A DNA stretch of 64,000 nucleotides, taken from the NCBI RefSeq assembly GCF_013376475.1, contig NZ_CP045508.1:3074001-3138000 (forward strand), read 5' to 3'. Below are positions 1 through 64,000 of this stretch, piece by piece. The DNA comes from Desulfolutivibrio sulfoxidireducens. GTDB taxonomy: Bacteria > Desulfobacterota > Desulfovibrionia > Desulfovibrionales > Desulfovibrionaceae. The notes under the pieces are model-generated. The model saw only the letters and a program-made list of their open reading frames with translations, did not search any database and was not told the origin of the DNA. How positions within the stretch are numbered: position 1 is the first letter of the stretch; every line of letters begins with the position of its first letter. Both the position numbers and the translations under genes were made by a program.

Positions 1-1
1 T

Positions 2-88
2 CTGCGGGCCCTGGCCGAAAAGCCCCTGCTCGAACACTGGTGGGCGCAGGTGGCCAACAAGAAATTGGAGCACCTATGGAAACGCTGA
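2..88 (+). CDS. C-terminal end of an unidentified protein (cut by window start)
   Basis: An open frame enters from the left edge and stops at TGA 86-88, giving about 28 residues ending in HLWKR. It overlaps the start of the next gene by 13 bases, as expected inside an operon. The fragment is too short to identify. Since the next gene makes a nonulosonic acid, another sugar-biosynthesis or glycosylation gene is plausible, but that is inference only. Confidence 0.4.
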   Translation: MRALAEKPLLEHWWAQVANKKLEHLWKR

Positions 89-1128
89 TCACGCCGTCGC
101 GCACAATCGGCCCCGGGGAGGAACCCTATATCATCGCCGAGATCGGGGCCAACCACAACGGGGACATGGCGCTGTGCCGGGACCTGGTGGACGCGGCGGC
201 CGGGGCCGGGGCCCATGCCGTCAAATTCCAGTCCTGGACGGCGACCTCGCTGATTTCCGAGGCCGAATACGCGCGCAACACCCGGTATTCGGACCCGCAC
301 CGCCATTTCGGCTCGCTACGGGAGATGGTCGAGAAATATCAGCTTTCCCCCGCCGACCATGCGATGATAGCCGACCATTGCCGCGCCAGGGGCATCGACT
401 TCTGCTCCTCGGCCTTCTCCCCGCGCGAGGTCGATCTGCTGCTTTCACTCCGGGCGCCTTTCGTCAAGATCGCGTCCATGGACGTGAACAACCGGCCCTT
501 GCTGGAATATGTGGGCGCCACGGGGTGCCAGGTGATCCTTTCCACGGGCATGGCCGACATGGCCGAGATCGCCCGGGCCGTCACCTGGCTGCGGGAGGCG
601 GGAGGCGGCCCGATCTGCCTGCTGCACTGCGTGTCCATCTATCCGCCCCGTCCCGAGACCATCAACCTGCGCAACATCCAGACCCTTGCCCAGGCCTTTG
701 ACGTGCCCGTGGGCTTGAGCGACCACACCCTGGGCACAGCCGTGCCGCTGGCGGCGGTGGCCCTGGGGGCGTGCGTGGTGGAGAAGCATTTCACCCTGGA
801 CACCTCGCTTCCGGGCTGGGACCATGCCATATCCGCGACCCCTGGCGAACTGGCCGCGCTTGCGCGCGAATGCCGGGTGGTGTTCCAGGCCCTGGGCGTG
901 GCCCGGCGCGTGGTCAGCGGGGAGGAACTGGCCAAGAGGCGGGCCTTTCGCCGGCGCATCGTCCTGCGCGCGGCCAAGGGCAAAGGGGAGGCGATCGCCT
1001 TAGAGGACCTGGATTTCAAGCGTCCCGGCACCGGCATCGCCCCGGACGAATATCCCTATGTGGTCGGGCGGTTGGCCGCCAGGGACCTTGAAGCGGGGGC
1101 CGAACTCGAATGGAGCGACCTGGTCTGA
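76..1128 (+). CDS. neuB: N-acetylneuraminate/legionaminate-type nonulosonic acid synthase (NeuB family)
   Basis: Proteins of this family condense a 6-deoxy or N-acetyl hexosamine with phosphoenolpyruvate to make a nine-carbon nonulosonic acid (sialic, legionaminic or pseudaminic) in the cytoplasm. The 350-residue product has the AEIGANHNG motif near residue 20, the TIM-barrel catalytic domain with KFQSW and GLSDHT motifs, and a C-terminal SAF/antifreeze-like domain from about residue 290. The start at 76 is chosen because GGAG lies 6-7 bases upstream and the family motif then sits at the normal distance from the N-terminus. The facing gene at 1139-2221 resembles the CBS-domain nucleotidyltransferase of the Campylobacter legionaminate pathway, so legionaminate synthase (LegI) is the likelier activity, but the sequence alone does not separate the substrates. 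Confidence 0.88.
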   Translation: METLITPSRTIGPGEEPYIIAEIGANHNGDMALCRDLVDAAAGAGAHAVKFQSWTATSLISEAEYARNTRYSDPHRHFGSLREMVEKYQLSPADHAMIADHCRARGIDFCSSAFSPREVDLLLSLRAPFVKIASMDVNNRPLLEYVGATGCQVILSTGMADMAEIARAVTWLREAGGGPICLLHCVSIYPPRPETINLRNIQTLAQAFDVPVGLSDHTLGTAVPLAAVALGACVVEKHFTLDTSLPGWDHAISATPGELAALARECRVVFQALGVARRVVSGEELAKRRAFRRRIVLRAAKGKGEAIALEDLDFKRPGTGIAPDEYPYVVGRLAARDLEAGAELEWSDLV

Positions 1129-1138
1129 GCGCAAGGCG

Positions 1139-2221
1139 TTACAGAAAGACGCCGAGGTGCTGCAAGAGCTTGCGGTATTCCTTGAACTGTCCCATGTCCA
1201 GCCATTCGTCCGAGGTGACGTGGCAGTGGACTTTTTTTCCCTTCTCCAAAAGCGCGGCGATGAGCTTGTCCATGCCGAAGTCCTGGTTGGCGGGGATGTG
1301 CTCCAGGATGCTGCCGCTTAACATGTAGACGCCGCTTATGACCACATAGCTGTAGGTCGGTTTTTCCTCCACGCTGATCACGTTGGATTCGGCGTCGAGC
1401 CCGATGACCCCGTAGGGAATGTCCATGACCCGATTGATGCCCAGGATGGTCAGTTCGGCGTCCTCGGCGGCATGGGCCTGTATCAGCTTGTTCATGTCCG
1501 TCTTGACGAGCACGTCGCAGTTCGTCAGCAGGAACCGCTCGCCCACGGATTCCGGCAACAGGCGCAGTCCCCCGGCCGTGCCCATGAATTCGTCCTCGTC
1601 CACGAAACTGATGCCGTCCATGAGGCTGTTCTCGTAGAAGTAGGACTTGATCAGTTCCTTCATGTAGTTGACGATGATGTAGAAATCCTTGAAGCCCTGG
1701 CTGCGGAAGTAGGTGATGATCAGTTCGATCATGGTGCTTTCGCCGACCGGGACCAGGGGCTTGGGAATGACGCTGGTCAAGGGCGTCAGCCGGGAGCCCT
1801 TGCCGCCGGCCATGATCACCACGGGCAGCGCCTTGGCATGCTTGGCCTCCCGGTGCAGCGAGGCCAGGGTGACCAGGTCCAGGACCACGCCGGCGTCGTC
1901 CAGGATGGGCACCTCCTGGAACTTGCCCTTCATGATGATTTCCTCGGCCCTGTGCCGCTGCGAAACATGCAGCGCGGTGAACCGGGTGTTCATGAATTCG
2001 GAGACCTTGATCTCGATGTCCCGTTTGCGCAGCAGTTCGCGCCGGATATCGCCGTCGGTGATGATGCCAACGAGCTTCTTGTGGTCGTTCACCACCAGCA
2101 ACACCCGTGACCCGGCCTTGTTCAGCTTGGCCAGGGCAAAGAGCATGGAGTCTGTTTCGGAGATGCAATACTTGTCCATGTCCGAAGAGATATGCTCGTT
2201 TTGGACGCTACGATTGTTCAT
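1139..2221 (-). CDS. CBS-pair sugar-phosphate nucleotidyltransferase (PtmE-like)
   Basis: This 360-residue protein has two CBS repeats (about residues 10-115) followed by a nucleotidyltransferase fold with the signature MAGGKGSRLTPLT (about residue 130) and a distal WLDMG motif. Such enzymes join a hexose- or hexosamine-1-phosphate to NTP. The same CBS-plus-transferase architecture is known for PtmE, the glucosamine-1-phosphate guanylyltransferase that starts GDP-based legionaminate synthesis in Campylobacter; assignment to that step is inferred. The start at 2221 precedes a complete first CBS repeat and has AGGGCGAG upstream; an upstream in-frame extension to 2362 looks non-coding. It converges on the NeuB-family gene with only 10 bases between stops, consistent with one surface-glycan locus. 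Confidence 0.78.
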   Translation of the reverse strand: MNNRSVQNEHISSDMDKYCISETDSMLFALAKLNKAGSRVLLVVNDHKKLVGIITDGDIRRELLRKRDIEIKVSEFMNTRFTALHVSQRHRAEEIIMKGKFQEVPILDDAGVVLDLVTLASLHREAKHAKALPVVIMAGGKGSRLTPLTSVIPKPLVPVGESTMIELIITYFRSQGFKDFYIIVNYMKELIKSYFYENSLMDGISFVDEDEFMGTAGGLRLLPESVGERFLLTNCDVLVKTDMNKLIQAHAAEDAELTILGINRVMDIPYGVIGLDAESNVISVEEKPTYSYVVISGVYMLSGSILEHIPANQDFGMDKLIAALLEKGKKVHCHVTSDEWLDMGQFKEYRKLLQHLGVFL

Positions 2222-2624
2222 GGCTCGCCCTAAAAAGCGAGAGGAAGTCTCGAAACATGTTGCCCCTCGAAATGAACTCTGGAGTGTCCCCGCCGCCACG
2301 ACCTCGCCGATGGGTACTGCGATGATGGACATCATGATGTTGCAGTTGGCGAGGCTTGTCAAGGGTCACGGCTTTTTGCCCCGGTCCGGCGCATGGGGCC
2401 TCGTTGACCTTCACGCCAGGCGTTTTGGAGCCGCGAATCCCGGTCTGGAGCCGATCATGGGGCGGCTCTTCCGGCGGTCGTCTTTGGCCTCTGCCTTCTG
2501 GCATTATTTTTGCTATAAATTGCCGATCCGGGGAACATCCATACCAACGGCCCGGTACGACGGGGCGGACGGCAAAACGGCGCCGGAAAGGGCGCGGCAA
2601 AGCGAGCCCCTCAAGGAGTGAACC
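2222..2624. other. 403-base divergent intergenic region
   Basis: This stretch separates the nucleotidyltransferase (minus strand) from the diacetamido-sugar operon (plus strand). It holds a strong sigma54-type promoter match at 2498-2514 for the plus-strand operon and the AAGGAG ribosome-binding site at 2613-2618. I see no gene or terminator in it. Confidence 0.6.
2498..2514 (+). promoter_or_regulatory. Candidate sigma54 (-24/-12) promoter for the wbp-like operon
   Basis: The bases CTGGCATTATTTTTGCT match the sigma54 consensus YTGGCACGRNNNTTGCW at all but two specified positions. GG (2500-2501) and GC (2512-2513) are separated by exactly 10 bases. Transcription would start near 2525, about 100 bases before the ATG at 2625. 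The match is read directly; function is inferred. Confidence 0.6.
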
Positions 2625-4235
2625 ATGAGCGAACACGCTCGTCTCGCGGTCATCGGTTCGGGCTACTGGGGGAAAAACCTGATCAGGGTCTTCCATGATT
2701 TGGGCAGTCTCGGGCTCATCGTGGACAACAACCCGGATATTTTGGCGAAGTTTCGCAAACAATACCCGGATGTGCCCGTCAGTCCGAGCCTGGGCGAGGC
2801 CCTGCGCCGTGACGACATCGAGGGCATCGTCGTCTCCACCCCGGCCGAGACCCACTATGCCATAGCCCGCGAGGCGCTTTCGGCCGGCAAGCACGCCTAT
2901 GTGGAAAAGCCGCTGGTCCTTGATGAACGCCATGGCCAGGAACTCATCGCGCTCGCCGGGGAAAAGGAACTCATCCTCATGGTGGGGCACCTTTTGCACT
3001 ACCATCCGGCCTTCATCAAACTCAAGGACATGGTCAACGCGGGCGAGTTGGGCCGTATCCACTACATCTATTCCAACCGGCTCAATTTTGGAAAGATACG
3101 CCGCGAGGAGAATGCCCTGTGGTCGTTCGCCCCTCACGATTTTTCCATGATCCTGGCCCTGGCCAGGGAATTTCCCTCGGTCGTCCAGGCGGTCGGGGGC
3201 AATTATCTGCACAACAGGATCGCGGACGTGACCATGACCAACCTTGCGTTCCCCTCGGGGCTCAAGGCGCACGTCTTCGTCTCCTGGCTGCATCCGTTCA
3301 AGGAACAAAAACTCGTGGTGGTGGGCGACCGCATGATGGCCGTATTCAACGACGGCCTGCCCTGGGAGGAGAAACTCACGGTCTACCACCACGAAATTCA
3401 GTGGCAAAACGGCGTGCCCACCCCGAGCAAGGCCAAGGGGGCGAACATCGCCCTGGAACCGGCCGAACCGCTGCGACGGGAATGCGAGCATTTCCTGGAT
3501 TGCATCGCCCATGGCTGCTCCTCGGTCACCGACGGCCGCGAGGGATTGCGCGTGCTGCGGGTTCTGGTGGCGGCCCAGGACTCTTTGGAAAAAGGCGGGA
3601 CGCCCCTGACCCTGCGCGAACGCCAGGAGGCGGGCAACGCCCCCTTTGTGCACGACACCGCGATCATCGATCCCGGGGTGATCCTGGGTGACGGCGTCAA
3701 GGTCTGGCACTTTTCGCATATCCTCAGGGACACGGTCCTCGGCCAGGACGTCAATATCGGGCAAAACGTGATGATCGGCCCCGAGGTCAGCGTGGGCCGG
3801 GGGTGCAAGATCCAGAACAACGTCTCCGTCTACAAGGGCGTAACCCTCGAAGAGGACGTCTTTTGCGGTCCCTCCATGGTCTTCACCAACGTCCATACCC
3901 CGCGCGCCCACATCAACCGCATGCGCCAGATCCGCCCCACCCTGGTCCGCAAGGGGGCGACCCTGGGGGCCAACTGCACCATCGTCTGCGGCCACACCAT
4001 CGGCGCCTACGCCTTTATCGGGGCCGGGGCCGTGGTCACCGGCGACGTGCCGGACCACGCCCTGATGGTCGGAAATCCGGCCCGGCGCGTGGGCTGGATG
4101 TGCGCCTGCGGCGAGCGGCTGAACGAGGACCTGGCCTGCGCCGCCTGCGGCCGCGGCTACGAACACTCCGGCAACACCATCGTCCCGGCGGGACGGGAAA
4201 CCGGGACCAGCGGGTCCGGGAGGCGCTCGGCATGA
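2625..4235 (+). CDS. Fused Gfo/Idh/MocA sugar 3-dehydrogenase and beta-helix N-acetyltransferase (WbpB-WbpD type)
   Basis: Residues 1 to about 315 form an NAD-dependent Gfo/Idh/MocA oxidoreductase with the Rossmann start GSGYWGKN and the VEKP motif. From about residue 340 to 500 there are left-handed beta-helix hexapeptide repeats typical of WbpD/WlbB acetyltransferases. The tail has four cysteines in two CxC/CxxC pairs that could bind zinc. In the UDP-2,3-diacetamido-2,3-dideoxyglucuronate pathway WbpB oxidises C3 of UDP-GlcNAcA, WbpE aminates it and WbpD acetylates the amine. Here the first and third activities are on one chain and the aminotransferase gene follows with an ATGA overlap, so the three steps are genetically coupled. 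The 6-dehydrogenase (WbpA) is not in the window. AAGGAG precedes the ATG. Confidence 0.85.
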   Translation: MSEHARLAVIGSGYWGKNLIRVFHDLGSLGLIVDNNPDILAKFRKQYPDVPVSPSLGEALRRDDIEGIVVSTPAETHYAIAREALSAGKHAYVEKPLVLDERHGQELIALAGEKELILMVGHLLHYHPAFIKLKDMVNAGELGRIHYIYSNRLNFGKIRREENALWSFAPHDFSMILALAREFPSVVQAVGGNYLHNRIADVTMTNLAFPSGLKAHVFVSWLHPFKEQKLVVVGDRMMAVFNDGLPWEEKLTVYHHEIQWQNGVPTPSKAKGANIALEPAEPLRRECEHFLDCIAHGCSSVTDGREGLRVLRVLVAAQDSLEKGGTPLTLRERQEAGNAPFVHDTAIIDPGVILGDGVKVWHFSHILRDTVLGQDVNIGQNVMIGPEVSVGRGCKIQNNVSVYKGVTLEEDVFCGPSMVFTNVHTPRAHINRMRQIRPTLVRKGATLGANCTIVCGHTIGAYAFIGAGAVVTGDVPDHALMVGNPARRVGWMCACGERLNEDLACAACGRGYEHSGNTIVPAGRETGTSGSGRRSA

Positions 4236-5386
4236 TTCCCTTCATCGATCTCAAGGCCCAGCGGGCCCGCATCGGCGCGGAGGTGGAACGGCGCATCCAG
4301 TGCGTCTTGCGGCACGGAAACTTCATCATGGGACAAGAGGTCGCCGAACTGGAAAGCCGCCTGGGACAGTTCTGCGGCGTGCGGCACGCCGTAAGCTGCT
4401 CCAGCGGCACCGACGCCCTGCTTCTGGTCCTGATGGCCCATGGCGTGGGTCCCGGGGACGCGGTGTTCACCACCCCGTTCACCTTCATCGCCACGGCCGA
4501 GGTCATCTCCCTGCTGGGGGCCACCCCGGTGTTCGTGGACATCGACCCCGAGACCTACAACCTGGACCCGGACAGTCTCGACGCGGCCATCGCCGGCCTT
4601 GGCGACGCCCCCGGCCGGAGCCTCACCCCGCGCGGGGTCATCGCGGTCGACCTCTTCGGTCTTGCGGCCGATTACCAGCGCATCAACGCCGTGGCCGCGA
4701 AACACGGGCTCTTCGTCCTGGAGGACGCCGCCCAGTCCTTTGGCGGGCTCTCTCACGGCCGTCGGGCCGGCTCCCTGGCCCACGCGGCGGCCACCAGCTT
4801 CTTTCCGGCCAAGCCCCTGGGCTGCTACGGCGACGGCGGGGCCGTGTTCACCGACGACGGGGATTTCGCCGACGTCCTGCGCTCCCTGCGCGTCCACGGC
4901 AAGGGCGACACCAAGTACGACAACGTGCGCATCGGCCTCAACGCCCGCCTGGACACCCTGCAGGCGGCGATCCTTCTGGCCAAGCTGGACATCTTTCCCG
5001 ATGAACTGGAAAAACGACGCCTGGCCGCCCAAACGTATACGCGCCTGGCGGCCGGGATTTTGGGGGTCGTGGTTCCCGTGGTGCCCGAGGGTTGTGAGAG
5101 CGCCTGGGCCCAATACACCCTGCGCGTGCCCGGGCGGGATGGCGTGCAGGCCGCGCTCAAGGCCGCCGGGATTCCCACGGCCGTCTACTACGCCACACCG
5201 TTGCATCTGCAAAAGGCCTTCGCGCATCTCGGGTATGCCCCCGGCGATCTGCCCCACAGCGAGGCCGCCGCGCGAAGCGTGTTGAGCCTGCCCTTTCATC
5301 CCTACCTGGAGCCGGAAACGCAACGTGAGGTCATGCGCGCCCTTGGCGCGTGCCTGGCCGACATCCCTGTGCCGACATCACTGTGA
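4232..5386 (+). CDS. DegT/DnrJ/EryC1-family PLP sugar aminotransferase (WbpE-like)
   Basis: This 384-residue enzyme should transfer an amino group, usually from glutamate, to the 3-keto sugar nucleotide made by the preceding fused protein. The DegT/DnrJ/EryC1 hallmarks are present: an N-terminal FIDLKAQ, the phosphate-binding CSSGTDAL region, the LEDAAQSFGG segment, and the PLP lysine in FFPAKPLGC (residue 194). The ATG at 4232 overlaps the upstream stop (ATGA), indicating translational coupling. Together the two genes cover amination and acetylation of a 2,3-diacetamido uronic acid precursor. The sugar identity is inferred from pairing with a WbpB/WbpD fusion. Confidence 0.88.
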   Translation: MIPFIDLKAQRARIGAEVERRIQCVLRHGNFIMGQEVAELESRLGQFCGVRHAVSCSSGTDALLLVLMAHGVGPGDAVFTTPFTFIATAEVISLLGATPVFVDIDPETYNLDPDSLDAAIAGLGDAPGRSLTPRGVIAVDLFGLAADYQRINAVAAKHGLFVLEDAAQSFGGLSHGRRAGSLAHAAATSFFPAKPLGCYGDGGAVFTDDGDFADVLRSLRVHGKGDTKYDNVRIGLNARLDTLQAAILLAKLDIFPDELEKRRLAAQTYTRLAAGILGVVVPVVPEGCESAWAQYTLRVPGRDGVQAALKAAGIPTAVYYATPLHLQKAFAHLGYAPGDLPHSEAAARSVLSLPFHPYLEPETQREVMRALGACLADIPVPTSL

Positions 5387-5442
5387 CCTTCCTCCCTTCA
5401 GGGGTACGGCGGCCCCCGGCGCGTATCCCTTGAAACTTCACG

Positions 5443-5463
5443 CCGGGTCCGAACCGGACCCGG
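5443..5463 (+). terminator. GC-rich hairpin behind the aminotransferase gene
   Basis: Arms CCGGGTCCG and CGGACCCGG are perfectly complementary around a three-base loop, 57 bases after the stop. No T-run follows, so it may stabilise the 3' end rather than terminate by itself. Confidence 0.35.
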
Positions 5464-5657
5464 GCGGAAGGGCCATCGTCGCGCCCTGGGATGGCGCTAT
5501 CGGGACACGTCTTGTGGGGCTCTCCCTGGAGATGCCCCATGGTCCCCGTGCCGCGCGAAAAAGTCAAAACCTTGGCAAAAGGCGTCGAGTTTTCCATCTG
5601 TTCCTCATCCGAATCCATACGAAAACATGTTTCACGATGTCGCGCCCCCCTGGTGCG

Positions 5658-5673
5658 CTGGAAAATTTTCCAG
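5658..5673. promoter_or_regulatory. Perfect palindrome CTGGAAAATTTTCCAG, possible operator
   Basis: A 16-base perfect inverted repeat lies 35 bases upstream of the -35 element of the putative promoter for the lipoprotein gene. Its size and position would suit a dimeric regulator. No regulator can be named from the sequence. Confidence 0.35.
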
Positions 5674-5707
5674 AAAAACGCGACACTTCCGTTTTATTCA
5701 ATATATA

Positions 5708-5736
5708 TTGACTTATTTCAACTACCCTTCTACAAA
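5708..5736 (+). promoter_or_regulatory. Candidate sigma70 promoter of the lipoprotein gene
   Basis: TTGACT (5708-5713) and TACAAA (5731-5736) are separated by 17 bases within the most AT-rich segment of the area. This would give a leader of about 180 bases before the ATG at 5925. Confidence 0.45.
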
Positions 5737-5924
5737 AAAATCACGTCTCTCCTTTCCAGCGTTTCACCCGGGCATGATCGTTCGCCGCACGAGGAAGCCG
5801 GCCGCGAACGCGGCACGGCTTCCTCGCGCCTGTCCGGGCTGGCTTGGAAACGGCTGCGGGGGCGGCCGATTTCGTGATCCGGGGTTGCCTTGGGGGAACG
5901 AAAAACCAACGGAGGGCACCGTCC

Positions 5925-7295
5925 ATGCGTGTCGCGTCTCGCCGGGTGAGTCCGCTTTCCACCATTGTGCCGCTCATGCTGCTTGTTGTCCTGCTGCCCG
6001 GATGCGCCGTCCTCAACGAGGGGGCGGTCAACTACCGCAAGCAGAAATTCTCGACTTCCGGGGGAAACACCCCGGAACCCCTGGAACTGGTCAAAAAGTT
6101 CGACACCGACGCCAACAAGGACAAGGCCATCCTGTCCTCTCGCGGGGACACGGTGTCCATCCACCTGACCCAGGGGTTCATCAAAAGTTTCACCGAGCTT
6201 CCAAGCATATGGAAAGGAGAACTCTTCGGGCCCTCGCGGGCCGAGATCGCCGTGGTGGTCAACGTCTCCTCCCTCAAGGACTCGGAAATAGATTTCAAGT
6301 CCACCGCCCAGAACACCGGGCGGCTGGTGTACTACAATGACGATGTCCGCAAAAATCAATACCTCAATTTTTCCTACATCCCGGTCTTCGGTCCCGTGGC
6401 CTACGACGGCTACCCCCTGGCGATGCAGATATACATCATCGAAATGGACGCCGAGGACGCCCAGATCAAACCGCTGTTGCACACCATGGCCTCCATCGGC
6501 TCCTCCCTGTATTCTCCGTCCGCACCGGTCCTGTCCCTTCTGGATTCGCTTGGGTCCGCACTGTTAAGCGGCAATACCGACGACATCCTCATGCGCTACC
6601 ACATGACCTTTTACCCCAATACGGGGGAGTTGGTGGCCCACTATCCGGTCCTTGAGACCGGAAACTACGTCCTGGTGCGCCGGGGCAACCGCAACGAGGG
6701 TCCCGGAAAGGAGGGCGACAAACCGGCCTTCGACTGGGACAAGGTACGCCTGGACCCGGAGGATGGCCGGCTGGTGTGGGGCGACGACCCGAAGAAATGC
6801 TTCACGGACGAGACCTATCTCGTGTTCCAGGTCCAGCGCGGCTTCCCGGCGGACACCCTCAAGAGCGCCACGAGCTATGCGGCCTTCCGGGCGCAACTGG
6901 TGCAGGAGGCGGAAAAATCCGGCCAGGACATGGCTGACGCGGCCCTGGCCTTCGCCGGCGCGACCATCAACAGCACCGTGTACACCAGCCTGCGCAACAG
7001 GATCAAAGAGATCCTCAATTCCGTCCATGTCACCGATGATTCCACGCGCTTCATGGCCTGGAACTTCGTGTCCGAATTCGCCAAGCAGATCGCGAAGATG
7101 GACGGGACCGACGAAAAACAGAAAATCGGGGCCCTGACCAACGAGCAACGGGCGCTCCTGATGTCCCTTCTGGTCGAGGCCAGCGGCATAGCCACCGAGG
7201 AACTGGAGACGGACTTGATGGGAGACCATCTGAAACAAAAATCCGTCGTGGAGGCCATCGTGACCAAGAAAAAGGGCAGTCAGACGCCGCACTGA
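5925..7295 (+). CDS. Predicted lipoprotein of unknown function
   Basis: The 456-residue product starts with a basic N-terminus and a hydrophobic stretch ending in the lipobox LLPGC, so it should be lipid-modified and anchored in the outer or inner membrane on the periplasmic side. The rest is soluble-looking, with no motif I recognise; residues around 170-200 are rich in serine and leucine. The ATG at 5925 is chosen because GGAGG lies 9 bases upstream and the signal peptide begins there. It stands alone between a long leader and a terminator, so it is probably monocistronic. The function is unknown. Confidence 0.7.
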   Translation: MRVASRRVSPLSTIVPLMLLVVLLPGCAVLNEGAVNYRKQKFSTSGGNTPEPLELVKKFDTDANKDKAILSSRGDTVSIHLTQGFIKSFTELPSIWKGELFGPSRAEIAVVVNVSSLKDSEIDFKSTAQNTGRLVYYNDDVRKNQYLNFSYIPVFGPVAYDGYPLAMQIYIIEMDAEDAQIKPLLHTMASIGSSLYSPSAPVLSLLDSLGSALLSGNTDDILMRYHMTFYPNTGELVAHYPVLETGNYVLVRRGNRNEGPGKEGDKPAFDWDKVRLDPEDGRLVWGDDPKKCFTDETYLVFQVQRGFPADTLKSATSYAAFRAQLVQEAEKSGQDMADAALAFAGATINSTVYTSLRNRIKEILNSVHVTDDSTRFMAWNFVSEFAKQIAKMDGTDEKQKIGALTNEQRALLMSLLVEASGIATEELETDLMGDHLKQKSVVEAIVTKKKGSQTPH

Positions 7296-7412
7296 GGCCG
7301 CGCCCCCCATCGGGGCCCGCATCTTCCGCAGGGGAAAACGTCGCCCGGATCGTGACGCCTGGTCCGTCGGCGTCGCCTCCCACCCGCGCGGGACGCCCCC
7401 TTCCGAACGTCG

Positions 7413-7457
7413 AAAAGCCCCCGCTTCGCCTTCCGGCGCGGGGGCTTGCATGCTTTT
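7413..7457. terminator. Strong GC stem-loop between the lipoprotein gene and the tRNA
   Basis: Arms AAGCCCCCGC (7415-7424) and GCGGGGGCTT (7438-7447) are perfectly complementary, with TTTTT at 7453-7457 on the plus strand and AAAA/TTTT next to the other arm. It can end transcription from the lipoprotein gene and from the minus-strand tRNA. Confidence 0.7.
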
Positions 7458-7534
7458 TGGCGCGCCCGGGAGGATTCGAACCCCCGACCAAGAGCTTAGA
7501 AGGCTCCTGCTCTTTCCACCTGAGCTACGGGCGC
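7458..7534 (-). tRNA. tRNA-Arg (anticodon UCU)
   Basis: On the minus strand the sequence folds as a standard cloverleaf. The acceptor arm is GCGCCCG/CGGGCGC with G73 and an encoded CCA. The D arm is GCTC/GAGC, the anticodon loop CTTCTAA gives UCU, and the T arm carries TTCGAAT. The total is 77 nt including CCA. It reads AGA arginine codons, which are rare in this GC-rich genome. Confidence 0.95.
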
Positions 7535-7698
7535 TTGACGAACCTCATCCTTTAATCACCCCGGGCGGTCATGGTCAAGACCGCCGTTACGGCCGCCCGG
7601 CACCTACCCCGACCGCCCCATGCCCGGCTTGACACCTCCCCCCTCCCGCGCGCAATGTGCGGGAATTCGAAATCACCCGAATCCATCGGAGAATCGTC

Positions 7699-8481
7699 AT
7701 GCTCCTCAGGGTCCTCGGCTGTTCCGGGTCGGACCTTCCGGGCCATCACCTGACGTCCTTTCTGGTCGACGAGGCCATCCTGCTCGACGCCGGTTCCGTC
7801 ACCTCCGCCCTGGACCTGTCGCAACAGTCCAAAATAACGGACATCTTTGTCACCCATGCCCACCTCGACCACATCAAGGACATCCTTTTTCTGGCCGACA
7901 ACCTCATCGAATTCTTTTCCGGCAAGGACCGCCCGCCGGTGCGCATCCACGGCCTCGCGGACGTCCTTGGCAGCATCGCCGAGCATCTCTTAAACGACAC
8001 CATCTGGCCCGATTTCACCGTCATCCCGGAAAACGCGCCGGTTCTGGCCTACCACCCCCTTGCGCCCGAGACGGTCATCCAGGTCCGGGGCCTTAACGTG
8101 GCCACCTGTCCGGTCAACCATGCCCGGGCCGCCTCGGGGTTCGTGCTGTGGTCCGACGACGGGGAGCACAACGTGGCCTACACCGGCGACACCGGCCCCA
8201 ACGGCCGCTGGTGGGACTTCCTCAACGCCCTGCCCTTTCCCCTGACCAACCTGATCACCGAGGCCTCGTTCCCCAATTCCATGGAGACCCTGGCCCGAAC
8301 CTCCAAGCACCTGACCCCGGGACTTTTGCGGGTGGAACTGGAGCGGCTTACGGTCCGGCCCAAGGTCCACATCTACCACATGAAATCGCCCTTTTCCGCC
8401 CAGATCCAGGAAGAATTGCAGCGCGACCTGGCCGGCTACACCTACCACCTCATGAACGAGAAGGAGACGTTTTCCTTCTGA
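7699..8481 (+). CDS. Metallo-beta-lactamase-fold hydrolase, class II cyclic-nucleotide phosphodiesterase-like
   Basis: The 260-residue protein has the metallo-beta-lactamase metal motif THAHLDH near residue 60, a later conserved histidine (CPVNHA), the aspartate of YTGDTG and a histidine in the C-terminal IYHMK. The spacing and the N-terminal GCSGSDLPG / LDAG pattern resemble class II 3',5'-cyclic-nucleotide phosphodiesterases, which cleave cAMP. The substrate is inferred and could be another phosphodiester. The ATG at 7699 is preferred because GGAG lies 7 bases upstream; an earlier in-frame start at 7657 lacks one. No partner gene is adjacent. Confidence 0.75.
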   Translation: MLLRVLGCSGSDLPGHHLTSFLVDEAILLDAGSVTSALDLSQQSKITDIFVTHAHLDHIKDILFLADNLIEFFSGKDRPPVRIHGLADVLGSIAEHLLNDTIWPDFTVIPENAPVLAYHPLAPETVIQVRGLNVATCPVNHARAASGFVLWSDDGEHNVAYTGDTGPNGRWWDFLNALPFPLTNLITEASFPNSMETLARTSKHLTPGLLRVELERLTVRPKVHIYHMKSPFSAQIQEELQRDLAGYTYHLMNEKETFSF

Positions 8482-8757
8482 TTCGCGTTCTTGAAATCCG
8501 CGCATGTGATTTCAGGGTCAGACGGAACAAAGCGTGCGATTCTTTTTGAAAAACACTGTCGCATCATCCAGGGACGCGGCACTGGAGCCGCGGCCCAAAC
8601 CCGCATGAAATCCAGGCCTTGCCCGCGACGCGTCAGGCGCCTCGCCCGCGTGTCCCGTCGCGACGCGGTGTAACCGACACGCGCCCCACCGGACGCGCCA
8701 TGGCCGGCGTCCCCACGTTTGCGCCGCCACACCTGTCATGAACCAAGGAGAACTTCC

Positions 8758-10113
8758 ATTTTCACCCTTCCCACCTTCACCGATTTCCAGGCCCATCTCG
8801 ACGGCCTGGGGCTTTTCCACATGGATATGGGCCTTGACCGCATGCATCGGGCGCTCGCGGCCCTTGGACTGACGCGGCTTCCCCATGTCGGGGCGCAGGT
8901 CGTGGGCACCAACGGCAAGGGCGGCACGGCCACGCTTCTGGCCGCCCTGTGCGCGGCCCACGGTCTGACCGCGGGCCTCTCCACCTCCCCGCATTTTCTG
9001 TCCGTGCGAGAGCGCATCCGGGCCTACCGGGGAAATATCCCGGGCGATCCCTCCGCGTCCGACGCGCCCCTCGGCGACGGCCTGCTGTCCGAGGCGGCCT
9101 GGCTTGGCGCGGCCCGGGAGGTCCTTTCGGCCACCGCGCCCTTTGGCCCATCGGGCCGATTGACCTATTTCGAGTTGTTGACGGTCATGGCCGCGCGGCT
9201 TTTCACGGACCGTCCGGCGGACGTGGCCGTGTACGAGGCCGGGCTTGGCGGGGCCCACGACGCCACCACGGCCCTTTCGCGCGATCTGGTGGTCTATACG
9301 GCCATGGGCATGGACCATGCCGGGGTGCTCGGGCCGACGCTTGCCCATGTGGCCCGGGACAAGGCCGGGGCCATCCCGCGCCAGGGTCTGGTCGTGACCG
9401 GGGAGCAGCCGCCCGAGGCCTTGGCGACGCTTATGGCCCGGGCCGGGGAGGCGGGGGCGCGGCTTTCCCAAGCCCGGGAGGTGGTGGACTACTGCGCGGC
9501 GACCGGGACCGTGCGGTTTCCGGACGCTGGCCTCGTGATCGAGGGGGCCATGCTGGGCATGCCGGGGTCCTTTCAGGCCGAGAACGCGCGCACGGCCCTG
9601 GCGGCGTTTTTTGTGCTGGCCGACCGGATGGGCCTGCCGATCTCCGACGAGGCGGTACGCCGGGCGCTTTCCGCGACGCGCATCGCGGGCCGGATGCAGC
9701 GGCTTCGCATGCCCGGGACGCGGGGAGAGCTGCTCCTGGACTGCGCGCACAACGTGCCGGCCATGCTGGCGCTCGAGGCCGCGCTTGAGGCCGAGGGGAC
9801 GCGGCCCACAGCGGTGGTCTTCACCTGCCTCGCGGACAAGGATTTCGAGGGGCTGGCCGGGATCGTGGGCCGGCTTTCGTCCGGGCCGATCCTGGCGCCC
9901 GGGCTGTCGTGCCCGGGCCGGACCCGGGACCCGGCCGACGTGGCGAGAAGGCTTGGCCCCCGGGCCGAGCCGGTCGTGGACGCGGCGGCGGCGCTTTCCC
10001 GGTGCGCGGACATGCCCGGAACGGTCCTGGTGTGCGGATCGATGTACCTTGTGGCCGAGGTGCTGGCGCTTCACGCGACGCCCGTCGCCCTCTCGCCGGC
10101 CGACTGGCGCTGA
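8758..10113 (+). CDS. folC: Folylpolyglutamate synthase / dihydrofolate synthase
   Basis: The enzyme ligates glutamate to dihydropteroate and to reduced folates using ATP in the cytoplasm. Visible family features are the Mur-ligase-type P-loop GTNGKGGT near residue 48, the STSPHFLSVRERIR segment, EAGLGGAHDATT, a TAMGMDHAGVLG block and the C-terminal LDCAHN motif. Length from 8758 is 451 residues, normal for FolC. No ATG, GTG or TTG lies near the conserved N-terminus with a ribosome-binding site. AAGGAG at 8744-8749 sits eight bases before an ATT at 8758, so I place the start there. The alternative is TTG at 8719, which has no Shine-Dalgarno and would add an atypical leader. Confidence 0.85.
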   Translation: MFTLPTFTDFQAHLDGLGLFHMDMGLDRMHRALAALGLTRLPHVGAQVVGTNGKGGTATLLAALCAAHGLTAGLSTSPHFLSVRERIRAYRGNIPGDPSASDAPLGDGLLSEAAWLGAAREVLSATAPFGPSGRLTYFELLTVMAARLFTDRPADVAVYEAGLGGAHDATTALSRDLVVYTAMGMDHAGVLGPTLAHVARDKAGAIPRQGLVVTGEQPPEALATLMARAGEAGARLSQAREVVDYCAATGTVRFPDAGLVIEGAMLGMPGSFQAENARTALAAFFVLADRMGLPISDEAVRRALSATRIAGRMQRLRMPGTRGELLLDCAHNVPAMLALEAALEAEGTRPTAVVFTCLADKDFEGLAGIVGRLSSGPILAPGLSCPGRTRDPADVARRLGPRAEPVVDAAAALSRCADMPGTVLVCGSMYLVAEVLALHATPVALSPADWR

Positions 10114-10438
10114 TCACCCCCCCCCCGAGCCCATGGCACGCCGCTGCCGGCCGGGGGATGGGCCAGGGGCGAGGATCAGGAAGCGGCGGCTTTCGGACGA
10201 TACCGGCGGGTTTTGCGTCTGCCGGATACATCCGGGTTGCGCGGGGAAAACGCATGCCAAACCGGCGGGATGGTCAAGGAAAACGGTCCAGGGCCACCTC
10301 AGCCCTCCTCGGCGGCGAGATGCCGCTGGAAGGTCACGAGGTCCATATCCTGGTATGGTTTACCCACGGCAATTTCTCCGTAACAGGCTGAATTGACATG
10401 GCTTATACTTCAATTGCGGAGCCGGGGCAATAATCACG
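10114..10438. other. 325-base region between folC and the AT-rich island
   Basis: No gene or RNA can be supported. Composition drops sharply from about position 10380, marking the left edge of the AT-rich methyltransferase segment. Confidence 0.4.
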
Positions 10439-11341
10439 TCAAGATATAAACTCTTCAATTTTACTAGCAAAAATTCCATTGACACTTCGCAAACACGGAA
10501 TGCCCAAAAGAATTGGATACGCGATAAGCGCTTCAGGACTATACAGGAAATTTTCTATTTTAATTAATGGACATTTAAATTTTGGACAGGCCCATGCTTC
10601 ACCTTCTATCTCGTCAGATTCACAGTCTTTTTGTATGATGGTAATAGCTGTGGGGTTCAAGGGATTTATTCCAGATGAAAACAATTCATGTGTAATCACC
10701 GAATAGCCAAGAGACAAAGAAATTTCCTTTAATTTTCTGCAATACCTAAAATGTTCCATTCGTCGCTTTCCATCTTCACTCGCAAACTCATAACCGGGCT
10801 CTAATAGGATCAAGAATTTTCTTGCCACCCGATAGAGCTCTCTAAGTATCGGCTCTTCATTACCATGATTAGGCTCTATAGAATGCGATGTATATACGAC
10901 ATCAATCGAATCATTTTTAAAAGGGATATCCAGCAAATCGCCAGTACAAATTTTAGCTTTGGCAACACCCTTTTGTTTCAGAAATCGACTCGCATATGCA
11001 GCCCTAGACCAGCTCAAATCAAAACCATAACAATCTATATCAGAAGCTAAAGACTCTGCAACATACGCTAATGTGGTAGCTTCACCCACACCAGCTTCGA
11101 GAAGAGAGCTAGGCCTGCATAGTCCTAGAATTGTTTTCGAAATTTTTGCTGCATACGACATTTTCCAATCGAGTATCTTTTTATCATTTAACGAATCAAT
11201 ATATGTACCACTCTGAAAATCATAGCTATATTCAATAATATCCGATTCACTAATTCCACCAAAAGCATTATTGCGCAAATAATCCATGACATTAATGCCT
11301 TCCGTTTTATACATATCATGGAGTCGCTTAGGACTAATCAT
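10439..11341 (-). CDS. SAM-dependent methyltransferase with Trm112-like C-terminal tail
   Basis: The 300-residue protein has a class I methyltransferase core: LLEAGVGEATTLAYVAE as motif I near residue 83, CYGFDLS as motif II, and TGDLLDIPFKNDSIDVVYT as motifs III-IV. The last 50 residues (ACPKFKCPLIK followed by YSPEALIAYPILLGIPCL) resemble the zinc-ribbon-like Trm112 fold, which activates methyltransferases, here attached to the enzyme. The substrate is unknown. The ATG at 11341 follows AGGAG. The gene is far richer in A and T than its neighbours and lies against an IS3 remnant, so recent horizontal transfer is likely. Confidence 0.7.
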   Translation of the reverse strand: MISPKRLHDMYKTEGINVMDYLRNNAFGGISESDIIEYSYDFQSGTYIDSLNDKKILDWKMSYAAKISKTILGLCRPSSLLEAGVGEATTLAYVAESLASDIDCYGFDLSWSRAAYASRFLKQKGVAKAKICTGDLLDIPFKNDSIDVVYTSHSIEPNHGNEEPILRELYRVARKFLILLEPGYEFASEDGKRRMEHFRYCRKLKEISLSLGYSVITHELFSSGINPLNPTAITIIQKDCESDEIEGEAWACPKFKCPLIKIENFLYSPEALIAYPILLGIPCLRSVNGIFASKIEEFIS

Positions 11342-11459
11342 CACAATCTCCTCTTTCATTATTTCGAAAGTCAAGGGTTAAAAACAGTACGGATGCAACG
11401 ACACATACCAAAAAGCTGCTTGACTTCAAACATCTTATCTTTATAGCCAAAAGACGTTT

Positions 11460-11945
11460 CCCAAAGTGAAGTGGTCCCAAATGATTGGACAGTTTTACGG
11501 CGAAGTGAAGCTCTCGTCCGGTTGCTGCTCATGCATTCTTCGAGGCCGATTGGCCTTTTCAGTATACCTCCAGTGCCGACGACCGTCAAAAGCCGTATGC
11601 GATCGCTGCCCATTGCAAAAACGGAACCCGTTTCCAATCGCCTGCCGGGCCTGGCTGCCGGTTTCCGGCCCTCACAGGGAGATGCACTCCCATTTCACCG
11701 AGCGCCACAGGCGTTCGATGAAGACATTGCCCATCCATCGGCCCTTGCCATCCATGGACATGGATACTGAGGTGGTCCCGTTTGGCGCACATCGTACGCG
11801 ATGGCCAACTCGCTCAAGGTCAACTCGCCGGACAGGGCCTCGAGCGTCGCCTTGGCCTTAAATCCAGCCGAAAAATTTCGTCGCTGGACATCGGAAACCA
11901 TCCTCCTCGCTTGAGGACCATCGCTTAACCGATTGTCCATTTTTT
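11460..11945 (-). mobile_element. Degenerate IS3-family insertion sequence remnant
   Basis: Reading the minus strand, an OrfA start (ATG at 11901 behind GAGGAGG) gives RRNFSAGFKAKATLEAL, the typical N-terminus of IS3-family OrfA. After about 42 residues it runs directly into the C-terminal catalytic part of OrfB (MDGKGRWMGNVFIERLWRS) in a different frame, ending at a premature stop at 11672. Further homologous residues (NGQRSHTAFDGR) continue to about 11520. Everything between the OrfA N-terminus and the OrfB DDE glutamate region is deleted, so the element is dead. Its exact ends are uncertain. Confidence 0.75.
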
Positions 11946-12000
11946 GCGACCAGCGTGACGTATCCTATTGATAAGTATGTCAATACAAATTCATTAGAAT

Positions 12001-12044
12001 GAAAACACTCCGCCCACGATCCTCTCGCGGGCGGGGTGAAAATC
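12001..12044 (-). terminator. Intrinsic terminator of ispG-proS
   Basis: On the minus strand, arms at 12029-12038 and 12006-12015 pair over 10 bp with one mismatch and are followed by TTTTC. It lies about 40 bases after the proS stop. Confidence 0.65.
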
Positions 12045-12075
12045 CGTACAAAAGACAGCTCGGCGGGACGTTGCC

Positions 12076-13806
12076 CTAGCGGCGCTTCTCCCAGCCCTCC
12101 CGGACCGTCTGGCGATACGCCATAAACGCCTCCGCGAATCCCTCCAGCGGCAACTCGCCCTTCTCCCCGGTGCGCCGGTCCTTGGTCTCAACCACCCCCC
12201 GGGCCAGCCCCTTGCCCCCAAGCACCAACTGGATCGGAAACCCCATCAGATCCGCGTCCTTGAACTTCACCCCCGGCCGCTCGTCCCGGTCGTCCAAAAG
12301 CACCTCCACGCCCATGCCCGTAAGCGCGTCGTGCAGCTCCCGCGCCTTGGCCATGGCCGCCTCGTCCTTGGGGCTCAACGTGAGGAGCGCCACCTCGAAC
12401 GGGGCCATGGGCGGCGGAAACACGATCCCGTGCTCGTCGTGGTTCTGCTCCAGACAGGCCGCCACCACCCGGGACACGCCGATGCCGTAGCAGCCCATGA
12501 TGATGGGCCGCTCCTTGCCCTCCTCGTCCAGAAACATCGCGCCCATGGTCTTGCTGTACTTGGTGCCCAGCTTGAACACGTGCCCGACCTCGATGCCCTT
12601 GGTGAATACAAGCGGCTGGCCGCACTTGGGGCACAAATCCCCAGGAGCCACCTGCCGCAGGTCCAGGAAACATTCGATCGTGGCGTCCCGGGCCAGGTCC
12701 ACATGCCGCAGATGCGCATCCGCCGCGTTGGCCCCCACGATCCAGTCCGACCGCCCGGCCAGCTCCTTGTCGGCGTAGATCAGGTCCACCGAAAGCCCCA
12801 CCGGGCCGGCGAAACCAACGGGCGCGCCCGTGACCCGGGTCACCACCTCGGGCGACGCCAACTCCATCTCCGTGGCCCCGAGCACGTTTTTGAGCTTGAC
12901 CTCGTTTAATTCCCGATCCCCGCGCACCAGGGCCGCCACCACCCTGCCGTCGGCCACATAGAGCAGGGTCTTGACGATCCGGTCGGCGGAAACGCCCAGG
13001 AATTCGGCCACCTGCTCCACGGTGTGCACTCCGGGGGTGGGCACGCTCTCGGCCGGCGGGCAGAAGCTGGCGCCCTCGGTCACGTGGCACACGGCCTCGG
13101 CCTTCTCCAGGTTGGCCCCGTACTCGCAGGCCGAACAGGCCGCGATGGTGTCCTCGCCCGTGGCCGCCAGGACCATGAATTCATGGGAAAAACTGCCGCC
13201 GATGGGGCCGGAGTCGGCCTCCACGGCCCGAAACGTCAGCCCCAGCCGGGTGAATATCCGGGCATAGGCGTCGTACATGGCGAAATAGCTTGTGTCCGCG
13301 CCGGCGTCGTCCTTGTCGAAGGAATAGGCGTCCTTCATGATGAATTCGCGGCCGCGCATGAGCCCGAACCGGGGACGAATCTCGTCGCGGAACTTGGTCT
13401 GGATCTGGTACAGGTTGAGCGGAAGCTGGCGGTAGGACCGTATCTCGTGGCGCACCAGATCCGTGACCACCTCCTCATGCGTCGGCCCCAGGCACGACTC
13501 CCGATCGTGGCGGTCGATGAAGCGCAAAAGCTCCTTGCCGTAGACGTCCCAGCGCCCGCTCTCCTTCCACAGATCCCCGGGCTGCACCGCCGGCATGAGC
13601 ACCTCCAGGGCCCCGGCCCGGTTCATCTCCTCCCGGACCACGGCGGCCACGTTGTTTAAGGCGCGCAGTCCCAGCGGCAGATAGGTATACACCCCGGCGG
13701 TGAGCTTGCGGATCATGCCCGCGCGCAGAAGGAGCTTGTGGGACACCACCTCGGCGTCGGCCGGGTCTTCCTTGAGCGTGGGCGCGTAATAGGTGCTCAG
13801 GCGCAT
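12076..13806 (-). CDS. proS: Prolyl-tRNA synthetase (bacterial, with editing insertion)
   Basis: This class II synthetase charges tRNA-Pro. The 576-residue length is that of the long bacterial ProS with an INS editing domain. Motif 2 ([17 protein letters not shown]) and motif 3 near GCYGIGVSR are both visible, as is the N-terminal start [13 protein letters not shown]. The ATG at 13806 lies inside the end of ispG (10-base overlap) behind AAGGA, so the two genes are co-translated. A terminator follows at 12001-12044. Confidence 0.97.
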
Positions 13807-14903
13807 GCGGATTCCTTTTTTTTCTCGTCGATGACGCGTTCGAGTTCTTCCATGAACCGGGCCAGAAGCGCCTCCTGGCCCTTGACCTTGCACACCAGCT
13901 CGCCCTTGCGGAAGATGACCCCCAGGCCCCGGCCGCCGGCCAGGCCGATGTCCGCCTCCCGGGCCTCGCCCGGACCGTTGACCACGCAGCCCATGACCGC
14001 CACGGTGAATACCTCGGTCACGTGCGCAAGGCGCTCCTCCACGGCCTCGGCCAGGGCCGCCAGATCGATCTCGGTACGGCCGCAGGTGGGACAGGAAATG
14101 ATCTCCGGCCCCCGGGAGCGGATGCCCAGGCAGCGCAATATCTCCCAGGCCGCGGCCATCTCGGTCACCGGATTGCCGGTCAAGGATACCCGCAGCGTGT
14201 CCCCCAGGCCCTGCCACAAAAGGATGCCCAGCCCCACGCCGGATTTGACCGCGCCGCGCATGGGGGTTCCGGCCTCGGTGATGCCGATGTGCAGCGGATA
14301 ATCGACCTTTTCGGATAAAAGCCGGTAGGCGGCGATGGTCCGGGGGACGTTGGAGGACTTCAGCGAGATCTTTATCTGGTCGAAGCCGCGCTTCTCCAGA
14401 AGGGCCACGTGGCCAAGCGCGCTTTCGACCATGGCCTCGGGCGTGGGGCCGCCGTATTTGAGCAAGAGATTCTTTTCCACGGAGCCGCTGTTGACCCCGA
14501 TGCGGATGGGAACGCCCCGGTCCTTGGCGGCGGACGCCACGGCGTCCACGGCCGCCTCCCCGCCGATGTTGCCGGGATTGATGCGCAACCCGTCCACCCC
14601 GGCCTCGAGGGCCGCCAGGGCCAGCCGGTGGTCGAAATGGATGTCCGCGATAAGGGGGACGGGGGACTGCCGCCTGATGTCGGCGATGGCCCGGGCCGCG
14701 GCCTCGTCGAGCACGGCCAGGCGCACGATCTCGCACCCGGCCCGGGTCAGGGCCAGAATCTGGGCCACGGTGGCGGCCACGTCGCGGGTGTCGGTGTTGG
14801 TCATGCTCTGGACCCGGATGGGGTGTCCGCCGCCGATGACCAGGGGGCCAAGCCGGATGGGGCGCGTGGCCCGCCTTGTGGGAACGAGGGATGTGTTGTC
14901 CAT
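13797..14903 (-). CDS. ispG: 4-hydroxy-3-methylbut-2-enyl diphosphate synthase (flavodoxin/ferredoxin)
   Basis: IspG is an iron-sulfur enzyme of the MEP isoprenoid pathway converting MEcPP to HMBPP. The family blocks [22 protein letters not shown] and the cluster-binding cysteines (SCPTCGR and the CVVNGPGEA motif) are present. The length of 368 residues is normal. I prefer the ATG at 14903, which places the RPIRLG block as in known proteins; an in-frame ATG at 14924 would add seven residues, and neither has a strong Shine-Dalgarno. It overlaps proS. Confidence 0.96.
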
Positions 14904-15130
14904 GGAAGTGCCTGTAAGCCGCATCTGCTAGCCCATTTCCGGCCCGAAGCCAAGGGCGGCCGGACCGGAGGCGGTGGATCGCGCGACCCGGCGCAAAAGG
15001 CGGACAATGCCGCGCGAGCTTTGCATTTTTCCTTGAAACTGCTACCGATACAGTCAGGAATCGTTTTGGGCGCTCGCCCGACAGGCTGCGCGCGGTCGGT
15101 CCCAAACCCAGAGTGCGCGGGGAATCAGAG

Positions 15131-15610
15131 ATGTTCGGCTCACTGTTCAAAAAAGCGGAAAAGACCGACCCCAGGGAACGCCGCCGGGCCTACCGGGTGA
15201 GCATCAAGGACCTCCAGGTGGTGGTGCACGGTCAAAGCGCCACCTTCACCTTCACGGCCAAGGACATCAGCGCCCTTGGGGTGGGGGTCCTGACCGACGC
15301 CAAGGCCTTTACGCCGGGCATCCTCATCCGTCTGGACATCAAGCAGGGGGGGCGGATTCTCGCGGCCGGGCTGACGGCCACGGTGGTGCGCGCCGGTGGC
15401 GGGGTGGTGGGCTGTCAGTTCCAGGACATGACCAAGGCCCAGGAGACGATCCTGCATTCCCTGGTGCTGGAGGAGCAGAAACGGCAGGCGGCCAGCCGCA
15501 GGCCCGAAGCCCATTGCCAGGCCCCTCTTGAGGGCGTGGAGGGCTCGCTGACCTTTGTGGACCCCTGGACCGAGGCCAAGAAAAAGGGTTTTTTCGGCAA
15601 AAAGAAATGA
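15131..15610 (+). CDS. PilZ-domain protein, probable c-di-GMP receptor
   Basis: The 159-residue protein carries the PilZ RRxxR signature (RERRRAYRV near residue 20) and the downstream DISALGVG (D/NxSxxG) motif, which together bind cyclic di-GMP. No enzymatic domain is attached, and the C-terminus ends in a lysine-rich [10 protein letters not shown] stretch that could touch membrane or nucleic acid. Such single-domain proteins usually act as effectors on motility or exopolysaccharide machinery. The target is unknown, and the neighbours do not help. Confidence 0.85.
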
Positions 15611-15640
15611 TCTCGAGCCCGACCGCCGGCATGCCGGCCG

Positions 15641-16033
15641 TCAACTGACCCGAATGCCGCCGGTCCGGTTCTCCTTGGGGCGGCGGACGCGGGTTCCATG
15701 CAGGCCGCGCCGGACCATGTACAGAAGCTTTTTCGAGAACCGGATCACCCAGGCCCTGTCCATCTTCTCCCTGACGATCATCTCCTGGGTCAGGCCCGGT
15801 TGTATCCCGGCCATGCCGTTTCGCCCCGCCCGGCGTCTGCGGGCGTATTCCCCGAGTTCCTCCACCAGGATCATGGTCTTGCGGAAGTCCCGGACCTTCT
15901 CGTTGACGTGGATATGAAATGTCCCGTCGCGAACCAGCAAAAATCCCCAGCAATCGATGTTGGGCACCTGATGGATTTCAAGATCGGAGCGTTTCCCGGC
16001 CATGGCGTACAGCCTGTCGAGCAGAACGGACAT
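15641..16033 (-). CDS. Small unknown protein with faint ImmA/IrrE-like features
   Basis: This is a 130-residue basic protein with GGGAGAAGACGC upstream of its ATG. A segment LVEELGEYARRR followed by REKMDRAWVIRF is reminiscent of the helix pair of ImmA/IrrE-type proteins, but the HExxH zinc site is not intact, so peptidase activity is unlikely. I do not recognise it with confidence. It converges on the PilZ gene, with about 30 bases between stops. Confidence 0.55.
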   Translation of the reverse strand: MSVLLDRLYAMAGKRSDLEIHQVPNIDCWGFLLVRDGTFHIHVNEKVRDFRKTMILVEELGEYARRRRAGRNGMAGIQPGLTQEMIVREKMDRAWVIRFSKKLLYMVRRGLHGTRVRRPKENRTGGIRVS

Positions 16034-16254
16034 GCGTCTTCTCCCGCCTGATTTTCCGGTCGCGTGGTCGTTCCGGTGGATGGATCCCCGGCCGGCGTCG
16101 CCGGGAACCCCAAGAAGGTAGGTCGCCCGGCCGGGACGTCAAGTCCGGCGGCATCGCGCCCGGACCGTTGCCCAAGATGTCGACAACGGGTATGTGACAA
16201 CGAACACTGTGGTGGCCCGTGGGGGCCGCAAACCAAACGCTACGGGACACCCCA

Positions 16255-16425
16255 ATGGATTACGACTACATCCGGCACGCGGTGAAAACCGGCGACAAGA
16301 TTCTCGAACTCGCCAGATCCCTCGATCTGGACCCGCAGCGCCACACCATCAAGGAACTGGCCGACACCATCCTGCGCGCGGCACTCAAGAAGGAATCGCC
16401 GCCTGACGACAACGCCCCCTCCTGA
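16255..16425 (+). CDS. Small hypothetical protein (56 residues)
   Basis: A short open frame, MDYDYIRHAVKTGDKILELA onward, has the third-position G/C preference of local genes and looks helical. It is acidic at the C-terminus. The ribosome-binding site is weak (GGGA about 9 bases upstream). It is divergent from the preceding gene. No function can be suggested. Confidence 0.5.
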   Translation: MDYDYIRHAVKTGDKILELARSLDLDPQRHTIKELADTILRAALKKESPPDDNAPS

Positions 16426-16458
16426 GCAAAGGGTGCCGGAAAGACGCGGCAGCCCCTA

Positions 16459-17013
16459 CTATTCCAGGTCGATGATCACCGGTCCGTAGATGTTCTGCAT
16501 GGGCCGGGATGAAAAACGGTCCTTCTTGATTTCCTTTCCGTCATACAAGATGCTTTCGATGAGGATGATCTTCTTCATCCACACATCATTCTCAATTGTC
16601 TTGGGAATATCGCTCTCTATGATCCTGGCCGTGATCTTGTCGATGTCGACTTCCTCCACGTCGCTGAAGGAATACTCGTGCACGTATTCCTCATTGAATC
16701 CAAAACAATAGGTGAAGCAGTTCTTGACGTGAGGCTGAAACACCTTCTTGATCGACTGCTTCTTGATCTCGCAATTTATCTTGTTCAGGCTGACCCGGAG
16801 TTTTTCCTTCTCATTGACCACGATGTACACCACGGGCCGATTGCTCTCCAGAAGGTCTTCCCCAGCGGAATGGACATTGTTGTCCACCCCGTGGAAGATG
16901 TATTCGATATAGCGTTCCCGATTGCTTTCCTTGGCCTCCCGGACAATATCCTTCTCGATATAGGAATAAAACACCCGTTGGCCGAACCCTTTGATCTCGA
17001 TGCTGAACTTCAT
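16459..17013 (-). CDS. Hypothetical protein of atypical composition
   Basis: The 184-residue product begins MKFSIEIKGFGQRVF behind a strong GGGAGGAGCGGGAG leader. It is rich in isoleucine, lysine and glutamate, appears beta-strand rich, and has one CFTYCF pair. It has no signal peptide and no motif that I recognise. Its AT content and codon use differ from the adjacent genes, suggesting acquisition from elsewhere. Confidence 0.6.
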   Translation of the reverse strand: MKFSIEIKGFGQRVFYSYIEKDIVREAKESNRERYIEYIFHGVDNNVHSAGEDLLESNRPVVYIVVNEKEKLRVSLNKINCEIKKQSIKKVFQPHVKNCFTYCFGFNEEYVHEYSFSDVEEVDIDKITARIIESDIPKTIENDVWMKKIILIESILYDGKEIKKDRFSSRPMQNIYGPVIIDLE

Positions 17014-17144
17014 CTCCCGCTCCTCCCTCGTAATGGTGGACGCCTTTCCATATCCGGAGCCAGGAACCGGCCCAGGCGGCACATCCCTTGCTTTTCCCCG
17101 TCGGCGGCACACGCCCCGCCTCCGACGAAAATATTTATTCCTAT

Positions 17145-17162
17145 CCGGAAATCATATTCCGG
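17145..17162. promoter_or_regulatory. Inverted repeat CCGGAA-N6-TTCCGG, possible operator
   Basis: A perfect 6-bp inverted repeat with a 6-base spacer lies in the AT-rich gap between the divergent genes at 16459-17013 and 17257-18069. Further TCCGG half-sites are nearby. The position suits control of one or both genes. Confidence 0.35.
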
Positions 17163-17256
17163 TCAAACAACCCTTCTCCGGACGAGAATTCAGATACTTT
17201 CCCTGTCCGGACCCAACACCTTTTCAATACCCGCCGCCAGGATTATTCCCCTCCCC

Positions 17257-18069
17257 ATGCGCACACACCATCCCCACTCCCAAAATGCCCCCTTCGTCCT
17301 GTTGCTGGCCCTGGCCATCCTGGCCGCCACCACCTCCACGGCCACGGCCCAAACCGCCGCCGTCCCCATCCCCGCCGCACTGGCGCAACGCCTCAAGGAC
17401 GCCGGAACCCCGCGCCAGAAGGCCGCCGCCTTTCTCGGCATCCCCTACCGCGACGATGCCACCGTGGATGAGTTCGCCCGGTTCACCCTCTTCGAACACC
17501 CCGAAACCACCCTTGAGGCCCCGGCCCTGAACTGCAGCGGCTTCGTCCTGTCCGTCTCGCGATTTCTCTTCAATACGAACATCACCTTGTCCCAGGCCAA
17601 AAAGGACCGCGCCGGCGATTCCGGCCCAAACTCCCCCCACGGCCGGGACTGGGACTTCGGCCTGGACCTCATCCGCAACATCACCGACGGCCTGCCCCGC
17701 CGGACCATCCTGCCCGACGCCTCCAGCCCTGACCTCGACTCCGCCACCGGCCACACCCTGCGCGGCTTCCCCATCGCCGACACCGCCGCCTGGAAAAACG
17801 TCCTGCCCCGGCTTCGCCCCGGCTTCGCCTACCTGGCCAGCATCAGCAAGCCGGTTCGAAAAACCGGCTATACCCTGCTCCACTACCATGTGGCCCTCAT
17901 CTTGCCAAACCCCGACGGCTCCGTCTCCTTCCTCCACGCCACCCCCAATTCCGGAGCCCACCAGCTCACCATCTCCACCCCCAAAGGCCTCGCCCAACTC
18001 CAATCCCAGTTTCGCGACAAATCCCCGGCCGAAAAACATATCCTCATCATCGAAGCCCCCCTGCCCTGA
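17257..18069 (+). CDS. Exported protein, possible NlpC/P60-like cysteine hydrolase
   Basis: The 270-residue protein has a signal peptide (hydrophobic core FVLLLALAILAA, likely cleavage after TATAQ). It contains a conserved-looking cysteine in LNCSGFVLSVSR (about residue 93) and a histidine in LHYHVALIL (about residue 210). The NCSGF ... HVALI pairing resembles the Cys-His arrangement of NlpC/P60 and related papain-fold peptidoglycan hydrolases, so a periplasmic cell-wall role is possible but unproven. There is no good Shine-Dalgarno before the ATG. A GC-rich hairpin element begins immediately after the stop. Confidence 0.6.
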   Translation: MRTHHPHSQNAPFVLLLALAILAATTSTATAQTAAVPIPAALAQRLKDAGTPRQKAAAFLGIPYRDDATVDEFARFTLFEHPETTLEAPALNCSGFVLSVSRFLFNTNITLSQAKKDRAGDSGPNSPHGRDWDFGLDLIRNITDGLPRRTILPDASSPDLDSATGHTLRGFPIADTAAWKNVLPRLRPGFAYLASISKPVRKTGYTLLHYHVALILPNPDGSVSFLHATPNSGAHQLTISTPKGLAQLQSQFRDKSPAEKHILIIEAPLP

Positions 18070-18330
18070 CCGCCCCCCCCGGGGGTCGCCGCCCCGGACC
18101 CCGCCCGGGGCCGCCGCCCCGGCCCCCCCCGGGGCCGCCGCCCCGGACCCCCCGGGGCCGCCGCCCCGGACCCCGCCCGGGGGAAATCATTCCCCCCGGA
18201 CCCCCCGACTCCGGTCGCGGCCTCCCGGCGCGACGCGCCGGAAGGCCGCGACCGGAAATCAAGGGGCACGGAGACAATCATGCCCTCCGGGAGGAGTTCA
18301 GGCCATGCGAGACTGATTTCACCGGCGGTG
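18070..18330 (-). repeat. GC-rich 3'-end hairpin element, copy 1
   Basis: Directly behind the stop at 18069 there are several near-copies of GGGGCCGCCGCCCCGGACCC, then an AATCATTCCCCCCGGACC block. Next comes a long palindrome (arms 18211-18232 and 18234-18255, 21 of 22 positions paired, centre CGGCGCGACGCGCCG). A tail block at 18256-18325 contains GGAGACAATCATGCCCTCC and GACTGATTTCACC. Related elements lie at 58340-58560 and 61133-61236. All follow a gene in the same relative orientation. Confidence 0.75.
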
Positions 18331-18431
18331 GCGGGGCGCACCCGATTGGCCGCCCCGCGCATGACATGTTCCTGGGATTCAGGTAACCGGGACATTGCTC
18401 GGTACCAGACGATGCAACAAGAGGGGGAAGC

Positions 18432-21152
18432 ATGGATTCCATAACGGACAAGATCTGGCACCACCTCGATGCCAATGCGGCGCTCCAGACTCTAAGCACT
18501 GATTCCGAGAAAGGGCTGGATACCTTCGAGGTCCAGCACCGGGCCAAGGAGTTCGGGCCCAACGCGATCACCCGGCGCAGGGGCAAGACGCGTCTCGAAC
18601 GCTTGATGCTGCAGTTCCACCAGCCGCTCATCTATATCCTCATCGCGGCCGGCGTGATCACAGCCGCCCTGGGCGAACCCGTGGACTCCCTCGTCATCAT
18701 CGGCGTGGTGCTCGTCAACGCCGTGGTGGGCTACATGCAGGAGGCCAAGGCGGCCGGGGCCCTGGAGGCCCTGGCCCAATCCATGGTCACCGAGGCCACA
18801 GTCCTCCGCGCCGGCACGGCCCGGCGCATATCCGCCGTGGAGCTGGTCCCCGGAGACCTGGTGGTGCTGCGCTCAGGCGACAAGACCCCGGCGGACCTGC
18901 GGCTCGTATCGGTGAAAAACCTCCAGGTGGACGAGTCGGCGCTCACCGGCGAATCCCTCCCCGTGGAGAAAGGCGAAAAGACTCTCCCGCCTGAAACACT
19001 CCTGGCCGACCGCCGCAACATGGCCTACGCCTCGACGCTGGTCACCTACGGACAGGCTGTGGGCGTGGTGATTTCCACCGGCGACCGCACCGAGATCGGC
19101 CGCATATCCAGCATGGTATCCCAGGCCGACGAGCTGGCCACCCCCCTGACCCGCAAGATCGAATCCTTCAGCCGCACGCTGCTGTGGGCCATCCTGGGCC
19201 TCGCCGCCCTGACCTTCCTGACGGGCGTCCTGCGGGGCGAGTCCGCCGCCGAGATGTTCATGGCCGCCGTGGCCCTGGCCGTCGGGGCAATCCCCGAGGG
19301 CCTGCCCGCGGCCGTGACGGTCATCCTGGCCATGGGCGTCTCGCGCATGGCCGCCCGTGGCGCGATCATCCGCAAGCTGCCCGCTGTGGAGACCCTTGGC
19401 GGGGCGACCGTCATCTGCTCGGACAAAACCGGCACCCTGACCCAGAACCAAATGACCGTGACCGAAATCCTCGCCGGAGGGCGCATACGTTCCCTAACCG
19501 GCTCCGGGTACGACCCGGCGGGCCGGGTAAAGGACATGGACGCCCCGGACGAGGCGCTACGCGAGACCCTCCTGGCCGGGCTTTTGTGCAACGACGCGCG
19601 CATCGAGGCCGGAGAAGCCGGGACCTTGGTCATGGGCGACCCCACGGAGGCCGCCCTTCTGGTGGCGGCCGCCAAGGCCGGGCTGGACCGCGAGGAGATG
19701 TCCGGCCGCCTGCCGCGTCTGGACACCCTGCCCTTCGAGTCGCGGCACCAGTACATGGCCACCCTCCACAGCCGTGGGCCGGAAGCGCCCCCTGTGGTCT
19801 ATTTCAAGGGTTCGGCCGAGGTGGTGCTGGAGCGGGCCACACGCCTCATGAATCCCGAGGGAACCCTCTCTCCCCCGGACATCGGGCGGATACGGGCCGA
19901 GGCGGAGCGCATGGCGTCCCGGGGGCTTCGGGTGCTGGCCATGGCCCGGAAGGAGCTGCCCGCCGGCACCCGCGCCGTGGACCACGCCGACGTCGCCTCG
20001 GACCTCGTCTTCCTCGGGCTGCAGGGCATGATCGACCCCCCCAGGCCGGAGGCGGTCGCGGCGGTTCAAACCTTCCATCGGGCCGGGGTTCGGGTCAAAA
20101 TGATCACCGGCGACCATGCCCTGACCGCGGCGGCCATCGGTTCGCAACTCGGCCTCGGCGGGTCCTCCTGCTCCGCCTCCGAAACCTGCCGCGTGCTCAC
20201 CGGGATGGACATGGCGGAAATGGCCGACGCCGAATTGGTGGCCCGGGCAACGGAAACCGCCGTTTTTGCCCGGGTGGCCCCGGATCAGAAGCTCAGGCTG
20301 GTCATGGCCCTGCAGAGCCTGGGGAACGTCGTGGCCATGACCGGCGACGGCGTCAACGACGCCCCGGCGCTCAAGCAGGCCGACATCGGCGTGGCCATGG
20401 GCCTGGGAGGCACCGAGGCCGCCAAGGAGGCCTCGGACATGGTGCTCACCGACGACAACTTCACCACCATCGAGGCCGCTGTGGAGGAAGGGCGCGGCGT
20501 CTACGACAACCTGCTCAAGTTCATCGTCTGGACCCTTCCCACCAACGTGGGGGAAGGGCTGATCATCCTGGTGGCCGTCCTCATGGGGACGGCCTTGCCC
20601 ATCCTGCCCGTGCAGATTCTGTGGATCAACATGACCACGGCGGGCTGCCTCGGGCTCACCCTGGCCTTCGAGCCCAGGGAGCCCGGCCTCATGGACAGGC
20701 CGCCCAGGCGGGTGGACCATCCCATCCTGGACAGGGAACTCATCATCCGGATCATCCTGGTGGGAACCATCCTGCTCTTAGCCGCGTTCGGCCTCTACGA
20801 GTGGGAGCTTCTCGCCACGGGCGACGAGGCCCAGGCGCGAACCCTGGCCGTCAATGTGTTCGTCATGGTCGAGGCCTTCTATCTGTTCAACAGCCGTTCC
20901 TTCACCCGCTCGCCCCTGGCCCTGGGCTTCGCCGGGAACCCGTGGCTGCTGGGGGGCGTTGCCCTGATGATGGCGCTGCAGGCCATGTTCACCTACGTCC
21001 CGGCCATGAACGCCATGTTTCATTCCGCGCCGGTGACGCTGACGAGTTGGGTCAAGGCGGCGGCGGTGGGCCTCGTGGCCTTTCTCGTGATGGAGTTCAA
21101 GAAAAAGATGCGGATCGGGGCCGGCCCGGCGGCAAAGGACCATCCCGCCTAA
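18432..21152 (+). CDS. P2-type cation-transporting P-type ATPase
   Basis: The 906-residue protein is a full-length P-type ATPase of the Ca2+/Na+-pump-like class. It has an N-terminal cation-ATPase domain, the TGES actuator loop, the PEGLP membrane motif, the phosphorylation motif DKTGTLT (Asp331), the nucleotide-binding KGSAE region and the hinge TGDGVNDAP, and it ends in a C-terminal six-helix domain. It moves a cation across the inner membrane with ATP. The ion (Ca2+, Mg2+, Mn2+ or H+) cannot be fixed from these motifs, and there are no heavy-metal CPx motifs. AGGGGGA lies before the ATG. Confidence 0.9.
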   Translation: MDSITDKIWHHLDANAALQTLSTDSEKGLDTFEVQHRAKEFGPNAITRRRGKTRLERLMLQFHQPLIYILIAAGVITAALGEPVDSLVIIGVVLVNAVVGYMQEAKAAGALEALAQSMVTEATVLRAGTARRISAVELVPGDLVVLRSGDKTPADLRLVSVKNLQVDESALTGESLPVEKGEKTLPPETLLADRRNMAYASTLVTYGQAVGVVISTGDRTEIGRISSMVSQADELATPLTRKIESFSRTLLWAILGLAALTFLTGVLRGESAAEMFMAAVALAVGAIPEGLPAAVTVILAMGVSRMAARGAIIRKLPAVETLGGATVICSDKTGTLTQNQMTVTEILAGGRIRSLTGSGYDPAGRVKDMDAPDEALRETLLAGLLCNDARIEAGEAGTLVMGDPTEAALLVAAAKAGLDREEMSGRLPRLDTLPFESRHQYMATLHSRGPEAPPVVYFKGSAEVVLERATRLMNPEGTLSPPDIGRIRAEAERMASRGLRVLAMARKELPAGTRAVDHADVASDLVFLGLQGMIDPPRPEAVAAVQTFHRAGVRVKMITGDHALTAAAIGSQLGLGGSSCSASETCRVLTGMDMAEMADAELVARATETAVFARVAPDQKLRLVMALQSLGNVVAMTGDGVNDAPALKQADIGVAMGLGGTEAAKEASDMVLTDDNFTTIEAAVEEGRGVYDNLLKFIVWTLPTNVGEGLIILVAVLMGTALPILPVQILWINMTTAGCLGLTLAFEPREPGLMDRPPRRVDHPILDRELIIRIILVGTILLLAAFGLYEWELLATGDEAQARTLAVNVFVMVEAFYLFNSRSFTRSPLALGFAGNPWLLGGVALMMALQAMFTYVPAMNAMFHSAPVTLTSWVKAAAVGLVAFLVMEFKKKMRIGAGPAAKDHPA

Positions 21153-21153
21153 C

Positions 21154-21173
21154 ACGGGGGGCAAGCCCCCCGT
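21154..21173. terminator. Hairpin between the convergent ATPase and cysteine synthase genes
   Basis: ACGGGGGG and CCCCCCGT pair perfectly around CAAG in the 21-base gap between the two stops. It could act in both directions. No T-run is present. Confidence 0.5.
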
Positions 21174-23483
21174 TCATCTGAAAAGTCGGGGACCCGAAGG
21201 GGTGTCTTCCAGCCGGTAGCCGGCTGCGGCGATATCGCGGCGCAGGGAGTCCGCCCGGGCGAAGTCCTTGTCGCGGCGGGCGGTTTCGCGTTCCTGGAGA
21301 AGCGGCGCGACGGACCGGGGCCACTGGGAGCGCGGGATGGGCAGGGCATTCTCGTCGAGGAGCCCGAGGATGGAATCCACCTGGCGCAGGGCGGCCAGGC
21401 AGGCCGAGGCGTCGGCCGGGGAGAGGGTGGCGCGGCGGGTATTGACCGTGCGGCAAAAGGCGAAGAGTTCGGGCCAGAATGTGTAGAGTCCGAGGTCATC
21501 CTCCAGGGCGGCGGCCAGGGCCGGGAAAAGGCCTGTGGCGGCGGCCTGGGCATCGGCCGAGGCGACGGCCGGGGATGTGTCGCCGTCGGCGATTTCGGCC
21601 AGGACCATGGCGGTTTCCTGGACCCTGGCCCGGTTCTTGCCCCACATGGCCAGGGTGTCGGCGGCCAGGGACAGGGATTTGCGGTAGGCGGCGGACAAAA
21701 GCCACAGACGGATGTCCCGGGGGGAAAAGCCCCTGGCCAGGAGGGCGTGGATGTCCGGGGCGGGGGGTTCGTCGTCCGTGCGCGACCCGGCGGCGGCCCT
21801 GGCCTGCCCGGTCACCAGCCAGGCCAGGGGGGTCGCGCCGGCCGCCCGGGACCAGATGGAGCGCAGGTTTTCCAGGTGGGGGAAGCACTGGTCCTCGCCG
21901 GCCAGGACGACGGTAATGGTAGGCAGTCCGGCCAGGGCGGCCACGGCCATCTGGAGGAACCAGCTTGGCCGGACGTTGCCCCAGGGGGTGGCCATGAGGT
22001 CGCCGCGTTTGAGGTCCTTGAGGCTGACGCGTTTGAGCAACGTGAAGTCCTGGGGATTTTCCTTGAGATAGGCGGCCAGGTCCACGGTCTTGCCCAGGGC
22101 CAGCTTGGTCGGGTCGGCGTGCAGCAGTTCGCCGTAGCCCTTGTCCCGGGTCACGTCGAAGTAGACGCTGCGCAATTTTTCATAGGCCAGCCCGCGACGC
22201 AGGAGTTTGTCGGCCAGGTCCACGGCCCGGTCCTGGGCCGAGGAGGCGGCCACAAAGGGGATTTTGACCCCGAGCGGGGAGGCTATTTCGGAAAGGCCGG
22301 CCATGGCCCGGGCGGTGAATTCGGCCCTGGACAGATTGGCCGCCGCGGCGGCCGAAAGGGCCTTGTCCTCCAGGTCGGCCACGCCCACAGCGGAAGCGAC
22401 GCGCGCCCCGGCGCGTTCCAGGTAGCGCGCCAGCACGTCCAGAAAGACGATGCGCCGCCAGGCGTCCACCTCGCCCGGCATGGTCAGGGGCGGCCCCATG
22501 GCGAAGAGGCCGTGCGGGCCGGCGGCCGGGTCGAGGTAGACCCGCTCCCCTCCGGCCACGCGGGGCAGGCCCACGCCTTTTTTCTCAGGCGTGGCGAAAA
22601 GGCTGGTGCTCAGGTAGCGTTCGCCGCCGTCGGGCAGGATGGTGACCACCAGGCCATTGGTCAGGCCGGCGGCCACCCGCAACGCCCCGGCCATGGCCGC
22701 GCCGCCGCTCATGCCGGCCAGGATGCCCTCCTCGCGGGCCAGCCGGCGGGCGGTTTCAAAGGCCTCCTCGTCGGGAACGCGCAGGATCTCGTCCATGGCC
22801 CGCTTGTCGTAGATACCGGGCGGATAGGACTCCTGCATGTTTTTCAGGCCCTGGATGCGGTGTCCGGGCGCGGGTTCCACGGCCACGACGCGCACGGCCG
22901 GGTTCATCTCCTTGAGTCTCTTGGCGCAGCCCATGGCCGTGCCCGAGGTGCCCAGGGCGACCACCAGATGGGTCAGCCGGCCCTCGGTCTGCTCCCATAT
23001 CTCAAGGCCCGTGCCCTGGTAGTGGGCGTCGATGCTGGCCGGATTGTTGAACTGGTCCATGAGCACATATTCCTCGGGATGCTCGCGGACCAGGCGGTAG
23101 GCCTCCTCGATGGCCCCGTCCGTACCCAGATGACCCGGAGTGAGCACGATCTGGGCCCCGTAGGCGCGCATGATGCGCTTGCGTTCCTCGGAGGCCGAGG
23201 CCGGCATGAGCAGCCGCAGGCGGTAGCCCTTGACGGCGCAGACCATGGCCAACCCGATGCCGGTATTGCCGGAGGTGGCCTCGATGACGGTCTTGTCCCG
23301 GGTCAGTTCGCCGCTTTGCTCGGCGGCGCCGATCATGGCCATGGCCACCCGGTCCTTGATGGAGCCGCCGGGATTTTTGGCCTCGAGCTTGACGGCCACG
23401 GTCACGGCCGGATTGGGGTTCAGGCGACGGACGGTCACCAGGGGGGTGTTTCCTATAAGGGTCAAAATATCGTCATGGATCAT
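21174..23483 (-). CDS. Cysteine synthase fused to a degenerate cysteinyl-tRNA-synthetase-like domain
   Basis: Residues 1 to about 300 are a PLP-dependent O-acetylserine sulfhydrylase (CysK/CysM) with Lys43 in NPGGSIKDR, the substrate loop TSGNTG and a GTSGTAMG phosphate loop, so cysteine synthesis is expected. Residues about 330-769 align by pattern with CysRS: an FDVLARYL-like helix after the HIGH position, GEDQCFPHLEN in place of IDLIFPHHEN, and a C-terminal DALR-like helix bundle. However, HIGH reads EVDA, KMSKS is absent, and the zinc cysteines are lost, so aminoacylation is not expected. The second half may sense cysteine or tRNA, or scaffold the enzyme. The start at 23483 gives the normal CysK N-terminus; an upstream extension looks non-coding. 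Confidence 0.88.
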   Translation of the reverse strand: MIHDDILTLIGNTPLVTVRRLNPNPAVTVAVKLEAKNPGGSIKDRVAMAMIGAAEQSGELTRDKTVIEATSGNTGIGLAMVCAVKGYRLRLLMPASASEERKRIMRAYGAQIVLTPGHLGTDGAIEEAYRLVREHPEEYVLMDQFNNPASIDAHYQGTGLEIWEQTEGRLTHLVVALGTSGTAMGCAKRLKEMNPAVRVVAVEPAPGHRIQGLKNMQESYPPGIYDKRAMDEILRVPDEEAFETARRLAREEGILAGMSGGAAMAGALRVAAGLTNGLVVTILPDGGERYLSTSLFATPEKKGVGLPRVAGGERVYLDPAAGPHGLFAMGPPLTMPGEVDAWRRIVFLDVLARYLERAGARVASAVGVADLEDKALSAAAAANLSRAEFTARAMAGLSEIASPLGVKIPFVAASSAQDRAVDLADKLLRRGLAYEKLRSVYFDVTRDKGYGELLHADPTKLALGKTVDLAAYLKENPQDFTLLKRVSLKDLKRGDLMATPWGNVRPSWFLQMAVAALAGLPTITVVLAGEDQCFPHLENLRSIWSRAAGATPLAWLVTGQARAAAGSRTDDEPPAPDIHALLARGFSPRDIRLWLLSAAYRKSLSLAADTLAMWGKNRARVQETAMVLAEIADGDTSPAVASADAQAAATGLFPALAAALEDDLGLYTFWPELFAFCRTVNTRRATLSPADASACLAALRQVDSILGLLDENALPIPRSQWPRSVAPLLQERETARRDKDFARADSLRRDIAAAGYRLEDTPSGPRLFR

Positions 23484-23563
23484 GGAGTGCGCCTTGGATG
23501 GGATGCTTGCGGGGAGTTCGTGGACACGCCGTGTGTTAGGCAAAAAAGGCGCGCTGTGCAAGG

Positions 23564-23580
23564 GTGGCAGGAAACTTGCT
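23564..23580 (+). promoter_or_regulatory. Candidate sigma54 promoter of the Maf gene
   Basis: GTGGCAGGAAACTTGCT matches YTGGCACGRNNNTTGCW at all but two specified positions, with GG and GC exactly 10 bases apart. A start near 23591 would give a leader of about 24 bases before the ATG at 23615. Sigma54 control is common for late flagellar genes. Confidence 0.6.
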
Positions 23581-23614
23581 TTACCCCGGGGAAAATACTT
23601 CCCGAGGTCATGCC

Positions 23615-25393
23615 ATGTCCGTCAGCGTCTTTTTGCAGGACAACCTCACGACCCTGGCCAAGATCGGCTCCCCGATCGTGAAATGGCTTGAGTCCCATGC
23701 CGTGCCGCCGGATGTCGTGGCCGGCCGTGTGCGCAAAAACCCCATGGGGCACCTGGATTACGCGCCCGGGGAGGGACCGTCGCTGTACGGGGCCATGCCG
23801 CCGGGCATGGTCTACCGGGGCTGGACCCCGGCCGACGACGGCCGTCTGGCCGCCGGGGCCACGATCATCATCGGTTCGGGACTGGGGTACGGCATAAACC
23901 ATGTCCTGGCCAAGACCCCCAACACCCACAAGGTGCTGGTCATCGAGCCTTCGCCGGAACTGCTTGTGGCCTGCCTGGGACTGACCGACTACCGGCCGTT
24001 TCTCCATGCCAAAAAACTGATCTTTCTGCCTCCGGACAAGGCGATCTTCGAGGAGGTCCTCAAGACCCTGGACGTGTGTTTCCTGTTCGGCAAGATCCAC
24101 CTGCGCGCGGACATGGCCTGCAAGCAGTTCGGCCCGGACTACGCCAGGTGGACCGCGCACGTCCGGGCCCGGCTGGAGAACACCTCCGTGGAGCTGTCCA
24201 CCCTGCGTCAAAAACAGGACGTCATGGTCGGCAACGAGCTCAAGAACTACCATCAGGCCATGAACGAGGGCAGCCTTCTGGGCCTTCGGGACGCGGCCCG
24301 GGGCCTGGCGACGGTGATCATGGGCGCGGGGCCGTCCCTGGGGCGTTTCGCCCCGGAGTTGGCCAAACGGCGCGGGCACGCCCTGTACACCACGGCCCTG
24401 CAGACCCTGCCGGCCCTGGAGAAGGTGGGATTCAAGCCCGATGTGTGCATGGCCATCGATTTCAGGCCGGAAATGCGGGCCTGCATCGAAAATTTGCGGG
24501 ACCGGTCCTTTGCCGCCGACATCCCGCTGATCTATTCCACCAAGATGGACCCGGAGGTCCTGGCCCTGTATCCCGGGCCCAAGCATCCCATGTGGACCGT
24601 GGGCGGCATCGGCACCTACGTTTTGGCCAATAACGAACTGGTCATGGACGCGGGCGGCAACGTGGCCGTGTCCCTGTGCCGGTTCCTGATCACCTGCGGC
24701 GTGGCCAGCATCCTTTTGGTCGGCCAGGACTTCGCCTGGTCCGGGGAGGCCACCCACGTCTCAGGGCACCATGCCGCCAAAGGCCGCTACGTCTACAACC
24801 CCAAACGCGATCTGGCCCTGAAAAACGCCCACGGGGAAACCATTTATTCCAATGTCGGCTACATGGCCGCCAAGCGGGACCTGGAGAAGTCCCTTTGCGA
24901 GGGGCGCGTCGCGGTGTTCAATCTGTACGGCGGGGGGGTTCCGATCGCGCCGGCGCAAAACGTGACCCTGGACCAGGCCCATCTGGCCGGGGCCCTGGCC
25001 TCGGCCCCGGGCAGCATGGAGTGGTTCCGAAAGGCCCTGGCGCGTTCCCGCACGCCCCGGGTCAGGCCGATATTTTCCCCGCGCGCCCCGAAGTGGTCGA
25101 CTTCGCTCAAAAACGTGGCCGGCCGCCTGGAGAAGCTCTTCAAGAACCCCGGCAAGAACGCGGCCGAGATACGGGTCATGTTCGAGCGCGTCCGCTTTTT
25201 TCTCAGGCAGGACCCGTTGTATCTGCCCTATCTTTACAACGAGCTCATGGACATGGCCGGGCTGTGCCACGCCCGCGCCACATACGGCATCAAGGACATG
25301 GTGGAATTCCGGCGCATCCGCCGGCGGGTGATGGAGAAGGTCCGGGAGATGGACCAGGCGCTGTGCGGCGGCCGGCAGTGGCGGGCGGCGTAG
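23615..25393 (+). CDS. Motility-associated (Maf/DUF115) glycosyltransferase family protein
   Basis: The 592-residue protein has the central DUF115/MptE-like domain (IMGAGPSLGRFAPEL, near residue 235, then FKPDVCMAIDFRPE and VGQDFAWSGEATH) and an N-terminal Rossmann-like half (IIIGSGLGYGINHVL). Maf proteins transfer pseudaminic or legionaminic acid onto flagellin, which fits the nonulosonate synthase at 76-1128. That link is inferred. GAGG lies 8 bases before the ATG. It stands alone with its own sigma54-type promoter and converges on the tad cluster. Confidence 0.82.
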   Translation: MSVSVFLQDNLTTLAKIGSPIVKWLESHAVPPDVVAGRVRKNPMGHLDYAPGEGPSLYGAMPPGMVYRGWTPADDGRLAAGATIIIGSGLGYGINHVLAKTPNTHKVLVIEPSPELLVACLGLTDYRPFLHAKKLIFLPPDKAIFEEVLKTLDVCFLFGKIHLRADMACKQFGPDYARWTAHVRARLENTSVELSTLRQKQDVMVGNELKNYHQAMNEGSLLGLRDAARGLATVIMGAGPSLGRFAPELAKRRGHALYTTALQTLPALEKVGFKPDVCMAIDFRPEMRACIENLRDRSFAADIPLIYSTKMDPEVLALYPGPKHPMWTVGGIGTYVLANNELVMDAGGNVAVSLCRFLITCGVASILLVGQDFAWSGEATHVSGHHAAKGRYVYNPKRDLALKNAHGETIYSNVGYMAAKRDLEKSLCEGRVAVFNLYGGGVPIAPAQNVTLDQAHLAGALASAPGSMEWFRKALARSRTPRVRPIFSPRAPKWSTSLKNVAGRLEKLFKNPGKNAAEIRVMFERVRFFLRQDPLYLPYLYNELMDMAGLCHARATYGIKDMVEFRRIRRRVMEKVREMDQALCGGRQWRAA

Positions 25394-25479
25394 CCGACAA
25401 ACATACCGATTCCCCGCCCGCGCGCGCCGCATCGGCCGCATAGGGGGAGAAGGCCCTCACGGGCCGGCCGGCCCCTGGG

Positions 25480-26025
25480 TCAGTTGCAGGAGGCCCAGGG
25501 CTCGTTGACCCGGCGCTCCGACCGCGACAGGGGGATGTCCAGGTTCGAAAGCCCGCCGAACAGGGTGGCCACGGCGACGAACGGGTCCAGGGGATGGTAG
25601 GTGTAGTCCACCTTGACCTCCACCATGTCGCACGGCCCGCCCAGGTTCCCGGAGACGCCCTCCCCCGAGGTGTCGGTCCCTTCCCAGCTTTGCACGGTGA
25701 CGACCGGCGTTCCCTCCAGGGCCAGAAGATTCAGGTGGGCGTTCACCGCCTCCTCCACCAGGGCCGTGCCGCGCGATCCGTCATCCACGCCCGCGCCCGA
25801 GGCCGCCGCCTCCACCCCGAGCCGGACGGCGTGCTGCATGCCCAGGCTGATGCGCATCATGTTGGCCACGTCAAAGATACCCATGACCAGAAAGATGAGC
25901 AACGGCAGCACCAGGGCCATTTCCACGGCCGCCGTTCCCCGGCTGCCGGGATCGCCCCGGCCCGGAGACCTGGCCGAAGGCCTCCCCTGGTGGTCCTTAC
26001 CGGCGTTTCGTTCGTTCCTGGTCAT
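25480..26025 (-). CDS. tadE: TadE-like pseudopilin
   Basis: This 181-residue protein has the TadE signature: a short cytoplasmic basic leader, then RGTAAVEMALVLPLLIFLVM, where Glu marks the TadE processing region, followed by a periplasmic domain. It is expected to be cleaved by the prepilin peptidase and to assist Flp pilus assembly. GGGGAGGGG precedes the ATG. It is the last gene of the cluster and one of two TadE paralogues. Confidence 0.85.
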   Translation of the reverse strand: MTRNERNAGKDHQGRPSARSPGRGDPGSRGTAAVEMALVLPLLIFLVMGIFDVANMMRISLGMQHAVRLGVEAAASGAGVDDGSRGTALVEEAVNAHLNLLALEGTPVVTVQSWEGTDTSGEGVSGNLGGPCDMVEVKVDYTYHPLDPFVAVATLFGGLSNLDIPLSRSERRVNEPWASCN

Positions 26026-26055
26026 GGCCCCTCCCCTTTTCCCACGATCCCGAGC

Positions 26056-27399
26056 CTACTGGCTCGTGCCCATGGCCTCGGACACGGGGATGAGCCGGTG
26101 CCCGAGCTGGCGGCCGATGAGCTTGAACACGTCCTGGATGTCCTCGGCGCTGGGGGCGTTGAAATAGTGGTCGTCGTCCGTCTTGGACGAGGCGATCTGC
26201 TTCATAAGCGAGATGTCTGTGGAATCGGAATTTCCGAAGCGGATGGAGAAGATCTCGATCCCGGCGTTCTTGGAGGTCTGGGCCTCGCTGAGCATGGCCG
26301 CGTTGAGTCCGCCGCCGTCCGTGCAGTTGGGGAAATTGGCCGGAGCGGGATAGGTGGTGGACAGGCCCATGCCGAAGTAGGCGTTGGTCCAGTAGTTGTT
26401 GGGGGTCCGGGAGGTGGCGTAGGTGCCGCCGCACCGGGCGTCCTCGGTATCGCCGTCGGTCAGGACGATCATGATCTTGCGGTACTTTTCGTCGGTGCTG
26501 CCCTCGGTGAAGGGGGCCTCCGGGGTCAGGACGTTACGCCCCCACTTGATGCCCTCGGAGATGATGGTTCCCGAGCCCGCGCCGGAGGCGCTTAGGGCCG
26601 AGATACGGCTTAAAAGCGTGGCCCGGTCGGTGCTTAGGGCCTCGGTATAGGAGATGTTGCTGCAGGTGTCGGAGTCGACGCTTAGGCTCGATCCGACCGG
26701 ATAGCGATACTTGGCGGCCTTGTAGACGTCGAGCAGGGCCCCGTTGTTGAGGGTGCCGTCGGCGTTGCGGCAGCCCGTGGCCACCCCGTCCACCCCGGCC
26801 CGCAGCCGGACCTTGCTGCGAAAGGGCACCAGGCCGATCTTGGTCGAGGGGGTGATGCCCGAGGGCAGGATCAGTTCCACCAGGTCCGTGGCCGCCGCCT
26901 TGACGTTGGTCAGGGGGGTGCCGCTCATGCTGCCGGTGGTGTCCAAAACCAGGACGATCTCCAGGTTGTTGAACCCGGCGCAGGCCTGGGCCGTGACCGT
27001 ATCGCCGCTTAGACCCAGGACGTCCATGAGCAGGTAGTCCACGTTCACCGCGCCCTTAACGCAGGCGCTACGGACCTCGGAGCCGGGACCGGCCGAGACC
27101 ATGGTCGCGGCGGGGTAGTTCTGGGTGAGCATCGATTCGGCCGCGGCCGAGGCGATGCCCTTGTCCATGTCCGGGTCTTCCGGCAGAGACATGCTTCCGG
27201 CCAGGGCCGCCGCGTCCACGGCGTTTTGCAGGGCGCGCTGGGCCAGGTACAATCTCCCGCCGTCGATAGCCAGTCCGGCCGCCCCGACGACCACGGGCAG
27301 AAGCAGGGCCATCATCACGGTCACGGAGCCGCGCGTCGTGAGCCGGGACGATGCGCCGCCAACGCGCCGCCTAGGGCAGGGGCATGGTCGTTGACGCAT
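26056..27399 (-). CDS. tadG: TadG-like protein with von Willebrand A domain
   Basis: The 447-residue protein has an N-terminal Tad-type hydrophobic segment (TRGSVTVMMALLLPVVVGAA) with the following LAIDGGRLYLAQRALQNAVD block, then a VWA domain with MIDAS motif DTTGSMS near residue 155 and a distal LTDGD. TadG proteins are envelope-anchored partners of Tad/Flp pilus assembly, and the VWA domain likely mediates adhesion or metal-dependent contacts. The ATG at 27399 overlaps the upstream tadE by 29 bases; the start is uncertain because no strong ribosome-binding site is visible. Confidence 0.82.
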   Translation of the reverse strand: MRQRPCPCPRRRVGGASSRLTTRGSVTVMMALLLPVVVGAAGLAIDGGRLYLAQRALQNAVDAAALAGSMSLPEDPDMDKGIASAAAESMLTQNYPAATMVSAGPGSEVRSACVKGAVNVDYLLMDVLGLSGDTVTAQACAGFNNLEIVLVLDTTGSMSGTPLTNVKAAATDLVELILPSGITPSTKIGLVPFRSKVRLRAGVDGVATGCRNADGTLNNGALLDVYKAAKYRYPVGSSLSVDSDTCSNISYTEALSTDRATLLSRISALSASGAGSGTIISEGIKWGRNVLTPEAPFTEGSTDEKYRKIMIVLTDGDTEDARCGGTYATSRTPNNYWTNAYFGMGLSTTYPAPANFPNCTDGGGLNAAMLSEAQTSKNAGIEIFSIRFGNSDSTDISLMKQIASSKTDDDHYFNAPSAEDIQDVFKLIGRQLGHRLIPVSEAMGTSQ

Positions 27400-27808
27400 G
27401 CAGCTTGCCATCCCATCCCGAAAACATGTCCAGGCTCTCGAAAACGGATTCGCCCTCGGTGTGCGAGGTTGCAAAGGGCTGGTATTCATAGTCCACCTTC
27501 ACGGTAACGGTTTTTGCCGATTCATCCACGGTGACCTCCACCTCCGGCGACGGCCCGTCCAAACCCTCGGTCAGGGACTGGGCCAGTGACGCCGCGCCCG
27601 AGGTATCGCCGTTCTCGCGCAGGACCATGCGCGCCGCCTCGCGTGAGGCGGCCAGGATCGAGGAATACTCCCCCAAAACCTTGGCTCCCTCGACCAAAAG
27701 GAGCAACAGCGGGGCGAGAACCACAAGGGCCAGGGCCATCTCCACGGCGGCGAGGCCTTTTTGGGAAACCAGGGAGGCCTTCTTCCGGCTGGGGACCGTT
27801 GGCGTCAT
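27371..27808 (-). CDS. tadE: TadE-like pseudopilin (first copy)
   Basis: This 145-residue protein carries the TadE transmembrane signature QKGLAAVEMALALVVLAPLL after a basic leader, then a periplasmic domain with ILAASREAARMVL. The ATG at 27808 is preceded by AGGAGG about 10 bases away. It is separated from tadC by 475 bases that hold a possible terminator and promoter, so tadE-tadG-tadE may form their own transcript. Confidence 0.85.
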   Translation of the reverse strand: MTPTVPSRKKASLVSQKGLAAVEMALALVVLAPLLLLLVEGAKVLGEYSSILAASREAARMVLRENGDTSGAASLAQSLTEGLDGPSPEVEVTVDESAKTVTVKVDYEYQPFATSHTEGESVFESLDMFSGWDGKLHASTTMPLP

Positions 27809-28283
27809 GGGTCGTCCCCTCCTCTCGCATTGGTACGTTTCCATCCCGCGGACACGGGTGGCATTGCGTATAAAGCAACAAATGTGCAACCCCGGATATC
27901 CCCGGCCCGAATCCGGACCACGCCGGGCGCATCGAACAAAAAAGCCCCTTCCCAGCACGACAAATCCAATGATTTCAAGGTATTTTCTGGGCGACGCGAC
28001 GTAAGCCCCAGAGCTCCCGGTCCCTGGCGGCTGGTCGGAATCAGAAAAAACATCCACGTTTGATGGATTGCCGCCGTCCGGCCGCCCGTTTCGATCCAAT
28101 CCCCGTGGATCGTCATCTCCGCCTGAACCATCCGACGCCCGGGAAAGGTCCGCCGCTCTCAAAAGAGCAAATGAAAACAAGATGCTGTCCTGGGGACAGG
28201 GCCGCCTCTCCGGGGCCTGTACGTCCATAAAAAATGGAGCGGCACGCCGCCGCGCCCAAAGGAAGAAAAAAAACGGAGGCGGG
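27809..28283. other. 475-base gap inside the tad cluster
   Basis: I find no gene here. Behind tadC on the minus strand there is a T-run (28269-28276 region) and a weak 5-bp stem followed by TTTTTT (28229-28253). Nearer tadE a -24/-12-like promoter lies at 27874-27890. This would divide the cluster into two transcripts. Confidence 0.45.
27874..27890 (-). promoter_or_regulatory. Weak sigma54-like promoter before tadE-tadG-tadE
   Basis: On the minus strand GTTGCACATTTGTTGCT has TGCAC and TTGCT in sigma54 register but TG instead of GG at -24. A start near 27863 would lie about 55 bases before the ATG at 27808. Confidence 0.3.
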
Positions 28284-29243
28284 CTACTTATTGACGGACG
28301 AGAACATGCTCATGAGCCGGATGCCGGCCGGGCCCAGGATGATCATCAAAAGCGTGGGGAAGATGAAAAAAACCAGGGGGAAAAGCAGTTTGACCGGCAG
28401 CTTGGCCGCGATCTCCTCGGCCCGCTGGAAGCGTTTGGTGCGCATGGCCTCGGCATAGACCCGCAGGGTCTGGGCGATGCTCGTGCCGAACATATCGGCC
28501 TGGATAAGCAGGGCCACCAGGCTGCCCACGTCCTCCAGGCCCACCCTGGAGGCCAGGTTTTTCAAGGCCTCGCGCCGGGATTTTCCGGCCCGCAGTTCCA
28601 GGGTCAGGAGCTTTAATTCCGAGCTTAAGACCGGCTCCTTGACCGCCAGTTCCTGGCCCACCCGCTGGATGGCCCCGTCCAGGCCCATGCCCGCCTCCAC
28701 GCACACCACCAGAAGATCCAGGGCGTCGGGCAGGCCGTTTTGGATGGCCCGCTGCCGCCTGTTCACCAGATAATCCACGTACAGGCCCGGGGTGTAGAAA
28801 AAAAGCGAGACCACCCCGGCGCACAGGGTGACCTTGTATTCCCAGCGCAGGGTGGGCACCACCACCATGGCCAAAAGCGCGGCCATGCCGATCCCGGCCA
28901 GGGCCATGCCGATCTTGATGCCCCAGAATATCTCCACGGCGTTTTGGCCGCGAAATCCGGCGTGGATGAGCTTGGCCTTGGTCTTGGAGATGTCCTCGGC
29001 CTTGGTGGGCTTGACCGTGCGGCCGAAGGAGACGAAGGCCGAGGCCAACGAGGCGGCCAGCCAGCCCAAGGCCCCCCGGGGCTCGTCACGTTTGTCCTCG
29101 GGGGCAAGCCCCAGGGTGCGGCCGAGGATCTCCCGTCTGCGGCGCGACTCCTCCAGGTGGGCAAAAACCCCGAGCACCAGGGCGAACACCGTCATGTGGG
29201 CCAGCATGGCCACGGCCACAGCGGCCAGAAGCGTCGTGTCCAC
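28284..29243 (-). CDS. tadC: Tad inner-membrane protein TadC
   Basis: The 319-residue protein has the type II secretion F (GspF) domain with LPDALDLLVVCVEAGMGLD near residue 175 and hydrophobic segments at the N-terminus, near residues 110-150 and at the C-terminus. TadB and TadC form the membrane platform on which TadA acts. It starts with GTG at 29243 behind GAGG. It follows tadB by 28 bases. Confidence 0.93.
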   Translation of the reverse strand: MDTTLLAAVAVAMLAHMTVFALVLGVFAHLEESRRRREILGRTLGLAPEDKRDEPRGALGWLAASLASAFVSFGRTVKPTKAEDISKTKAKLIHAGFRGQNAVEIFWGIKIGMALAGIGMAALLAMVVVPTLRWEYKVTLCAGVVSLFFYTPGLYVDYLVNRRQRAIQNGLPDALDLLVVCVEAGMGLDGAIQRVGQELAVKEPVLSSELKLLTLELRAGKSRREALKNLASRVGLEDVGSLVALLIQADMFGTSIAQTLRVYAEAMRTKRFQRAEEIAAKLPVKLLFPLVFFIFPTLLMIILGPAGIRLMSMFSSVNK

Positions 29244-29271
29244 GGTCTCAACCTCGCTTTTTGGGCCCGGA

Positions 29272-30237
29272 TCAGACCTCGATGCGGATCATCTTGCGCA
29301 TCACCAGGATGCCGAAGAGCATCATGCCCCCCGAGGCCCACAGGATCATCCGACCGACGGGGTGGTTGAACAACAGGGCGAGGTAGCCCGGGTTGGTCAC
29401 CTGGATGGCCCCGGACACCCCGAAGGGCAGAATCGTCAGGATGATGGCCGCGAAGCGCCCCTCGGCGGACAGGATGCGGATACGGCCGCGCAGCTTGAAC
29501 CGCTCCCGGATAAGGGAGGCGATGTTCTCCACGATCTCGGCCAGGTTGCCGCCGGTCTCGCTTTGGATCTTGAGCGAGACCACGAAGAAGTTGAGGTCCG
29601 GGCAGTCCACGCGGGTCATGAGGTTGTCCAGGGCCTCCATGAGCGTCACCCCGAAGTTGATCTCCTCCAGGGTCTTGTTGAATTCCTTGCGGATGGGCTC
29701 CCCGAACTCCTGCCCGACCATGCCCATGCCGCTGTTGAAGGTATGTCCGGCCTTAAGCGCCCTGGCCACCAGGTCCAGGGCCTCGGGGAGCTGCTTCTCG
29801 AAATGGGCCATGCGCTTTTTGCGCATGCGCTTGATCCACCAGAAGGGCAGCCCGGCGAAGAATGCCGCCGCGAAAACGGCCAGGATCATGTTCCCGGTGG
29901 ATAAAAGGATAAAGACCGCCCCGAAGACGGCCAAAACCAGCGAGGTCAAAACGAAGACCCCCAGGGGGGCCTGGATGTCGGCCTGGGCCAGCGTCCTGTC
30001 CAGGGAGGAGGTCCAGCGCTGCCTGGACAGGGCCACGTTGAGCCAGGGCATGGCGCTTAACTGGTGCTTCTTGACGATGTCCACCGGCCCGGCCTCGGGC
30101 TCCCGGTCGGTCAGTTCCGCCAGCCGGCGGCCAAGCCTCTCACGCTCGGCCTTTCCCCTGCCCTTCCAGATCATGACCGTGGCCAGGGCCAGGTAGATGA
30201 AGGCCGCAAGCACCAGAACCGAGAGGAGAAGCGGCAT
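29272..30237 (-). CDS. tadB: Tad inner-membrane protein TadB
   Basis: The 321-residue GspF-domain protein has an N-terminal membrane segment, QLPEALDLVARALKAGHTF near residue 140, RVDCPDLNFFVVSLKIQ, and C-terminal membrane segments. It pairs with TadC as platform for pilus assembly in the inner membrane. GGAGG precedes its ATG. It is 16 bases downstream of tadA. Confidence 0.93.
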   Translation of the reverse strand: MPLLLSVLVLAAFIYLALATVMIWKGRGKAERERLGRRLAELTDREPEAGPVDIVKKHQLSAMPWLNVALSRQRWTSSLDRTLAQADIQAPLGVFVLTSLVLAVFGAVFILLSTGNMILAVFAAAFFAGLPFWWIKRMRKKRMAHFEKQLPEALDLVARALKAGHTFNSGMGMVGQEFGEPIRKEFNKTLEEINFGVTLMEALDNLMTRVDCPDLNFFVVSLKIQSETGGNLAEIVENIASLIRERFKLRGRIRILSAEGRFAAIILTILPFGVSGAIQVTNPGYLALLFNHPVGRMILWASGGMMLFGILVMRKMIRIEV

Positions 30238-30253
30238 GGCGGTCCTCCGGGGA

Positions 30254-31621
30254 TCAGACCTCGACCACGTTTCTGGGGTCGAAGATGGTGTCGGGCAGCC
30301 GGATGCCCTTGGCCTCGAACTTGGAGGCGAACTTGGGCCGAATGCCCCGGGACAGGAACGCGCCCTTGATCCGGGCGTCGGCGGCCACCCCGCGCTGTTC
30401 GAAGGCGAAGATCTCCTGCATGGTGATGACCTCGCCCTCCATGCCGGTGATCTCCTGAAAGCTGACGAGCTTGCGCGAGCCGTCGGAGAACCGGGCGATC
30501 TGGACGATCACGTCCACGGCCGAGGCGATGTAGCGCTTGAGCGACAGGGGCGAGATGGCCAGTCCGGCCATGGCCACCAGGGTCTCCAGGCGCATGAGCG
30601 CGTCGCGGGGGCTGTTGGCGTGGATGGTGGCCAGGGAGCCGTCGTGGCCGGTGTTCATGGCCTGGAGCATGTCCAGGGCCTCGGCCCCGCGCACCTCGCC
30701 CACGATGATCCGATCCGGGCGCATGCGCAGGCAGTTCTTGACCAGATCGCGCTGGGTGACCTCGCCCTTGCCCTCGATGTTCGGGGGCCGCGACTCCAGG
30801 CGCACCACGTGTTCCTGCTTGAGCTGCAATTCGGCCGCGTCCTCCACGGTGACGATGCGTTCGTCGTGGGGGATGAACCCCGAGAGGCAGTTGAGCATGG
30901 TGGTCTTTCCGGTGCCGGTGCCGCCGGAGATGAGGATGTTGAGCCTGGCCTTGACGATGCCGTTTAAGACCTCGGCGATGTCCGGGGTGATGGCCTTGAA
31001 ATTGATCAGATCCTGGGCCGTGAGCTTGTCCTTGGAAAATTTGCGGATGGACAGGGCCGGGCCGTCGATGGCCAGGGGGGGGATGATGGCGTTGACCCGG
31101 GAGCCGTCGGGAAGCCGGGCGTCCACCATGGGCGAGGACTCGTCCACCCGGCGGCCGACCTTGGAGACGATGCGGTCGATGATCTTTTTTAAGTGGGAGT
31201 TGTCCTTGAAGCGCGAGCCCGTAAGCACGAGCTTTCCGGAGCGTTCCACATAGATCTGGCGATAGGAGTTGACCAGGATGTCATTGACCGAGGGGTCCTT
31301 GAGAAAGGGCTCCAGGGGCCCGAGCCCGAGCATTTCGTCTTGGACCTCGCTGATGAGCCTCTCCCGCTCCCCCTGGTTGAGCGGGGTCTGGACGAACTCC
31401 TCGCGCAGGAGCTTCTCCACGAGCCTGGCGATCTCCGCGGCCAGGGCCGCCGGGTCCAGGGAATCCAGGAGCGAGAGGTCGATTAGGTCGATCAACCGGT
31501 CGTGGATGCGGGTTTTGACCTCGTAGTACTCGTCCCCGACCATGCCCGGGTCCTTCTTGGCGGCCGGGGCCTCGAAGCGCTGGGGCAGGCCGCGTATGGA
31601 GCGGCGCGGGGTGTTGTCCAT
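30254..31621 (-). CDS. tadA: Tad pilus assembly ATPase TadA/CpaF
   Basis: The 455-residue cytoplasmic ATPase powers Flp pilus polymerisation. It shows the CpaF N-terminal domain, Walker [11 protein letters not shown] near residue 235, the Asp box and Walker [15 protein letters not shown], and the His box [12 protein letters not shown]. The length is normal. It is seven bases from tadZ upstream and 16 bases from tadB downstream, so it is part of one operon. Confidence 0.96.
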
Positions 31622-31627
31622 GGGGGC

Positions 31628-32821
31628 TTATCCTTGACGCCTGGCCGAGGACAGGAAGGGGAACCCGAAAAGGCGTCTGGTCTTTTTCCCCTCGTCCGCC
31701 GGGATCAGGACCCGGGCCAGTTCCCCGATGGCCCGGGTGACCTCGGCCTTGGGCGCGATCTCGAGAAGGGTCTTGCCCTGGTTTATGGCCGAAAGCGTGG
31801 TCTTGTAGTCGTTGGGTATCCGGCGCAGCACCTTGATGCCCAGGGCCTTTTCCATGTCCTCCACGGACAGGTCGCTGTCGGGCAGGTGGCGGTTGACCAC
31901 CACCTTGAGCTTGTCCGTGAGCGCCCCCTCGGCGCTACGGATGTTGTCCATGAACCGGCGCACGTTGGCCAGGCAGGGCAGGTTCTGGACCCCGACCAGC
32001 AGGATGGCGTCGGAGATGTCCATGACCTTGAGGGTGATCTCGTCCAGGTACATGCCCAGATCCACGACCACGGTGTCGAAAAGGGTCCGCATGCACTCGA
32101 GGAGCAGGGTGATGTTTTCCGGGGTGGCCATCTGCAGGTCTTCCAGGCGGCTCGGGGGCGGCAGGAGATAGAGCCCCGAGGCGTGCCGGGAGATGATGCT
32201 CATGAGGTAGGTGGCGTCCAGGCGGCCGATGTTGCCGATGATCTCGCCCCAGTGGTAGCGCGGATGCAGATCGAGAAAGAGCTGGACCTCGCCAAACGGC
32301 AGGTTCATGTCCATGAGCGAGACCATGGCCCCGTCCTTCATGGACAAAAAGGCCGAGGCCAGATTGACGGCCAAGGTGGTGGTGCCCACGCCGCCCTTGG
32401 CCCCGAAGATGTTGATGATCCGGCCAAGCCGGCCCGGGCCGCCGGCGTGCCCCTGGCGTTCGGCCAGCCGCTTGTCCCGGCGCTCCTTGAAGCGCCACAG
32501 GGCCATGCGGATGTCGTCCTCCGGGGCGTCGGCCGGGAAAAACTCCCGCACCCCGGCGCGCATGGCCTGGGTGAGCGTCTCCGTGGTCAGCCGGGCGGAC
32601 ACCAAAAAGACCTCCACGCCCCGGGGATCGTCCAAGAGCGGGCGCAGCCGGTCGAGTTCGCCGCCGATGTCCCCGGCGGCCGTCTCCCGGACCAGGAGTT
32701 CGACCATGTCGGTTCCGGCCCCGATGACCTCGAAGTCCGAATACTCGGCCAGGCACCGCTCGAACAGGGTGCGGATCTCGTGATCCCCGATATCCAGAAA
32801 CACGGTGATTTTTTCCTGCAT
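31628..32821 (-). CDS. tadZ: Tad localisation ATPase TadZ/CpaE
   Basis: The 397-residue protein has an N-terminal receiver-like domain without a clear phospho-acceptor set, then a ParA/MinD-type ATPase with the deviant Walker A FGAKGGVGTTTLA near residue 142. TadZ proteins place the Tad machine at a cell pole or focus. It is preceded by AAGGCG and followed directly by tadA. Confidence 0.92.
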   Translation of the reverse strand: MQEKITVFLDIGDHEIRTLFERCLAEYSDFEVIGAGTDMVELLVRETAAGDIGGELDRLRPLLDDPRGVEVFLVSARLTTETLTQAMRAGVREFFPADAPEDDIRMALWRFKERRDKRLAERQGHAGGPGRLGRIINIFGAKGGVGTTTLAVNLASAFLSMKDGAMVSLMDMNLPFGEVQLFLDLHPRYHWGEIIGNIGRLDATYLMSIISRHASGLYLLPPPSRLEDLQMATPENITLLLECMRTLFDTVVVDLGMYLDEITLKVMDISDAILLVGVQNLPCLANVRRFMDNIRSAEGALTDKLKVVVNRHLPDSDLSVEDMEKALGIKVLRRIPNDYKTTLSAINQGKTLLEIAPKAEVTRAIGELARVLIPADEGKKTRRLFGFPFLSSARRQG

Positions 32822-33012
32822 GAACGCCTTCCCGGACCGCCGCGCCGGCCGCCTTTCCCGACAAGGCCCCGCCAGCGGTTCGCAATGCCTCGTTGGCGGC
32901 CCAGCCTGGAGGGTTCGCCAGCACGCCGGGCCAGCATAGTCCTTTTACGCCGGGAAGGATACCGCCCCCGTCCACGCCCCCCGGGCATGCCGCCAGTTCC
33001 CTGGAAACGGCC

Positions 33013-33390
33013 TTATTTTTCCGACGTGCCGCTGTCCTTGGGCGTAAACAGCACAGCGTCGGTGGCGCCTCCCGAACTTTTGCCGCCCTTGGCCGGCGAG
33101 GGCTTGTTCTGGTAACCGCCCACGATGTTCACGGCCTTTTTGCCGTCCAGGCCCGTCACGGGCGTGCCTTCGTCCCCGGCGTCGGGGTTGAGGACCTGGT
33201 TGGAGAAGACCTGATGGTAGGACTCCCCAAAGTGCATGTCGCTGTTGCGCTGTACGTCGTTGCAGGCGCTAAGGCCGCAGGCCAAGGCGGCGACCCAGAC
33301 CACGGCCCACCAGGCGCGGCGGGCGACGGAGCGCACGGCGGGCCGAGGGACCGCGACCACGGGGCGGCGGGGGGGCGTGCCTGGGTTCAT
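33013..33390 (-). CDS. Tad-locus small lipoprotein (CpaD position)
   Basis: The 125-residue protein has a basic leader, a hydrophobic core and lipobox CGLSAC, giving a mature lipoprotein that starts CNDVQRNSD. The mature part holds FGESYHQVFSNQVLNPDAG and VTGLDGKKAV, a pattern seen in small lipoproteins of other Tad loci. It sits between secretin and tadZ, where a secretin pilot or stabiliser (CpaD/RcpB) is usual, so that role is inferred. AAGGAG precedes the ATG. Confidence 0.75.
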   Translation of the reverse strand: MNPGTPPRRPVVAVPRPAVRSVARRAWWAVVWVAALACGLSACNDVQRNSDMHFGESYHQVFSNQVLNPDAGDEGTPVTGLDGKKAVNIVGGYQNKPSPAKGGKSSGGATDAVLFTPKDSGTSEK

Positions 33391-33419
33391 GGATGCTCCT
33401 TGGACCTCCGGTCCATCGA

Positions 33420-34982
33420 TTAATTGGCCAGTTCCCGGGCGGCCACGGGCGGCAGGGCCGCGCCGAACTGGCCGTCCAGGCCGCTGGCCGGAGCGGTGGC
33501 GGGGCGCGGCTTTTCGCCCGAGGTTATGCTCGGGGACGTGATGTTCAGGAAAAATTCCAGATCGTCGGGCGGGGTGTAGTCGTCGGTGGGCAGGCGGATG
33601 GCCGACTTGTCCAGGGGCTTGGCCAGGTGCGCGGTGATGATGATCACCAGTTCGCTCTCCCGATTCTGGAATTCGCTGCTCTTGAACAGGCTGCCCAGGA
33701 TGGGGATGTCGCCCAGGCCCGGAAACTTGTCCATGCTCTCCGAGGAGACCTGCTTGAGCATGCCGGCGATGGCGAAGCTCTGGCCGTCGGACAGTTCGAT
33801 GGTGGTGGAGGCCTTGCGGCTTAAAAGCGCGGGTCCGGCCGAGGTGCTGATGCTGTCGTCGATCTCGGAGACCTCCTGGGCCAGGATCAGGTTGATCCGG
33901 TTTTCGGCCAGCACGGTCGGGGTGAATTCCAACTTCACGCCGTAGTCCTTCCACTCGATGCCCTGATTGAAGGCGCTGGATATGGCGTAGGGAATCTGCC
34001 CGCCGGCGTTGAAATAGGCCTTTTGGCCATCGAGGCACACCAGGGTGGGTTCGGCCAGAATCTTGGCCAGGCCGTTTTGCTTCAAGACGTCCACCACGCC
34101 GGTCCAGGTGACGTTGTTGGCCTGGCCGTAGTTGGTGTTGTAGCGAAAGACCCCGGTGGCGCTGTTGACCGTGGCCGTGGCCTGCTCCTGGCGGGGCTGG
34201 AAGATCGAGGTCTTGGCCGTGACCGGCGGGAAGACCGTGTTTCCATCGTCATCCTGCATGTAGAAATATTCGTTCTGGGGATTGATGATGTCCATCATGG
34301 AGCTGTCGATGGAGCTCAATCCCCCCAGCAGGGTATAGATGAAGTCGCCCTGGGACACGGCGTTGATGTTGATGCCCATGTGGTTGGCGATGTCCCGGGA
34401 CATCTCGGCCACCCGGACCTCCAGCATGACCTGGTGCACCCCGCCGACCTTGACCAGATTGACCACCTTCTCGGGCTTGGCGACATGAATTTCGGCCAAC
34501 GACACGGCCTTTTTCAGGTTCTCGGAGTTTTGGACCGACCCGGAAAGGGTGATGGAATCCTGGGAGGCCATGACCTGAAGTCCCGTCTCCTCGGGCATGA
34601 TGTCATGCAGCATGCGCTTGACCCGGGTCACGTCCGGGGCCACGTCCACGTCGTAGACGTCCAGGAGCTTGTCGCCCCGGTCCCACACGGTCAGGGCCGT
34701 GACCCCGGCGGCCAGGCCGTTGATGTACACCTGGCGGGCCGAAAGCATCACGAAATTGGCGATATCCGGATTGGCCACGGACACCCGGCCGATGTCCCCC
34801 CGGGTGCTGGTGTAGATGACCGATTTGCCGATGGGCACCTCCACCCGCTGGGTGGCCTTGAGCGAGGACGGGGCGGCGGTGATGGTCCCGGCCATGGCCG
34901 GTCCGGACCAGACCACGAGCCAGGACAGAATCCAGGCCGTCAGGGCCCGAAGCCGGGCGTGTCGTCTCGTGGCGGCGGTCAT
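33420..34982 (-). CDS. rcpA: Tad outer-membrane secretin RcpA/CpaC
   Basis: The 520-residue protein has a signal peptide ending near SGPAMA, an N-terminal pilus-assembly domain (VEVPIGKSVIY), a BON-like segment, and the secretin domain with VLAENRINLILAQEVSEID and PGLGDIPILGSLFKS near the C-terminus. It forms the outer-membrane channel for the pilus. The start at 34982 is chosen because GGAG lies upstream; an in-frame ATG at 35000 overlaps the cpaB stop as ATGA and is also possible. Confidence 0.94.
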   Translation of the reverse strand: MTAATRRHARLRALTAWILSWLVVWSGPAMAGTITAAPSSLKATQRVEVPIGKSVIYTSTRGDIGRVSVANPDIANFVMLSARQVYINGLAAGVTALTVWDRGDKLLDVYDVDVAPDVTRVKRMLHDIMPEETGLQVMASQDSITLSGSVQNSENLKKAVSLAEIHVAKPEKVVNLVKVGGVHQVMLEVRVAEMSRDIANHMGININAVSQGDFIYTLLGGLSSIDSSMMDIINPQNEYFYMQDDDGNTVFPPVTAKTSIFQPRQEQATATVNSATGVFRYNTNYGQANNVTWTGVVDVLKQNGLAKILAEPTLVCLDGQKAYFNAGGQIPYAISSAFNQGIEWKDYGVKLEFTPTVLAENRINLILAQEVSEIDDSISTSAGPALLSRKASTTIELSDGQSFAIAGMLKQVSSESMDKFPGLGDIPILGSLFKSSEFQNRESELVIIITAHLAKPLDKSAIRLPTDDYTPPDDLEFFLNITSPSITSGEKPRPATAPASGLDGQFGAALPPVAARELAN

Positions 34983-34996
34983 GGTCTCCATGCTCC

Positions 34997-35998
34997 TCAT
35001 TTGGCAATGACCAGGGGCAGGTCTTTCCGGTCGGCGTCGCCCGTTTCGTCCATGTCGCCCCCGGCCGCCGGAGACGATCCCGAGGTGAGCACATCCAGGA
35101 GACTCCGGCTGCCCGGGGCGGCCTTTTTCTCGAAGGTGTCCTCCTTGGGCGGACGATGGCGCTTGGACAGGCCCCGGATGACCTCCACCGGCGGCTCCTC
35201 GGCCGCGGCGGCGGGCACGGCGCTCTCGGAACGCTCCACCAGGGCCGAAAGATCCGCCCCGGGAGTGCCCTCCCGGGCCTGGTCCCCGGGCGAGCGCAGG
35301 GCGAAGGTCAGGACATGGTTGGTGACCGCGTAGGCCAATTTTTCGGCCTCCTCGGGGGTGACCAGGAGGGTGAAATAGTCCGTGGGCGAGAGTTCCTCCC
35401 GGCCGTCCTTGCCGATCTTGGTCTCCATCTCCGTGCCCGCGGCCAGAATCGGGATGTCCGAGAGAAAAAGCTTGCTTTCCTTGATGTCCGGTTCGTCCGG
35501 ATCGAGCTTTTCCTCGCTGTCCATGGTCATGATCACGTCCACCCGGCAGCCCGGGGTGATCAGCCCGCCGGCCCCGAGTTCCTTGCCGCCCTTGACCGTG
35601 ACCGCCCGCTTGCCCGGCTCCACGATCTGCTCCAGGCCGGCGGCCGTAACACCCTTGGGGAAAAGCTTGTCCGCCGTGACCGGGTCGCCCGGGGACAGTT
35701 TGCGGGAGAGCACCCGGTCCGCCAGCTCGTCCGGCCTGGTGAAGGACTGGGGCGGCACGGCGTCCGGATCGTAGGGCACGGTCCCAAGCATGTCCGGGAC
35801 AAGACGCATCCCCCGCTCCAGCGCTTTTTTGGCCACCACCACCTCCACCGTGGCCTTGGCCGGGGCCGGCGCGCCCTGTGTCGTCTCGCCTTGCGGCGCG
35901 CGACCCTTCTGCTTGGCCAGCCAGTTCAGGGTCAGGGCCCCGGCGACGATGGCCAGAAGCATCGCCAGGACCAGATGCACCGTCGCCTTGGATTTCAT
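34997..35998 (-). CDS. cpaB: Tad pilus assembly protein CpaB/RcpC
   Basis: The 333-residue protein has one N-terminal membrane segment (VHLVLAMLLAIVAGALTL) and a SAF-like domain followed by the CpaB/RcpC domain (RAVTVKGGKELGAGGLITPG, TLLVTPEEAEKLAYA). It is the first gene of the tad operon, with a sigma54-type promoter at 36100-36116. The residues from about 260 are proline- and charge-rich. It may interact with the secretin gene product encoded immediately downstream. Confidence 0.92.
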   Translation of the reverse strand: MKSKATVHLVLAMLLAIVAGALTLNWLAKQKGRAPQGETTQGAPAPAKATVEVVVAKKALERGMRLVPDMLGTVPYDPDAVPPQSFTRPDELADRVLSRKLSPGDPVTADKLFPKGVTAAGLEQIVEPGKRAVTVKGGKELGAGGLITPGCRVDVIMTMDSEEKLDPDEPDIKESKLFLSDIPILAAGTEMETKIGKDGREELSPTDYFTLLVTPEEAEKLAYAVTNHVLTFALRSPGDQAREGTPGADLSALVERSESAVPAAAAEEPPVEVIRGLSKRHRPPKEDTFEKKAAPGSRSLLDVLTSGSSPAAGGDMDETGDADRKDLPLVIAK

Positions 35999-36099
35999 GC
36001 CGTCACACCCTTTGTCCCGCCTGTGGCTCGCCGTGTTGCACCGACGTCGTCCGTGGATCACGCCGGGCGGCACATGGCCTGACCCGGCGCTTCGGGCAA

Positions 36100-36116
36100 A
36101 GCAAGACCCGTGCCGG
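36100..36116 (-). promoter_or_regulatory. Strong sigma54 promoter of the tad operon
   Basis: On the minus strand CCGGCACGGGTCTTGCT differs from YTGGCACGRNNNTTGCW at a single specified base, with GG and GC separated by 10 bases. A start near 36089 gives a leader of about 90 bases before cpaB. An NtrC-type activator is encoded directly upstream. Confidence 0.72.
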
Positions 36117-36311
36117 ATCGCGATACGCGGGCGCAATGCCGCCGACGGGCCGGACCAGGCCCGCATCCCGCGCCCACGCCCCGTGAAACCGTCCCCTTTT
36201 CCCCTGGCCCCGGGGAAACGCCGCCCGTCGTCCCCTCAAAATTCCGGGCCGGCCCTGGGGTCTGGTTTGCTTTCTCAAAAGGTCCGAGGCGGCCTGTTTA
36301 AACAAATGAAA

Positions 36312-36362
36312 CAAAAAACGCCGCCACTGGGGAGCGGCTTGGTTTCGCGGCCAGACGGCGGC
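36312..36362 (-). terminator. Intrinsic terminator behind the NtrC-type regulator
   Basis: On the minus strand a stem of about 11 bp with one bulged base (arms near 36351-36362 and 36319-36330) is followed by GTTTTTTG. It separates the regulator transcript from the tad operon. Confidence 0.6.
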
Positions 36363-36379
36363 CTGCCGCGCGGTCCGGA

Positions 36380-37780
36380 CTATGTCCGCTGTCCGCAAAA
36401 CCGGGCCGGGTCGATGCCGTGCTTCTGGATCTTGTTCCACAGGTTCTTGGGACCTATTCCGAGAAGCGCGGCCGCCTCCTTCTGCACCCCGCCGGCCCGG
36501 GTCAGGGCCTTCTCGATCATGCTGCGCTCCACGTCGGAAAGCGTCTGACGCAACGACACCACGTGGTCCGCGCCGGCATCGGCGTCCGCCACGGCCGCGC
36601 CGCCGCCCCTGGCCTGAAAGGCCTCCCGGAACTGGGCGGCGTCGAGGACCTCGCCCGAACTCATGATGGCCGCCCGCTCCAGCACGTTGGCCAACTGGCG
36701 CACGTTGCCCGGCCAGTCGTGCTCGAACAGAAGGCCCATGGCCTCCCGGCTGACCCCGCGCAGGTCGACCCCGAGCTTGACGTTGATCCGGGACAGGAAA
36801 TGCTCCACCAAAAGGGGCAGGTCCTCCTTGCGCTCGCGAAGCGGCGGGATGTGGATGACGGCCACGCTTAAGCGGTAGTAGAGGTCGGCCCGGAACTGTT
36901 TCTCCTCCACCAGCCGGGGCAGGTCCTGGTTGGTGGCGGCGATGATGCGGATGTCGATGTCGATGGGCTTTTGCCCGCCCACGCGCTCGATCCGCTTCTG
37001 CTCCACGGCCCGAAGGAGCTTGGGCTGCAAAAAAAGAGGCATATCCCCCAGCTCGTCCAGAAGGATGGAGCCGCCCTGGGCCAATTCGAACTTGCCCTTT
37101 TTCAGGGCCAACGCCCCGGTGAAGGCCCCCCTCTCGTGGCCGAACAGCTCGCTTTCCAGGAGGTTTTCCGGGATGGCCGCGCAGTTGACCTTGATAAACG
37201 GCCCTGTGGCCCGCCGGGACAGGGCGTGGATGGCGTCGGAGACCACCTCCTTGCCCGTACCCGACTCCCCGGTGACCAGGACCGTGGTGTCCAGCCCGGC
37301 CACCCGGTGGATCATCTCCACCACCCGGCGCATGCCCTCGCTCTGGCCCACGATGGCCGGCACGCCCGTGGCCGTGGCCAGGGTGGAACGCAGCACGGCC
37401 AGCTCGGCCCGAAGCCCCCGGCGCTCCAGGGCGCGACGGATGACGATCTCCAGTTCCGTCAGGCTGAAGGGCTTGGAGAAAAAGTCGTAGGCCCCGCGTC
37501 GGACCGCCTCCAGGGCCTTTTCCCGGGTGGAATAGCCGGTCATGACGATGACGTCGGTCTGGGGGGAAAGTTCCTTGATCAGGCTCACGGCCTCGATGCC
37601 GCTTTTGCCCGGGAGCATGACGTCGGTCAAAACCAGATCAAAGGGCTCCCTGGCCAGCTTGGCCAGCCCCTCCTCCACCGACCCGGCGCAGGCCGGGGCA
37701 AAGCCCTTGGAGGATAGGGCCTCGGCGAGCATGGCCCGGAACACCTCGTCATCCTCGATCACCAGGATCTTCTCGGCCAT
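36380..37780 (-). CDS. NtrC-family sigma54-dependent response regulator
   Basis: The 466-residue protein has a receiver domain with phospho-acceptor Asp53 in LTDVMLPGKSG, an AAA+ domain with Walker A GESGTGKE and the sigma54-contact motif GAFTGA, and a C-terminal Fis-type helix-turn-helix (KEAAALLGIGPKNLWNKI). It should activate -24/-12 promoters when phosphorylated. The second of two adjacent ATG codons (37780) has GAGG at the better distance. The tad promoter lies about 260 bases downstream of its stop, making the tad operon the natural target, by inference. Confidence 0.93.
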   Translation of the reverse strand: MAEKILVIEDDEVFRAMLAEALSSKGFAPACAGSVEEGLAKLAREPFDLVLTDVMLPGKSGIEAVSLIKELSPQTDVIVMTGYSTREKALEAVRRGAYDFFSKPFSLTELEIVIRRALERRGLRAELAVLRSTLATATGVPAIVGQSEGMRRVVEMIHRVAGLDTTVLVTGESGTGKEVVSDAIHALSRRATGPFIKVNCAAIPENLLESELFGHERGAFTGALALKKGKFELAQGGSILLDELGDMPLFLQPKLLRAVEQKRIERVGGQKPIDIDIRIIAATNQDLPRLVEEKQFRADLYYRLSVAVIHIPPLRERKEDLPLLVEHFLSRINVKLGVDLRGVSREAMGLLFEHDWPGNVRQLANVLERAAIMSSGEVLDAAQFREAFQARGGGAAVADADAGADHVVSLRQTLSDVERSMIEKALTRAGGVQKEAAALLGIGPKNLWNKIQKHGIDPARFCGQRT

Positions 37781-37868
37781 CATCCGCCTCGGTTGGTCTG
37801 CGGCGTCATCCGAACCGTCGCTGTGGGGCGCCGGGCCGTTTCCTTGAAAAAAAGCCCCACGCCTTGGC

Positions 37869-39212
37869 TCACGCGTCCTCGTCGCCCGGGAAAAAGCTGG
37901 TGAACACCTCTTCGATGCGTGCATCCACGCCGGCCACGATCCCGGCCAGGTCGGCCGGGGCCAGATTCAGGGCCTCGAAGGCCTCGGGCAAAAGGGCCGG
38001 CACCCGCCATTCCCCGCTGGTGCCGATCGCCAGGGCGTTGGCCAGAAAGTCGGCCACATGGATCACCGCCGGTTCCTCGATGAACAGGGGTTCGCTCAAG
38101 TCGTGATGGTAGCGCACCATCTTCTCCAAAACCGCCGGATATTGCCACTTGCGCAGCAAAAGCCCACCCAGCAGGGCATGATCAAAGGAGAACGCGGCCT
38201 TTTCGGCCCGGGTCAGGGTCGTCAGCTCCTCCCGGCAGGCGCGCAGGACCGCGCCTGCCGGTCCGGGCAGATGCTTGTACAGGATCAGACGGCCGATGTC
38301 GTGCAACAGCCCGGCCACGAAATAGCTCTCCTGGCCGGCCGCGCCCGTGTGCTCGGCCAGGGCCCGGGCGATGATCCCACAGCCGATGCTGTGTTTCCAG
38401 AAGGCCTTCATGTTGACGTATTCCGGGGGGATGTCCCGGAAGAGGGGCAGCACGGACACGCCCAGGGCCAGGGTGGCCAACTGCTTGCCGCCCACGATCA
38501 TGACCGCCCGGGTAAGGCTGTCCACCTTGGCCGGAAAACGTTTCTCCACAGCCCGGGAGGCCCGGCCGAAAAAGGCGCTGTTGACGAGTTTGAGAAGCTT
38601 GGCCGAGAGGCTGGGATCGGTGCCGATGATTTTCGCGGCATCCTCCACGCTGCTGTGGGGATCGCGCAGGACATCGTTTATGCGCGCGAACACCTCGGGC
38701 AACGAGACCAGTTGCGGGTCCTCGCGCAACAACTCCTCGGGGGTGGGGATGGGCTGTGCGTTCGCTTCCGACTTGGCCGGGGGCGGCGGGGCGGGACGGG
38801 ACGGGGCGGACGCCTCCCCCCCGGAACCGGACGGGTCCTCGACGGCGGCCCGGGCCATCCGCCTGGCCGTCCTGGCCACGCATATCTTGAACACGGCCGC
38901 GGCGGCCGCGTCGGCCAGATCCACGAAAACGAACCGGGGACGGACAGCCTCTACCGCCGGCCCCAAAAAGTCGGCCGGTTTGGGCGCGGCTGGGGCGGCG
39001 GCTGGGGCCGCGTCCCCCCCGCCGCCTCCCGGGTTCGGAGCGTCCCCTGCGGGGACCACCTCCACCGTGTCCAGGCCCCAGCCGGCCAGGGTGGTCAGGT
39101 GGGACCGGTCCAGGCGCGCCCCCCGGGGCATGAGGAAACGCCCGCCCGGGGTGAGGACGTCTTCGCCAAGCACCATGCCCGGAACCAGATCGGAGACCCT
39201 GACTTTGACCAT
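37869..39212 (-). CDS. HDOD-domain signalling protein
   Basis: The 447-residue protein has an N-terminal segment of about 70 residues (DLVPGMVLGEDVLTPGGR), a low-complexity alanine/proline linker (about 75-180) and an HDOD domain from about residue 185. The HDOD domain includes NSAFFGRASRAV, a KHSIGCGIIARAL helix and LLHDIGRLIL. HDOD proteins act in signal transduction and are usually not proven phosphodiesterases. It lies between the sensor and the sigma54 activator on the same strand, so it probably takes part in the same pathway. Confidence 0.85.
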   Translation of the reverse strand: MVKVRVSDLVPGMVLGEDVLTPGGRFLMPRGARLDRSHLTTLAGWGLDTVEVVPAGDAPNPGGGGGDAAPAAAPAAPKPADFLGPAVEAVRPRFVFVDLADAAAAAVFKICVARTARRMARAAVEDPSGSGGEASAPSRPAPPPPAKSEANAQPIPTPEELLREDPQLVSLPEVFARINDVLRDPHSSVEDAAKIIGTDPSLSAKLLKLVNSAFFGRASRAVEKRFPAKVDSLTRAVMIVGGKQLATLALGVSVLPLFRDIPPEYVNMKAFWKHSIGCGIIARALAEHTGAAGQESYFVAGLLHDIGRLILYKHLPGPAGAVLRACREELTTLTRAEKAAFSFDHALLGGLLLRKWQYPAVLEKMVRYHHDLSEPLFIEEPAVIHVADFLANALAIGTSGEWRVPALLPEAFEALNLAPADLAGIVAGVDARIEEVFTSFFPGDEDA

Positions 39213-39327
39213 GTCCTTGTCCTTGGGGCCGAGACCGCCAGGCAACGCGCCGGTCTCTCAACATTCCATAAAGAGATATGGGTAGAAATCCCGGAGGTTG
39301 TCAAGAAAACACCGGCCCAGGACGGCC

Positions 39328-40971
39328 TCATGCCCCGGCCGGGGAGTCGCACAGTTCCACCTCCACCGAAAAACCCTCGGCATCATGGACGATACCGAAC
39401 ATCCCATGATTTTCGTTCAGAAAATTGATGAAGGACAAAAGCCCTGGGTCGTCCCGGCCGGGGTCGGCCCCCACGAAGGCCGCCCCACTGGCCCGCATGA
39501 CCACCCGCACCCGGCCGTCCTCGCCATGCCCGGCAAAAAGCCGAACCTCCCCGGCGCGTCCGGGCCGGGCCGCCTCCCGGATCATGGCCAGACAGCGCGA
39601 CAGGCCCAGAAGCAGCTTTCGTTTGGACGTCTGGGCCACCAGGCGGGAGACGTCGCCCACCTCAAGGCCAAGGCCGCGCCCGGCCAGTTCCTCGCGGGCC
39701 TCGTCCGCCATCTCCCGCAGAAGTTCTCCCAAATCCACGGCCTGGGTGAAGCGCCGCTCGGACCGGCTGGCGTCGAAAAGGACGCGTCGCCCATCGAGTT
39801 CGGCGATCATCCTGGTTTTGAGTTCCCCCATCTCGGTGAGCGTCTCCGCCAGACGCGGCACGGCCCGGCCCAGAAGGGCGGTTTCCAGGGCCGCCAGACT
39901 CTCGGCGGCCGGCGACTCCTCCCGGCCAAGGGCCTGGGCAACGGCGTCCCGGGCATCCGCGAAGGCCTGATCGGCCCGCGCCGCCGCGTCCAGGATGCGC
40001 CGCATCTTGAGGAACAGTCCCTCCAGGGCGGTCAGGGAATTGCCGGTGGTATGCAGATAGGTCCCGGCCGACTCCACCAGACCGGCCTGAAAGGCGATCT
40101 CGGCCTCCTTCTCGCGCAGCCTCTCGCGCATGCGCGATTCCATGAGGGCCCTGGTCCTGGCCTGGAGTTCCTCGGTGCGCCTGGCCACCCGCTCCTCGAG
40201 TTCGGCGTTGGCCCGTTCCAACTCGATCTCGGCCCGGCGGCGGCTGACGATGTTCTTGGTGGACACGATGATAAGCCCCAGGCCACCGATGGTCATAAGC
40301 CCGACCATGACCATGGCGTTGCGGGACTGCCTGACGACCCCGGTGGCCTCGAGGACGTCCGGAAACGAGGTGGTCACGCCCACGACCAGGGACGCGCCGT
40401 CCACGGACACCGGGGTCCAGGCGATGAGTTCCTGCCTGTTCCAGCCAGGGGAAAAAAACCGGCCCATCCCCTCCCGGCCCGAGGAGACGGCGGCCAAAAG
40501 CCGCTCCATGCCGGCGGCGGCGTCCTCGTCGCCTGGCGCGGCGACCGGGTCGCCGGCGGCATTCCCGTCCGACTCGCCGCCAGGGCACCAGGGCAAGAGG
40601 CTGTCCCGGCCACAGTCGGACCGGCCCGGGGAAAACAACCAGGCCCCGCCGCCAAACAGGCGCACGGGGGCGGTGAACCGTTCGCGAATCCCGGCTTCGA
40701 TGGCCTGGACCGAAAGGAGGCCGCTTTTGTCCCGGGCGAAATCCTCGGCGCTCCGGGCCAGGGTTCTGGCGATTTCCAACTGGGCCGTGCCGAAGGCGGT
40801 CGAGGTCCCGGCCCGCAGGGCGGCTTCGTAGTTGACCACCAGATACCAGCCAAGCACGATGCCCAAGGCGGCCACGATGGGCAGCGTCAAGTCCGCCTCC
40901 CACCGAAACCGCGCAAGACACCCCCAGCGTCCGGCACGGTGTCCGGACGGCTCCTCCCCCTTCTTCTCCAT
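39328..40971 (-). CDS. Membrane-bound sensor histidine-kinase-like protein with degenerate ATPase region
   Basis: The 547-residue protein has a membrane segment near residues 30-50, a periplasmic sensor domain to about 235, a second membrane segment (VMVGLMTIGGLGLIIVST), a coiled coil rich in Arg and Glu, and a histidine box YLHTTGNSLTALEGLFLKM. The last 200 residues sit where the ATP-binding domain should be, but I see no N-box asparagine or G-box set. It may accept phosphate from another kinase, or use a diverged ATPase. GAGGAAGG precedes the ATG at 40971. It begins the sensor-HDOD-activator gene run before the tad operon. Confidence 0.75.
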   Translation of the reverse strand: MEKKGEEPSGHRAGRWGCLARFRWEADLTLPIVAALGIVLGWYLVVNYEAALRAGTSTAFGTAQLEIARTLARSAEDFARDKSGLLSVQAIEAGIRERFTAPVRLFGGGAWLFSPGRSDCGRDSLLPWCPGGESDGNAAGDPVAAPGDEDAAAGMERLLAAVSSGREGMGRFFSPGWNRQELIAWTPVSVDGASLVVGVTTSFPDVLEATGVVRQSRNAMVMVGLMTIGGLGLIIVSTKNIVSRRRAEIELERANAELEERVARRTEELQARTRALMESRMRERLREKEAEIAFQAGLVESAGTYLHTTGNSLTALEGLFLKMRRILDAAARADQAFADARDAVAQALGREESPAAESLAALETALLGRAVPRLAETLTEMGELKTRMIAELDGRRVLFDASRSERRFTQAVDLGELLREMADEAREELAGRGLGLEVGDVSRLVAQTSKRKLLLGLSRCLAMIREAARPGRAGEVRLFAGHGEDGRVRVVMRASGAAFVGADPGRDDPGLLSFINFLNENHGMFGIVHDAEGFSVEVELCDSPAGA

Positions 40972-41073
40972 CACCCTTCCTCGACCCTCGTATCGCGTTC
41001 AAAACCAGACATGGACGGCGAGAAAAAAATTCCCTCCGGCCTGGACGGGCCTCCCCCCATCCAGCCGAACCCG

Positions 41074-41100
41074 GGCCGGCATGACGTCCCCATGCCGGCC
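41074..41100 (-). terminator. Perfect hairpin behind the GT2 gene
   Basis: GGCCGGCATG and CATGCCGGCC pair perfectly around seven bases, 32 bases after the glycosyltransferase stop on the minus strand. A T-run (41025-41031) occurs only farther downstream. Confidence 0.4.
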
Positions 41101-41131
41101 GCCCCCGGACGCGGCACGGCCGACAGGCATC

Positions 41132-42748
41132 CTAGCCGTTTAGTCCCAGGGAGTCCATGCCGCGTAGCGCTTCCAGGTGATTGAGCCACTTGTAGTGGAA
41201 TTTCACGTCGTTGCCCATGATACTGCCGTAGCCGGCCGCATCCAGCCGGCTGCGTAGGGAGGTCCCAGAATTCTGACGGTGCACGCAGGTCACCGTGCCG
41301 CAGTACATGACCTTCCAGCCGGCCAGGCACAGTTGCAGGTCGTGGTCCGTGTCGTCGATCTGGGACGGGGAATAGCGGATGTCGAACAGGGGCGCGTCGG
41401 CCAGGGAGGCCACGCGCAAAAGGTGCTGGCAGCCCATGACCACCCGCGTCTCCCGAACCACGTCGTACAGGCCGATGTCGTACTGCAAAAATGGCGTGGG
41501 CAGGCTGACCCGGATGGCCTCCTCGGTGCAGAAGGAGACGTGCCGATACAGATATTGCAACAGTCGATACTCGCCAGGGAAGACCACCTTGCAGCCCACG
41601 TTGCCGATTTTCGGGTCGCTTTCGGCCACGGTGAGCATGTGGCTCAACCAGTCGGGCTGCACATAGATGTCGTCGTCGAGAAAGGCCACATAGTCGCTTT
41701 CCCGGACATCCGGCAGGGAAAGCAGCCAGTTGCGGGCCGCGGGCGCGCCGATGTTCACCGGCAGCGCGATGACCTCGAAGTCGTTGTGCGGAAAGAGTCG
41801 GCGGGCATTGGCAACCACAGCGGCGCTGTCGTCGGCGCAGCCGTTGAGCAGGACCTTGATCCGGGCCGGGCCGATGTCGCTGCCGGCCAGGCTTTCCAGG
41901 GTCTCCCCCAGGATCTGTGCCTTGTTGAAGCTGTAGAGGCAGACACAGACCTTTTTGGTCCGAAGCAGGCCTGGATCGGGCGCGAACGGGGTGCGCAGGG
42001 CCTGGATGCGCAGGGCATAGGGGCGTTGCAGGGGATCGAGGGCCAAGGCCCGTTCATAAAAGGCCACGGCCTCGTCCACCCGGCCGGCGCGGCGATGCAT
42101 CTCCGCCGCCCGGCTCAGGGAAAAGGGATCGTTGGCCTGTTCCCTGATATTTTCCCACAAGGGCCAGGCCCGGGCGTCGTCGCCCATGGTCGCGTGGTGG
42201 TCGAACAGCCGTTTGGTCCACAGAAGCCGCAAGGCCTTGGGGCAGTTGAACGACTCCAGGGCCGCATCGGGTTGCCGGCCCTCGAAGAGGTCGAGGGTCA
42301 GAAGCATGTCGGCGTAGCGCACGGCCATGGGGTGCTTGGCCAACACGGCGCGGCAGATGCGGCGCAAATCCGGGGCGTATTCCTTGAAAGAGGCTTTGCG
42401 GATCTCCTCGAAGGTTTCGGGCTCGGCGTGCGTGGCCTCGAGGATCTTGATGATCACCGCGGCCCCGGGGACAATGCCGGACTCCAGGCCGATGCGCAGC
42501 ATGCTCGGATCGAGGCCGGCCAGATTCACCACGGCCTTGATGGCCTGTTCCAGGAGGGTGCGCGCCCGTGGCGACAACGAGCCGGGGCCTTCCGCGAACA
42601 TCCTGTTGACGAAGGACAGGGAAAGGGGGAAGTCGATTTGGAACGTATTTAAATAGTTGGCGTAATACGAACAGGCGTCGGCCTGGGAGAGGGCGAAGAG
42701 CTCCCCGGAGATGCCAGACTTTTTCTCGGCCTCGGATGAACCCGCCAT
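41132..42748 (-). CDS. Family 2 glycosyltransferase with N-terminal helical/TPR region
   Basis: The 538-residue protein has an N-terminal all-helical half (about 1-260) with a TPR-like unit (AAEMHRRAGRVDEAVAFYERA), then a GT-A fold from about residue 280 with CVCLYSFNKAQILGETLESL and the metal-binding DDD of YVAFLDDDIYVQPDW. It should transfer a sugar from a nucleotide donor in the cytoplasm. Helix-plus-GT2 proteins are frequent in flagellin or surface glycosylation of Desulfovibrio-type bacteria, so that use is likely but inferred. AAGGAG lies 7 bases before the ATG. Confidence 0.85.
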   Translation of the reverse strand: MAGSSEAEKKSGISGELFALSQADACSYYANYLNTFQIDFPLSLSFVNRMFAEGPGSLSPRARTLLEQAIKAVVNLAGLDPSMLRIGLESGIVPGAAVIIKILEATHAEPETFEEIRKASFKEYAPDLRRICRAVLAKHPMAVRYADMLLTLDLFEGRQPDAALESFNCPKALRLLWTKRLFDHHATMGDDARAWPLWENIREQANDPFSLSRAAEMHRRAGRVDEAVAFYERALALDPLQRPYALRIQALRTPFAPDPGLLRTKKVCVCLYSFNKAQILGETLESLAGSDIGPARIKVLLNGCADDSAAVVANARRLFPHNDFEVIALPVNIGAPAARNWLLSLPDVRESDYVAFLDDDIYVQPDWLSHMLTVAESDPKIGNVGCKVVFPGEYRLLQYLYRHVSFCTEEAIRVSLPTPFLQYDIGLYDVVRETRVVMGCQHLLRVASLADAPLFDIRYSPSQIDDTDHDLQLCLAGWKVMYCGTVTCVHRQNSGTSLRSRLDAAGYGSIMGNDVKFHYKWLNHLEALRGMDSLGLNG

Positions 42749-42790
42749 GGCTTGCTCCTTGGTTGAACACAGCAATCGCCGGCGGTTCCA

Positions 42791-42807
42791 TGCAAATCCC
42801 GGACCGA
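42791..42807 (-). promoter_or_regulatory. Possible sigma54 promoter of the GT2 gene
   Basis: On the minus strand TCGGTCCGGGATTTGCA keeps GG at -24 and TTGCA at -12 with the right 10-base spacing but is poor in the rest of the -24 box. A start near 42780 would give a 32-base leader. Confidence 0.3.
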
Positions 42808-42985
42808 ACCGTATTTGCCGGGGCGGGGCCCACGCCCTGAACGCACCTCGGGGATGTCGCCCCGCACCACGAGTGGCGTTCGCCGCCACCCAGTGGTTTC
42901 GGCTGGCAATTCCCACGCGACAGGATGCTTTTTCATTCAAAAAAACACATGAAACGCATTTCTTGAATGCGGCACGAGCCGGCCC

Positions 42986-43804
42986 TCAATCGGAAACGGA
43001 GATGCCGTATTCGATGCGCTCCAGTCCGTCCACCCCGTCGCCCATGCCGGGTTCCTCCCCCTCCTCCACGATGCGCGACTGGAAGACCTTGGCCTTGCGA
43101 CGTTTTTTGGCCATGAGCTCCTTGAGCAGTTCGTCGCGGCCCATATAACAGTCCAGGCACATGTCGTCGCGGGGACTGAACTCCTGCACCCGTTTTTTCA
43201 GGTTGCACACCTTGCAGGTCCGCACCTCGCGGCTCTCCGGGATCAGATCGTCGTCCTCGTCCTCCTCGCGGGCATCGAGCAAAGGGTCGACCTCGCGCGC
43301 CTCCAGGTCACCGGGGCCATCCTTTTCGAGCCGTTCGTCCCGGGCGGCCCGACCGGCGCGCTCCCCGCGGCGCGCGGTCTCCGAGGTCTCGGCCCGGGAG
43401 CCCTCGTCGGTTGCGGCAGCGGCCTTCCCTGAACGCGCCTTGGCCTTTTCCCGCCCCACCGTCTCGCCGCGACCGCGTTTGCCCGTCTCCCCGGAAAGAG
43501 GCCATGGCCCCTTGCGGGTCTCGATGACCATCTCGGCCAGACACAATTCCGGGAACAGGTCGGCCAGGATGCGGGTGAGCTGGAACTTCTTGTCCAGCCC
43601 CTTGCGCCTGATCCGGATATAGGCCCGGCTGCCCTGGACCGTGGGCCAGATGGCCTTGTCCATGTTGGCCTCGCCGCCATCGAGGAAACGCGCCTCGATC
43701 ACCAGGCCCCGTTCGCAGATGTAGTATTCCTCGTCGGCGTCGCCAGCGAAATACTCCGCATCGCGTGGGATCATTTTCCAGTCCACTTGGCTTCCCCCCG
43801 TCAT
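42986..43804 (-). CDS. Unknown protein with C-terminal zinc-finger-like CxxC pairs
   Basis: The 272-residue protein has an N-terminal globular part (about 1-105), a long charged linker rich in Arg, Glu, Ala and Asp, and a C-terminal segment with RTCKVCNLKK and MCLDCYMGRD, two CxxC pairs 20 residues apart that could bind zinc. No enzyme motif is visible. A regulatory or nucleic-acid-related role is possible but not supported further. The start at 43804 has GAGGACGG upstream. Confidence 0.6.
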   Translation of the reverse strand: MTGGSQVDWKMIPRDAEYFAGDADEEYYICERGLVIEARFLDGGEANMDKAIWPTVQGSRAYIRIRRKGLDKKFQLTRILADLFPELCLAEMVIETRKGPWPLSGETGKRGRGETVGREKAKARSGKAAAATDEGSRAETSETARRGERAGRAARDERLEKDGPGDLEAREVDPLLDAREEDEDDDLIPESREVRTCKVCNLKKRVQEFSPRDDMCLDCYMGRDELLKELMAKKRRKAKVFQSRIVEEGEEPGMGDGVDGLERIEYGISVSD

Positions 43805-43996
43805 ACCGCCGTCCTCGCGCCGTCCGGTCGCGGTGCGCTCTTCCGGCCTCCGTCTTTCCCGAAGCCGGCCCTGGCGGTTGACCCTTTTGGCTCGCGTGGC
43901 GTTCGCCCAAAGGCGGTACGCGTGACGACCGAATCACCACGCCGCAGCATTCGTTGTCTTAAAAAAACACATTTCACGTAGGCATTGGACGTAGCG

Positions 43997-44650
43997 CTAG
44001 ATTCCCAGGTCCTGGTCGATCAGGACGATCTTCACCCGCCCGGCGGGAAAGGATTTCTCGGTGACGGTCCATACGTTGCAGATGCGGTCGGGGCTGTTGC
44101 AATCCTGACAGAATGACGTCTTGACGCACGGCGTCTTCTTGTCCAGGCGCATGGCGTTGACCGGCGCGGTGTAGGCCTTGATCCGGCGCATGGCCTCCTC
44201 GACCCCGGGCACGATCTTGTTGCGCCCGGCCAGGACGATCACCTGTTTCGGTCCGAAATGCATGGCCCCCACCCGGTTGCCGATCATGTCCAGGTTGACC
44301 AGTTGGCCCGACTCGGTGACGGCGTTGGTCCCGGTAAGGAAACAGTCCACCAGAAGGGCCTGCCGCCTGAGTTCGTACATGGCCTCCCGGGACAGGCTCT
44401 TGTCCGTGGTGTCCAGGACCCTGTAATCCGGATTGGCCCGAAGCGCCGCCACCAGGCCCAGGGCGGCCACGGTCCCGGATCCGCCGAAGGAAAAACTTTT
44501 CGCCCCGGTCTCCGGAATGATCTCGGTCAGGACCATCGCGGCGGCCGCGGAGGAATCCGGAGCCTCGTACACCGCAAAGTGGTTGCCTTCAAGGGCCTTT
44601 CTGACGGCCTGGCGCCTTTTGGCGTGGAAGGCTTCGATGGGCCTTTCCAT
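43997..44650 (-). CDS. LUD-domain protein (LutC/DUF162 family)
   Basis: The 217-residue protein matches the LUD family, linked to lactate utilisation, with GAKSFSFGGSGTVAALGL and the C-terminal VCNVWTVTEKSF-like block containing CQDCNSPDRIC. The four-cysteine cluster near residues 180-195 could bind iron-sulfur or zinc. Family members work with iron-sulfur oxidoreductases, though no lutAB partner is adjacent and the large lactate dehydrogenase is 9 kb away. The ATG at 44650 lies behind an AT-rich leader with a weak ribosome-binding site. Confidence 0.82.
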   Translation of the reverse strand: MERPIEAFHAKRRQAVRKALEGNHFAVYEAPDSSAAAAMVLTEIIPETGAKSFSFGGSGTVAALGLVAALRANPDYRVLDTTDKSLSREAMYELRRQALLVDCFLTGTNAVTESGQLVNLDMIGNRVGAMHFGPKQVIVLAGRNKIVPGVEEAMRRIKAYTAPVNAMRLDKKTPCVKTSFCQDCNSPDRICNVWTVTEKSFPAGRVKIVLIDQDLGI

Positions 44651-44767
44651 AAATTCTCTCACATATTCAATATATTACCGTATTTTTCAGGGCATCCGGG
44701 TTTCGGCCGGGCGCATACTGAACCGGGGCATGGAAAAAATCAAGCACAATCCCGGAAAGCCCGGCGG

Positions 44768-45202
44768 CTAGTGGTAAAGAGCCCGTAATTCCTGGAGAAA
44801 TTTCCCCACAGTACGGTCCCTTTTGTCCTGGCGCACCACCACCCACACCCCCCAGGAAATGGGGATGCCGCGATTTTGGGCCTCGGTATAAAAGGCGTTT
44901 AAGCGCTCCACGATCCTCCCGACGGTCATGCCCTCGAAATAGACGTCGGTCTGGCGGGCGATGCTCGTGAGGATATCGCTGCACATGGAGTACTCGTTGC
45001 GCAGGATGATGTGCAGGATGCTCTCGCTGAGGTTCAGACCTTCCATGATGCCGATGACCAGGTCCGTTCTTTCCGTATCGTCCAGACGGTTCCAGTAGGC
45101 CCCGTCGCGGGTGTTCTCGGCCCTGACCCGGTCGTCGGGGGCCAGGGCGAACACGGACAGGACGCAGACCAGGGCCAGTCCCGGCAGCAACTTCCGTCGC
45201 AT
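44768..45202 (-). CDS. Exported hypothetical protein
   Basis: The 144-residue protein starts MRRKLLPGLALVCVLSVFAL, a clear signal peptide, cleaved perhaps after VRAEN. The mature part is helical with TVGRIVERLNAFYTEAQNRG near the middle, without a motif I recognise. GGAGC lies 9 bases before the ATG at 45202. It probably acts in the periplasm. Confidence 0.6.
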   Translation of the reverse strand: MRRKLLPGLALVCVLSVFALAPDDRVRAENTRDGAYWNRLDDTERTDLVIGIMEGLNLSESILHIILRNEYSMCSDILTSIARQTDVYFEGMTVGRIVERLNAFYTEAQNRGIPISWGVWVVVRQDKRDRTVGKFLQELRALYH

Positions 45203-45595
45203 GGGCAAAAGCTCCGTGGAACGCTCAGACATTACCCCGAAAGGGGAAACTCAATCCGCACGCGGCCTTTGAAAAGACCACGCATCCCTCCTACGCCACT
45301 GCCCCACGCAATTCAACACGTCGCTGGCCCCATGCTGAAAAAAACAAGCCGCTCCAGGACCGGCGTCCCCCTCGTGTCGCGCCCCCTGGAAAATACGGCC
45401 GATTTTTTCAAAAAAACACCTCTTTCAAAGCAGTTCCATCACAATTTCTGTGCGCGGATGGCGAGGGTGCGGCGCTCCTGTCGCGGCACCTGAAGAATAC
45501 GGCGGTTTTTTCGAAGAAAAAGTAATGCCTTTAAAGTGTTGTCATCAGAATTTCCGCGCCTGGAGTTCGAGGACGCGAACCTCAAGGAGGCGACA
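45203..45595. other. 393-base intergenic region with diverged tandem duplication
   Basis: No gene is supported. The region is mostly taken up by two copies, 104 bases apart, of an AT-richer block (45375-45582). The phosphatase stop follows at 45596. Confidence 0.5.
45375..45582. repeat. Two-copy diverged tandem repeat, period 104 bases
   Basis: Copy A begins TGTCGCGCCCCCTGGAAAAT at 45375 and copy B TGTCGCGGCACCTGAAGAAT at 45479. Both continue with TACGGC, a T-run, an A-run, CTTT.AAAG, CATCA.AATTTC and a GC-rich end. By eye they are about 70 percent identical. Confidence 0.6.
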
Positions 45596-46255
45596 CTAGA
45601 GGGTCCGCAACTCGGGCGGCAGATGGGACACCTCGAAGGGGCCGACGCGACGATCCGGACCGGCGGTCATGCGCAGGATCGAGGCGTTGTGGACCGGAAA
45701 CGCCTCGCGAAAGCCCCGGAAACGGGCCATGGCCAAGGGGTCCGGGTCGGCCGTAAGCCCCCCGAAAAAACGCAACAACACGGCCCGGATGAACTGGCCA
45801 TGGCTGTAGACGACCGTGAGGCCGCCTTTGCCGTCGCGGGAATCGACGTAGCGGGCGAAAAAGGCCTCCACCCGGGCCGCGAGCTCGGCGAAGGTCTCGG
45901 CCCCCTCCCCGTCGCGGTACAACGGATCGCACCGCCTCCAGAAGTCCCGGATCAGGGGGTGGCGCATGGCCCTGGTGGTGCCCGCGTATTTCCCGGGGGA
46001 AAGATAGGTGAATTCGTGGACCGGGGCGGTCTCGACCGGCGCCAGGGGGAAGCGCTCCATGGCCGGGCGGGCCGTGTCCACGGCCCGGGCGTAGGCCGAG
46101 ACCAGGATCAGGTCCGGGGCCCTGGGCAGGGCCTCGGCCGTACGCATGGCCTGGAGGCGGCCCACGTCCGTGAGCCCGGAATCGCCCGGAAGCCCGGTGG
46201 GCAACCCGGCGTTGGAGATGCTTTGCCCGTGCCGGACAAGCCACAATTCAGACAT
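45596..46255 (-). CDS. Histidine phosphatase (phosphoglycerate mutase-like) superfamily protein
   Basis: The 219-residue protein has the N-terminal catalytic LVRHGQS motif (His about residue 8) and the second histidine in VYSHGQFIRAVLL near residue 155. It should be a cytosolic phosphatase or mutase acting through a phospho-histidine. The substrate is unknown. It diverges from serB, and AAAGGAG precedes the ATG. Confidence 0.87.
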   Translation of the reverse strand: MSELWLVRHGQSISNAGLPTGLPGDSGLTDVGRLQAMRTAEALPRAPDLILVSAYARAVDTARPAMERFPLAPVETAPVHEFTYLSPGKYAGTTRAMRHPLIRDFWRRCDPLYRDGEGAETFAELAARVEAFFARYVDSRDGKGGLTVVYSHGQFIRAVLLRFFGGLTADPDPLAMARFRGFREAFPVHNASILRMTAGPDRRVGPFEVSHLPPELRTL

Positions 46256-46323
46256 GCACCGCTCCTTTGGCGTTCCGCCGGGCGCGGCGACATCCCCGAG
46301 AACCGAGGCCCGCCCAAAGCGGC

Positions 46324-46352
46324 TTGCGCGGCCGGCGCCGGGTCTGTATAAC
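46324..46352 (+). promoter_or_regulatory. Sigma70 promoter giving a probable leaderless serB mRNA
   Basis: TTGCGC (46324-46329) and TATAAC (46347-46352) are 17 bases apart, and the ATG of serB begins at 46361. The expected transcript start therefore falls at or next to the ATG, and no Shine-Dalgarno is present between. Confidence 0.5.
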
Positions 46353-46360
46353 CCCGACTC

Positions 46361-47575
46361 ATGCAGCAGATCATCCTGATCCGGATCACCGGCGACGACA
46401 AGCCGGGACTCACCGCCACCCTGGCCAAGCAGCTTGAGGGATCGCGCGTGGACATCCTGGACATCGGCCAGGCCGTCATCCACGACACCCTGTCCCTGGG
46501 CATCCTCATCCGCATTCCCCGCGAATCCGAATCCGCGCCCATCGTCAAAGACCTGCTTTTCACCGCCCACGAGCTCGGCGTCAACCTCACCTTCACCCCC
46601 ATCCCGCCCGAGCGCTACGAAAGATGGGTGGAGGCCCAGGGCAAGGCCCGGCACATCGTCACGCTTTTAGCCCGGACCATCACCGCCGAACAGGTGGCGG
46701 CCATAAGCCGGGTCATCGCCGAAAACGGCCTGAACATCGACGTCATCACCCGCCTGTCGGGCCGGGCCGCGCTTGACGCGTCCGTGGCGACCCGCCAGGC
46801 CTGCGTGGAATTCTCCGTGCGCGGCACGCCCCCCGATCCCGCCGGCATCAAGGGCCAGTTCCTGGCCATCGCCGCGAAGCTCGGGGTGGACATCGCCTTC
46901 CAGGAGGACGGGGCCTTTCGCCGCAACCGCCGCCTGGTGGCCTTCGACATGGACTCCACCCTGATCGCGGCCGAGGTCATCGACGAGTTGGCCAAGGAGG
47001 CCGGGGTGGGCCGGGACGTGGCGGCCATCACCGAATCGGCCATGCGCGGGGAGATCGATTTCAAGCAAAGCCTGCGCAAACGCCTCAGTCTCCTGCGCGG
47101 CCTGCCGGCCACCACCCTCGACGCCGTGGCCGAGCGCATCCCCATGACCGATGGGGCCGAACGGCTGATCACCAACCTCAAGCGCTTCGGCTACAAGATC
47201 GCCATCATCTCCGGCGGGTTCACCTATTTCGGCCGCCGCCTCCAGGAACGCCTGGGCATCGATTTCCTTTTCGCCAACGAACTGGAGATCACGGACGGCC
47301 AGCTCACCGGCAACGTGGTGGGAGATATCGTGGACGCGGCCAAAAAGGCCGAAATCCTCACGGGACTCGCGGCCCGGGAGGGCCTGAGCCTGCAGCAGGT
47401 CATCGCCGTGGGCGACGGGGCCAACGACCTGCCCATGCTGAACCTGGCCGGCCTGGGTATCGCCTTCCACGCCAAGCCCGTGGTCAAACAAGGCGCCAAA
47501 CAGGCCATCTCCACCCTGGGCCTGGACAGCATCCTCTACCTCATCGGCATGCGCGACCGGGACACCGTGACCTGA
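46361..47575 (+). CDS. serB: Phosphoserine phosphatase with two N-terminal ACT domains
   Basis: SerB removes phosphate from O-phosphoserine in the last step of serine synthesis. Residues 1-85 and about 95-180 form two ACT-type regulatory domains (ITGDDKPGLTATL; RTITAEQVAAISRVI). The HAD domain follows with FDMDSTLI (nucleophile Asp about 199), ISGGFTYFG and VGDGANDLPML. The length of 404 residues is typical of the ACT-containing form. No ribosome-binding site precedes the ATG. It is followed 29 bases later by phoU. Confidence 0.95.
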   Translation: MQQIILIRITGDDKPGLTATLAKQLEGSRVDILDIGQAVIHDTLSLGILIRIPRESESAPIVKDLLFTAHELGVNLTFTPIPPERYERWVEAQGKARHIVTLLARTITAEQVAAISRVIAENGLNIDVITRLSGRAALDASVATRQACVEFSVRGTPPDPAGIKGQFLAIAAKLGVDIAFQEDGAFRRNRRLVAFDMDSTLIAAEVIDELAKEAGVGRDVAAITESAMRGEIDFKQSLRKRLSLLRGLPATTLDAVAERIPMTDGAERLITNLKRFGYKIAIISGGFTYFGRRLQERLGIDFLFANELEITDGQLTGNVVGDIVDAAKKAEILTGLAAREGLSLQQVIAVGDGANDLPMLNLAGLGIAFHAKPVVKQGAKQAISTLGLDSILYLIGMRDRDTVT

Positions 47576-47604
47576 CACGTCCGCCAAACCCAAAGGAGCA
47601 CTCC

Positions 47605-48264
47605 GTGGAAACCGCGCTGCAACAGGAAATCACCACGCTTCGGGTCAACATCCTCAAGATGCTGCACATGGCCCACGAGGCGGTGCAGAAAGCCACCAAG
47701 GCCGTGTTCGAGAACAATGCCGACCTGGCCCGGCAGATCATCGACGACGACCGGCACATCAACGCCCTGGAGTGCCTGATCGACTCCGAGAGCCTGCGGG
47801 TCCTGGCCCTGTACCAGCCCGTGGCCAAGGACCTGCGCTTCATCGTGGGCTGCATGCGCATGATCGTGAACATCGAACGCCTGGGCGACGAGGGGGCCAA
47901 CATCGCCGAACGGGTGCTCATCCTGCACGAGCGGCCGCGCCTGGAAGCCAATCCGGCCCTACGGCAACTGGCCGAACTGGCCCTGGAACTGGTGCAAAAA
48001 ACCATCACCGCGTTCATGGAACTCGATGCGGACCTGGCCAAGGAAATCTTTGACCGCAACATCGAATCCATGAACCTCAACGTGAAAATCTTCAAGGACA
48101 CCACAGAGTACATGATCCGCGAGTCCCGGACCGTGGAACGCGCCGTGCAATATTCCTTCATCGCCCACAGTTTCAAACGCATCTGCGACCAATCCTCGAA
48201 CATCGCCGAGACCATCATCTTCATCAAGGAAGGCGAGAACTACAAACACAAGTGCGGGAAATAA
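47605..48264 (+). CDS. phoU: PhoU-type phosphate signalling protein
   Basis: The 219-residue protein has two three-helix PhoU repeats with the metal-binding ERLGDEGANIAE and KRICDQSSNIAE motifs. PhoU dampens the PhoR/PhoB phosphate response and modulates Pst transport, but no pst or phoBR genes are in the window. It starts with GTG at 47605 behind AAAGGAG. Remnants of a transposase begin directly behind its stop. Confidence 0.93.
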   Translation: METALQQEITTLRVNILKMLHMAHEAVQKATKAVFENNADLARQIIDDDRHINALECLIDSESLRVLALYQPVAKDLRFIVGCMRMIVNIERLGDEGANIAERVLILHERPRLEANPALRQLAELALELVQKTITAFMELDADLAKEIFDRNIESMNLNVKIFKDTTEYMIRESRTVERAVQYSFIAHSFKRICDQSSNIAETIIFIKEGENYKHKCGK

Positions 48265-48274
48265 CCGCCGCGCG

Positions 48275-49035
48275 ACCCGCCCCGACAGGGGACGCCGCCG
48301 GGGCCAGGGGCGCGGCAACGTCCTGCGGCAAGAGCAGGGCCTGCCCCTTCTTGCTGGTCCTCTCCGGCACCTCTTGGATCAGCCGGACAGCTCCTCTTGG
48401 CGGATGCAACCCGTGTAGACGATCTTGCCGGGCCTGGGAGAATGGGCGTGCCCTTCCCGCCTGGCCAGGTTGATCAGGACCTCGGGCTTTTCCCGACGCA
48501 GGTTGTGGCGGGTGATGAAGCTGTCCCCGGCCCCCCGCCGCGCCGCCATCAGCGCCACGTCATCGAAGGCCGCATCGTCCACCCAGAGCGGATGGGCCTT
48601 GGTCAGCTTGCGCACCCGCACGCGGACCACGGCATGAAAGTCCAAGGCCCCTTCATGCAGGGGATGGTGATTCCCTGGACAAAGCTTGGCCCCTACGACC
48701 AGACCGCCTTCGAGGAACGAGCAGACCGGGGCGTGGCCGAGAACCCCGGTGTAGCCCTTGGCGACGCCCTCCTTCTTGGTGTCGCTGTTGTCGAGGATGG
48801 TGGAGTTGGTGTCGATCCGCACGCCGACACAGTGAGGCGTCGAACCCCACCTTGCCTATGGCGATGAGTCCGCCAAGGCACCGCGGGATGTCCTTCTCAG
48901 CGACCTGACAGTTCGGGACTCCCGTTTGGCGCAGAGGGAATCAACGCCACCGATGCGCTTGAGTTCGCCCATCGCCGCAAGCCCGGCATTGCCGATGATC
49001 GGCTCTTCGGTGATCTCAAGGGCCAATTTTCCCAT
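48275..49035 (-). pseudogene. Broken IS1380-like transposase (first fragment)
   Basis: Read on the minus strand from ATG 49035, the N-terminus (EPIIGNAGLAAMGELKRIGG) breaks off by frameshift near 48860. It then continues in another frame with IDTNSTILDNSDTKKEGVAK and HAPVCSFLEGG, and after a stop near 48379 again with EVPERTSKKGQALLLPQD. These blocks are in the order expected for IS1380-type DDE transposases. At least two frame changes and the missing C-terminal half make it inactive. It ends against phoU. Confidence 0.65.
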
Positions 49036-49348
49036 GTGGCGCACCTCGCGGGTGAAAAAACATTCCCTCAACCCAACGAGGTCAATACACCAAAATGATT
49101 CATTATTTTCAAATGCAAATTGCATCTTGACAGCAAGTGGAATTGATGCTGGTTGCGGATTCAGGGAATTCTGGCGGAATTGAACGATTTTTCAGCATGA
49201 CACTGCCCCAGCAGTGAATTGCCGTTTTCTTGTTCAGACCGTTGCAAGGCGTTGGTGCGGGTTTCTACGCGTCTTTCCGAAATCTCCGTTGGACACCGCC
49301 TTTTTACTGAAAATTGAACAGATGTTTCTTGCAGATTCATAACAAGCA
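49036..49348. other. 313-base AT-richer gap
   Basis: No gene or clear signal is found between the transposase fragment and the radical SAM gene. The lower GC fits imported DNA. Confidence 0.4.
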
Positions 49349-50860
49349 TCATTTTGAACACGTCACATCGCTTCTAAGAAAATCCGCTGTCACGATTTGA
49401 CAATGATGAACCATGGCTGCCAAATGCAGCATTTCAGGGAGTTCGGCTAGACGTTTGAATAATATGTGAAAAAATAAACTCCAAAAAGCCAAGCGACCTT
49501 TCGTGCTAATTCCAAGTGTCCAAAGCAAAAGGAACATGGCCTTGACATCATACATTTTCACAGGTCTTTTTGCCACAAAATCAGGAGTCTTATAGTTCTT
49601 CAGACATTTTTTGATGCGCCCAAAGGATGCTGTCGGCGTATAGATTTCTCGCAAGAGGTCTTTGTATCCCTTAACCAGGAAGTCCTTATCCAGTTTTGGA
49701 ATGAAGTTCAGGGCATTTTCGTCCATGGTGTTGTTGCCTGAGGGCAAGCCAAGAATCCGGCCCTCTTTTTCGAGACGTTTCCACAGCGGCGTGTGGGGCG
49801 GGGCCGAGAGCAACCCGATCATGGCCACGGCTATGCCGGCATTCTCAATAAACTGCCGTTGGAGGTTGAAAATTTCGGGTGGATCCGCATCGAAACCGAT
49901 GATGAAGCCGCCCATGACACTGATGCCAAAGGAATGGATCGTCTCCACGGATCGGAGTAAGTCGCGTCCCATATTTTGTTTCTTGGAACATTCGGCCAGG
50001 GAGGCGGCCGCCGGAGTCTCAATGCCGATGAAGACGCTCTTGAATTGGGCCTTCGCCATCAAACCGAGCAGTTCCGCGTCGTCGGCCAGGTTGATGCTTG
50101 CCTGTGTGATGAACGTGAAAGGCTGCCCATGCTTCTGTTGCCAAGCGATGATGCCGTGCAGGAATTTTTTTGCCAGATTTTTGTTGCCGATGAAGTTGTC
50201 ATCGACAAAAAAAACCATGCCTCCCCAGCCAAGAGACAAGATATTGTCCAGTTCGGCAAGGATTTGTTCCAGGGATTTGTGGCGGGGCTTCAGACCGTTG
50301 AGGAACAACACATCACAAAATTCGCACTGGAAGGGGCACCCTCGTGTGCTCTGTATGGGCATGGCTAGGTACGCTTTGATGTCGAGAAGATCCAACCGGG
50401 GGGGCGGTGTCTCTGTCAAGCGAGGAAAACCGTCCGCCTTGTACACCGGCTTGGCGCAGCCGTTTTGCAGATCGGCCACAAGCCGGGGCATGACTGCCTC
50501 GGCTTCGCCCACCACGATATGATCAACCCCCTGGACCGTTTCATGATACAGCGTATAATGTGGCCCCCCGGCCACGACAGGCACTCCGGCGGCATTTGCC
50601 CGGCGCACAACCGTCGCAGCCGATTGCATCTGAATATCCATGGCGCTTACGAACACAGCATCAGCCCAGGCGAGGTGCTCTTCCTGCAACGGTTCCACGC
50701 TCATATCGACAAGTCGCTGTGGCCAAACCTGGGGGAGCATCGCTGCCACGGTGAGCAGACCAAGAGGAGGAACATTCGATGGCGCATGGAAAAATCGTCC
50801 TGCATGCTGCATGCTCCAGAATGTCGGCGGATAAGCTGGCGAAACGAGCAGGATATTCAT
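49349..50860 (-). CDS. B12-binding-domain radical SAM protein with DUF4070-type C-terminus
   Basis: The 503-residue protein has an N-terminal cobalamin-binding-like Rossmann domain (about 1-140; VAGGPHYTLY, HIVVGEAEAVMP) and a radical SAM domain with the [4Fe-4S] motif STRGCPFQCEFCDVLF near residue 175. The C-terminal region after about residue 370 resembles DUF4070, shared by hopanoid methylase-type enzymes. Such enzymes methylate or rearrange unactivated carbons, often lipids, under anaerobic conditions. The substrate is unknown. The cobalamin-binding DxHxxG is not clear. Lower GC and flanking transposase fragments suggest transfer. Confidence 0.82.
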   Translation of the reverse strand: MNILLVSPAYPPTFWSMQHAGRFFHAPSNVPPLGLLTVAAMLPQVWPQRLVDMSVEPLQEEHLAWADAVFVSAMDIQMQSAATVVRRANAAGVPVVAGGPHYTLYHETVQGVDHIVVGEAEAVMPRLVADLQNGCAKPVYKADGFPRLTETPPPRLDLLDIKAYLAMPIQSTRGCPFQCEFCDVLFLNGLKPRHKSLEQILAELDNILSLGWGGMVFFVDDNFIGNKNLAKKFLHGIIAWQQKHGQPFTFITQASINLADDAELLGLMAKAQFKSVFIGIETPAAASLAECSKKQNMGRDLLRSVETIHSFGISVMGGFIIGFDADPPEIFNLQRQFIENAGIAVAMIGLLSAPPHTPLWKRLEKEGRILGLPSGNNTMDENALNFIPKLDKDFLVKGYKDLLREIYTPTASFGRIKKCLKNYKTPDFVAKRPVKMYDVKAMFLLLWTLGISTKGRLAFWSLFFHILFKRLAELPEMLHLAAMVHHCQIVTADFLRSDVTCSK

Positions 50861-50929
50861 GCGCTACGGTTATCCTCCCTTGCGCGTTGACCTTCGCGGC
50901 AATCCCACTGCGCTACGCATACCCCGCTT

Positions 50930-50941
50930 GGTATGCATACC
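50930..50941. promoter_or_regulatory. Palindrome GGTATGCATACC upstream of the radical SAM gene
   Basis: A perfect 12-base palindrome lies about 70 bases upstream of the radical SAM ATG, with a related half-site GCATACC at 50917-50923. It could be an operator or part of a mobile-element end. Confidence 0.3.
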
Positions 50942-50945
50942 TTTT

Positions 50946-51107
50946 TCAGGGGGACTGCGAGACTGAAAACCGATCCGGATGATTTGCCGATTCCCGATGA
51001 GTACGGATGCCGTCAATGCCGCTGATGCGCAGAAGTTCTCCCACAGTCAACAACCCGCCATTGCGGATGATTGGCTCCTTCATCATATACAGGGCAGGCG
51101 TGCTCAT
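50946..51107 (-). pseudogene. N-terminal fragment of a second IS1380-like transposase
   Basis: From ATG 51107 on the minus strand about 53 residues read MSTPALYMMKEPIIRNGGLL and then VGELLRISGIDGI. These match the N-terminus of the fragment at 48275-49035 (EPII.N.GL...GEL.RI.G.D). It ends at 50946 without any catalytic part. Both fragments point the same way and flank the radical SAM gene. Confidence 0.6.
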
Positions 51108-51494
51108 GTCCAGCACCTCGTTGGTGAACTGGGCTATCGCCACCCCATGAAAGATCAATATGCCGGAATTCTAAACTTATTTCAATGATCAGATGCACCG
51201 TTACTGCGGCTTGAGCTGATATTTCTTACGGATTCAGGTTCATAACCACATTCCGGGAAAAGCGGCGGCGTGTTTGGTGGAGGCTTCCTCGCGGAGCCTG
51301 CCGGTGCTTTCAGCCCAGCGTGTGGTCACCCGCGAAATTCGCCCATGCCAGGACAAATCCTCAAGCCTTGCCCCGCAACGCGGGCAACGGCGCCGTTGCC
51401 CGCTTCCGGATCGGCCGCGTGACTCCCGAGATACCGGAGAGTTACCGTTGTCTCACCTTGCGCTTCCTTCCCGGGAGACCGCGATGAACCTCTT
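51108..51494. other. 387-base intergenic region with a 24-base perfect palindrome
   Basis: No gene is supported. A perfect palindrome with arms at 51380-51391 and 51392-51403 lies about 90 bases beyond the mltG stop; it lacks a T-run. The rest shows nothing recognisable. Confidence 0.4.
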
Positions 51495-52511
51495 TTACGG
51501 GGAAGTGGTGCGTTTTCGCTGGAAGCGGTTCACGGCATTGATGTGGTCGTTCAAGGTCTTGCTGAAGCGGTGGGCGCCCTCGCCCGTGGCCACGAAGTAG
51601 TAATAGTCGTGGATTTCCGGGGCGGCCACAGCCAGAAGCGCGCCCAGCCCCGGGGAACAGATGGGGCCCGGCGGCAGGCCGGGAAGCTGGTAGGTGTTGT
51701 AGGGATTTTTCGGGTCATCCAGGTGGGCCCGGCGCAGGTTGCCGTCAAAGGACTCGCCCAGGCCGTAGATCACTGTGGGATCGGTCTGAAGCAGCATGTT
51801 TTTGGCCAGCCGGTTGAGAAACACCCCGGCCACCCTGGCCCGCTCCTCGGGAACCCCGGTTTCCTTCTCCACGATGGAGGCCAGGGTCACGGCCTCGTAC
51901 AGGCTTTTGCCCTCGAGCGGCTTGACCGGCCAGACGTTTTGTGCCTGCCGGAAAAACTCCCTGAGCATGGCCTCGACGACGTAGGCCGCATCATTCCCGG
52001 GTTTTCGGGAAAAGAGATACGTCTCCGGAAAAAGGAAGCCCTCGGCCGTGTCCGCCGGGACGGCGTATTTCTCCAAAAGCGCCTTGTCCCTGGCCGCGCG
52101 CACGAAGCTCTCGGCCGTGCCGAACCCGGCCTCCTCCACGATCCTGGCCGTCTGGCGCATGGTCAGGCCCTCGGGGACGGAAAGCTTGCGCTGAATGCCC
52201 GCCGAGGTGGTCAGCACCTCCAGCACCTTCCCCGGGGTCAGGCCCGTGGACAGGGCGAATTCCCCGGCCTTCACCTTGCCGCCCAGGTCCGTATATTTGG
52301 CGTAGAGCGTAAAAAGCAGGGCATCCGTGACCACCCCCCGCTCCACGAGCCTGGCGGCCACGTCGGCGAAGCGCTGGCCCGGCTCGATGACCACCACCAC
52401 CTCGTGGCCCGGGTCCTCGGGCGGCACGGTAAGGAAGGTCCAGACATGATGGCCGGCCGCGCCGGCCCCGGCCAAAACGGCCAGAAAAACGGCCAGGATC
52501 ACGTAGCGCAT
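51495..52511 (-). CDS. mltG: Endolytic murein transglycosylase MltG
   Basis: MltG is an inner-membrane lytic transglycosylase that ends nascent glycan strands. The 338-residue protein has an N-terminal membrane anchor (MRYVILAVFLAVLAGAG), a LysM-like part (VVVVIEPGQRFADVAARL) and the YceG domain with the catalytic glutamate in LASIVEKETG and the downstream LQTDPTVIYGLG and NPYNTYQLPGLPPGPI blocks. Its ATG overlaps the ruvX stop by 13 bases. Confidence 0.96.
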   Translation of the reverse strand: MRYVILAVFLAVLAGAGAAGHHVWTFLTVPPEDPGHEVVVVIEPGQRFADVAARLVERGVVTDALLFTLYAKYTDLGGKVKAGEFALSTGLTPGKVLEVLTTSAGIQRKLSVPEGLTMRQTARIVEEAGFGTAESFVRAARDKALLEKYAVPADTAEGFLFPETYLFSRKPGNDAAYVVEAMLREFFRQAQNVWPVKPLEGKSLYEAVTLASIVEKETGVPEERARVAGVFLNRLAKNMLLQTDPTVIYGLGESFDGNLRRAHLDDPKNPYNTYQLPGLPPGPICSPGLGALLAVAAPEIHDYYYFVATGEGAHRFSKTLNDHINAVNRFQRKRTTSP

Positions 52512-52936
52512 GGTTCGCCTTCCCGCCCGGAGACAAAGGTGTTGACGATGCGGACCGCCGCCTGGGCGTCCAGGGCCTCACGCAGGCGCTTGCCCGAAAG
52601 TCCGGCCGCGCGCAAGTCCTCGGCGGCCTGGGCCGAGGACAGGGTCTCGTCCACGAGTTCGATGGGAACCGGGGTGCGGCGGGCCAGGCTTTGGACGAAA
52701 TTATGAATCTGCCGGACGGTCTCGGCCTCCCGGCCGGGAACGCCATCCAGGGGGCGGGGCAGGCCCACGACGATGCGTTCCACGCCCTGGGCCGTGATGA
52801 CGGCCGCAAGCTCGTCGAAAAGGGCCTTTTTCGTGGTGCGCGTGATGGTTTTCACGGGAAAGGCCACGCGGCCGTCCGGATCGGTGACGGCCAGTCCCAC
52901 GCGGGCCAGCCCGAAGTCGATGCCCAGGATCTTCAT
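52499..52936 (-). CDS. ruvX: Holliday-junction resolvase-like / pre-16S rRNA nuclease YqgF
   Basis: The 145-residue protein has the RNase H-like fold with LGIDFGLARVGLAV at the N-terminus, VVGLPRPLDG in the middle and VDETLSSAQA, which give the conserved acidic residues. The family matures the 5' end of 16S rRNA. The ATG at 52936 places the first acidic motif correctly. It is the first gene of a ruvX-mltG pair, an arrangement common in bacteria. Confidence 0.93.
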   Translation of the reverse strand: MKILGIDFGLARVGLAVTDPDGRVAFPVKTITRTTKKALFDELAAVITAQGVERIVVGLPRPLDGVPGREAETVRQIHNFVQSLARRTPVPIELVDETLSSAQAAEDLRAAGLSGKRLREALDAQAAVRIVNTFVSGREGEPCAT

Positions 52937-53040
52937 ACGGCGGTTTCGGTGGAAATGAGGCCTCCGGCGGGCCAAAGGGCTTCACCCTTTGCAATCCCTT
53001 CTCCGTTTTCCTCTCCCCTTACCCGGCTTCCCGCCCGTCG

Positions 53041-53132
53041 AAAAGGGGTTGCCGCCCCCTTTTCAGGGGTCCAGGGGGGATGATCCCCCCTGGTGGAGGA
53101 GGGGTACGGGGAGGAGGCAACGCCTCCTCCCC
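53041..53132 (-). repeat. GC-rich hairpin cluster behind the lactate dehydrogenase gene (copy 4, partial)
   Basis: Two long perfect hairpins occur at 53108-53132 (11-bp arms, loop of 3) and 53071-53093 (11-bp arms around one base). A further GGGGTTGCCGCCCCC imperfect stem lies at 53045-53062. The GGTCCAGGGGGGATGATCCC core is related to GAGTCCGGGGGGAATCATTC of the element at 61133-61236. Confidence 0.55.
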
Positions 53133-53174
53133 ATACTTCACGCCTCCGCCCCGGCCGCCACGCCTCCTCCCCGT

Positions 53175-56100
53175 CTACAGCCGCACCCGGGCTGCCTTGA
53201 GCCGCTTTTTCAGGTCCCGTTTCCATTTCGGTCCGCCGTAAAGCGCCGCCAGGTATTCCAGGGCGTGCAGCACCCGGTTTTTGCGGCCGATCTCCCCAAG
53301 GCACCGGGCGATGCCGATGCGGCAGGACGGGCAGCCGACCACCACGGGCATGGCGTCATCCGCCAGTTCCTTTTGCAAGGTCCCGGTCTTTCCGGCCCGG
53401 ATCCGGTTGTGGATCTCGGGCGAGGTCAGGGCTCCCAGGCCCGATTCGCCGCAGCAGCCCGGGGACACGCTCACCGCCGCGCCGGTCAGCGCGGCCAGGG
53501 CGGCGCGGTAGGCCTCGGGGACCTTGAGGGCCGGGACCCCGGCCCATTCGGCGTGGCAGGCGGCGTGGTACAGGATGCGTCCGTCCGGGGAGGACGCGGG
53601 CGGCAGGCGTTCGGCCAAAAACTGCAGCACGTCCCGGCGGGTCATGGGGCCGTCCGATCCGGCCAGGTCGTAACCTTCCAGGGCCTCGCGACAGGTGCCG
53701 CAGGCGGTCAGAAGCGTGGCCGGGAGAAATCCCTTGTCCCGGGCCGCTTCCAGGAGCTTTCGCAGGGCCGCGAGAGTGCGTTCCCGATTGGTCGCGAAGG
53801 CCTCGGCCAGGCCGGACACGGCCAGGGGATAGCCGCAGCACAGATGCGCCGGGGGGATGACCACCCGGACCCCGGCCCGAAGCAGCAGCTCCACGGCGGC
53901 CATGCCTATGCCCGGGCTGAAAAGGCCCGCGCCGCACCCGGGGAAATAGAGCACGGTTGCGGCATCCGGGGCGGCCTCGGGGGGCGAGAAGAGACAGCCT
54001 TTCTCCAGGCGCAGCTTTTCGGCCAGATTCTTGACCCCGATGGCCGGATTCGGGCCGCGCAGCACCGGATTATACAGCCTGTTGCGCCAGGCCGCCGGGA
54101 CCAGGCCCATGGCCCGGCCGTGAAAGGCCTGGCCGTAGGCCATAAGCTTGGCCGCCGTGGGCAGCCGGACGGAGGGGTCCCTGGCCAGGTAGGACAGAAC
54201 CCTGGTCTTTATGGGGTGGCCGCCGGCCTCCTTGGTCTCCAGGTAGGCCCGCATGTCCAGGGCCACCTGGGCGCTTTGGATCTTGACCGGGCAGGCCGCG
54301 GCGCACTTGCCGCAGGCGGTGCAGTGCTCCATGAGCCGGCGCAGGCGATCCAGGAGCCCCGGGTCCGGTTCGCCCGAGCGGAGTTGGGAATAGTGGATGG
54401 CCTCGATAAGGGCGCCCAGGCTGATGTTCTTGTTGCGGGGATGGTACAAAAGCCCCTGGCTCGGGGCGTACATGGGGCAGACCTGCTTGCACTTGCCGCA
54501 CCGGTTGCAGAACTGGATGTTGGCCAGCATGGCGATGAGCCGGTCCTTCTCGGGCAGGGCCGTCTTCTTGATGTCCCGGATGAGCCGGTTGAAGGAGAAG
54601 GTGTAGGGCTCCACGTCCAGGGTCTTTGTGACCAGCTTGCCGGGATTGAAGATATTTTTCGGGTCCACGACCGCCTTGTAGCGCCGAAGCGCCGCGATCT
54701 TTTTGTCCTCCAGAAAGGCGATCTTGGTGATGCCGATGCCGTGCTCCCCGGACACCGCCCCACCCAGGCTCATGACCTTGGTGAACACCTCGTCGGCGGC
54801 CTCCATGGCCCGGCGCATCATCTCCTGGTCGTTGGAATTGACCGGGATGTTCACATGGCAGTTGCCGTCCCCGGCGTGCATGTGGTTGGCCACCTCGATG
54901 CGGGTGGCGATCATGTCGTTGTAGATTTCGCGCAGGGGTTCTCGCAGGCGCGGATAGCGGGAGGTCAGGTCGGAGAAGAAGTAGTAGGTCTGCACCTCCA
55001 CCTCGGCGTCGCTGAGATCCTTGGCCGAGAGTCCGCCGCGCAGGATGCGGTCGGCGAATTCCATCTCCATGGCCAGAAACTCGTCCGAGGGGGACACTCC
55101 GTGCAGCCTGCTGGCGTTTTGCAGGGCCTCCTTGTAGGCCCGGCCCAGGCACCTGAGGTTCAACCCCTCGATGAAGTCGGAGAACTCCGGGACGACCCCC
55201 AGGGGGATGACGATGTCCTCGTTGATCTTGAATCCGCTGGTGCGCTTGGAGATGGCCGAGAGCTTGTGCCGGTCCTCCCAGAAGACCTCGGCCTGCTTGT
55301 CGTTTTCGGCCACGAAGATGTCCACGTTCTCATACGGCGTGGCGATGTCCACGATGTTGGCCACGGCCGCGTCCAGGGCTTGCTCGTCCGCGGAATCAAG
55401 CTGCAGGAGCAGGACCGAGATGGGCTCGCCCTCGTAGGTCGCGGACTTTTTTGCATAGTTGATGGCCCGCACGTATTTCGACCCGAACTCCTCCAGGGCC
55501 GAGATCTTGACCGCGTCGCCCTCCAGGCGGATGCGGTCGCGAAGCCCCACCACGTCCTTTATGACCAGCATGGCGTGGCGCATGGAACGCCCGAAGAACT
55601 CCAGGCACAACACCCGCGAATGGGGCAGCCGGTCATGCAGGATGAAGCAGGCCTCGGTGACGATGCCGTCCACGCCCTCCTTCTGCACCCCGGGCAGGCC
55701 CCCCAGGTACTTGTTGGACACGTCCTTGCCCAGGCCCGGGCCGCGAATCTCGCCGCCCTGAAGGGAAATGGTCTCGGTGAGGGTCCCGGCCTGGTCGTGG
55801 ATGTCGAAGACCGCCGTCTCCTCGGGCAGGATCTTGTGGCGGGGATGGTCGCGGCGGCGGACCTCGATGACCCGGGCGTCGGGCAGAACCATGGTGTAGG
55901 AGTGGATATTGTCCAACGTGGTGCCGTATTCGAAGCAGAAGGGGCCGCCGGCGTTCTCGGCGATGTTGCCGCCCAGCGACGAGGCCGCCTTGGAGGCCGG
56001 GTCCACGGTCAACAGCAGGTTGTGTTTGGCCGCCGCCGTGATCGCGGTCAGGGTGATGACCCCGGTCTGGGCGCACAAGAGCTTCTTTTCCACGTCCACG

Positions 56101-56690
56101 GCGGTGATGGCCTTCATCCGGGACATGCTGAGGATCACCGAGCGGCGGCGGGCCGGAATGGCCCCCCCGGTCAGCCCCGAGCCGCCCCCTCGGGGCACCA
56201 CGGCAAAGCCCATCTCCCCGGCCAGACGCACGATGCCCTGGACATGCTCCGTGCTGATCGGGGTCAGGACCAGCATGGGCAGTTCCATCCGCAGGTCCGT
56301 GGCGTCCGTGGAACACTCCACCAGGCTTCCGGTATGCTGCGCCAGGCATTCGTCCGGCAAAAACTCCGACAGGCGCATGAGGACGCGTTCCTTGAAGCGC
56401 ATGTCCGCGTCGTAGTCCTTCCAGAAACGAGCCACGGCGGCCCGAAGCGTCCCGGGATAGTCGCCCCAGGCTGTGGGACGGGCCGCGTCCAGGCGCGCGG
56501 CCACGCCCTGGCGCACCTCCTCGGGATTGACAAAGGGATTGTAGCGCACCAGGAAGCATTCGGCGGCCAGGGACACGGCCAGTTCCCGGGCATCGTCCGG
56601 CCAGGAGGAAAGCTCCTCGGGGGTGATGCCCAAAACGCGGGGCACCAGACGGTCAAGGGAAAGGGAAATATGGGGATTTTTTTCAAGCAT
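53175..56690 (-). CDS. Large FAD/iron-sulfur D-lactate dehydrogenase-like oxidoreductase (GlcD+GlcF type on one chain)
   Basis: The 1171-residue protein starts with an FAD-binding-4 domain (GGGSGLTGGAIPARR, SSLGGNIAENAGGPFCFEYG), continues with the FAD oxidase C-terminal domain (MHAGDGNCHVN, GEHGIGI), two 4Fe-4S motifs (CNRCGKCKQVCP near 680; CTACGKCAAACP near 790) and two CCG cysteine-rich domains (HLCCGYPLAV, CCGESG). This covers dehydrogenase and electron-transfer halves usually split as GlcD and GlcF. Proteins of this length serve as D-lactate dehydrogenases in Desulfovibrio, oxidising lactate to pyruvate for sulfate respiration; the substrate is inferred. The start at 56690 is uncertain because its ribosome-binding site is weak. 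Confidence 0.87.
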   Translation of the reverse strand: MLEKNPHISLSLDRLVPRVLGITPEELSSWPDDARELAVSLAAECFLVRYNPFVNPEEVRQGVAARLDAARPTAWGDYPGTLRAAVARFWKDYDADMRFKERVLMRLSEFLPDECLAQHTGSLVECSTDATDLRMELPMLVLTPISTEHVQGIVRLAGEMGFAVVPRGGGSGLTGGAIPARRRSVILSMSRMKAITAVDVEKKLLCAQTGVITLTAITAAAKHNLLLTVDPASKAASSLGGNIAENAGGPFCFEYGTTLDNIHSYTMVLPDARVIEVRRRDHPRHKILPEETAVFDIHDQAGTLTETISLQGGEIRGPGLGKDVSNKYLGGLPGVQKEGVDGIVTEACFILHDRLPHSRVLCLEFFGRSMRHAMLVIKDVVGLRDRIRLEGDAVKISALEEFGSKYVRAINYAKKSATYEGEPISVLLLQLDSADEQALDAAVANIVDIATPYENVDIFVAENDKQAEVFWEDRHKLSAISKRTSGFKINEDIVIPLGVVPEFSDFIEGLNLRCLGRAYKEALQNASRLHGVSPSDEFLAMEMEFADRILRGGLSAKDLSDAEVEVQTYYFFSDLTSRYPRLREPLREIYNDMIATRIEVANHMHAGDGNCHVNIPVNSNDQEMMRRAMEAADEVFTKVMSLGGAVSGEHGIGITKIAFLEDKKIAALRRYKAVVDPKNIFNPGKLVTKTLDVEPYTFSFNRLIRDIKKTALPEKDRLIAMLANIQFCNRCGKCKQVCPMYAPSQGLLYHPRNKNISLGALIEAIHYSQLRSGEPDPGLLDRLRRLMEHCTACGKCAAACPVKIQSAQVALDMRAYLETKEAGGHPIKTRVLSYLARDPSVRLPTAAKLMAYGQAFHGRAMGLVPAAWRNRLYNPVLRGPNPAIGVKNLAEKLRLEKGCLFSPPEAAPDAATVLYFPGCGAGLFSPGIGMAAVELLLRAGVRVVIPPAHLCCGYPLAVSGLAEAFATNRERTLAALRKLLEAARDKGFLPATLLTACGTCREALEGYDLAGSDGPMTRRDVLQFLAERLPPASSPDGRILYHAACHAEWAGVPALKVPEAYRAALAALTGAAVSVSPGCCGESGLGALTSPEIHNRIRAGKTGTLQKELADDAMPVVVGCPSCRIGIARCLGEIGRKNRVLHALEYLAALYGGPKWKRDLKKRLKAARVRL

Positions 56691-56800
56691 GGGCACGTCC
56701 GGAGGTTTCTTGTACGTGACGGTGGGGCGGCGGGGATTGCGAACCGCCACGAATAGCACGGGAGGGTGTCAGATAATGCCCCGGGGACACTTTGGCAAGT

Positions 56801-56870
56801 GCGACGCGAAGAGCAAGCGCGACGCGAAGAGCAAGCGCGACGCGAAGAGCAAGCGCGACGCGAAGAGCGG
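56801..56870 (+). repeat. 18-base tandem repeat, nearly four units
   Basis: The unit GCGACGCGAAGAGCAAGC occurs at 56801, 56819 and 56837 and in truncated form at 56855-56869, identical between units. It lies between the divergent lactate dehydrogenase and exported-protein genes. Eighteen bases preserve frame, but no supported gene crosses it. Confidence 0.8.
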
Positions 56871-56956
56871 TCCCGCAATTGTCATGCGCCGCTTCTTCAG
56901 GTAACAATTGCGTCGAACATCCCGGCCCCCCCACCCTCATCCATTCGGAAGGTCCC

Positions 56957-58213
56957 ATGCCCGGCACATTGATCCGCAGCCTGACAGTCCTGGTCCTGCT
57001 CGTGTCCGCCCCGGCCCTGGCCGCCCCGGCCGCGACATCCTTCGAAACCCCGCCCACCCTGCGGGCCTCGGCCATCCTGCCCCAAAACATGCTCTCGGCC
57101 CCGAACTGCCGCGTGGACGAGAAGGTGCGCACCGACGGCTACCTGAACATCTATACCCTGCACACCCGCGACGGCGACCTGCGCGTGCCCTCCACCGGCC
57201 TTCTGGCCGAGAGGCTGCGAGAATGCGCGGCCATCGCCGCCATGGACAAGGTCAATACCGCCGGACAATTCGGCGACGCCGTGGTGGAAAAAGGGAAAAG
57301 CACGGTCAAGGGCGCGGTCAATCTGGTGACCCGCCCCTTAAAAACCGTGGGGGGGGCGCTGTCCGGCGTGGGCAAGATGTTCCAGCGGGCCGAGGAAAGC
57401 CTGGTGGAGAGCAAATCCAGCAAGTACGAGGACTCGGCCGCCGCCGCCGCCCTGGGCTACTCCCGCTCCAAAAGGGAGATCGCCAAACGTTTCGGCGTGG
57501 ACCCCTATTCCACCAACCCCTATCTCAAAGACCGCCTGGACCGCCTGGCCGGGGCGGACTTCGCCGGCAGCCTGGTGGCCACCGGGGCCAGCGCGGCCGT
57601 CCCCGGGGCCGTGGGCGTGGGCGTGTCCGCGGCCGGCACCAGCAAATGGCTCACGGACATGGATGTGGCCATCCCCCCCGCCGACCTGCGCCGCCAGAAC
57701 CGCGAAAAACTCAAGGCCATGGGCGTTCCCGAGGATCTGGCCGAGGCCTTCATCAACAACGACGACCTCTCCCCCGTGCATCAGACACTTACCGTCTCGG
57801 CCCTTTCCGCCATGCCCAAGACCGCCAACCGCGAGGCCTTCGTGGCCTTCGCCACCCTGACCGACACCGAAGACCTGGCCCTTTTCCGCGAACGCATGGC
57901 ACTCATGTTCTCCGCCTTCAACTCGCGCATCGAACCCATCGTGCGCTTCGAACGCGTCGGCAGATTCGTGGCCGGCCGCACCGCCTCCAACACCATCGTC
58001 TTCTGCTTCCCCCTGGACACCCTGGCCTGGACCCAGACCATCGCCTCCCTGGCAACCCACCTCCATGACGCCCTGCCCCGACTCAAGGCCACAAAAATCG
58101 ACATCTGGACCACCGGAACCCTCACCCCCCTGGCCGCCAAATCCATGGCCGCCCTGTCCATCACCACCCACCAAAACAGCGCCGCCGCCCTGCTCGGCGG
58201 GACCGCCCGGTAA
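56957..58213 (+). CDS. Exported protein of unknown function
   Basis: The 418-residue protein has a signal peptide (SLTVLVLLVSAPALA, cleavage after ALAAP). The mature part has a stretch rich in Gly, Ala and Val around residues 110-135 and 200-230 (VTRPLKTVGGALSGVG; GASAAVPGAVGVGVSAAG), which may associate with membrane, and a C-terminal soluble domain. No motif is recognised. GGAAGG precedes the ATG. It stands alone and is followed by hairpins at 58229-58280. Confidence 0.6.
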   Translation: MPGTLIRSLTVLVLLVSAPALAAPAATSFETPPTLRASAILPQNMLSAPNCRVDEKVRTDGYLNIYTLHTRDGDLRVPSTGLLAERLRECAAIAAMDKVNTAGQFGDAVVEKGKSTVKGAVNLVTRPLKTVGGALSGVGKMFQRAEESLVESKSSKYEDSAAAAALGYSRSKREIAKRFGVDPYSTNPYLKDRLDRLAGADFAGSLVATGASAAVPGAVGVGVSAAGTSKWLTDMDVAIPPADLRRQNREKLKAMGVPEDLAEAFINNDDLSPVHQTLTVSALSAMPKTANREAFVAFATLTDTEDLALFRERMALMFSAFNSRIEPIVRFERVGRFVAGRTASNTIVFCFPLDTLAWTQTIASLATHLHDALPRLKATKIDIWTTGTLTPLAAKSMAALSITTHQNSAAALLGGTAR

Positions 58214-58228
58214 GCGGGAAAAGGGGAG

Positions 58229-58450
58229 AGCGTGGGGGCGCCGCCCCCACTCCCCCGGCAGGGGCCTCAGGCCCCTGCACCCCTGACTCGCCGTGGGCGA
58301 TCGGACCGCGCTTCGCGCCGGCCCGATCGCCCACGGCGAAATCAGTCCCGCATGGCCCGATACTCTTCCCGGAGGGCAGGATTGCCTCCGTACACGCCGC
58401 ATTCCCGTGGCTTTTTGCCGGCGCGACGCGCCGGCAAAAAGCCACGGAAT
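58229..58450. repeat. Hairpin-rich 3'-end element, copy 2, non-tandem part
   Basis: Behind the exported-protein gene come two perfect hairpins (stem GTGGGGGC/GCCCCCAC and stem GCAGGGGCC/GGCCCCTGC), then a 14-bp-arm palindrome near 58297-58338. A block GAAATCAGTCCCGCATGGCC...GGAGGGCA follows, matching the tail of copy 1. Last is a long palindrome (arms 58401-58425 and 58427-58450, 24 bp with one bulge) with the same CGGCGCGACGCGCCG centre as copy 1 but different arms. Confidence 0.75.
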
Positions 58451-58458
58451 CGGGGGGT

Positions 58459-58560
58459 CCGGGGCGGCAGCCCCGGTTCGGCATATCCGGGGCGGCAGCC
58501 CCGGTTCGGCATATCCGGGGCGGCAGCCCCGGTTCGGCATATCCGGGGCGGCAGCCCCGG
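58459..58560. repeat. 28-base tandem repeat ending five bases from the rnhB stop
   Basis: CCGGGGCGGCAGCCCCGG occurs four times (58459, 58487, 58515, 58543), separated by identical TTCGGCATAT spacers. Each 18-mer is itself a palindrome around CGGCAG. The array ends at 58560 and the rnhB stop codon is at 58566. Confidence 0.9.
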
Positions 58561-58565
58561 TGATG

Positions 58566-59222
58566 TTATATCAGGCTCCCCTGGTCGGTGGGACGGACGC
58601 GGCGGAAGGTGAGGCGATGGAGGGAGGAGGGTCCGAGGCGGGCCAGGGCCTTGAGGTGTTCGGCGGTGCCGTAGCCTTTATGATGGGCCAGACCGTAGCC
58701 GGGAAAGCGGCGGTCGAGGCGGACCATGAGGTCGTCACGGAGGGTTTTGGCCAGGATGGAGGCGGCGGAGATGGCCGGGACGGTCAGGTCGCCGCCGACC
58801 ACGGCGTGTTGGCGGATCGGAGACGGAAAACGGTCCAGGAGGTGGCCGGGGATGGTCTGGTTGCCGTCGATGAGGACCACGGCCGGGATGATGCGCAGGC
58901 GGCACAGGGCCTTGGCCATAGCCGCAAGGGTGGCGGCGAGGATGTTGACGCGGTCGATCTCGGCGGGCCAGACGACGCCGATGGCCCAGGCCAGGGCCTG
59001 GACCTTGATGGCCGGGGCGAGGGTATCGCGGCGGCCGGGGGTAAGCTTTTTGGAATCGGTGAGTCCCGGCAGGTCGTAGGACTCGGGCAGGATGACGGCC
59101 GAGGCCACGACGGGACCGGCCAGACAGCCGCGTCCGGCCTCGTCGATTCCGGCGTGAGGGACGTCGTTTGGGATGCGGTCCACAGGCGCGCGGGAAATCG
59201 AAGGTGACGATAGCGCGCGCAC
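58566..59222 (-). CDS. rnhB: Ribonuclease HII
   Basis: RNase HII cuts RNA in RNA-DNA hybrids, including single ribonucleotides in DNA. The 218-residue protein has [15 protein letters not shown] with the Asp-Glu pair, the conserved LTDSKKL, and [11 protein letters not shown] and [10 protein letters not shown] blocks. The GTG at 59222 has GGGGGAA just upstream; an internal GTG at 59183 would shorten the N-terminus by 13 residues. It is the last gene after rplS, as in many bacteria. Confidence 0.95.
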
Positions 59223-59237
59223 ACTTCCCCCACTCGT

Positions 59238-59278
59238 ATCGCTTCCTTAAAAAAGATGGCCGTTTTTAAGGAAGCGAT
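59238..59278. terminator. Perfect 16-bp inverted repeat between rplS and rnhB
   Basis: ATCGCTTCCTTAAAAA (59238-59253) and TTTTTAAGGAAGCGAT (59263-59278) pair perfectly around nine bases. The T-run is inside the stem rather than behind it, so it may be an attenuator, a processing site or an atypical terminator before rnhB. Confidence 0.5.
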
Positions 59279-59344
59279 CTCTTGCGGCAGGTTCTCTCGA
59301 ATTTCGGACCCGCGGAATTCGAGGAGATGCCACTGGCGAGCGGT

Positions 59345-59692
59345 CTACCAGGCGGTCCTGGTCTTGATGCGGGCGGCCTTGCCCTTGAGGCGGCGCAGGT
59401 AGTAGATGCGGCCACGGCGGACCTTGCCCTGGGAGACCACCTCGATGCGCTCGAGAAACGGCGAGTGCATGGGGAAGACGCGTTCCACGCCCACGCCGTC
59501 GGACACCTTGCGCACGGTGAAGGTGGCGTTGGTGGTGCCTTTGCGCACGCGCAGGACCGCGCCCTGGAAGACCTGGATGCGTTCCTTTTCGCCCTCGATG
59601 ATCCGCAAAAACACCTTTACGGTATCTCCGGCGCGGAAGTCGGGCATGTCCAGGCGCATCTGTTCCATTTCGATTTTCTGAATCGGATTCAT
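59345..59692 (-). CDS. rplS: 50S ribosomal protein L19
   Basis: The 115-residue protein has the L19 pattern: [45 protein letters not shown] and RRGRIYYLR near the end. AAGGAG precedes the ATG. It follows trmD as in the standard rpsP-rimM-trmD-rplS operon. Confidence 0.97.
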
Positions 59693-59773
59693 ACTGTTGT
59701 CTCCTTGGGCGGTCCGGTCCGGGTCTGGCCCGTCCGTCCGTATCTCTCTCCCGGCGGCGGTGTACGCTCGGGT

Positions 59774-61060
59774 TCAGTACACGTCGGCAAGCAGTCGGTC
59801 CACCAGGATGGCCGCGGCGGAACGCACCGACAGATGGTTATAGGCGTCAAAGGGCCGGATCGGGGGTAAAAATCCGTCGGCCCGGCACATCACCTCCGGG
59901 GCCAGCCCCGAACCGGTTCCAAGCACAAGCAGCACGGGCCGCGTTGCGAGCTGTTCCCGCAATCTGGCAAACCCGGTGAATTCCCCCGCACCCTCGGTCC
60001 TGGCCGACGTGACCACGACAAAGGGGCGCATGCCGCGTTCCCCGGCGATGTCCTCCACCGCCTCGTCCAGACCGCGACGAATCCGCACCAGGGCCAGGGC
60101 CTCGGCCCGATCGGGGTTGGCGGCCCGGCCCGGCCCGCGCGTCCAGTGGCCCGTGAGCTTTTCGGCCAGGGCCCGCTGGTCGTCAAGGGGCGTGACCACG
60201 AAATAGCCCCCCAGTCCATAGCTGCGGGAAACGCGCGCTATATCGTGTACGTCCAGGTTTGTCAAAGAGACCGTGCCGATTTTTCCATGCCGGTCCAGAA
60301 CCGGACCATGCACCAGGGCGACATACAGGTTGCGGCCAAGGCCCGGGCCCTTTTTTCCGCGCAGAAATTCCACGTCCCGGGCCGAAAGCCCGGCCTCGGG
60401 CAAAAGCTCGGGCCGTCTGGCCAACGTGGCCTCGAGCCCCTTTTCCCGCCTCCAGGCCGCGATCCGGGCATGATTCCCGGACAGCAACATGTCCGGGACC
60501 GCAAGCCCCTCAAAGACCTCGGGCCGCGTATACTGGGGATATTCCAGAAGCCCGGAGGAAAAACTCTCCTCATGCGCCGACTCGTCCTTGCCCATGAAAC
60601 CGGGCACAAGCCGGGCCACGGCCTCGACGAGGCACAGGGCCGCCGCCTCGCCGCCGTTCAACACGAAATCGCCGACCGAGACCGGGACCAGGGGAAAAAG
60701 TTCCGCAAGCCTGGCGTCAATGCCCTCGTACCGGCCGCAGATCAGCGTCACGTCGGGGCCCTCGGCCAGCCTGGCCGCCATCGCCTGCGACAGCGGCTCC
60801 CCCCCCGGCGTCAAAAGGACCATGGGACCCGGCCGCTCGATCCCGGAAAGCGCGTCCCGAAGCGGCCCAAGCATCATGACCATGCCCGGCCCGCCGCCAT
60901 AGGGCCGGTCGTCCACGGTGCGGTGCCGGTCTACCGCAAAGTCCCTGGGGTTGATGAACGAGAATTCCACCAACCCCGACTCCACGGCCTTGCCCATGAG
61001 CCCACAGGAAAGGGCCTCGCGGAAGAACTCCGGAAACAAGGTCACGATATGAAATCTCAC
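59774..61060 (-). CDS. trmD: TrmD tRNA (guanine-37-N1)-methyltransferase fused to a second RNA-methyltransferase-like domain
   Basis: Residues 1 to about 240 are TrmD: HIVTLFPEFF, DDRPYGGGPGMVM, CGRYEGIDARL, VGDFVLNGGE and a final SGNHARIAAWR. It methylates G37 of tRNAs by a knotted SAM fold. Residues about 245-428 form another alpha/beta domain (NLYVALVHGPVLDR, SYGLGGYFVVTPL, VLLVLGTGSGL and a final AYNHLSVRSAAAILVDRLL) resembling the SPOUT-like RNA methyltransferase family often encoded next to trmD. Its RNA target is unknown. The start is GTG at 61060 behind GGGAG. Confidence 0.93.
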   Translation of the reverse strand: MRFHIVTLFPEFFREALSCGLMGKAVESGLVEFSFINPRDFAVDRHRTVDDRPYGGGPGMVMMLGPLRDALSGIERPGPMVLLTPGGEPLSQAMAARLAEGPDVTLICGRYEGIDARLAELFPLVPVSVGDFVLNGGEAAALCLVEAVARLVPGFMGKDESAHEESFSSGLLEYPQYTRPEVFEGLAVPDMLLSGNHARIAAWRREKGLEATLARRPELLPEAGLSARDVEFLRGKKGPGLGRNLYVALVHGPVLDRHGKIGTVSLTNLDVHDIARVSRSYGLGGYFVVTPLDDQRALAEKLTGHWTRGPGRAANPDRAEALALVRIRRGLDEAVEDIAGERGMRPFVVVTSARTEGAGEFTGFARLREQLATRPVLLVLGTGSGLAPEVMCRADGFLPPIRPFDAYNHLSVRSAAAILVDRLLADVY

Positions 61061-61132
61061 GACTCTCCCTTTTGCTCCCCGGCAAGGGCCTCCATCAGCC
61101 GCTCCTGGCCCGGGGCCGCCCTGACCTCGTCA

Positions 61133-61236
61133 TTCCCCCGGCCGCGCCGCCGGCGGCGGGGCCGGGGGAAAGAGGGAGTCCGGGGGGAATCATTCCCCCC
61201 GGGCGGGGTCCGGGGCGGCGGCCCCGGGGATATACA
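61133..61236 (+). repeat. GC-rich 3'-end hairpin element, copy 3
   Basis: It contains a palindrome with arms 61133-61151 and 61152-61170 (18 of 19 paired), then GAGTCCGGGGGGAATCATTC and a CCGGGCGGGGTCCGGGGCGG block to 61236. The order is the same as copy 1 read in reverse. Its right part is the coding end of rimM, so the repeat supplies the last dozen codons. Confidence 0.75.
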
Positions 61237-61774
61237 CCTCCACCAGTCCCGGGGGCGGGGTGGCGATGATGGTGGCGGTCTCCAGGTCGATGGAGGCGAT
61301 GGTGTGGGGGTTGGCGGGCAGAAGGATTTCCTTTCCGGACTCGTGGATGATGCGCCAGACTTCCTGGCCGGGCATATCGAGGATGTCGTCGAGGACGCCG
61401 AGGACGGGGTGCGGGGTATCCGGGGCCAGCACCCGGCAGCCGATAAGCTGACGGCGGTAGTATTCCCCCGGAGGAGGCGGCGGCAGGTCGCCTTCCGGGA
61501 TGGACAGCACAAATCCGCGCAAGGTTTCGACGGCGTCGCGGTCATCGATGCCGGAGAGGGTCACAAGCAGGTTCCCGGCGTGGCTGCGCCGGGCCGTAAC
61601 GGTGCGCGTGACGCAATTTCCGGGTCGGCTTTGCGGCGGGGTCAGCCGCAGGGCGCGGCCATTTTGGAAAACGGAAGGGGAGTCGGCGAAGGATCTGACG
61701 ACGATCTCCCCTCTCACGCCGTGGGGGCGAAGGATTTCGCCCACGACCACGTGGCGGTCCGGGTTGTTTTTCAT
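61190..61774 (-). CDS. rimM: Ribosome maturation factor RimM
   Basis: RimM helps 30S head assembly by binding S19. The 194-residue protein has VVVGEILRPHGVRGEI at the N-terminus, the FADSP region, and the PRC-barrel half with YYRRQLIGCRV and the distal GKEILLPANP. The final residues IPGAAAPDPARGE are written by the GC-rich repeat copy 3 and replace the usual family end, so the true end looks shifted by insertion of the element. It lies between the KH protein and trmD. Confidence 0.93.
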   Translation of the reverse strand: MKNNPDRHVVVGEILRPHGVRGEIVVRSFADSPSVFQNGRALRLTPPQSRPGNCVTRTVTARRSHAGNLLVTLSGIDDRDAVETLRGFVLSIPEGDLPPPPPGEYYRRQLIGCRVLAPDTPHPVLGVLDDILDMPGQEVWRIIHESGKEILLPANPHTIASIDLETATIIATPPPGLVEVYIPGAAAPDPARGE

Positions 61775-61814
61775 ATGGGCGGCCCTGGCCGGAGTCGTCC
61801 TGGGCGGCCCCGGC

Positions 61815-62048
61815 TTATTCGAGGATTTCCAGGACGGAGCGTTTTTTGGCCTTGGTGGAGGCGGCGCCCAGGATGGTGCGCATGGCCCTGGCCGTGCGTC
61901 CCTGTTTGCCGATGACCTTTCCCAGGTCTTCCTTGGCCACCTTCAGTTCGATGACCGAGGTCTGTTCGCCCTCGACCTCGACGACCTGCACCTGGTCGGG
62001 GTTATCGACCAGGGACTTGGCCACGTATTCGATCAAGTCCTTCAACAT
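61815..62048 (-). CDS. khpA: KH-domain RNA-binding protein (KhpA/YlqC family)
   Basis: The 77-residue protein has one KH domain with the [14 protein letters not shown] loop (GxxG = GKQG). Such proteins lie between rpsP and rimM in many bacteria and bind RNA, with roles in ribosome or cell-wall gene regulation in other species. The ATG at 62048 follows AGGAGGTGAAC; an in-frame GTG lies two codons upstream. Confidence 0.93.
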
Positions 62049-62204
62049 GTTCACCTCCTGCGTGCACTGCCCTCAAGGCGAAGCCAGGGACCTTAGACGC
62101 GGTTATCCGAACGTCGTCGGACACGCGCGATCCGTCTCCCCGTCCCTTCTTCGCGGGTTTTCTTCGAATCCATCGGCATGCGGCGTCAAAAGCCGCGAAG
62201 GAAG

Positions 62205-62444
62205 CTACTTCCCGGCTTTTTTGAGCAGGGCCTTGACCGTATCCGAGGGTTTCGCGCCGAGATCGGTCCAATACTTCACCTTTTCCATATCCACCTTCAG
62301 CTCGGCCGGGTCAACCATGGGGTTGTAGTGGCCAAGGTACTCCAGGGCGCGGCCGTCACGGCGGGTGGCGCTGTCCAGGGCGACGATGCGGTAGAAGGGC
62401 CGTTTTTTGGACCCCATGCGGGTCAGACGAATTTTCATGGCCAT
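62205..62444 (-). CDS. rpsP: 30S ribosomal protein S16
   Basis: The 79-residue protein matches S16 throughout: [35 protein letters not shown] and [20 protein letters not shown] lies 8 bases before the ATG at 62444. It follows ffh on the minus strand. Confidence 0.98.
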
Positions 62445-62513
62445 GATGCGATCTCCTTCAAAAGGATCAGGTTGCGTGTGGTATTGGCGGCGGGCAAGGC
62501 CCGCCCTCCCGGG

Positions 62514-64000
62514 TCAGCGGGATTTTCCTTTTTTGCGTTTCTGTTTTTTGCGCTTGGAGGCGCTGGTGACCTTGCCCGGGGTGCGGGCGAAGCGCGGGTC
62601 CACGGGCGGGGCCTCGCCGGGATCGCCGCCGGGCAGCCCGGGCATGCCGCCGGGCAGGCCAGGCATTTTGGGCATCCTGGGCATCTTCCCCGGGGCGGGC
62701 ATCTTGCCCCCGGCCCCCATCATGCGCTTCATCATCTTTTGCATCTGGGTGAAATTCTTGAGGAGCTGGGCCACGTCCTGGACGGTGGATCCGGAGCCTT
62801 TGGCGATGCGCTCGCGGCGGCTGGGGTTTATGATTTTGGGATTCTCGCGCTCCTTTTTGGTCATGGATCCGATGATGGCCTCGACGCGGGCCATTTCCTT
62901 CTCGGGCATCTGCACTTCGCCGAGTTTCTGGCGCACCTGGGACATGCCGGGGATGAGCTTCAAGATGCCGTCGAGGGAGCCGAGTTTGCGCACCCGGCGC
63001 ATCTGGGTGCGGAAGTCCTCGAGGTTGAATTCGGCCTTGCGGAGTTTTTTCTCCATGGCCGCGGCTTCCTCGGCATTGATGTCGGTCTGGGCCTTTTCGA
63101 TGAGCGTGAGGATGTCGCCCATGCCCAGGATGCGCGAGGCGGCCCGGTCGGGGTGGAAGATCTCCAGGTCGGCGAGCTTTTCGCCCATGCCCACGAACTT
63201 GATGGGCTTGCCGGTGACCCCCTTGATGGACAGGGCCGCGCCGCCCCGGGCGTCGCCGTCCATCTTGGTGAGCACGATGCCGGAGACGTCCAGGCGGTCG
63301 TTGAAGCTTGCGGCCACGGTGACCGCGTCCTGGCCGGTCATGGCGTCGGCCACGAAAAGGATCTCGGCCGGGGAGGTTCTGGCCTTGATGGCCGCGAGTT
63401 CCTCCATGAGGGTCTCGTCCACGTGCAGGCGGCCGGCGGTATCGAAGATGACCACGTCGAAGCCGTTTGTGGCGGCCACGTCCATGGCCTGGGCGCAGAT
63501 GTCCACCGGGTTCTGGTCCGGGGTGGACGGATGGACGCTGATGTCGATCTGGGAGCCCAGTTTCTTGAGCTGCTCGATGGCCGCCGGGCGATAGACGTCG
63601 GCCGGGACCAGGTAGGCTTTTTTCTTGAGTTCGCGGCGCAGCCGCAGGGCCAGCTTGGCCGAGGTGGTGGTCTTGCCCGAGCCCTGCAGGCCGACCATCA
63701 TGATGGCCGTAGGGCGGGCCTTGAGGTCGAGGCCGGTGGTCTGTCCGCCGAGCAGTTCGATCAGTTCGTCGTGGACGATCTTGACCACCTGCTGGCCGGG
63801 GGTCAGGCTTTTTAAGACGTCCTGGCCCATGGCCCGGTCGCGGACGCGTTCGACGAAGTCCTTGACCACCTTGAAGTTGACGTCGGCCTCAAGAAGGGCC
63901 AGACGCACCTCGCGCAGGGCGGCCTGGACGTTTTCCTCGGTTAAGCGGGCGTGACCCCGGATTTTTTTGAAGACCCCTTCGAGGCGGTCGGTCAGGCTGT
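62514..64000 (-). CDS. ffh: Signal recognition particle protein Ffh, N-terminus beyond window
   Basis: Ffh targets membrane proteins to the Sec/YidC machinery as part of the SRP GTPase cycle with FtsY and 4.5S RNA. At least 495 residues are visible: the helical N domain, the G1 loop GLQGSGKTTTSAKLAL, the DTAGRLHVDE motif, TKMDGDARGGAALS, and the methionine-rich M domain ending in a glycine/proline/methionine tail (MPGLPGGMPGLPGG) and basic residues. The frame is open to the window edge and continues upstream (SLTDRLEGVFKKIRGHARLT), so the true start is beyond 64000. It heads the rpsP-rplS operon. Confidence 0.96.
   Translation of the reverse strand, partial: SLTDRLEGVFKKIRGHARLTEENVQAALREVRLALLEADVNFKVVKDFVERVRDRAMGQDVLKSLTPGQQVVKIVHDELIELLGGQTTGLDLKARPTAIMMVGLQGSGKTTTSAKLALRLRRELKKKAYLVPADVYRPAAIEQLKKLGSQIDISVHPSTPDQNPVDICAQAMDVAATNGFDVVIFDTAGRLHVDETLMEELAAIKARTSPAEILFVADAMTGQDAVTVAASFNDRLDVSGIVLTKMDGDARGGAALSIKGVTGKPIKFVGMGEKLADLEIFHPDRAASRILGMGDILTLIEKAQTDINAEEAAAMEKKLRKAEFNLEDFRTQMRRVRKLGSLDGILKLIPGMSQVRQKLGEVQMPEKEMARVEAIIGSMTKKERENPKIINPSRRERIAKGSGSTVQDVAQLLKNFTQMQKMMKRMMGAGGKMPAPGKMPRMPKMPGLPGGMPGLPGGDPGEAPPVDPRFARTPGKVTSASKRKKQKRKKGKSR

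Follow-up and report, generated by a model that had tools for sequence, protein, structure and literature searches.

The window, the whole 64-kb stretch of DNA that was analysed, holds three composite hairpin elements (Table 1). Copy 2 lies between convergent genes and copy 3 lies at the end of rimM. Reading of the sequence together with a hairpin scan revealed the long palindromes and the shared layout that a first-pass annotation had described at all three places. The arm pairing reported there (21/22, 24 and 18/19) was reproduced for copy 1; for copies 2 and 3 our counts are lower, and in copy 2 the pairing reaches 24 only across a bulge. The tail reported as common to copies 1 and 2 was found in both (ACGGAGnCAATCnTGCCCTCCGGGAnGAGT..GGCCATGCGnGACTGATTTC). 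The second long palindrome of copy 2, H6, and further hairpins had been missed, and inspection of the window sequence revealed that copy 2 is without H2.

Five strong hairpins were detected in the window, four of them within these elements (the H3 or H3-like palindromes of the three copies and H6 of copy 2), and no comparable hairpins were detected in six dinucleotide shuffles of the window. The short G+C-rich hairpins H1 and H8 could easily arise at 64% G+C, as expected if the elements had come about by chance or through assembly error in a GC-rich genome. Such an origin is refuted by the shuffles and by the recurrence of the layout in genomes from several genera that were assembled independently, and we give it practically no weight. 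Two other features of the window were recorded. A near-perfect 16-bp hairpin with a T/A-rich stem, unlike the repeat family, is located at 59238-59278 in the gap that separates rnhB from the following gene (probably rplS), and an 18-bp tandem repeat (GCAAGCGCGACGCGAAGA, 4.1 copies, 56795-56868) is located close to the start of the ORF that lies upstream of copy 2.

Table 1. Features of the three window copies, and IS481-type insertions elsewhere in the same genome
Element	Feature	Position	Strand	Basis or remark
Copy 1	H1, tandem GC hairpin units (GGGGCCGCCGCCCCGGA type)	18070..18176	+	TRF array 18070-18183, period ~23-25
Copy 1	H2, CCGGGGGAAATCATTCCCCCCGG	18177..18199	+	nearly invariant among 19 aligned copies
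Copy 1	H3, long palindrome with variable arms, 21/22 paired, loop GAC	18210..18256	+	hairpin scan; covariance-model match 90.5 bits
Copy 1	H4, hairpin CGGAGACAATCATGCCCTCCG	18269..18289	+	common to copy 2, L005, L011 and others
Copy 1	conserved tail ending ..GGCCATGCGAGACTGATTTC	18290..18320	+	sequence, blastn and copy comparison
Copy 2	H1, 3.7 identical 28-bp units CCGGGGCTGCCGCCCCGGATATGCCGAA	58458..58561	-	TRF, 100% matches
Copy 2	H3, palindrome, 20/20 paired (contiguous), loop GTC	58405..58447	-	hairpin scan
Copy 2	H4, hairpin	58370..58390	-	sequence and copy comparison
Copy 2	conserved tail	58341..58369	-	sequence and copy comparison
Copy 2	H6, second long palindrome	58288..58339	-	hairpin scan
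Copy 2	H7, hairpin GCAGGGGCCTGAGGCCCCTGC	58258..58278	-	sequence and copy comparison
Copy 2	H8, hairpin GTGGGGGCGGCGCCCCCAC	58232..58250	-	sequence and copy comparison
Copy 3	H1 unit within the final rimM codons	61210..61227	-	sequence and rimM comparison
Copy 3	H2, holds the rimM stop codon	61180..61202	-	sequence and rimM comparison
Copy 3	H3-like palindrome, 16/17 paired	61133..61170	-	hairpin scan; covariance-model match 50.2 bits
IS481-type copies	five intact copies inserted in H2, and one end of an interrupted copy in H2 (G000)	L254 3871.9k, L255 489.5k, L256 4119.5k, L263 2246.5k, L266 1456.6k, L269 1706.3k

Architecture, spread and placement of the family

A blastn search with copy 1 found ~40 distinct places in the genome that contains the window (G000; 4,155,851 bp, one contig). 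Further copies were also found by the covariance-model search that the first-pass annotation had proposed: a model of H2-H3, built from 19 copies, detected ~60 distinct copies in the 4.16-Mb chromosome. Within the genus, the model matched 61 places in the sister species (G002) and 17 in a second genome (G001). Matches were present in 15 of 35 Desulfovibrionaceae genomes and in one of 24 genomes from other families of the order. Copies in other genera (e.g. L144, L159, L151 and L162) have the same grammar with quite different sequence. One copy in G001 (L147, G001:C111 position 14-114) lies at the very end of a draft contig, which suggests that the repeats break short-read assemblies and that the copy number in G001 is underestimated.

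Comparison of copies revealed a fixed order of modules. In the left part, H1n (CCGGGGCTGCCGCCCCGG) is followed by ACCCCGCC, H2 (GGGGGGAATCATTCCCCCC), GGACCCCC(T/C)GA and H3; 3' of H3 come AATCAAGGGG and H4 (ACGGAGGCAATCATGTCCTCCG), and then right module A or B. H1 consists of tandem GGGGC-TGCC-GCCCC hairpins, H2 is a palindrome that is nearly invariant in the 19 aligned copies, and H3 is a long palindrome with 14-33-bp arms, a ~3-nt loop and a tip that is mostly GCGC-NNN-GCGC. Module A comprises H5, the second long palindrome H6, H7 (GCAGGGGCCTGAGGCCCCTGC) and H8 (GGGGGCGGCGCCCCC). Module B comprises GCGAAGCGC, followed by a T-rich hairpin (CCAGGGGGGAAACTTTTTTCAAAAAGTTTCCCCCCTGG) and CCGCCGGAGGC. 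Where a gene starts downstream of two type-B copies in the sense orientation (L121 and L228), the CCGCCGGAGGC end of module B occupies the place expected of a Shine-Dalgarno sequence (GGAGG shortly before the ATG).

The window copies are best read as members of one mosaic intergenic repeat family of the Desulfovibrionaceae, which is BIME-like but fails the tests for tagged REPs and for association with a RAYT. Several palindromic modules are joined in a composite that is intergenic and present in many copies. The GTAG- and CGTC-tagged REP/BIME families (PMC3733652) are likewise numerous, palindromic, intergenic, mosaic and close to gene 3' ends, as would be expected if the present repeat were a conventional family of this kind mobilised by a RAYT transposase. 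In contrast to these, the repeat has no tag tetranucleotide: neither GTAG nor CGTC was found in the flanks of H2 and H3, which read ACCCC..GGACCCCC(T)GA and AAATCAAGGGG in the aligned copies. Its H3 stems are near-perfect and far longer than the short, family-conserved stems of tagged REPs (arms mostly 17-31 bp, not 8-9), their sequence differs in almost every copy, and five to eight different hairpins follow each other in a fixed order. GTAG REPs and REPINs are accompanied by a RAYT (Y1_Tnp) gene in the genome, which the repeats typically flank. Y1_Tnp (PF01797) had no match in G002 or G001, both of which are rich in copies, and two partial matches at one place in G000. Dispersal by a RAYT or IS200-type enzyme was therefore rejected, and we consider a conventional RAYT-mobilised family very improbable. 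REPINs (PMC3116915) are likewise short intergenic repeats that contain palindromes, disperse and persist in lineages, but each is a pair of REP sequences that depends on a RAYT, unlike the present repeat. No element family was matched in Rfam at gathering thresholds, a tRNA being the sole match in the window. The repeat had no match in plasmid and phage collections, and a plasmid or phage origin was rejected on these grounds. In the literature searched on Desulfovibrio palindromic or REP repeats, no earlier description of the family was found. The repeats fill whole intergenic spaces in an environmentally important family of sulfate reducers.

Genes were called with a codon-usage gene caller, and 59 copies had both neighbours called. 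These copies comprise 26 in tandem-antisense, 18 in tandem-sense, 14 in convergent and one in divergent position, and 58 of the 59 adjoin a gene 3' end. The description of the elements as lying directly behind a gene thus holds genome-wide; in copy 3, H1 and H2 overlap the last codons of rimM rather than follow the gene. Copies in divergent gaps are clearly depleted compared to a small background sample (among the window's 32 gaps that are 80 bp or longer, 7 are divergent; P=8e-6), and placement, which the first-pass annotation had proposed to test, is non-random and at gene 3' ends. The three window copies do share the orientation relative to the upstream gene that had been claimed for them, but a fixed orientation was rejected for the genome as a whole, where antisense tandem copies outnumber sense ones. 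No clear replichore bias of element orientation was seen when match positions were compared by eye, the origin not being located. Published REPs have a similar placement near gene 3' ends, mostly in tandem and convergent gaps (PMC3733652), and the placement of perfect inverted repeats across bacteria is similar too (PMC13155455).

This placement bears on whether the palindromes act as RNA, that is, as 3'-UTR hairpins (terminators or blocks to 3'-5' exonucleases) shaped by ordinary compensatory evolution. The nearly constant contact with gene 3' ends and the depletion between divergent genes would suit such a role, and for the REPs and perfect inverted repeats that share the placement, transcription or a part in termination has been proposed (PMC3733652, PMC13155455). 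Module B also keeps its TTCA-loop hairpin in one sense, and G+C-rich hairpins directly after stop codons resemble intrinsic terminators. Unlike intrinsic terminators, however, H3 has no U-tract behind it (AAATCAAGGGG or a similar sequence comes next), and copies occur in both orientations, those in antisense being the larger group in tandem gaps. The absence of an Rfam match also argues against an RNA role. At L144, an ordinary T-tailed terminator stands beside the element.

Joint change of the H3 arms

The two arms of H3 change together far above chance, as had been claimed, and they change fast. In the 19 aligned copies, 20 pairs had changed on both sides compared to 12.0 in shuffles. The covariation score was 0.255 compared to 0.092, none of 500 shuffles scored as high, and the signal collapsed when the register was slid by one column. 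Between nearest-neighbour arms, 64 differences were compensated and 17 were not, and even nearest pairs that differ at a single position showed co-change. Compensatory changes are thus in excess, although neither these counts nor the mismatch counts below are independent, since the copies are related. Among 91 H3 hairpins from two species, 65 were perfect; the 2,062 paired positions contained 33 mismatches, and the 91 copies had 89 distinct left arms.

When one arm undergoes a transition, one strand gains a G·T mismatch and its complement an A·C mismatch, and selection for an RNA helix should keep far more G·U than A·C. The hairpin finder used here penalises G·T and A·C equally. H3 hairpins of the two species had 11 G·T and 10 A·C mismatches, second palindromes seven and three, and copies from other genera five and six. 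For all long hairpins together, the counts were 23 G·U and 19 A·C (binomial P=0.0002 against an assumed 4:1 ratio). Since G·U and A·C are equally frequent, the pairing carries no RNA-strand signature. This pattern argues against upkeep of the pairing via RNA and fits a DNA hairpin or arm copying, and we consider it unlikely that the palindromes are maintained as RNA. The first-pass annotation had put the covariation down to selection on a fold or to arm copying: an RNA fold is disfavoured, copying between arms or conversion between copies would fit better, and selection on a DNA hairpin is a less probable alternative. Compensatory base changes are standard evidence for functional RNA structure, and strong covariation combined with a mismatch pattern that opposes RNA selection is a warning against inferring RNA function from covariation.

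In the nearest pairs, the loops were the same in five cases, inverted in six and otherwise different in 18, suggesting that loop inversion, which would be the strongest mark of template switching, is present but not dominant. The copies at 3268838 (TTT) and 3294016 (AAA) have reverse-complemented loops and identical left arms, and L144 and L159 have a reversed loop (GAC/GTC) between nearly unchanged arms. A modest strand bias was observed, with 31 loops of the GTC/TTC type and 11 of the GAC/GAA type.

The strand symmetry of the mismatches, and near-perfect arms of free sequence, would also be expected if H3 were selected as DNA, with a structure-specific protein (a transposase, nucleoid protein, gyrase or recombinase) recognising a hairpin or cruciform shape for which only arm complementarity matters. 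The presence or absence of modules between species, described below, points the same way. However, no candidate enzyme tracks the element, Y1_Tnp (RAYT/IS200-type) included, and the arms are still perfect at loci that predate the split of the two species, where mobility alone would no longer demand this. We regard strong selection on the DNA hairpin, with rapid compensation, as a rather doubtful explanation.

Evolution at shared loci and upkeep of the palindromes

Genes flanking shared copies in G002 are ~75-90% identical to those in G000, mostly 80-88%. In 15 orthologous pairs from these two genomes, H2 had a mean identity of 94% and the H3 arms 68%, compared to arm identities of 61% for non-orthologues and 82% for the best within-genome paralogue. 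Orthologous arms therefore usually resemble each other less than paralogous arms within one genome do. The residual similarity of orthologous arms (Wilcoxon P=0.002) indicates that not all arms were overwritten. One G002 arm family (TCGTTGGCGTTTCCGG..) is absent among the H3 arms of G000 and occurs at loci where G000 has other arms, including the copy 1 orthologue (L219:13509), which was placed by its conserved upstream gene. Together, the divergence of orthologous arms and this G002-specific family suggest that arms were often overwritten as well as mutated. In the alignable arms of 4100223/L228 and 2183756/L210, the differences read were compensated. The best explanation is that H2 is constrained by sequence and H3 only by self-complementarity.

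Modules also differ in presence between the species. Of eight loci without a previously known G002 partner, two had the element. At L253 and L249, G002 keeps only the T-hairpin module and the left module is missing, at L253 exactly after the stop codon; at four further loci, the left module is absent or H3 is lacking in G002. The copy between rimM and trmD is absent in G002 and G001, where rimM abuts trmD directly. In the window, the final residues of RimM (61190-61774, minus strand) and its stop codon are encoded by H1/H2 of the repeat, and RimM ends differently in the two other genomes. Gain and loss were polarised, by parsimony, at rimM only. The region downstream of rnhB in G002 contains H1 units together with an H3 whose arms differ from those in G000. 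At L247, L248 and L252 of G002, a short hairpin (e.g. CCAAAGGGCGAAGCCCTTTGG) precedes a CCGCCGGAGGC-like sequence at gene ends where G000 has the T-rich hairpin module, and gene-end hairpins appear to have been swapped at these three loci.

We think it somewhat probable that the family reflects dispersal together with homogenisation of the H3 arms at the level of DNA, either through template switching or through conversion. A left module (the H1 tandem hairpins, H2 and H3) is joined to one of two right modules, and the family would disperse and survive mainly where it is least harmful, behind stop codons. In H3, and in H6, a template switch inside the hairpin as the DNA is replicated (quasipalindrome correction) would carry a change in one arm over to the other, or the whole hairpin would be overwritten from another copy; either route would keep these palindromes near-perfect. 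A putative benefit to the host, such as protection of mRNA 3' ends or help in termination, would be secondary. No dispersal enzyme was found for the repeat.

Template switching is an established route to paired arm changes (PMC7202029, PMC8794818). Published cases concern E. coli reporter sites as well as rRNA and microRNA genes; in the literature searched, no case in a dispersed bacterial repeat was found. Template switching predicts that a single event changes both arms, that pairing is perfect with no G·U intermediates, and that the loop is occasionally inverted. The excess of compensated over uncompensated differences is as template switching predicts, and conversion between copies would leave an identical covariation pattern. 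Quasipalindrome correction is a mutational process, not an element family, and in the present repeat we infer it instead of observing it directly. More tentatively, the family may be a structure-maintained DNA repeat whose arms are rewritten in single hairpin-templated replication events in dozens of parallel copies per genome, and also a new class of mobile hairpin with a putative structure-guided dispersal enzyme; we consider this possible but unlikely. If true, it would represent compensatory evolution without selection on any RNA. The dozens of parallel natural copies per genome allow the rate and mechanism of joint arm change to be measured.

IS481-type insertions into H2

H2 is also a site of insertion of a 1.4-kb IS481-type element with the domains rve_3 and LZ_Tnp_IS481 (NF033577 at 208 bits, just below the cut-off of 224). 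G000 has six intact copies that are 99-100% identical. Five of the six lie within H2, each in a separate element of the repeat family but always at an identical point, and both orientations occur; an interrupted seventh copy has one end in H2 (Table 1). The junction reads GGGGGGAATCAT[TCCC] IS [TCCC]CCCGG, with an apparent TCCC target duplication (one varies). The repeated insertion at the same point marks H2 as a preferred landing site. The sixth intact copy (L260, G000:3394963-3396353) lies between repeats of a CRISPR-like array (GTGTTCCCCGCGCTCGCGGGGATGATCC), and its insertion point is a G-run/C-run sequence resembling H2.

Follow-up and report, generated by a model that had tools for sequence, protein, structure and literature searches.

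Decayed IS1380-family remnants around an intact HpnP-like radical SAM gene in the phoU-mltG spacer of Desulfolutivibrio sulfoxidireducens

The closest described parallel to the locus reported here is ISEcp1 (ISEc9), single copies of which carry resistance genes located downstream of, and co-oriented with, the element, and whose promoter drives the passenger gene. In a composite transposon, the arrangement that an earlier sequence-only reading had proposed for this locus, two closely similar IS arms enclose the passenger gene. Two published reports provide the remaining background: target duplications of 4-5 bp are reported for the IS1380 family (PMC12116815), and the HpnP-like group is defined by the combination of B12-binding, radical SAM and DUF4070 domains and consists of uncharacterised proteins (PMC10697835). 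No literature on IS1380 in Desulfovibrio was found among publications judged by their titles and the opening of their abstracts.

The window, that is, the whole stretch of 64,000 nucleotides that was analysed from the genome of D. sulfoxidireducens, a bacterium of sulfate-reducing type, harbors between the old housekeeping genes phoU and mltG a decayed insertion, a real import scar backed by an empty site in a genome of the same genus. The insertion resembles ISEcp1 in that a single IS1380 5' end forms its outer edge, exact when compared with the empty site, with a passenger located downstream and co-oriented, and possibly in an IS promoter reading into that passenger. It differs from ISEcp1 in that the gene is metabolic and not a resistance gene, the element is decayed and the far end is only a candidate, and it differs from a composite transposon by lacking two closely similar IS arms. 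Membership in the IS1380 family is reflected in transposase homology (NF033539 / PF13701) and in the CCTGAATCCGTA terminal repeats, but both copies in the window are dead fragments, unlike their intact relatives elsewhere.

Two IS1380 remnants flanking an intact gene

The left piece, IS_L (48323-49165, minus strand), was delimited by tblastn, by blastn against the element of one genome of the same genus (G002) and by alignment. Its portion 48379-48822 matches the NCBIfam IS1380 profile with an E-value of 4e-12, under the full-length cut-off, and blastn puts its DNA at 82-88% identity to the intact G002 element, or at 80-88% when the element on the Solidesulfovibrio carbinolicus plasmid pDCAR1 is counted as well. 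The copy is disrupted by an internal deletion and by a frameshift and has lost its 3' part together with the 3' end, whereas its 5' terminal repeat (49154-49165, minus strand), which ends at 49165, matches the 12-bp element end at 11 of 12 positions. The right piece, IS_R (50979-51238, minus strand), is a more diverged remnant that consists of the 5' end and about 52-56 codons, everything beyond, including the 3' end, having been deleted. Its segment 50979-51146 matches residues 20-75 of the G002 transposase (48% identity, E 3e-7), a DNA match of 68% extends over 223 columns (E 1e-11), and its 5' terminal repeat (51227-51238, minus strand), the end of which lies at 51238, reproduces the element end at all 12 positions. 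The IS_R protein is 44-53% identical to full-coverage relatives from Desulfovibrionales and roughly equidistant from them, IS_L being one of these relatives (50%); matches were obtained in 5 of the 348 genomes of the order, the window's own included.

Both 5' ends face right, and the radical SAM gene (49349-50860, minus strand), which encodes an intact protein of 503 aa, lies between them in the same direction. The presence of same-family transposase pieces on both flanks and on the minus strand, as the sequence-only reading had claimed, is borne out by the profile, protein and DNA matches and by the terminal repeats found in both pieces; likewise, the lower GC content that it had noticed between the pieces amounts to 0.43-0.59 versus approximately 0.59-0.72 around them. 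Two of its details require correction. Both pieces had been taken for N-terminal, and while this holds for IS_R, IS_L covers, in pieces, residues 1-98, 146-310 and 315-338 of the 472-aa G002 transposase in tblastn. In addition, the feature had been drawn from 48275 to 51107, although position 48275 belongs to the 3' flank of phoU (48265-48316, plus strand) and IS_L begins only at about 48323.

Intact relatives of approximately 1.65 kb are present in three genomes (G002, G027 and G166), and the transposase of the G002 copy is intact and scores 248.8 bits to NF033539 (cut-off 180). Complete relatives measure 1,652-1,663 bp, start with CCTGAATCCGTA or a close variant and end with its inverted copy. 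Perfect target duplications of 6 bp, in contrast to the 4-5 bp given for the family in PMC12116815, border 4 of the 7 complete copies, the exceptions being those in G002 and on the plasmid and one of those in G151. The pieces in the window have lost their left flanks and both 3' ends, and only the 5' terminal repeats remain to be compared. No intact IS1380 copy was detected in the window's own 4.16-Mb genome, in which the family search matched only IS_L. In G166, two same-direction IS1380 copies, separated by an unrelated transposase gene, lie 2.3 kb apart (L170 2796-8377), and each is bordered by a 6-bp target duplication of its own, CTACTT and GACTAC, and therefore they represent separate insertions. 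Same-direction neighbours of this IS1380 element thus do arise by separate insertions.

The phoU-mltG spacer in the genus

Comparison of the phoU-mltG junctions showed that the insertion is absent from both same-genus genomes, G001 and G002, and accordingly the radical SAM gene is not conserved at this place. In G002, phoU and mltG are still neighbours with none of the window insert between them, and phoU is followed by a hairpin with a T run and then by a spacer with 70% identity (E 3e-14) to positions 51239-51420 of the window, which we regard as the ancestral spacer. Homology with G002 resumes at 51239, the base directly after the IS_R terminal repeat; G002 therefore displays the uninserted site, and on its right the insertion stops exactly at an IS end. 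On the left side, homology with G002 stops at about 48298, persists weakly by eye to about 48316 and is then cut, and the hairpin of the phoU terminator is missing from the window, from which we infer that a deletion took both the left end of the insert and the phoU terminator. No terminator-like site was found on the plus strand between phoU and 50917. Two decayed IS1380 pieces at a site that is empty in G002 uphold the earlier proposal of an eroded IS scar.

This gap has received other DNA as well. In G001 a different radical-SAM/TPR ORF directly follows phoU (L047:1287-2924) and matches the profile W_rSAM_matur below its cut-off. Further right in the same gap, G002 holds other small ORFs over about 1.5 kb (L046, minus strand, ~4150-2640), one of which appears MarR-like by eye. 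The phoU-mltG gap is a hotspot that collects foreign DNA.

Origin and likely role of the radical SAM gene

A foreign origin of the radical SAM gene is well supported by its composition, its absence from relatives, its position in a tree and its low identity to all matches, and the earlier suggestion that the gene was brought in gains support accordingly. Its GC3 is 0.61, compared with 0.85-0.90 in phoU, mltG and serB, and neither G001 nor G002 has the gene here. A tree of 109 homologues (114 rows were extracted, of which three incomplete copies of the window gene and two duplicates were left out) puts the protein on a long branch of its own beside, and not inside, the Desulfovibrionales clade, a placement to be read with the caution that long branches demand. 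Among 395 genomes of the phylum the closest match is 50% identical, and 6 of the 395 contain a match at E 1e-150 or better; the best identity among the 80 loci listed is 49%, or 51% over partial matches, and the best plasmid match reaches 40%. No donor closer than about 50% was thus encountered in the 395 phylum genomes, the plasmids or the loci listed. Elsewhere in the window, an ORF for a class I SAM methyltransferase (10439-11374, minus strand) displays a GC3 of 0.30, far under that of its neighbours, and is likely to be another foreign gene.

The protein contains the B12-binding, radical SAM and DUF4070 domains (Pfam) that define the HpnP-like group and is at best about 50% identical to members in other bacteria. 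It retains 76 of the 77 positions at which at least 97% of 107 homologues agree (one further distant row of the tree having been dropped), including the CxxxCxxC cluster site at 175-182, and its predicted fold (mean pLDDT 88) is closest to AprD4, a diol dehydratase, followed by MgmA, TsrM, CysS and OxsB, a set made up mostly of radical SAM enzymes of the cobalamin type. Squalene-hopene cyclase was detected in none of the three genomes of the genus (the window's own, G001 and G002); the same search applied to 14 controls gave matches in Bacillus subtilis and Methanosarcina acetivorans, none of them over the cut-off. Since the hopene cyclase is missing from these searches, a role in 2-methylhopanoid synthesis is unlikely, and the protein is not expected to be HpnP, the hopanoid C-2 methylase, in function. 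The earlier idea of a lipid-methylating enzyme is not sustained by these searches, and HpnP-like proteins are uncharacterised according to PMC10697835. Judging from the conserved positions, the modelled fold and the lack of a detected cyclase, the gene probably encodes a functional radical SAM enzyme that depends on cobalamin and is likely to methylate carbon in a substrate other than a hopanoid.

Expression of the gene may depend on the adjacent remnant. In the scanned stretch, the only promoter-like site on the minus strand upstream of the gene, TTGAAA-17-CATATT (51185-51157), lies inside IS_R, points at the radical SAM gene and recurs at the corresponding position of the element in IS_L and in the G002 and G166 copies; as bare matches, promoter-like sites occur at chance level (3 found versus 2.1 expected). 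The old transposase promoter may now serve the radical SAM gene.

Both G001 and G002 possess an HpnP-like gene at another location, in a block of 13.6 kb that is 95% alike between the two genomes, and in the window genome the G002 region finds domain-level matches but no DNA counterpart; this genome keeps a second paralogue, with 43% identity. These sequence comparisons would allow the imported gene to stand in for the HpnP-like gene that is native to G001 and G002. In G002 the HpnP-like gene is found directly behind a gene encoding a GH94, cyclic glucan synthase-like protein of 1995 residues (L050:6396-13983; matching L051). This neighbour was considered as a clue to function and discarded, the linkage being confined to G001 and G002 among 111 loci of the family, and no conserved gene partner emerged from those 111 loci.

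Possible routes of entry

The reading that leads, with a likelihood that we place slightly below even, is that the older element, IS_R, brought the gene in the manner of ISEcp1, that the younger IS_L is a separate insertion, and that deletions followed. An old IS1380 element would have inserted just downstream of the phoU terminator, an event of which the edge is visible and the mechanism would be transposition, and most likely, by analogy with ISEcp1, it carried along the radical SAM gene, which is downstream of and co-oriented with its transposase. A different and younger IS1380 element, as the divergence between the pieces suggests, would then have inserted on the other side, and deletions, the end result of which is seen and the order of which is conjectural, would have removed both 3' ends together with the phoU terminator and the unit's left end, leaving the radical SAM gene intact. 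Since the 3' part of IS_R is gone, the capture event is not visible in the sequence, and one-ended capture leads as a presumed mechanism. As a candidate far end, the octamer TTCATAAC occurs at 49336-49343 (plus strand) and at 51239-51246, bracketing the radical SAM gene together with IS_R, and may tentatively be regarded as the target duplication of a unit holding both. The 6 bases to the right of IS_R, TTCATA, recur at 49336, and simulations give a chance of 0.28 for such a 6-mer and of 0.01 for the 8-mer; no terminal repeat lies beside the copy at 49336, the adjoining bases matching it at 3 of 14 positions. With the hexamer near chance and so few repeat bases kept, a search of the locus yielded no convincing far end for the one-ended unit.

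The composite transposon favoured by the sequence-only reading, in which two direct-orientation IS1380 arms carried the gene as one unit and then eroded, accounts for pieces of the same family, in the same direction, on both sides of the gene and with a shared terminal repeat, and a 7-row tree of the IS pieces, although not resolved, does not reject sister arms (AU test, p 0.43). Nevertheless, we judge it distinctly unlikely. Over 258 shared columns IS_L and IS_R are only 60% identical, while IS_L is 82% and IS_R 64% identical to the G002 element. If the two were sisters with G002 as outgroup, IS_R would have accumulated 68 changes of its own against 22 in IS_L, about three times as many (p 1e-6), and because arms dying in one place should decay alike, this unequal change argues against sister arms; with the distant outgroup G151 the difference is weak (25 versus 41, p 0.049). 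As the tree does not separate the two readings, the argument is carried by the identity matrix and the relative-rate count. Moreover, a search for intact copies of the transposon, which the earlier reading had suggested, returned none in 348 genomes of the order: positions 49166-51010 matched 3 of the 348, namely the window's own genome and two with 64-68% matches inside the radical SAM gene. Likewise, no IS1380 relative was found around members of the radical SAM family in 111 loci (1.05 Mb), in which the flanks extend at most 1.5 to 10 kb and are often shorter. The gene may otherwise have come by a route of its own, through recombination or a lost element, with both IS1380 pieces as bystanders in an insertion-prone spacer, a possibility that we consider unlikely but a serious contender: the same gap is occupied in G001 by another radical-SAM/TPR ORF and in G002 by other ORFs over about 1.5 kb, and neighbouring independent copies of the element exist in G166, but this route takes more events, the insertion stops on the right precisely at an IS end, and the gene is 3' of that IS and co-oriented with it. 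An ancestral gene lost from G001 and G002 is hardly credible even though the comparison covers just two same-genus genomes besides the window's own, since the junction seen in G002 falls at the end of IS_R, the GC3 is foreign and the protein falls outside the Desulfovibrionales clade.

Taken to its full extent, one-ended capture would mean that, in a strict anaerobe, a metabolic radical SAM gene was picked up by an IS1380 element, that the element then died, that its 5' end was kept by selection as a promoter and that the enzyme replaces the native HpnP-like one, a chain that as a whole we hold to be quite improbable. The scar itself is built of known parts and represents an ordinary kind of gene import, readable where an empty site proves the position, with an IS end as its edge, dead elements and an intact cargo, and the survival of the cargo beside dead elements suggests that it has been useful. 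That cargo is one of a group of enzymes that is widespread, uncharacterised and related to the enzyme of the 2-methylhopanoid biomarker, and its own substrate is probably non-hopanoid, since no hopene cyclase was found in the genome. The locus is relevant to the question of whether ordinary metabolic genes, and not resistance genes alone, are moved by IS1380 elements.
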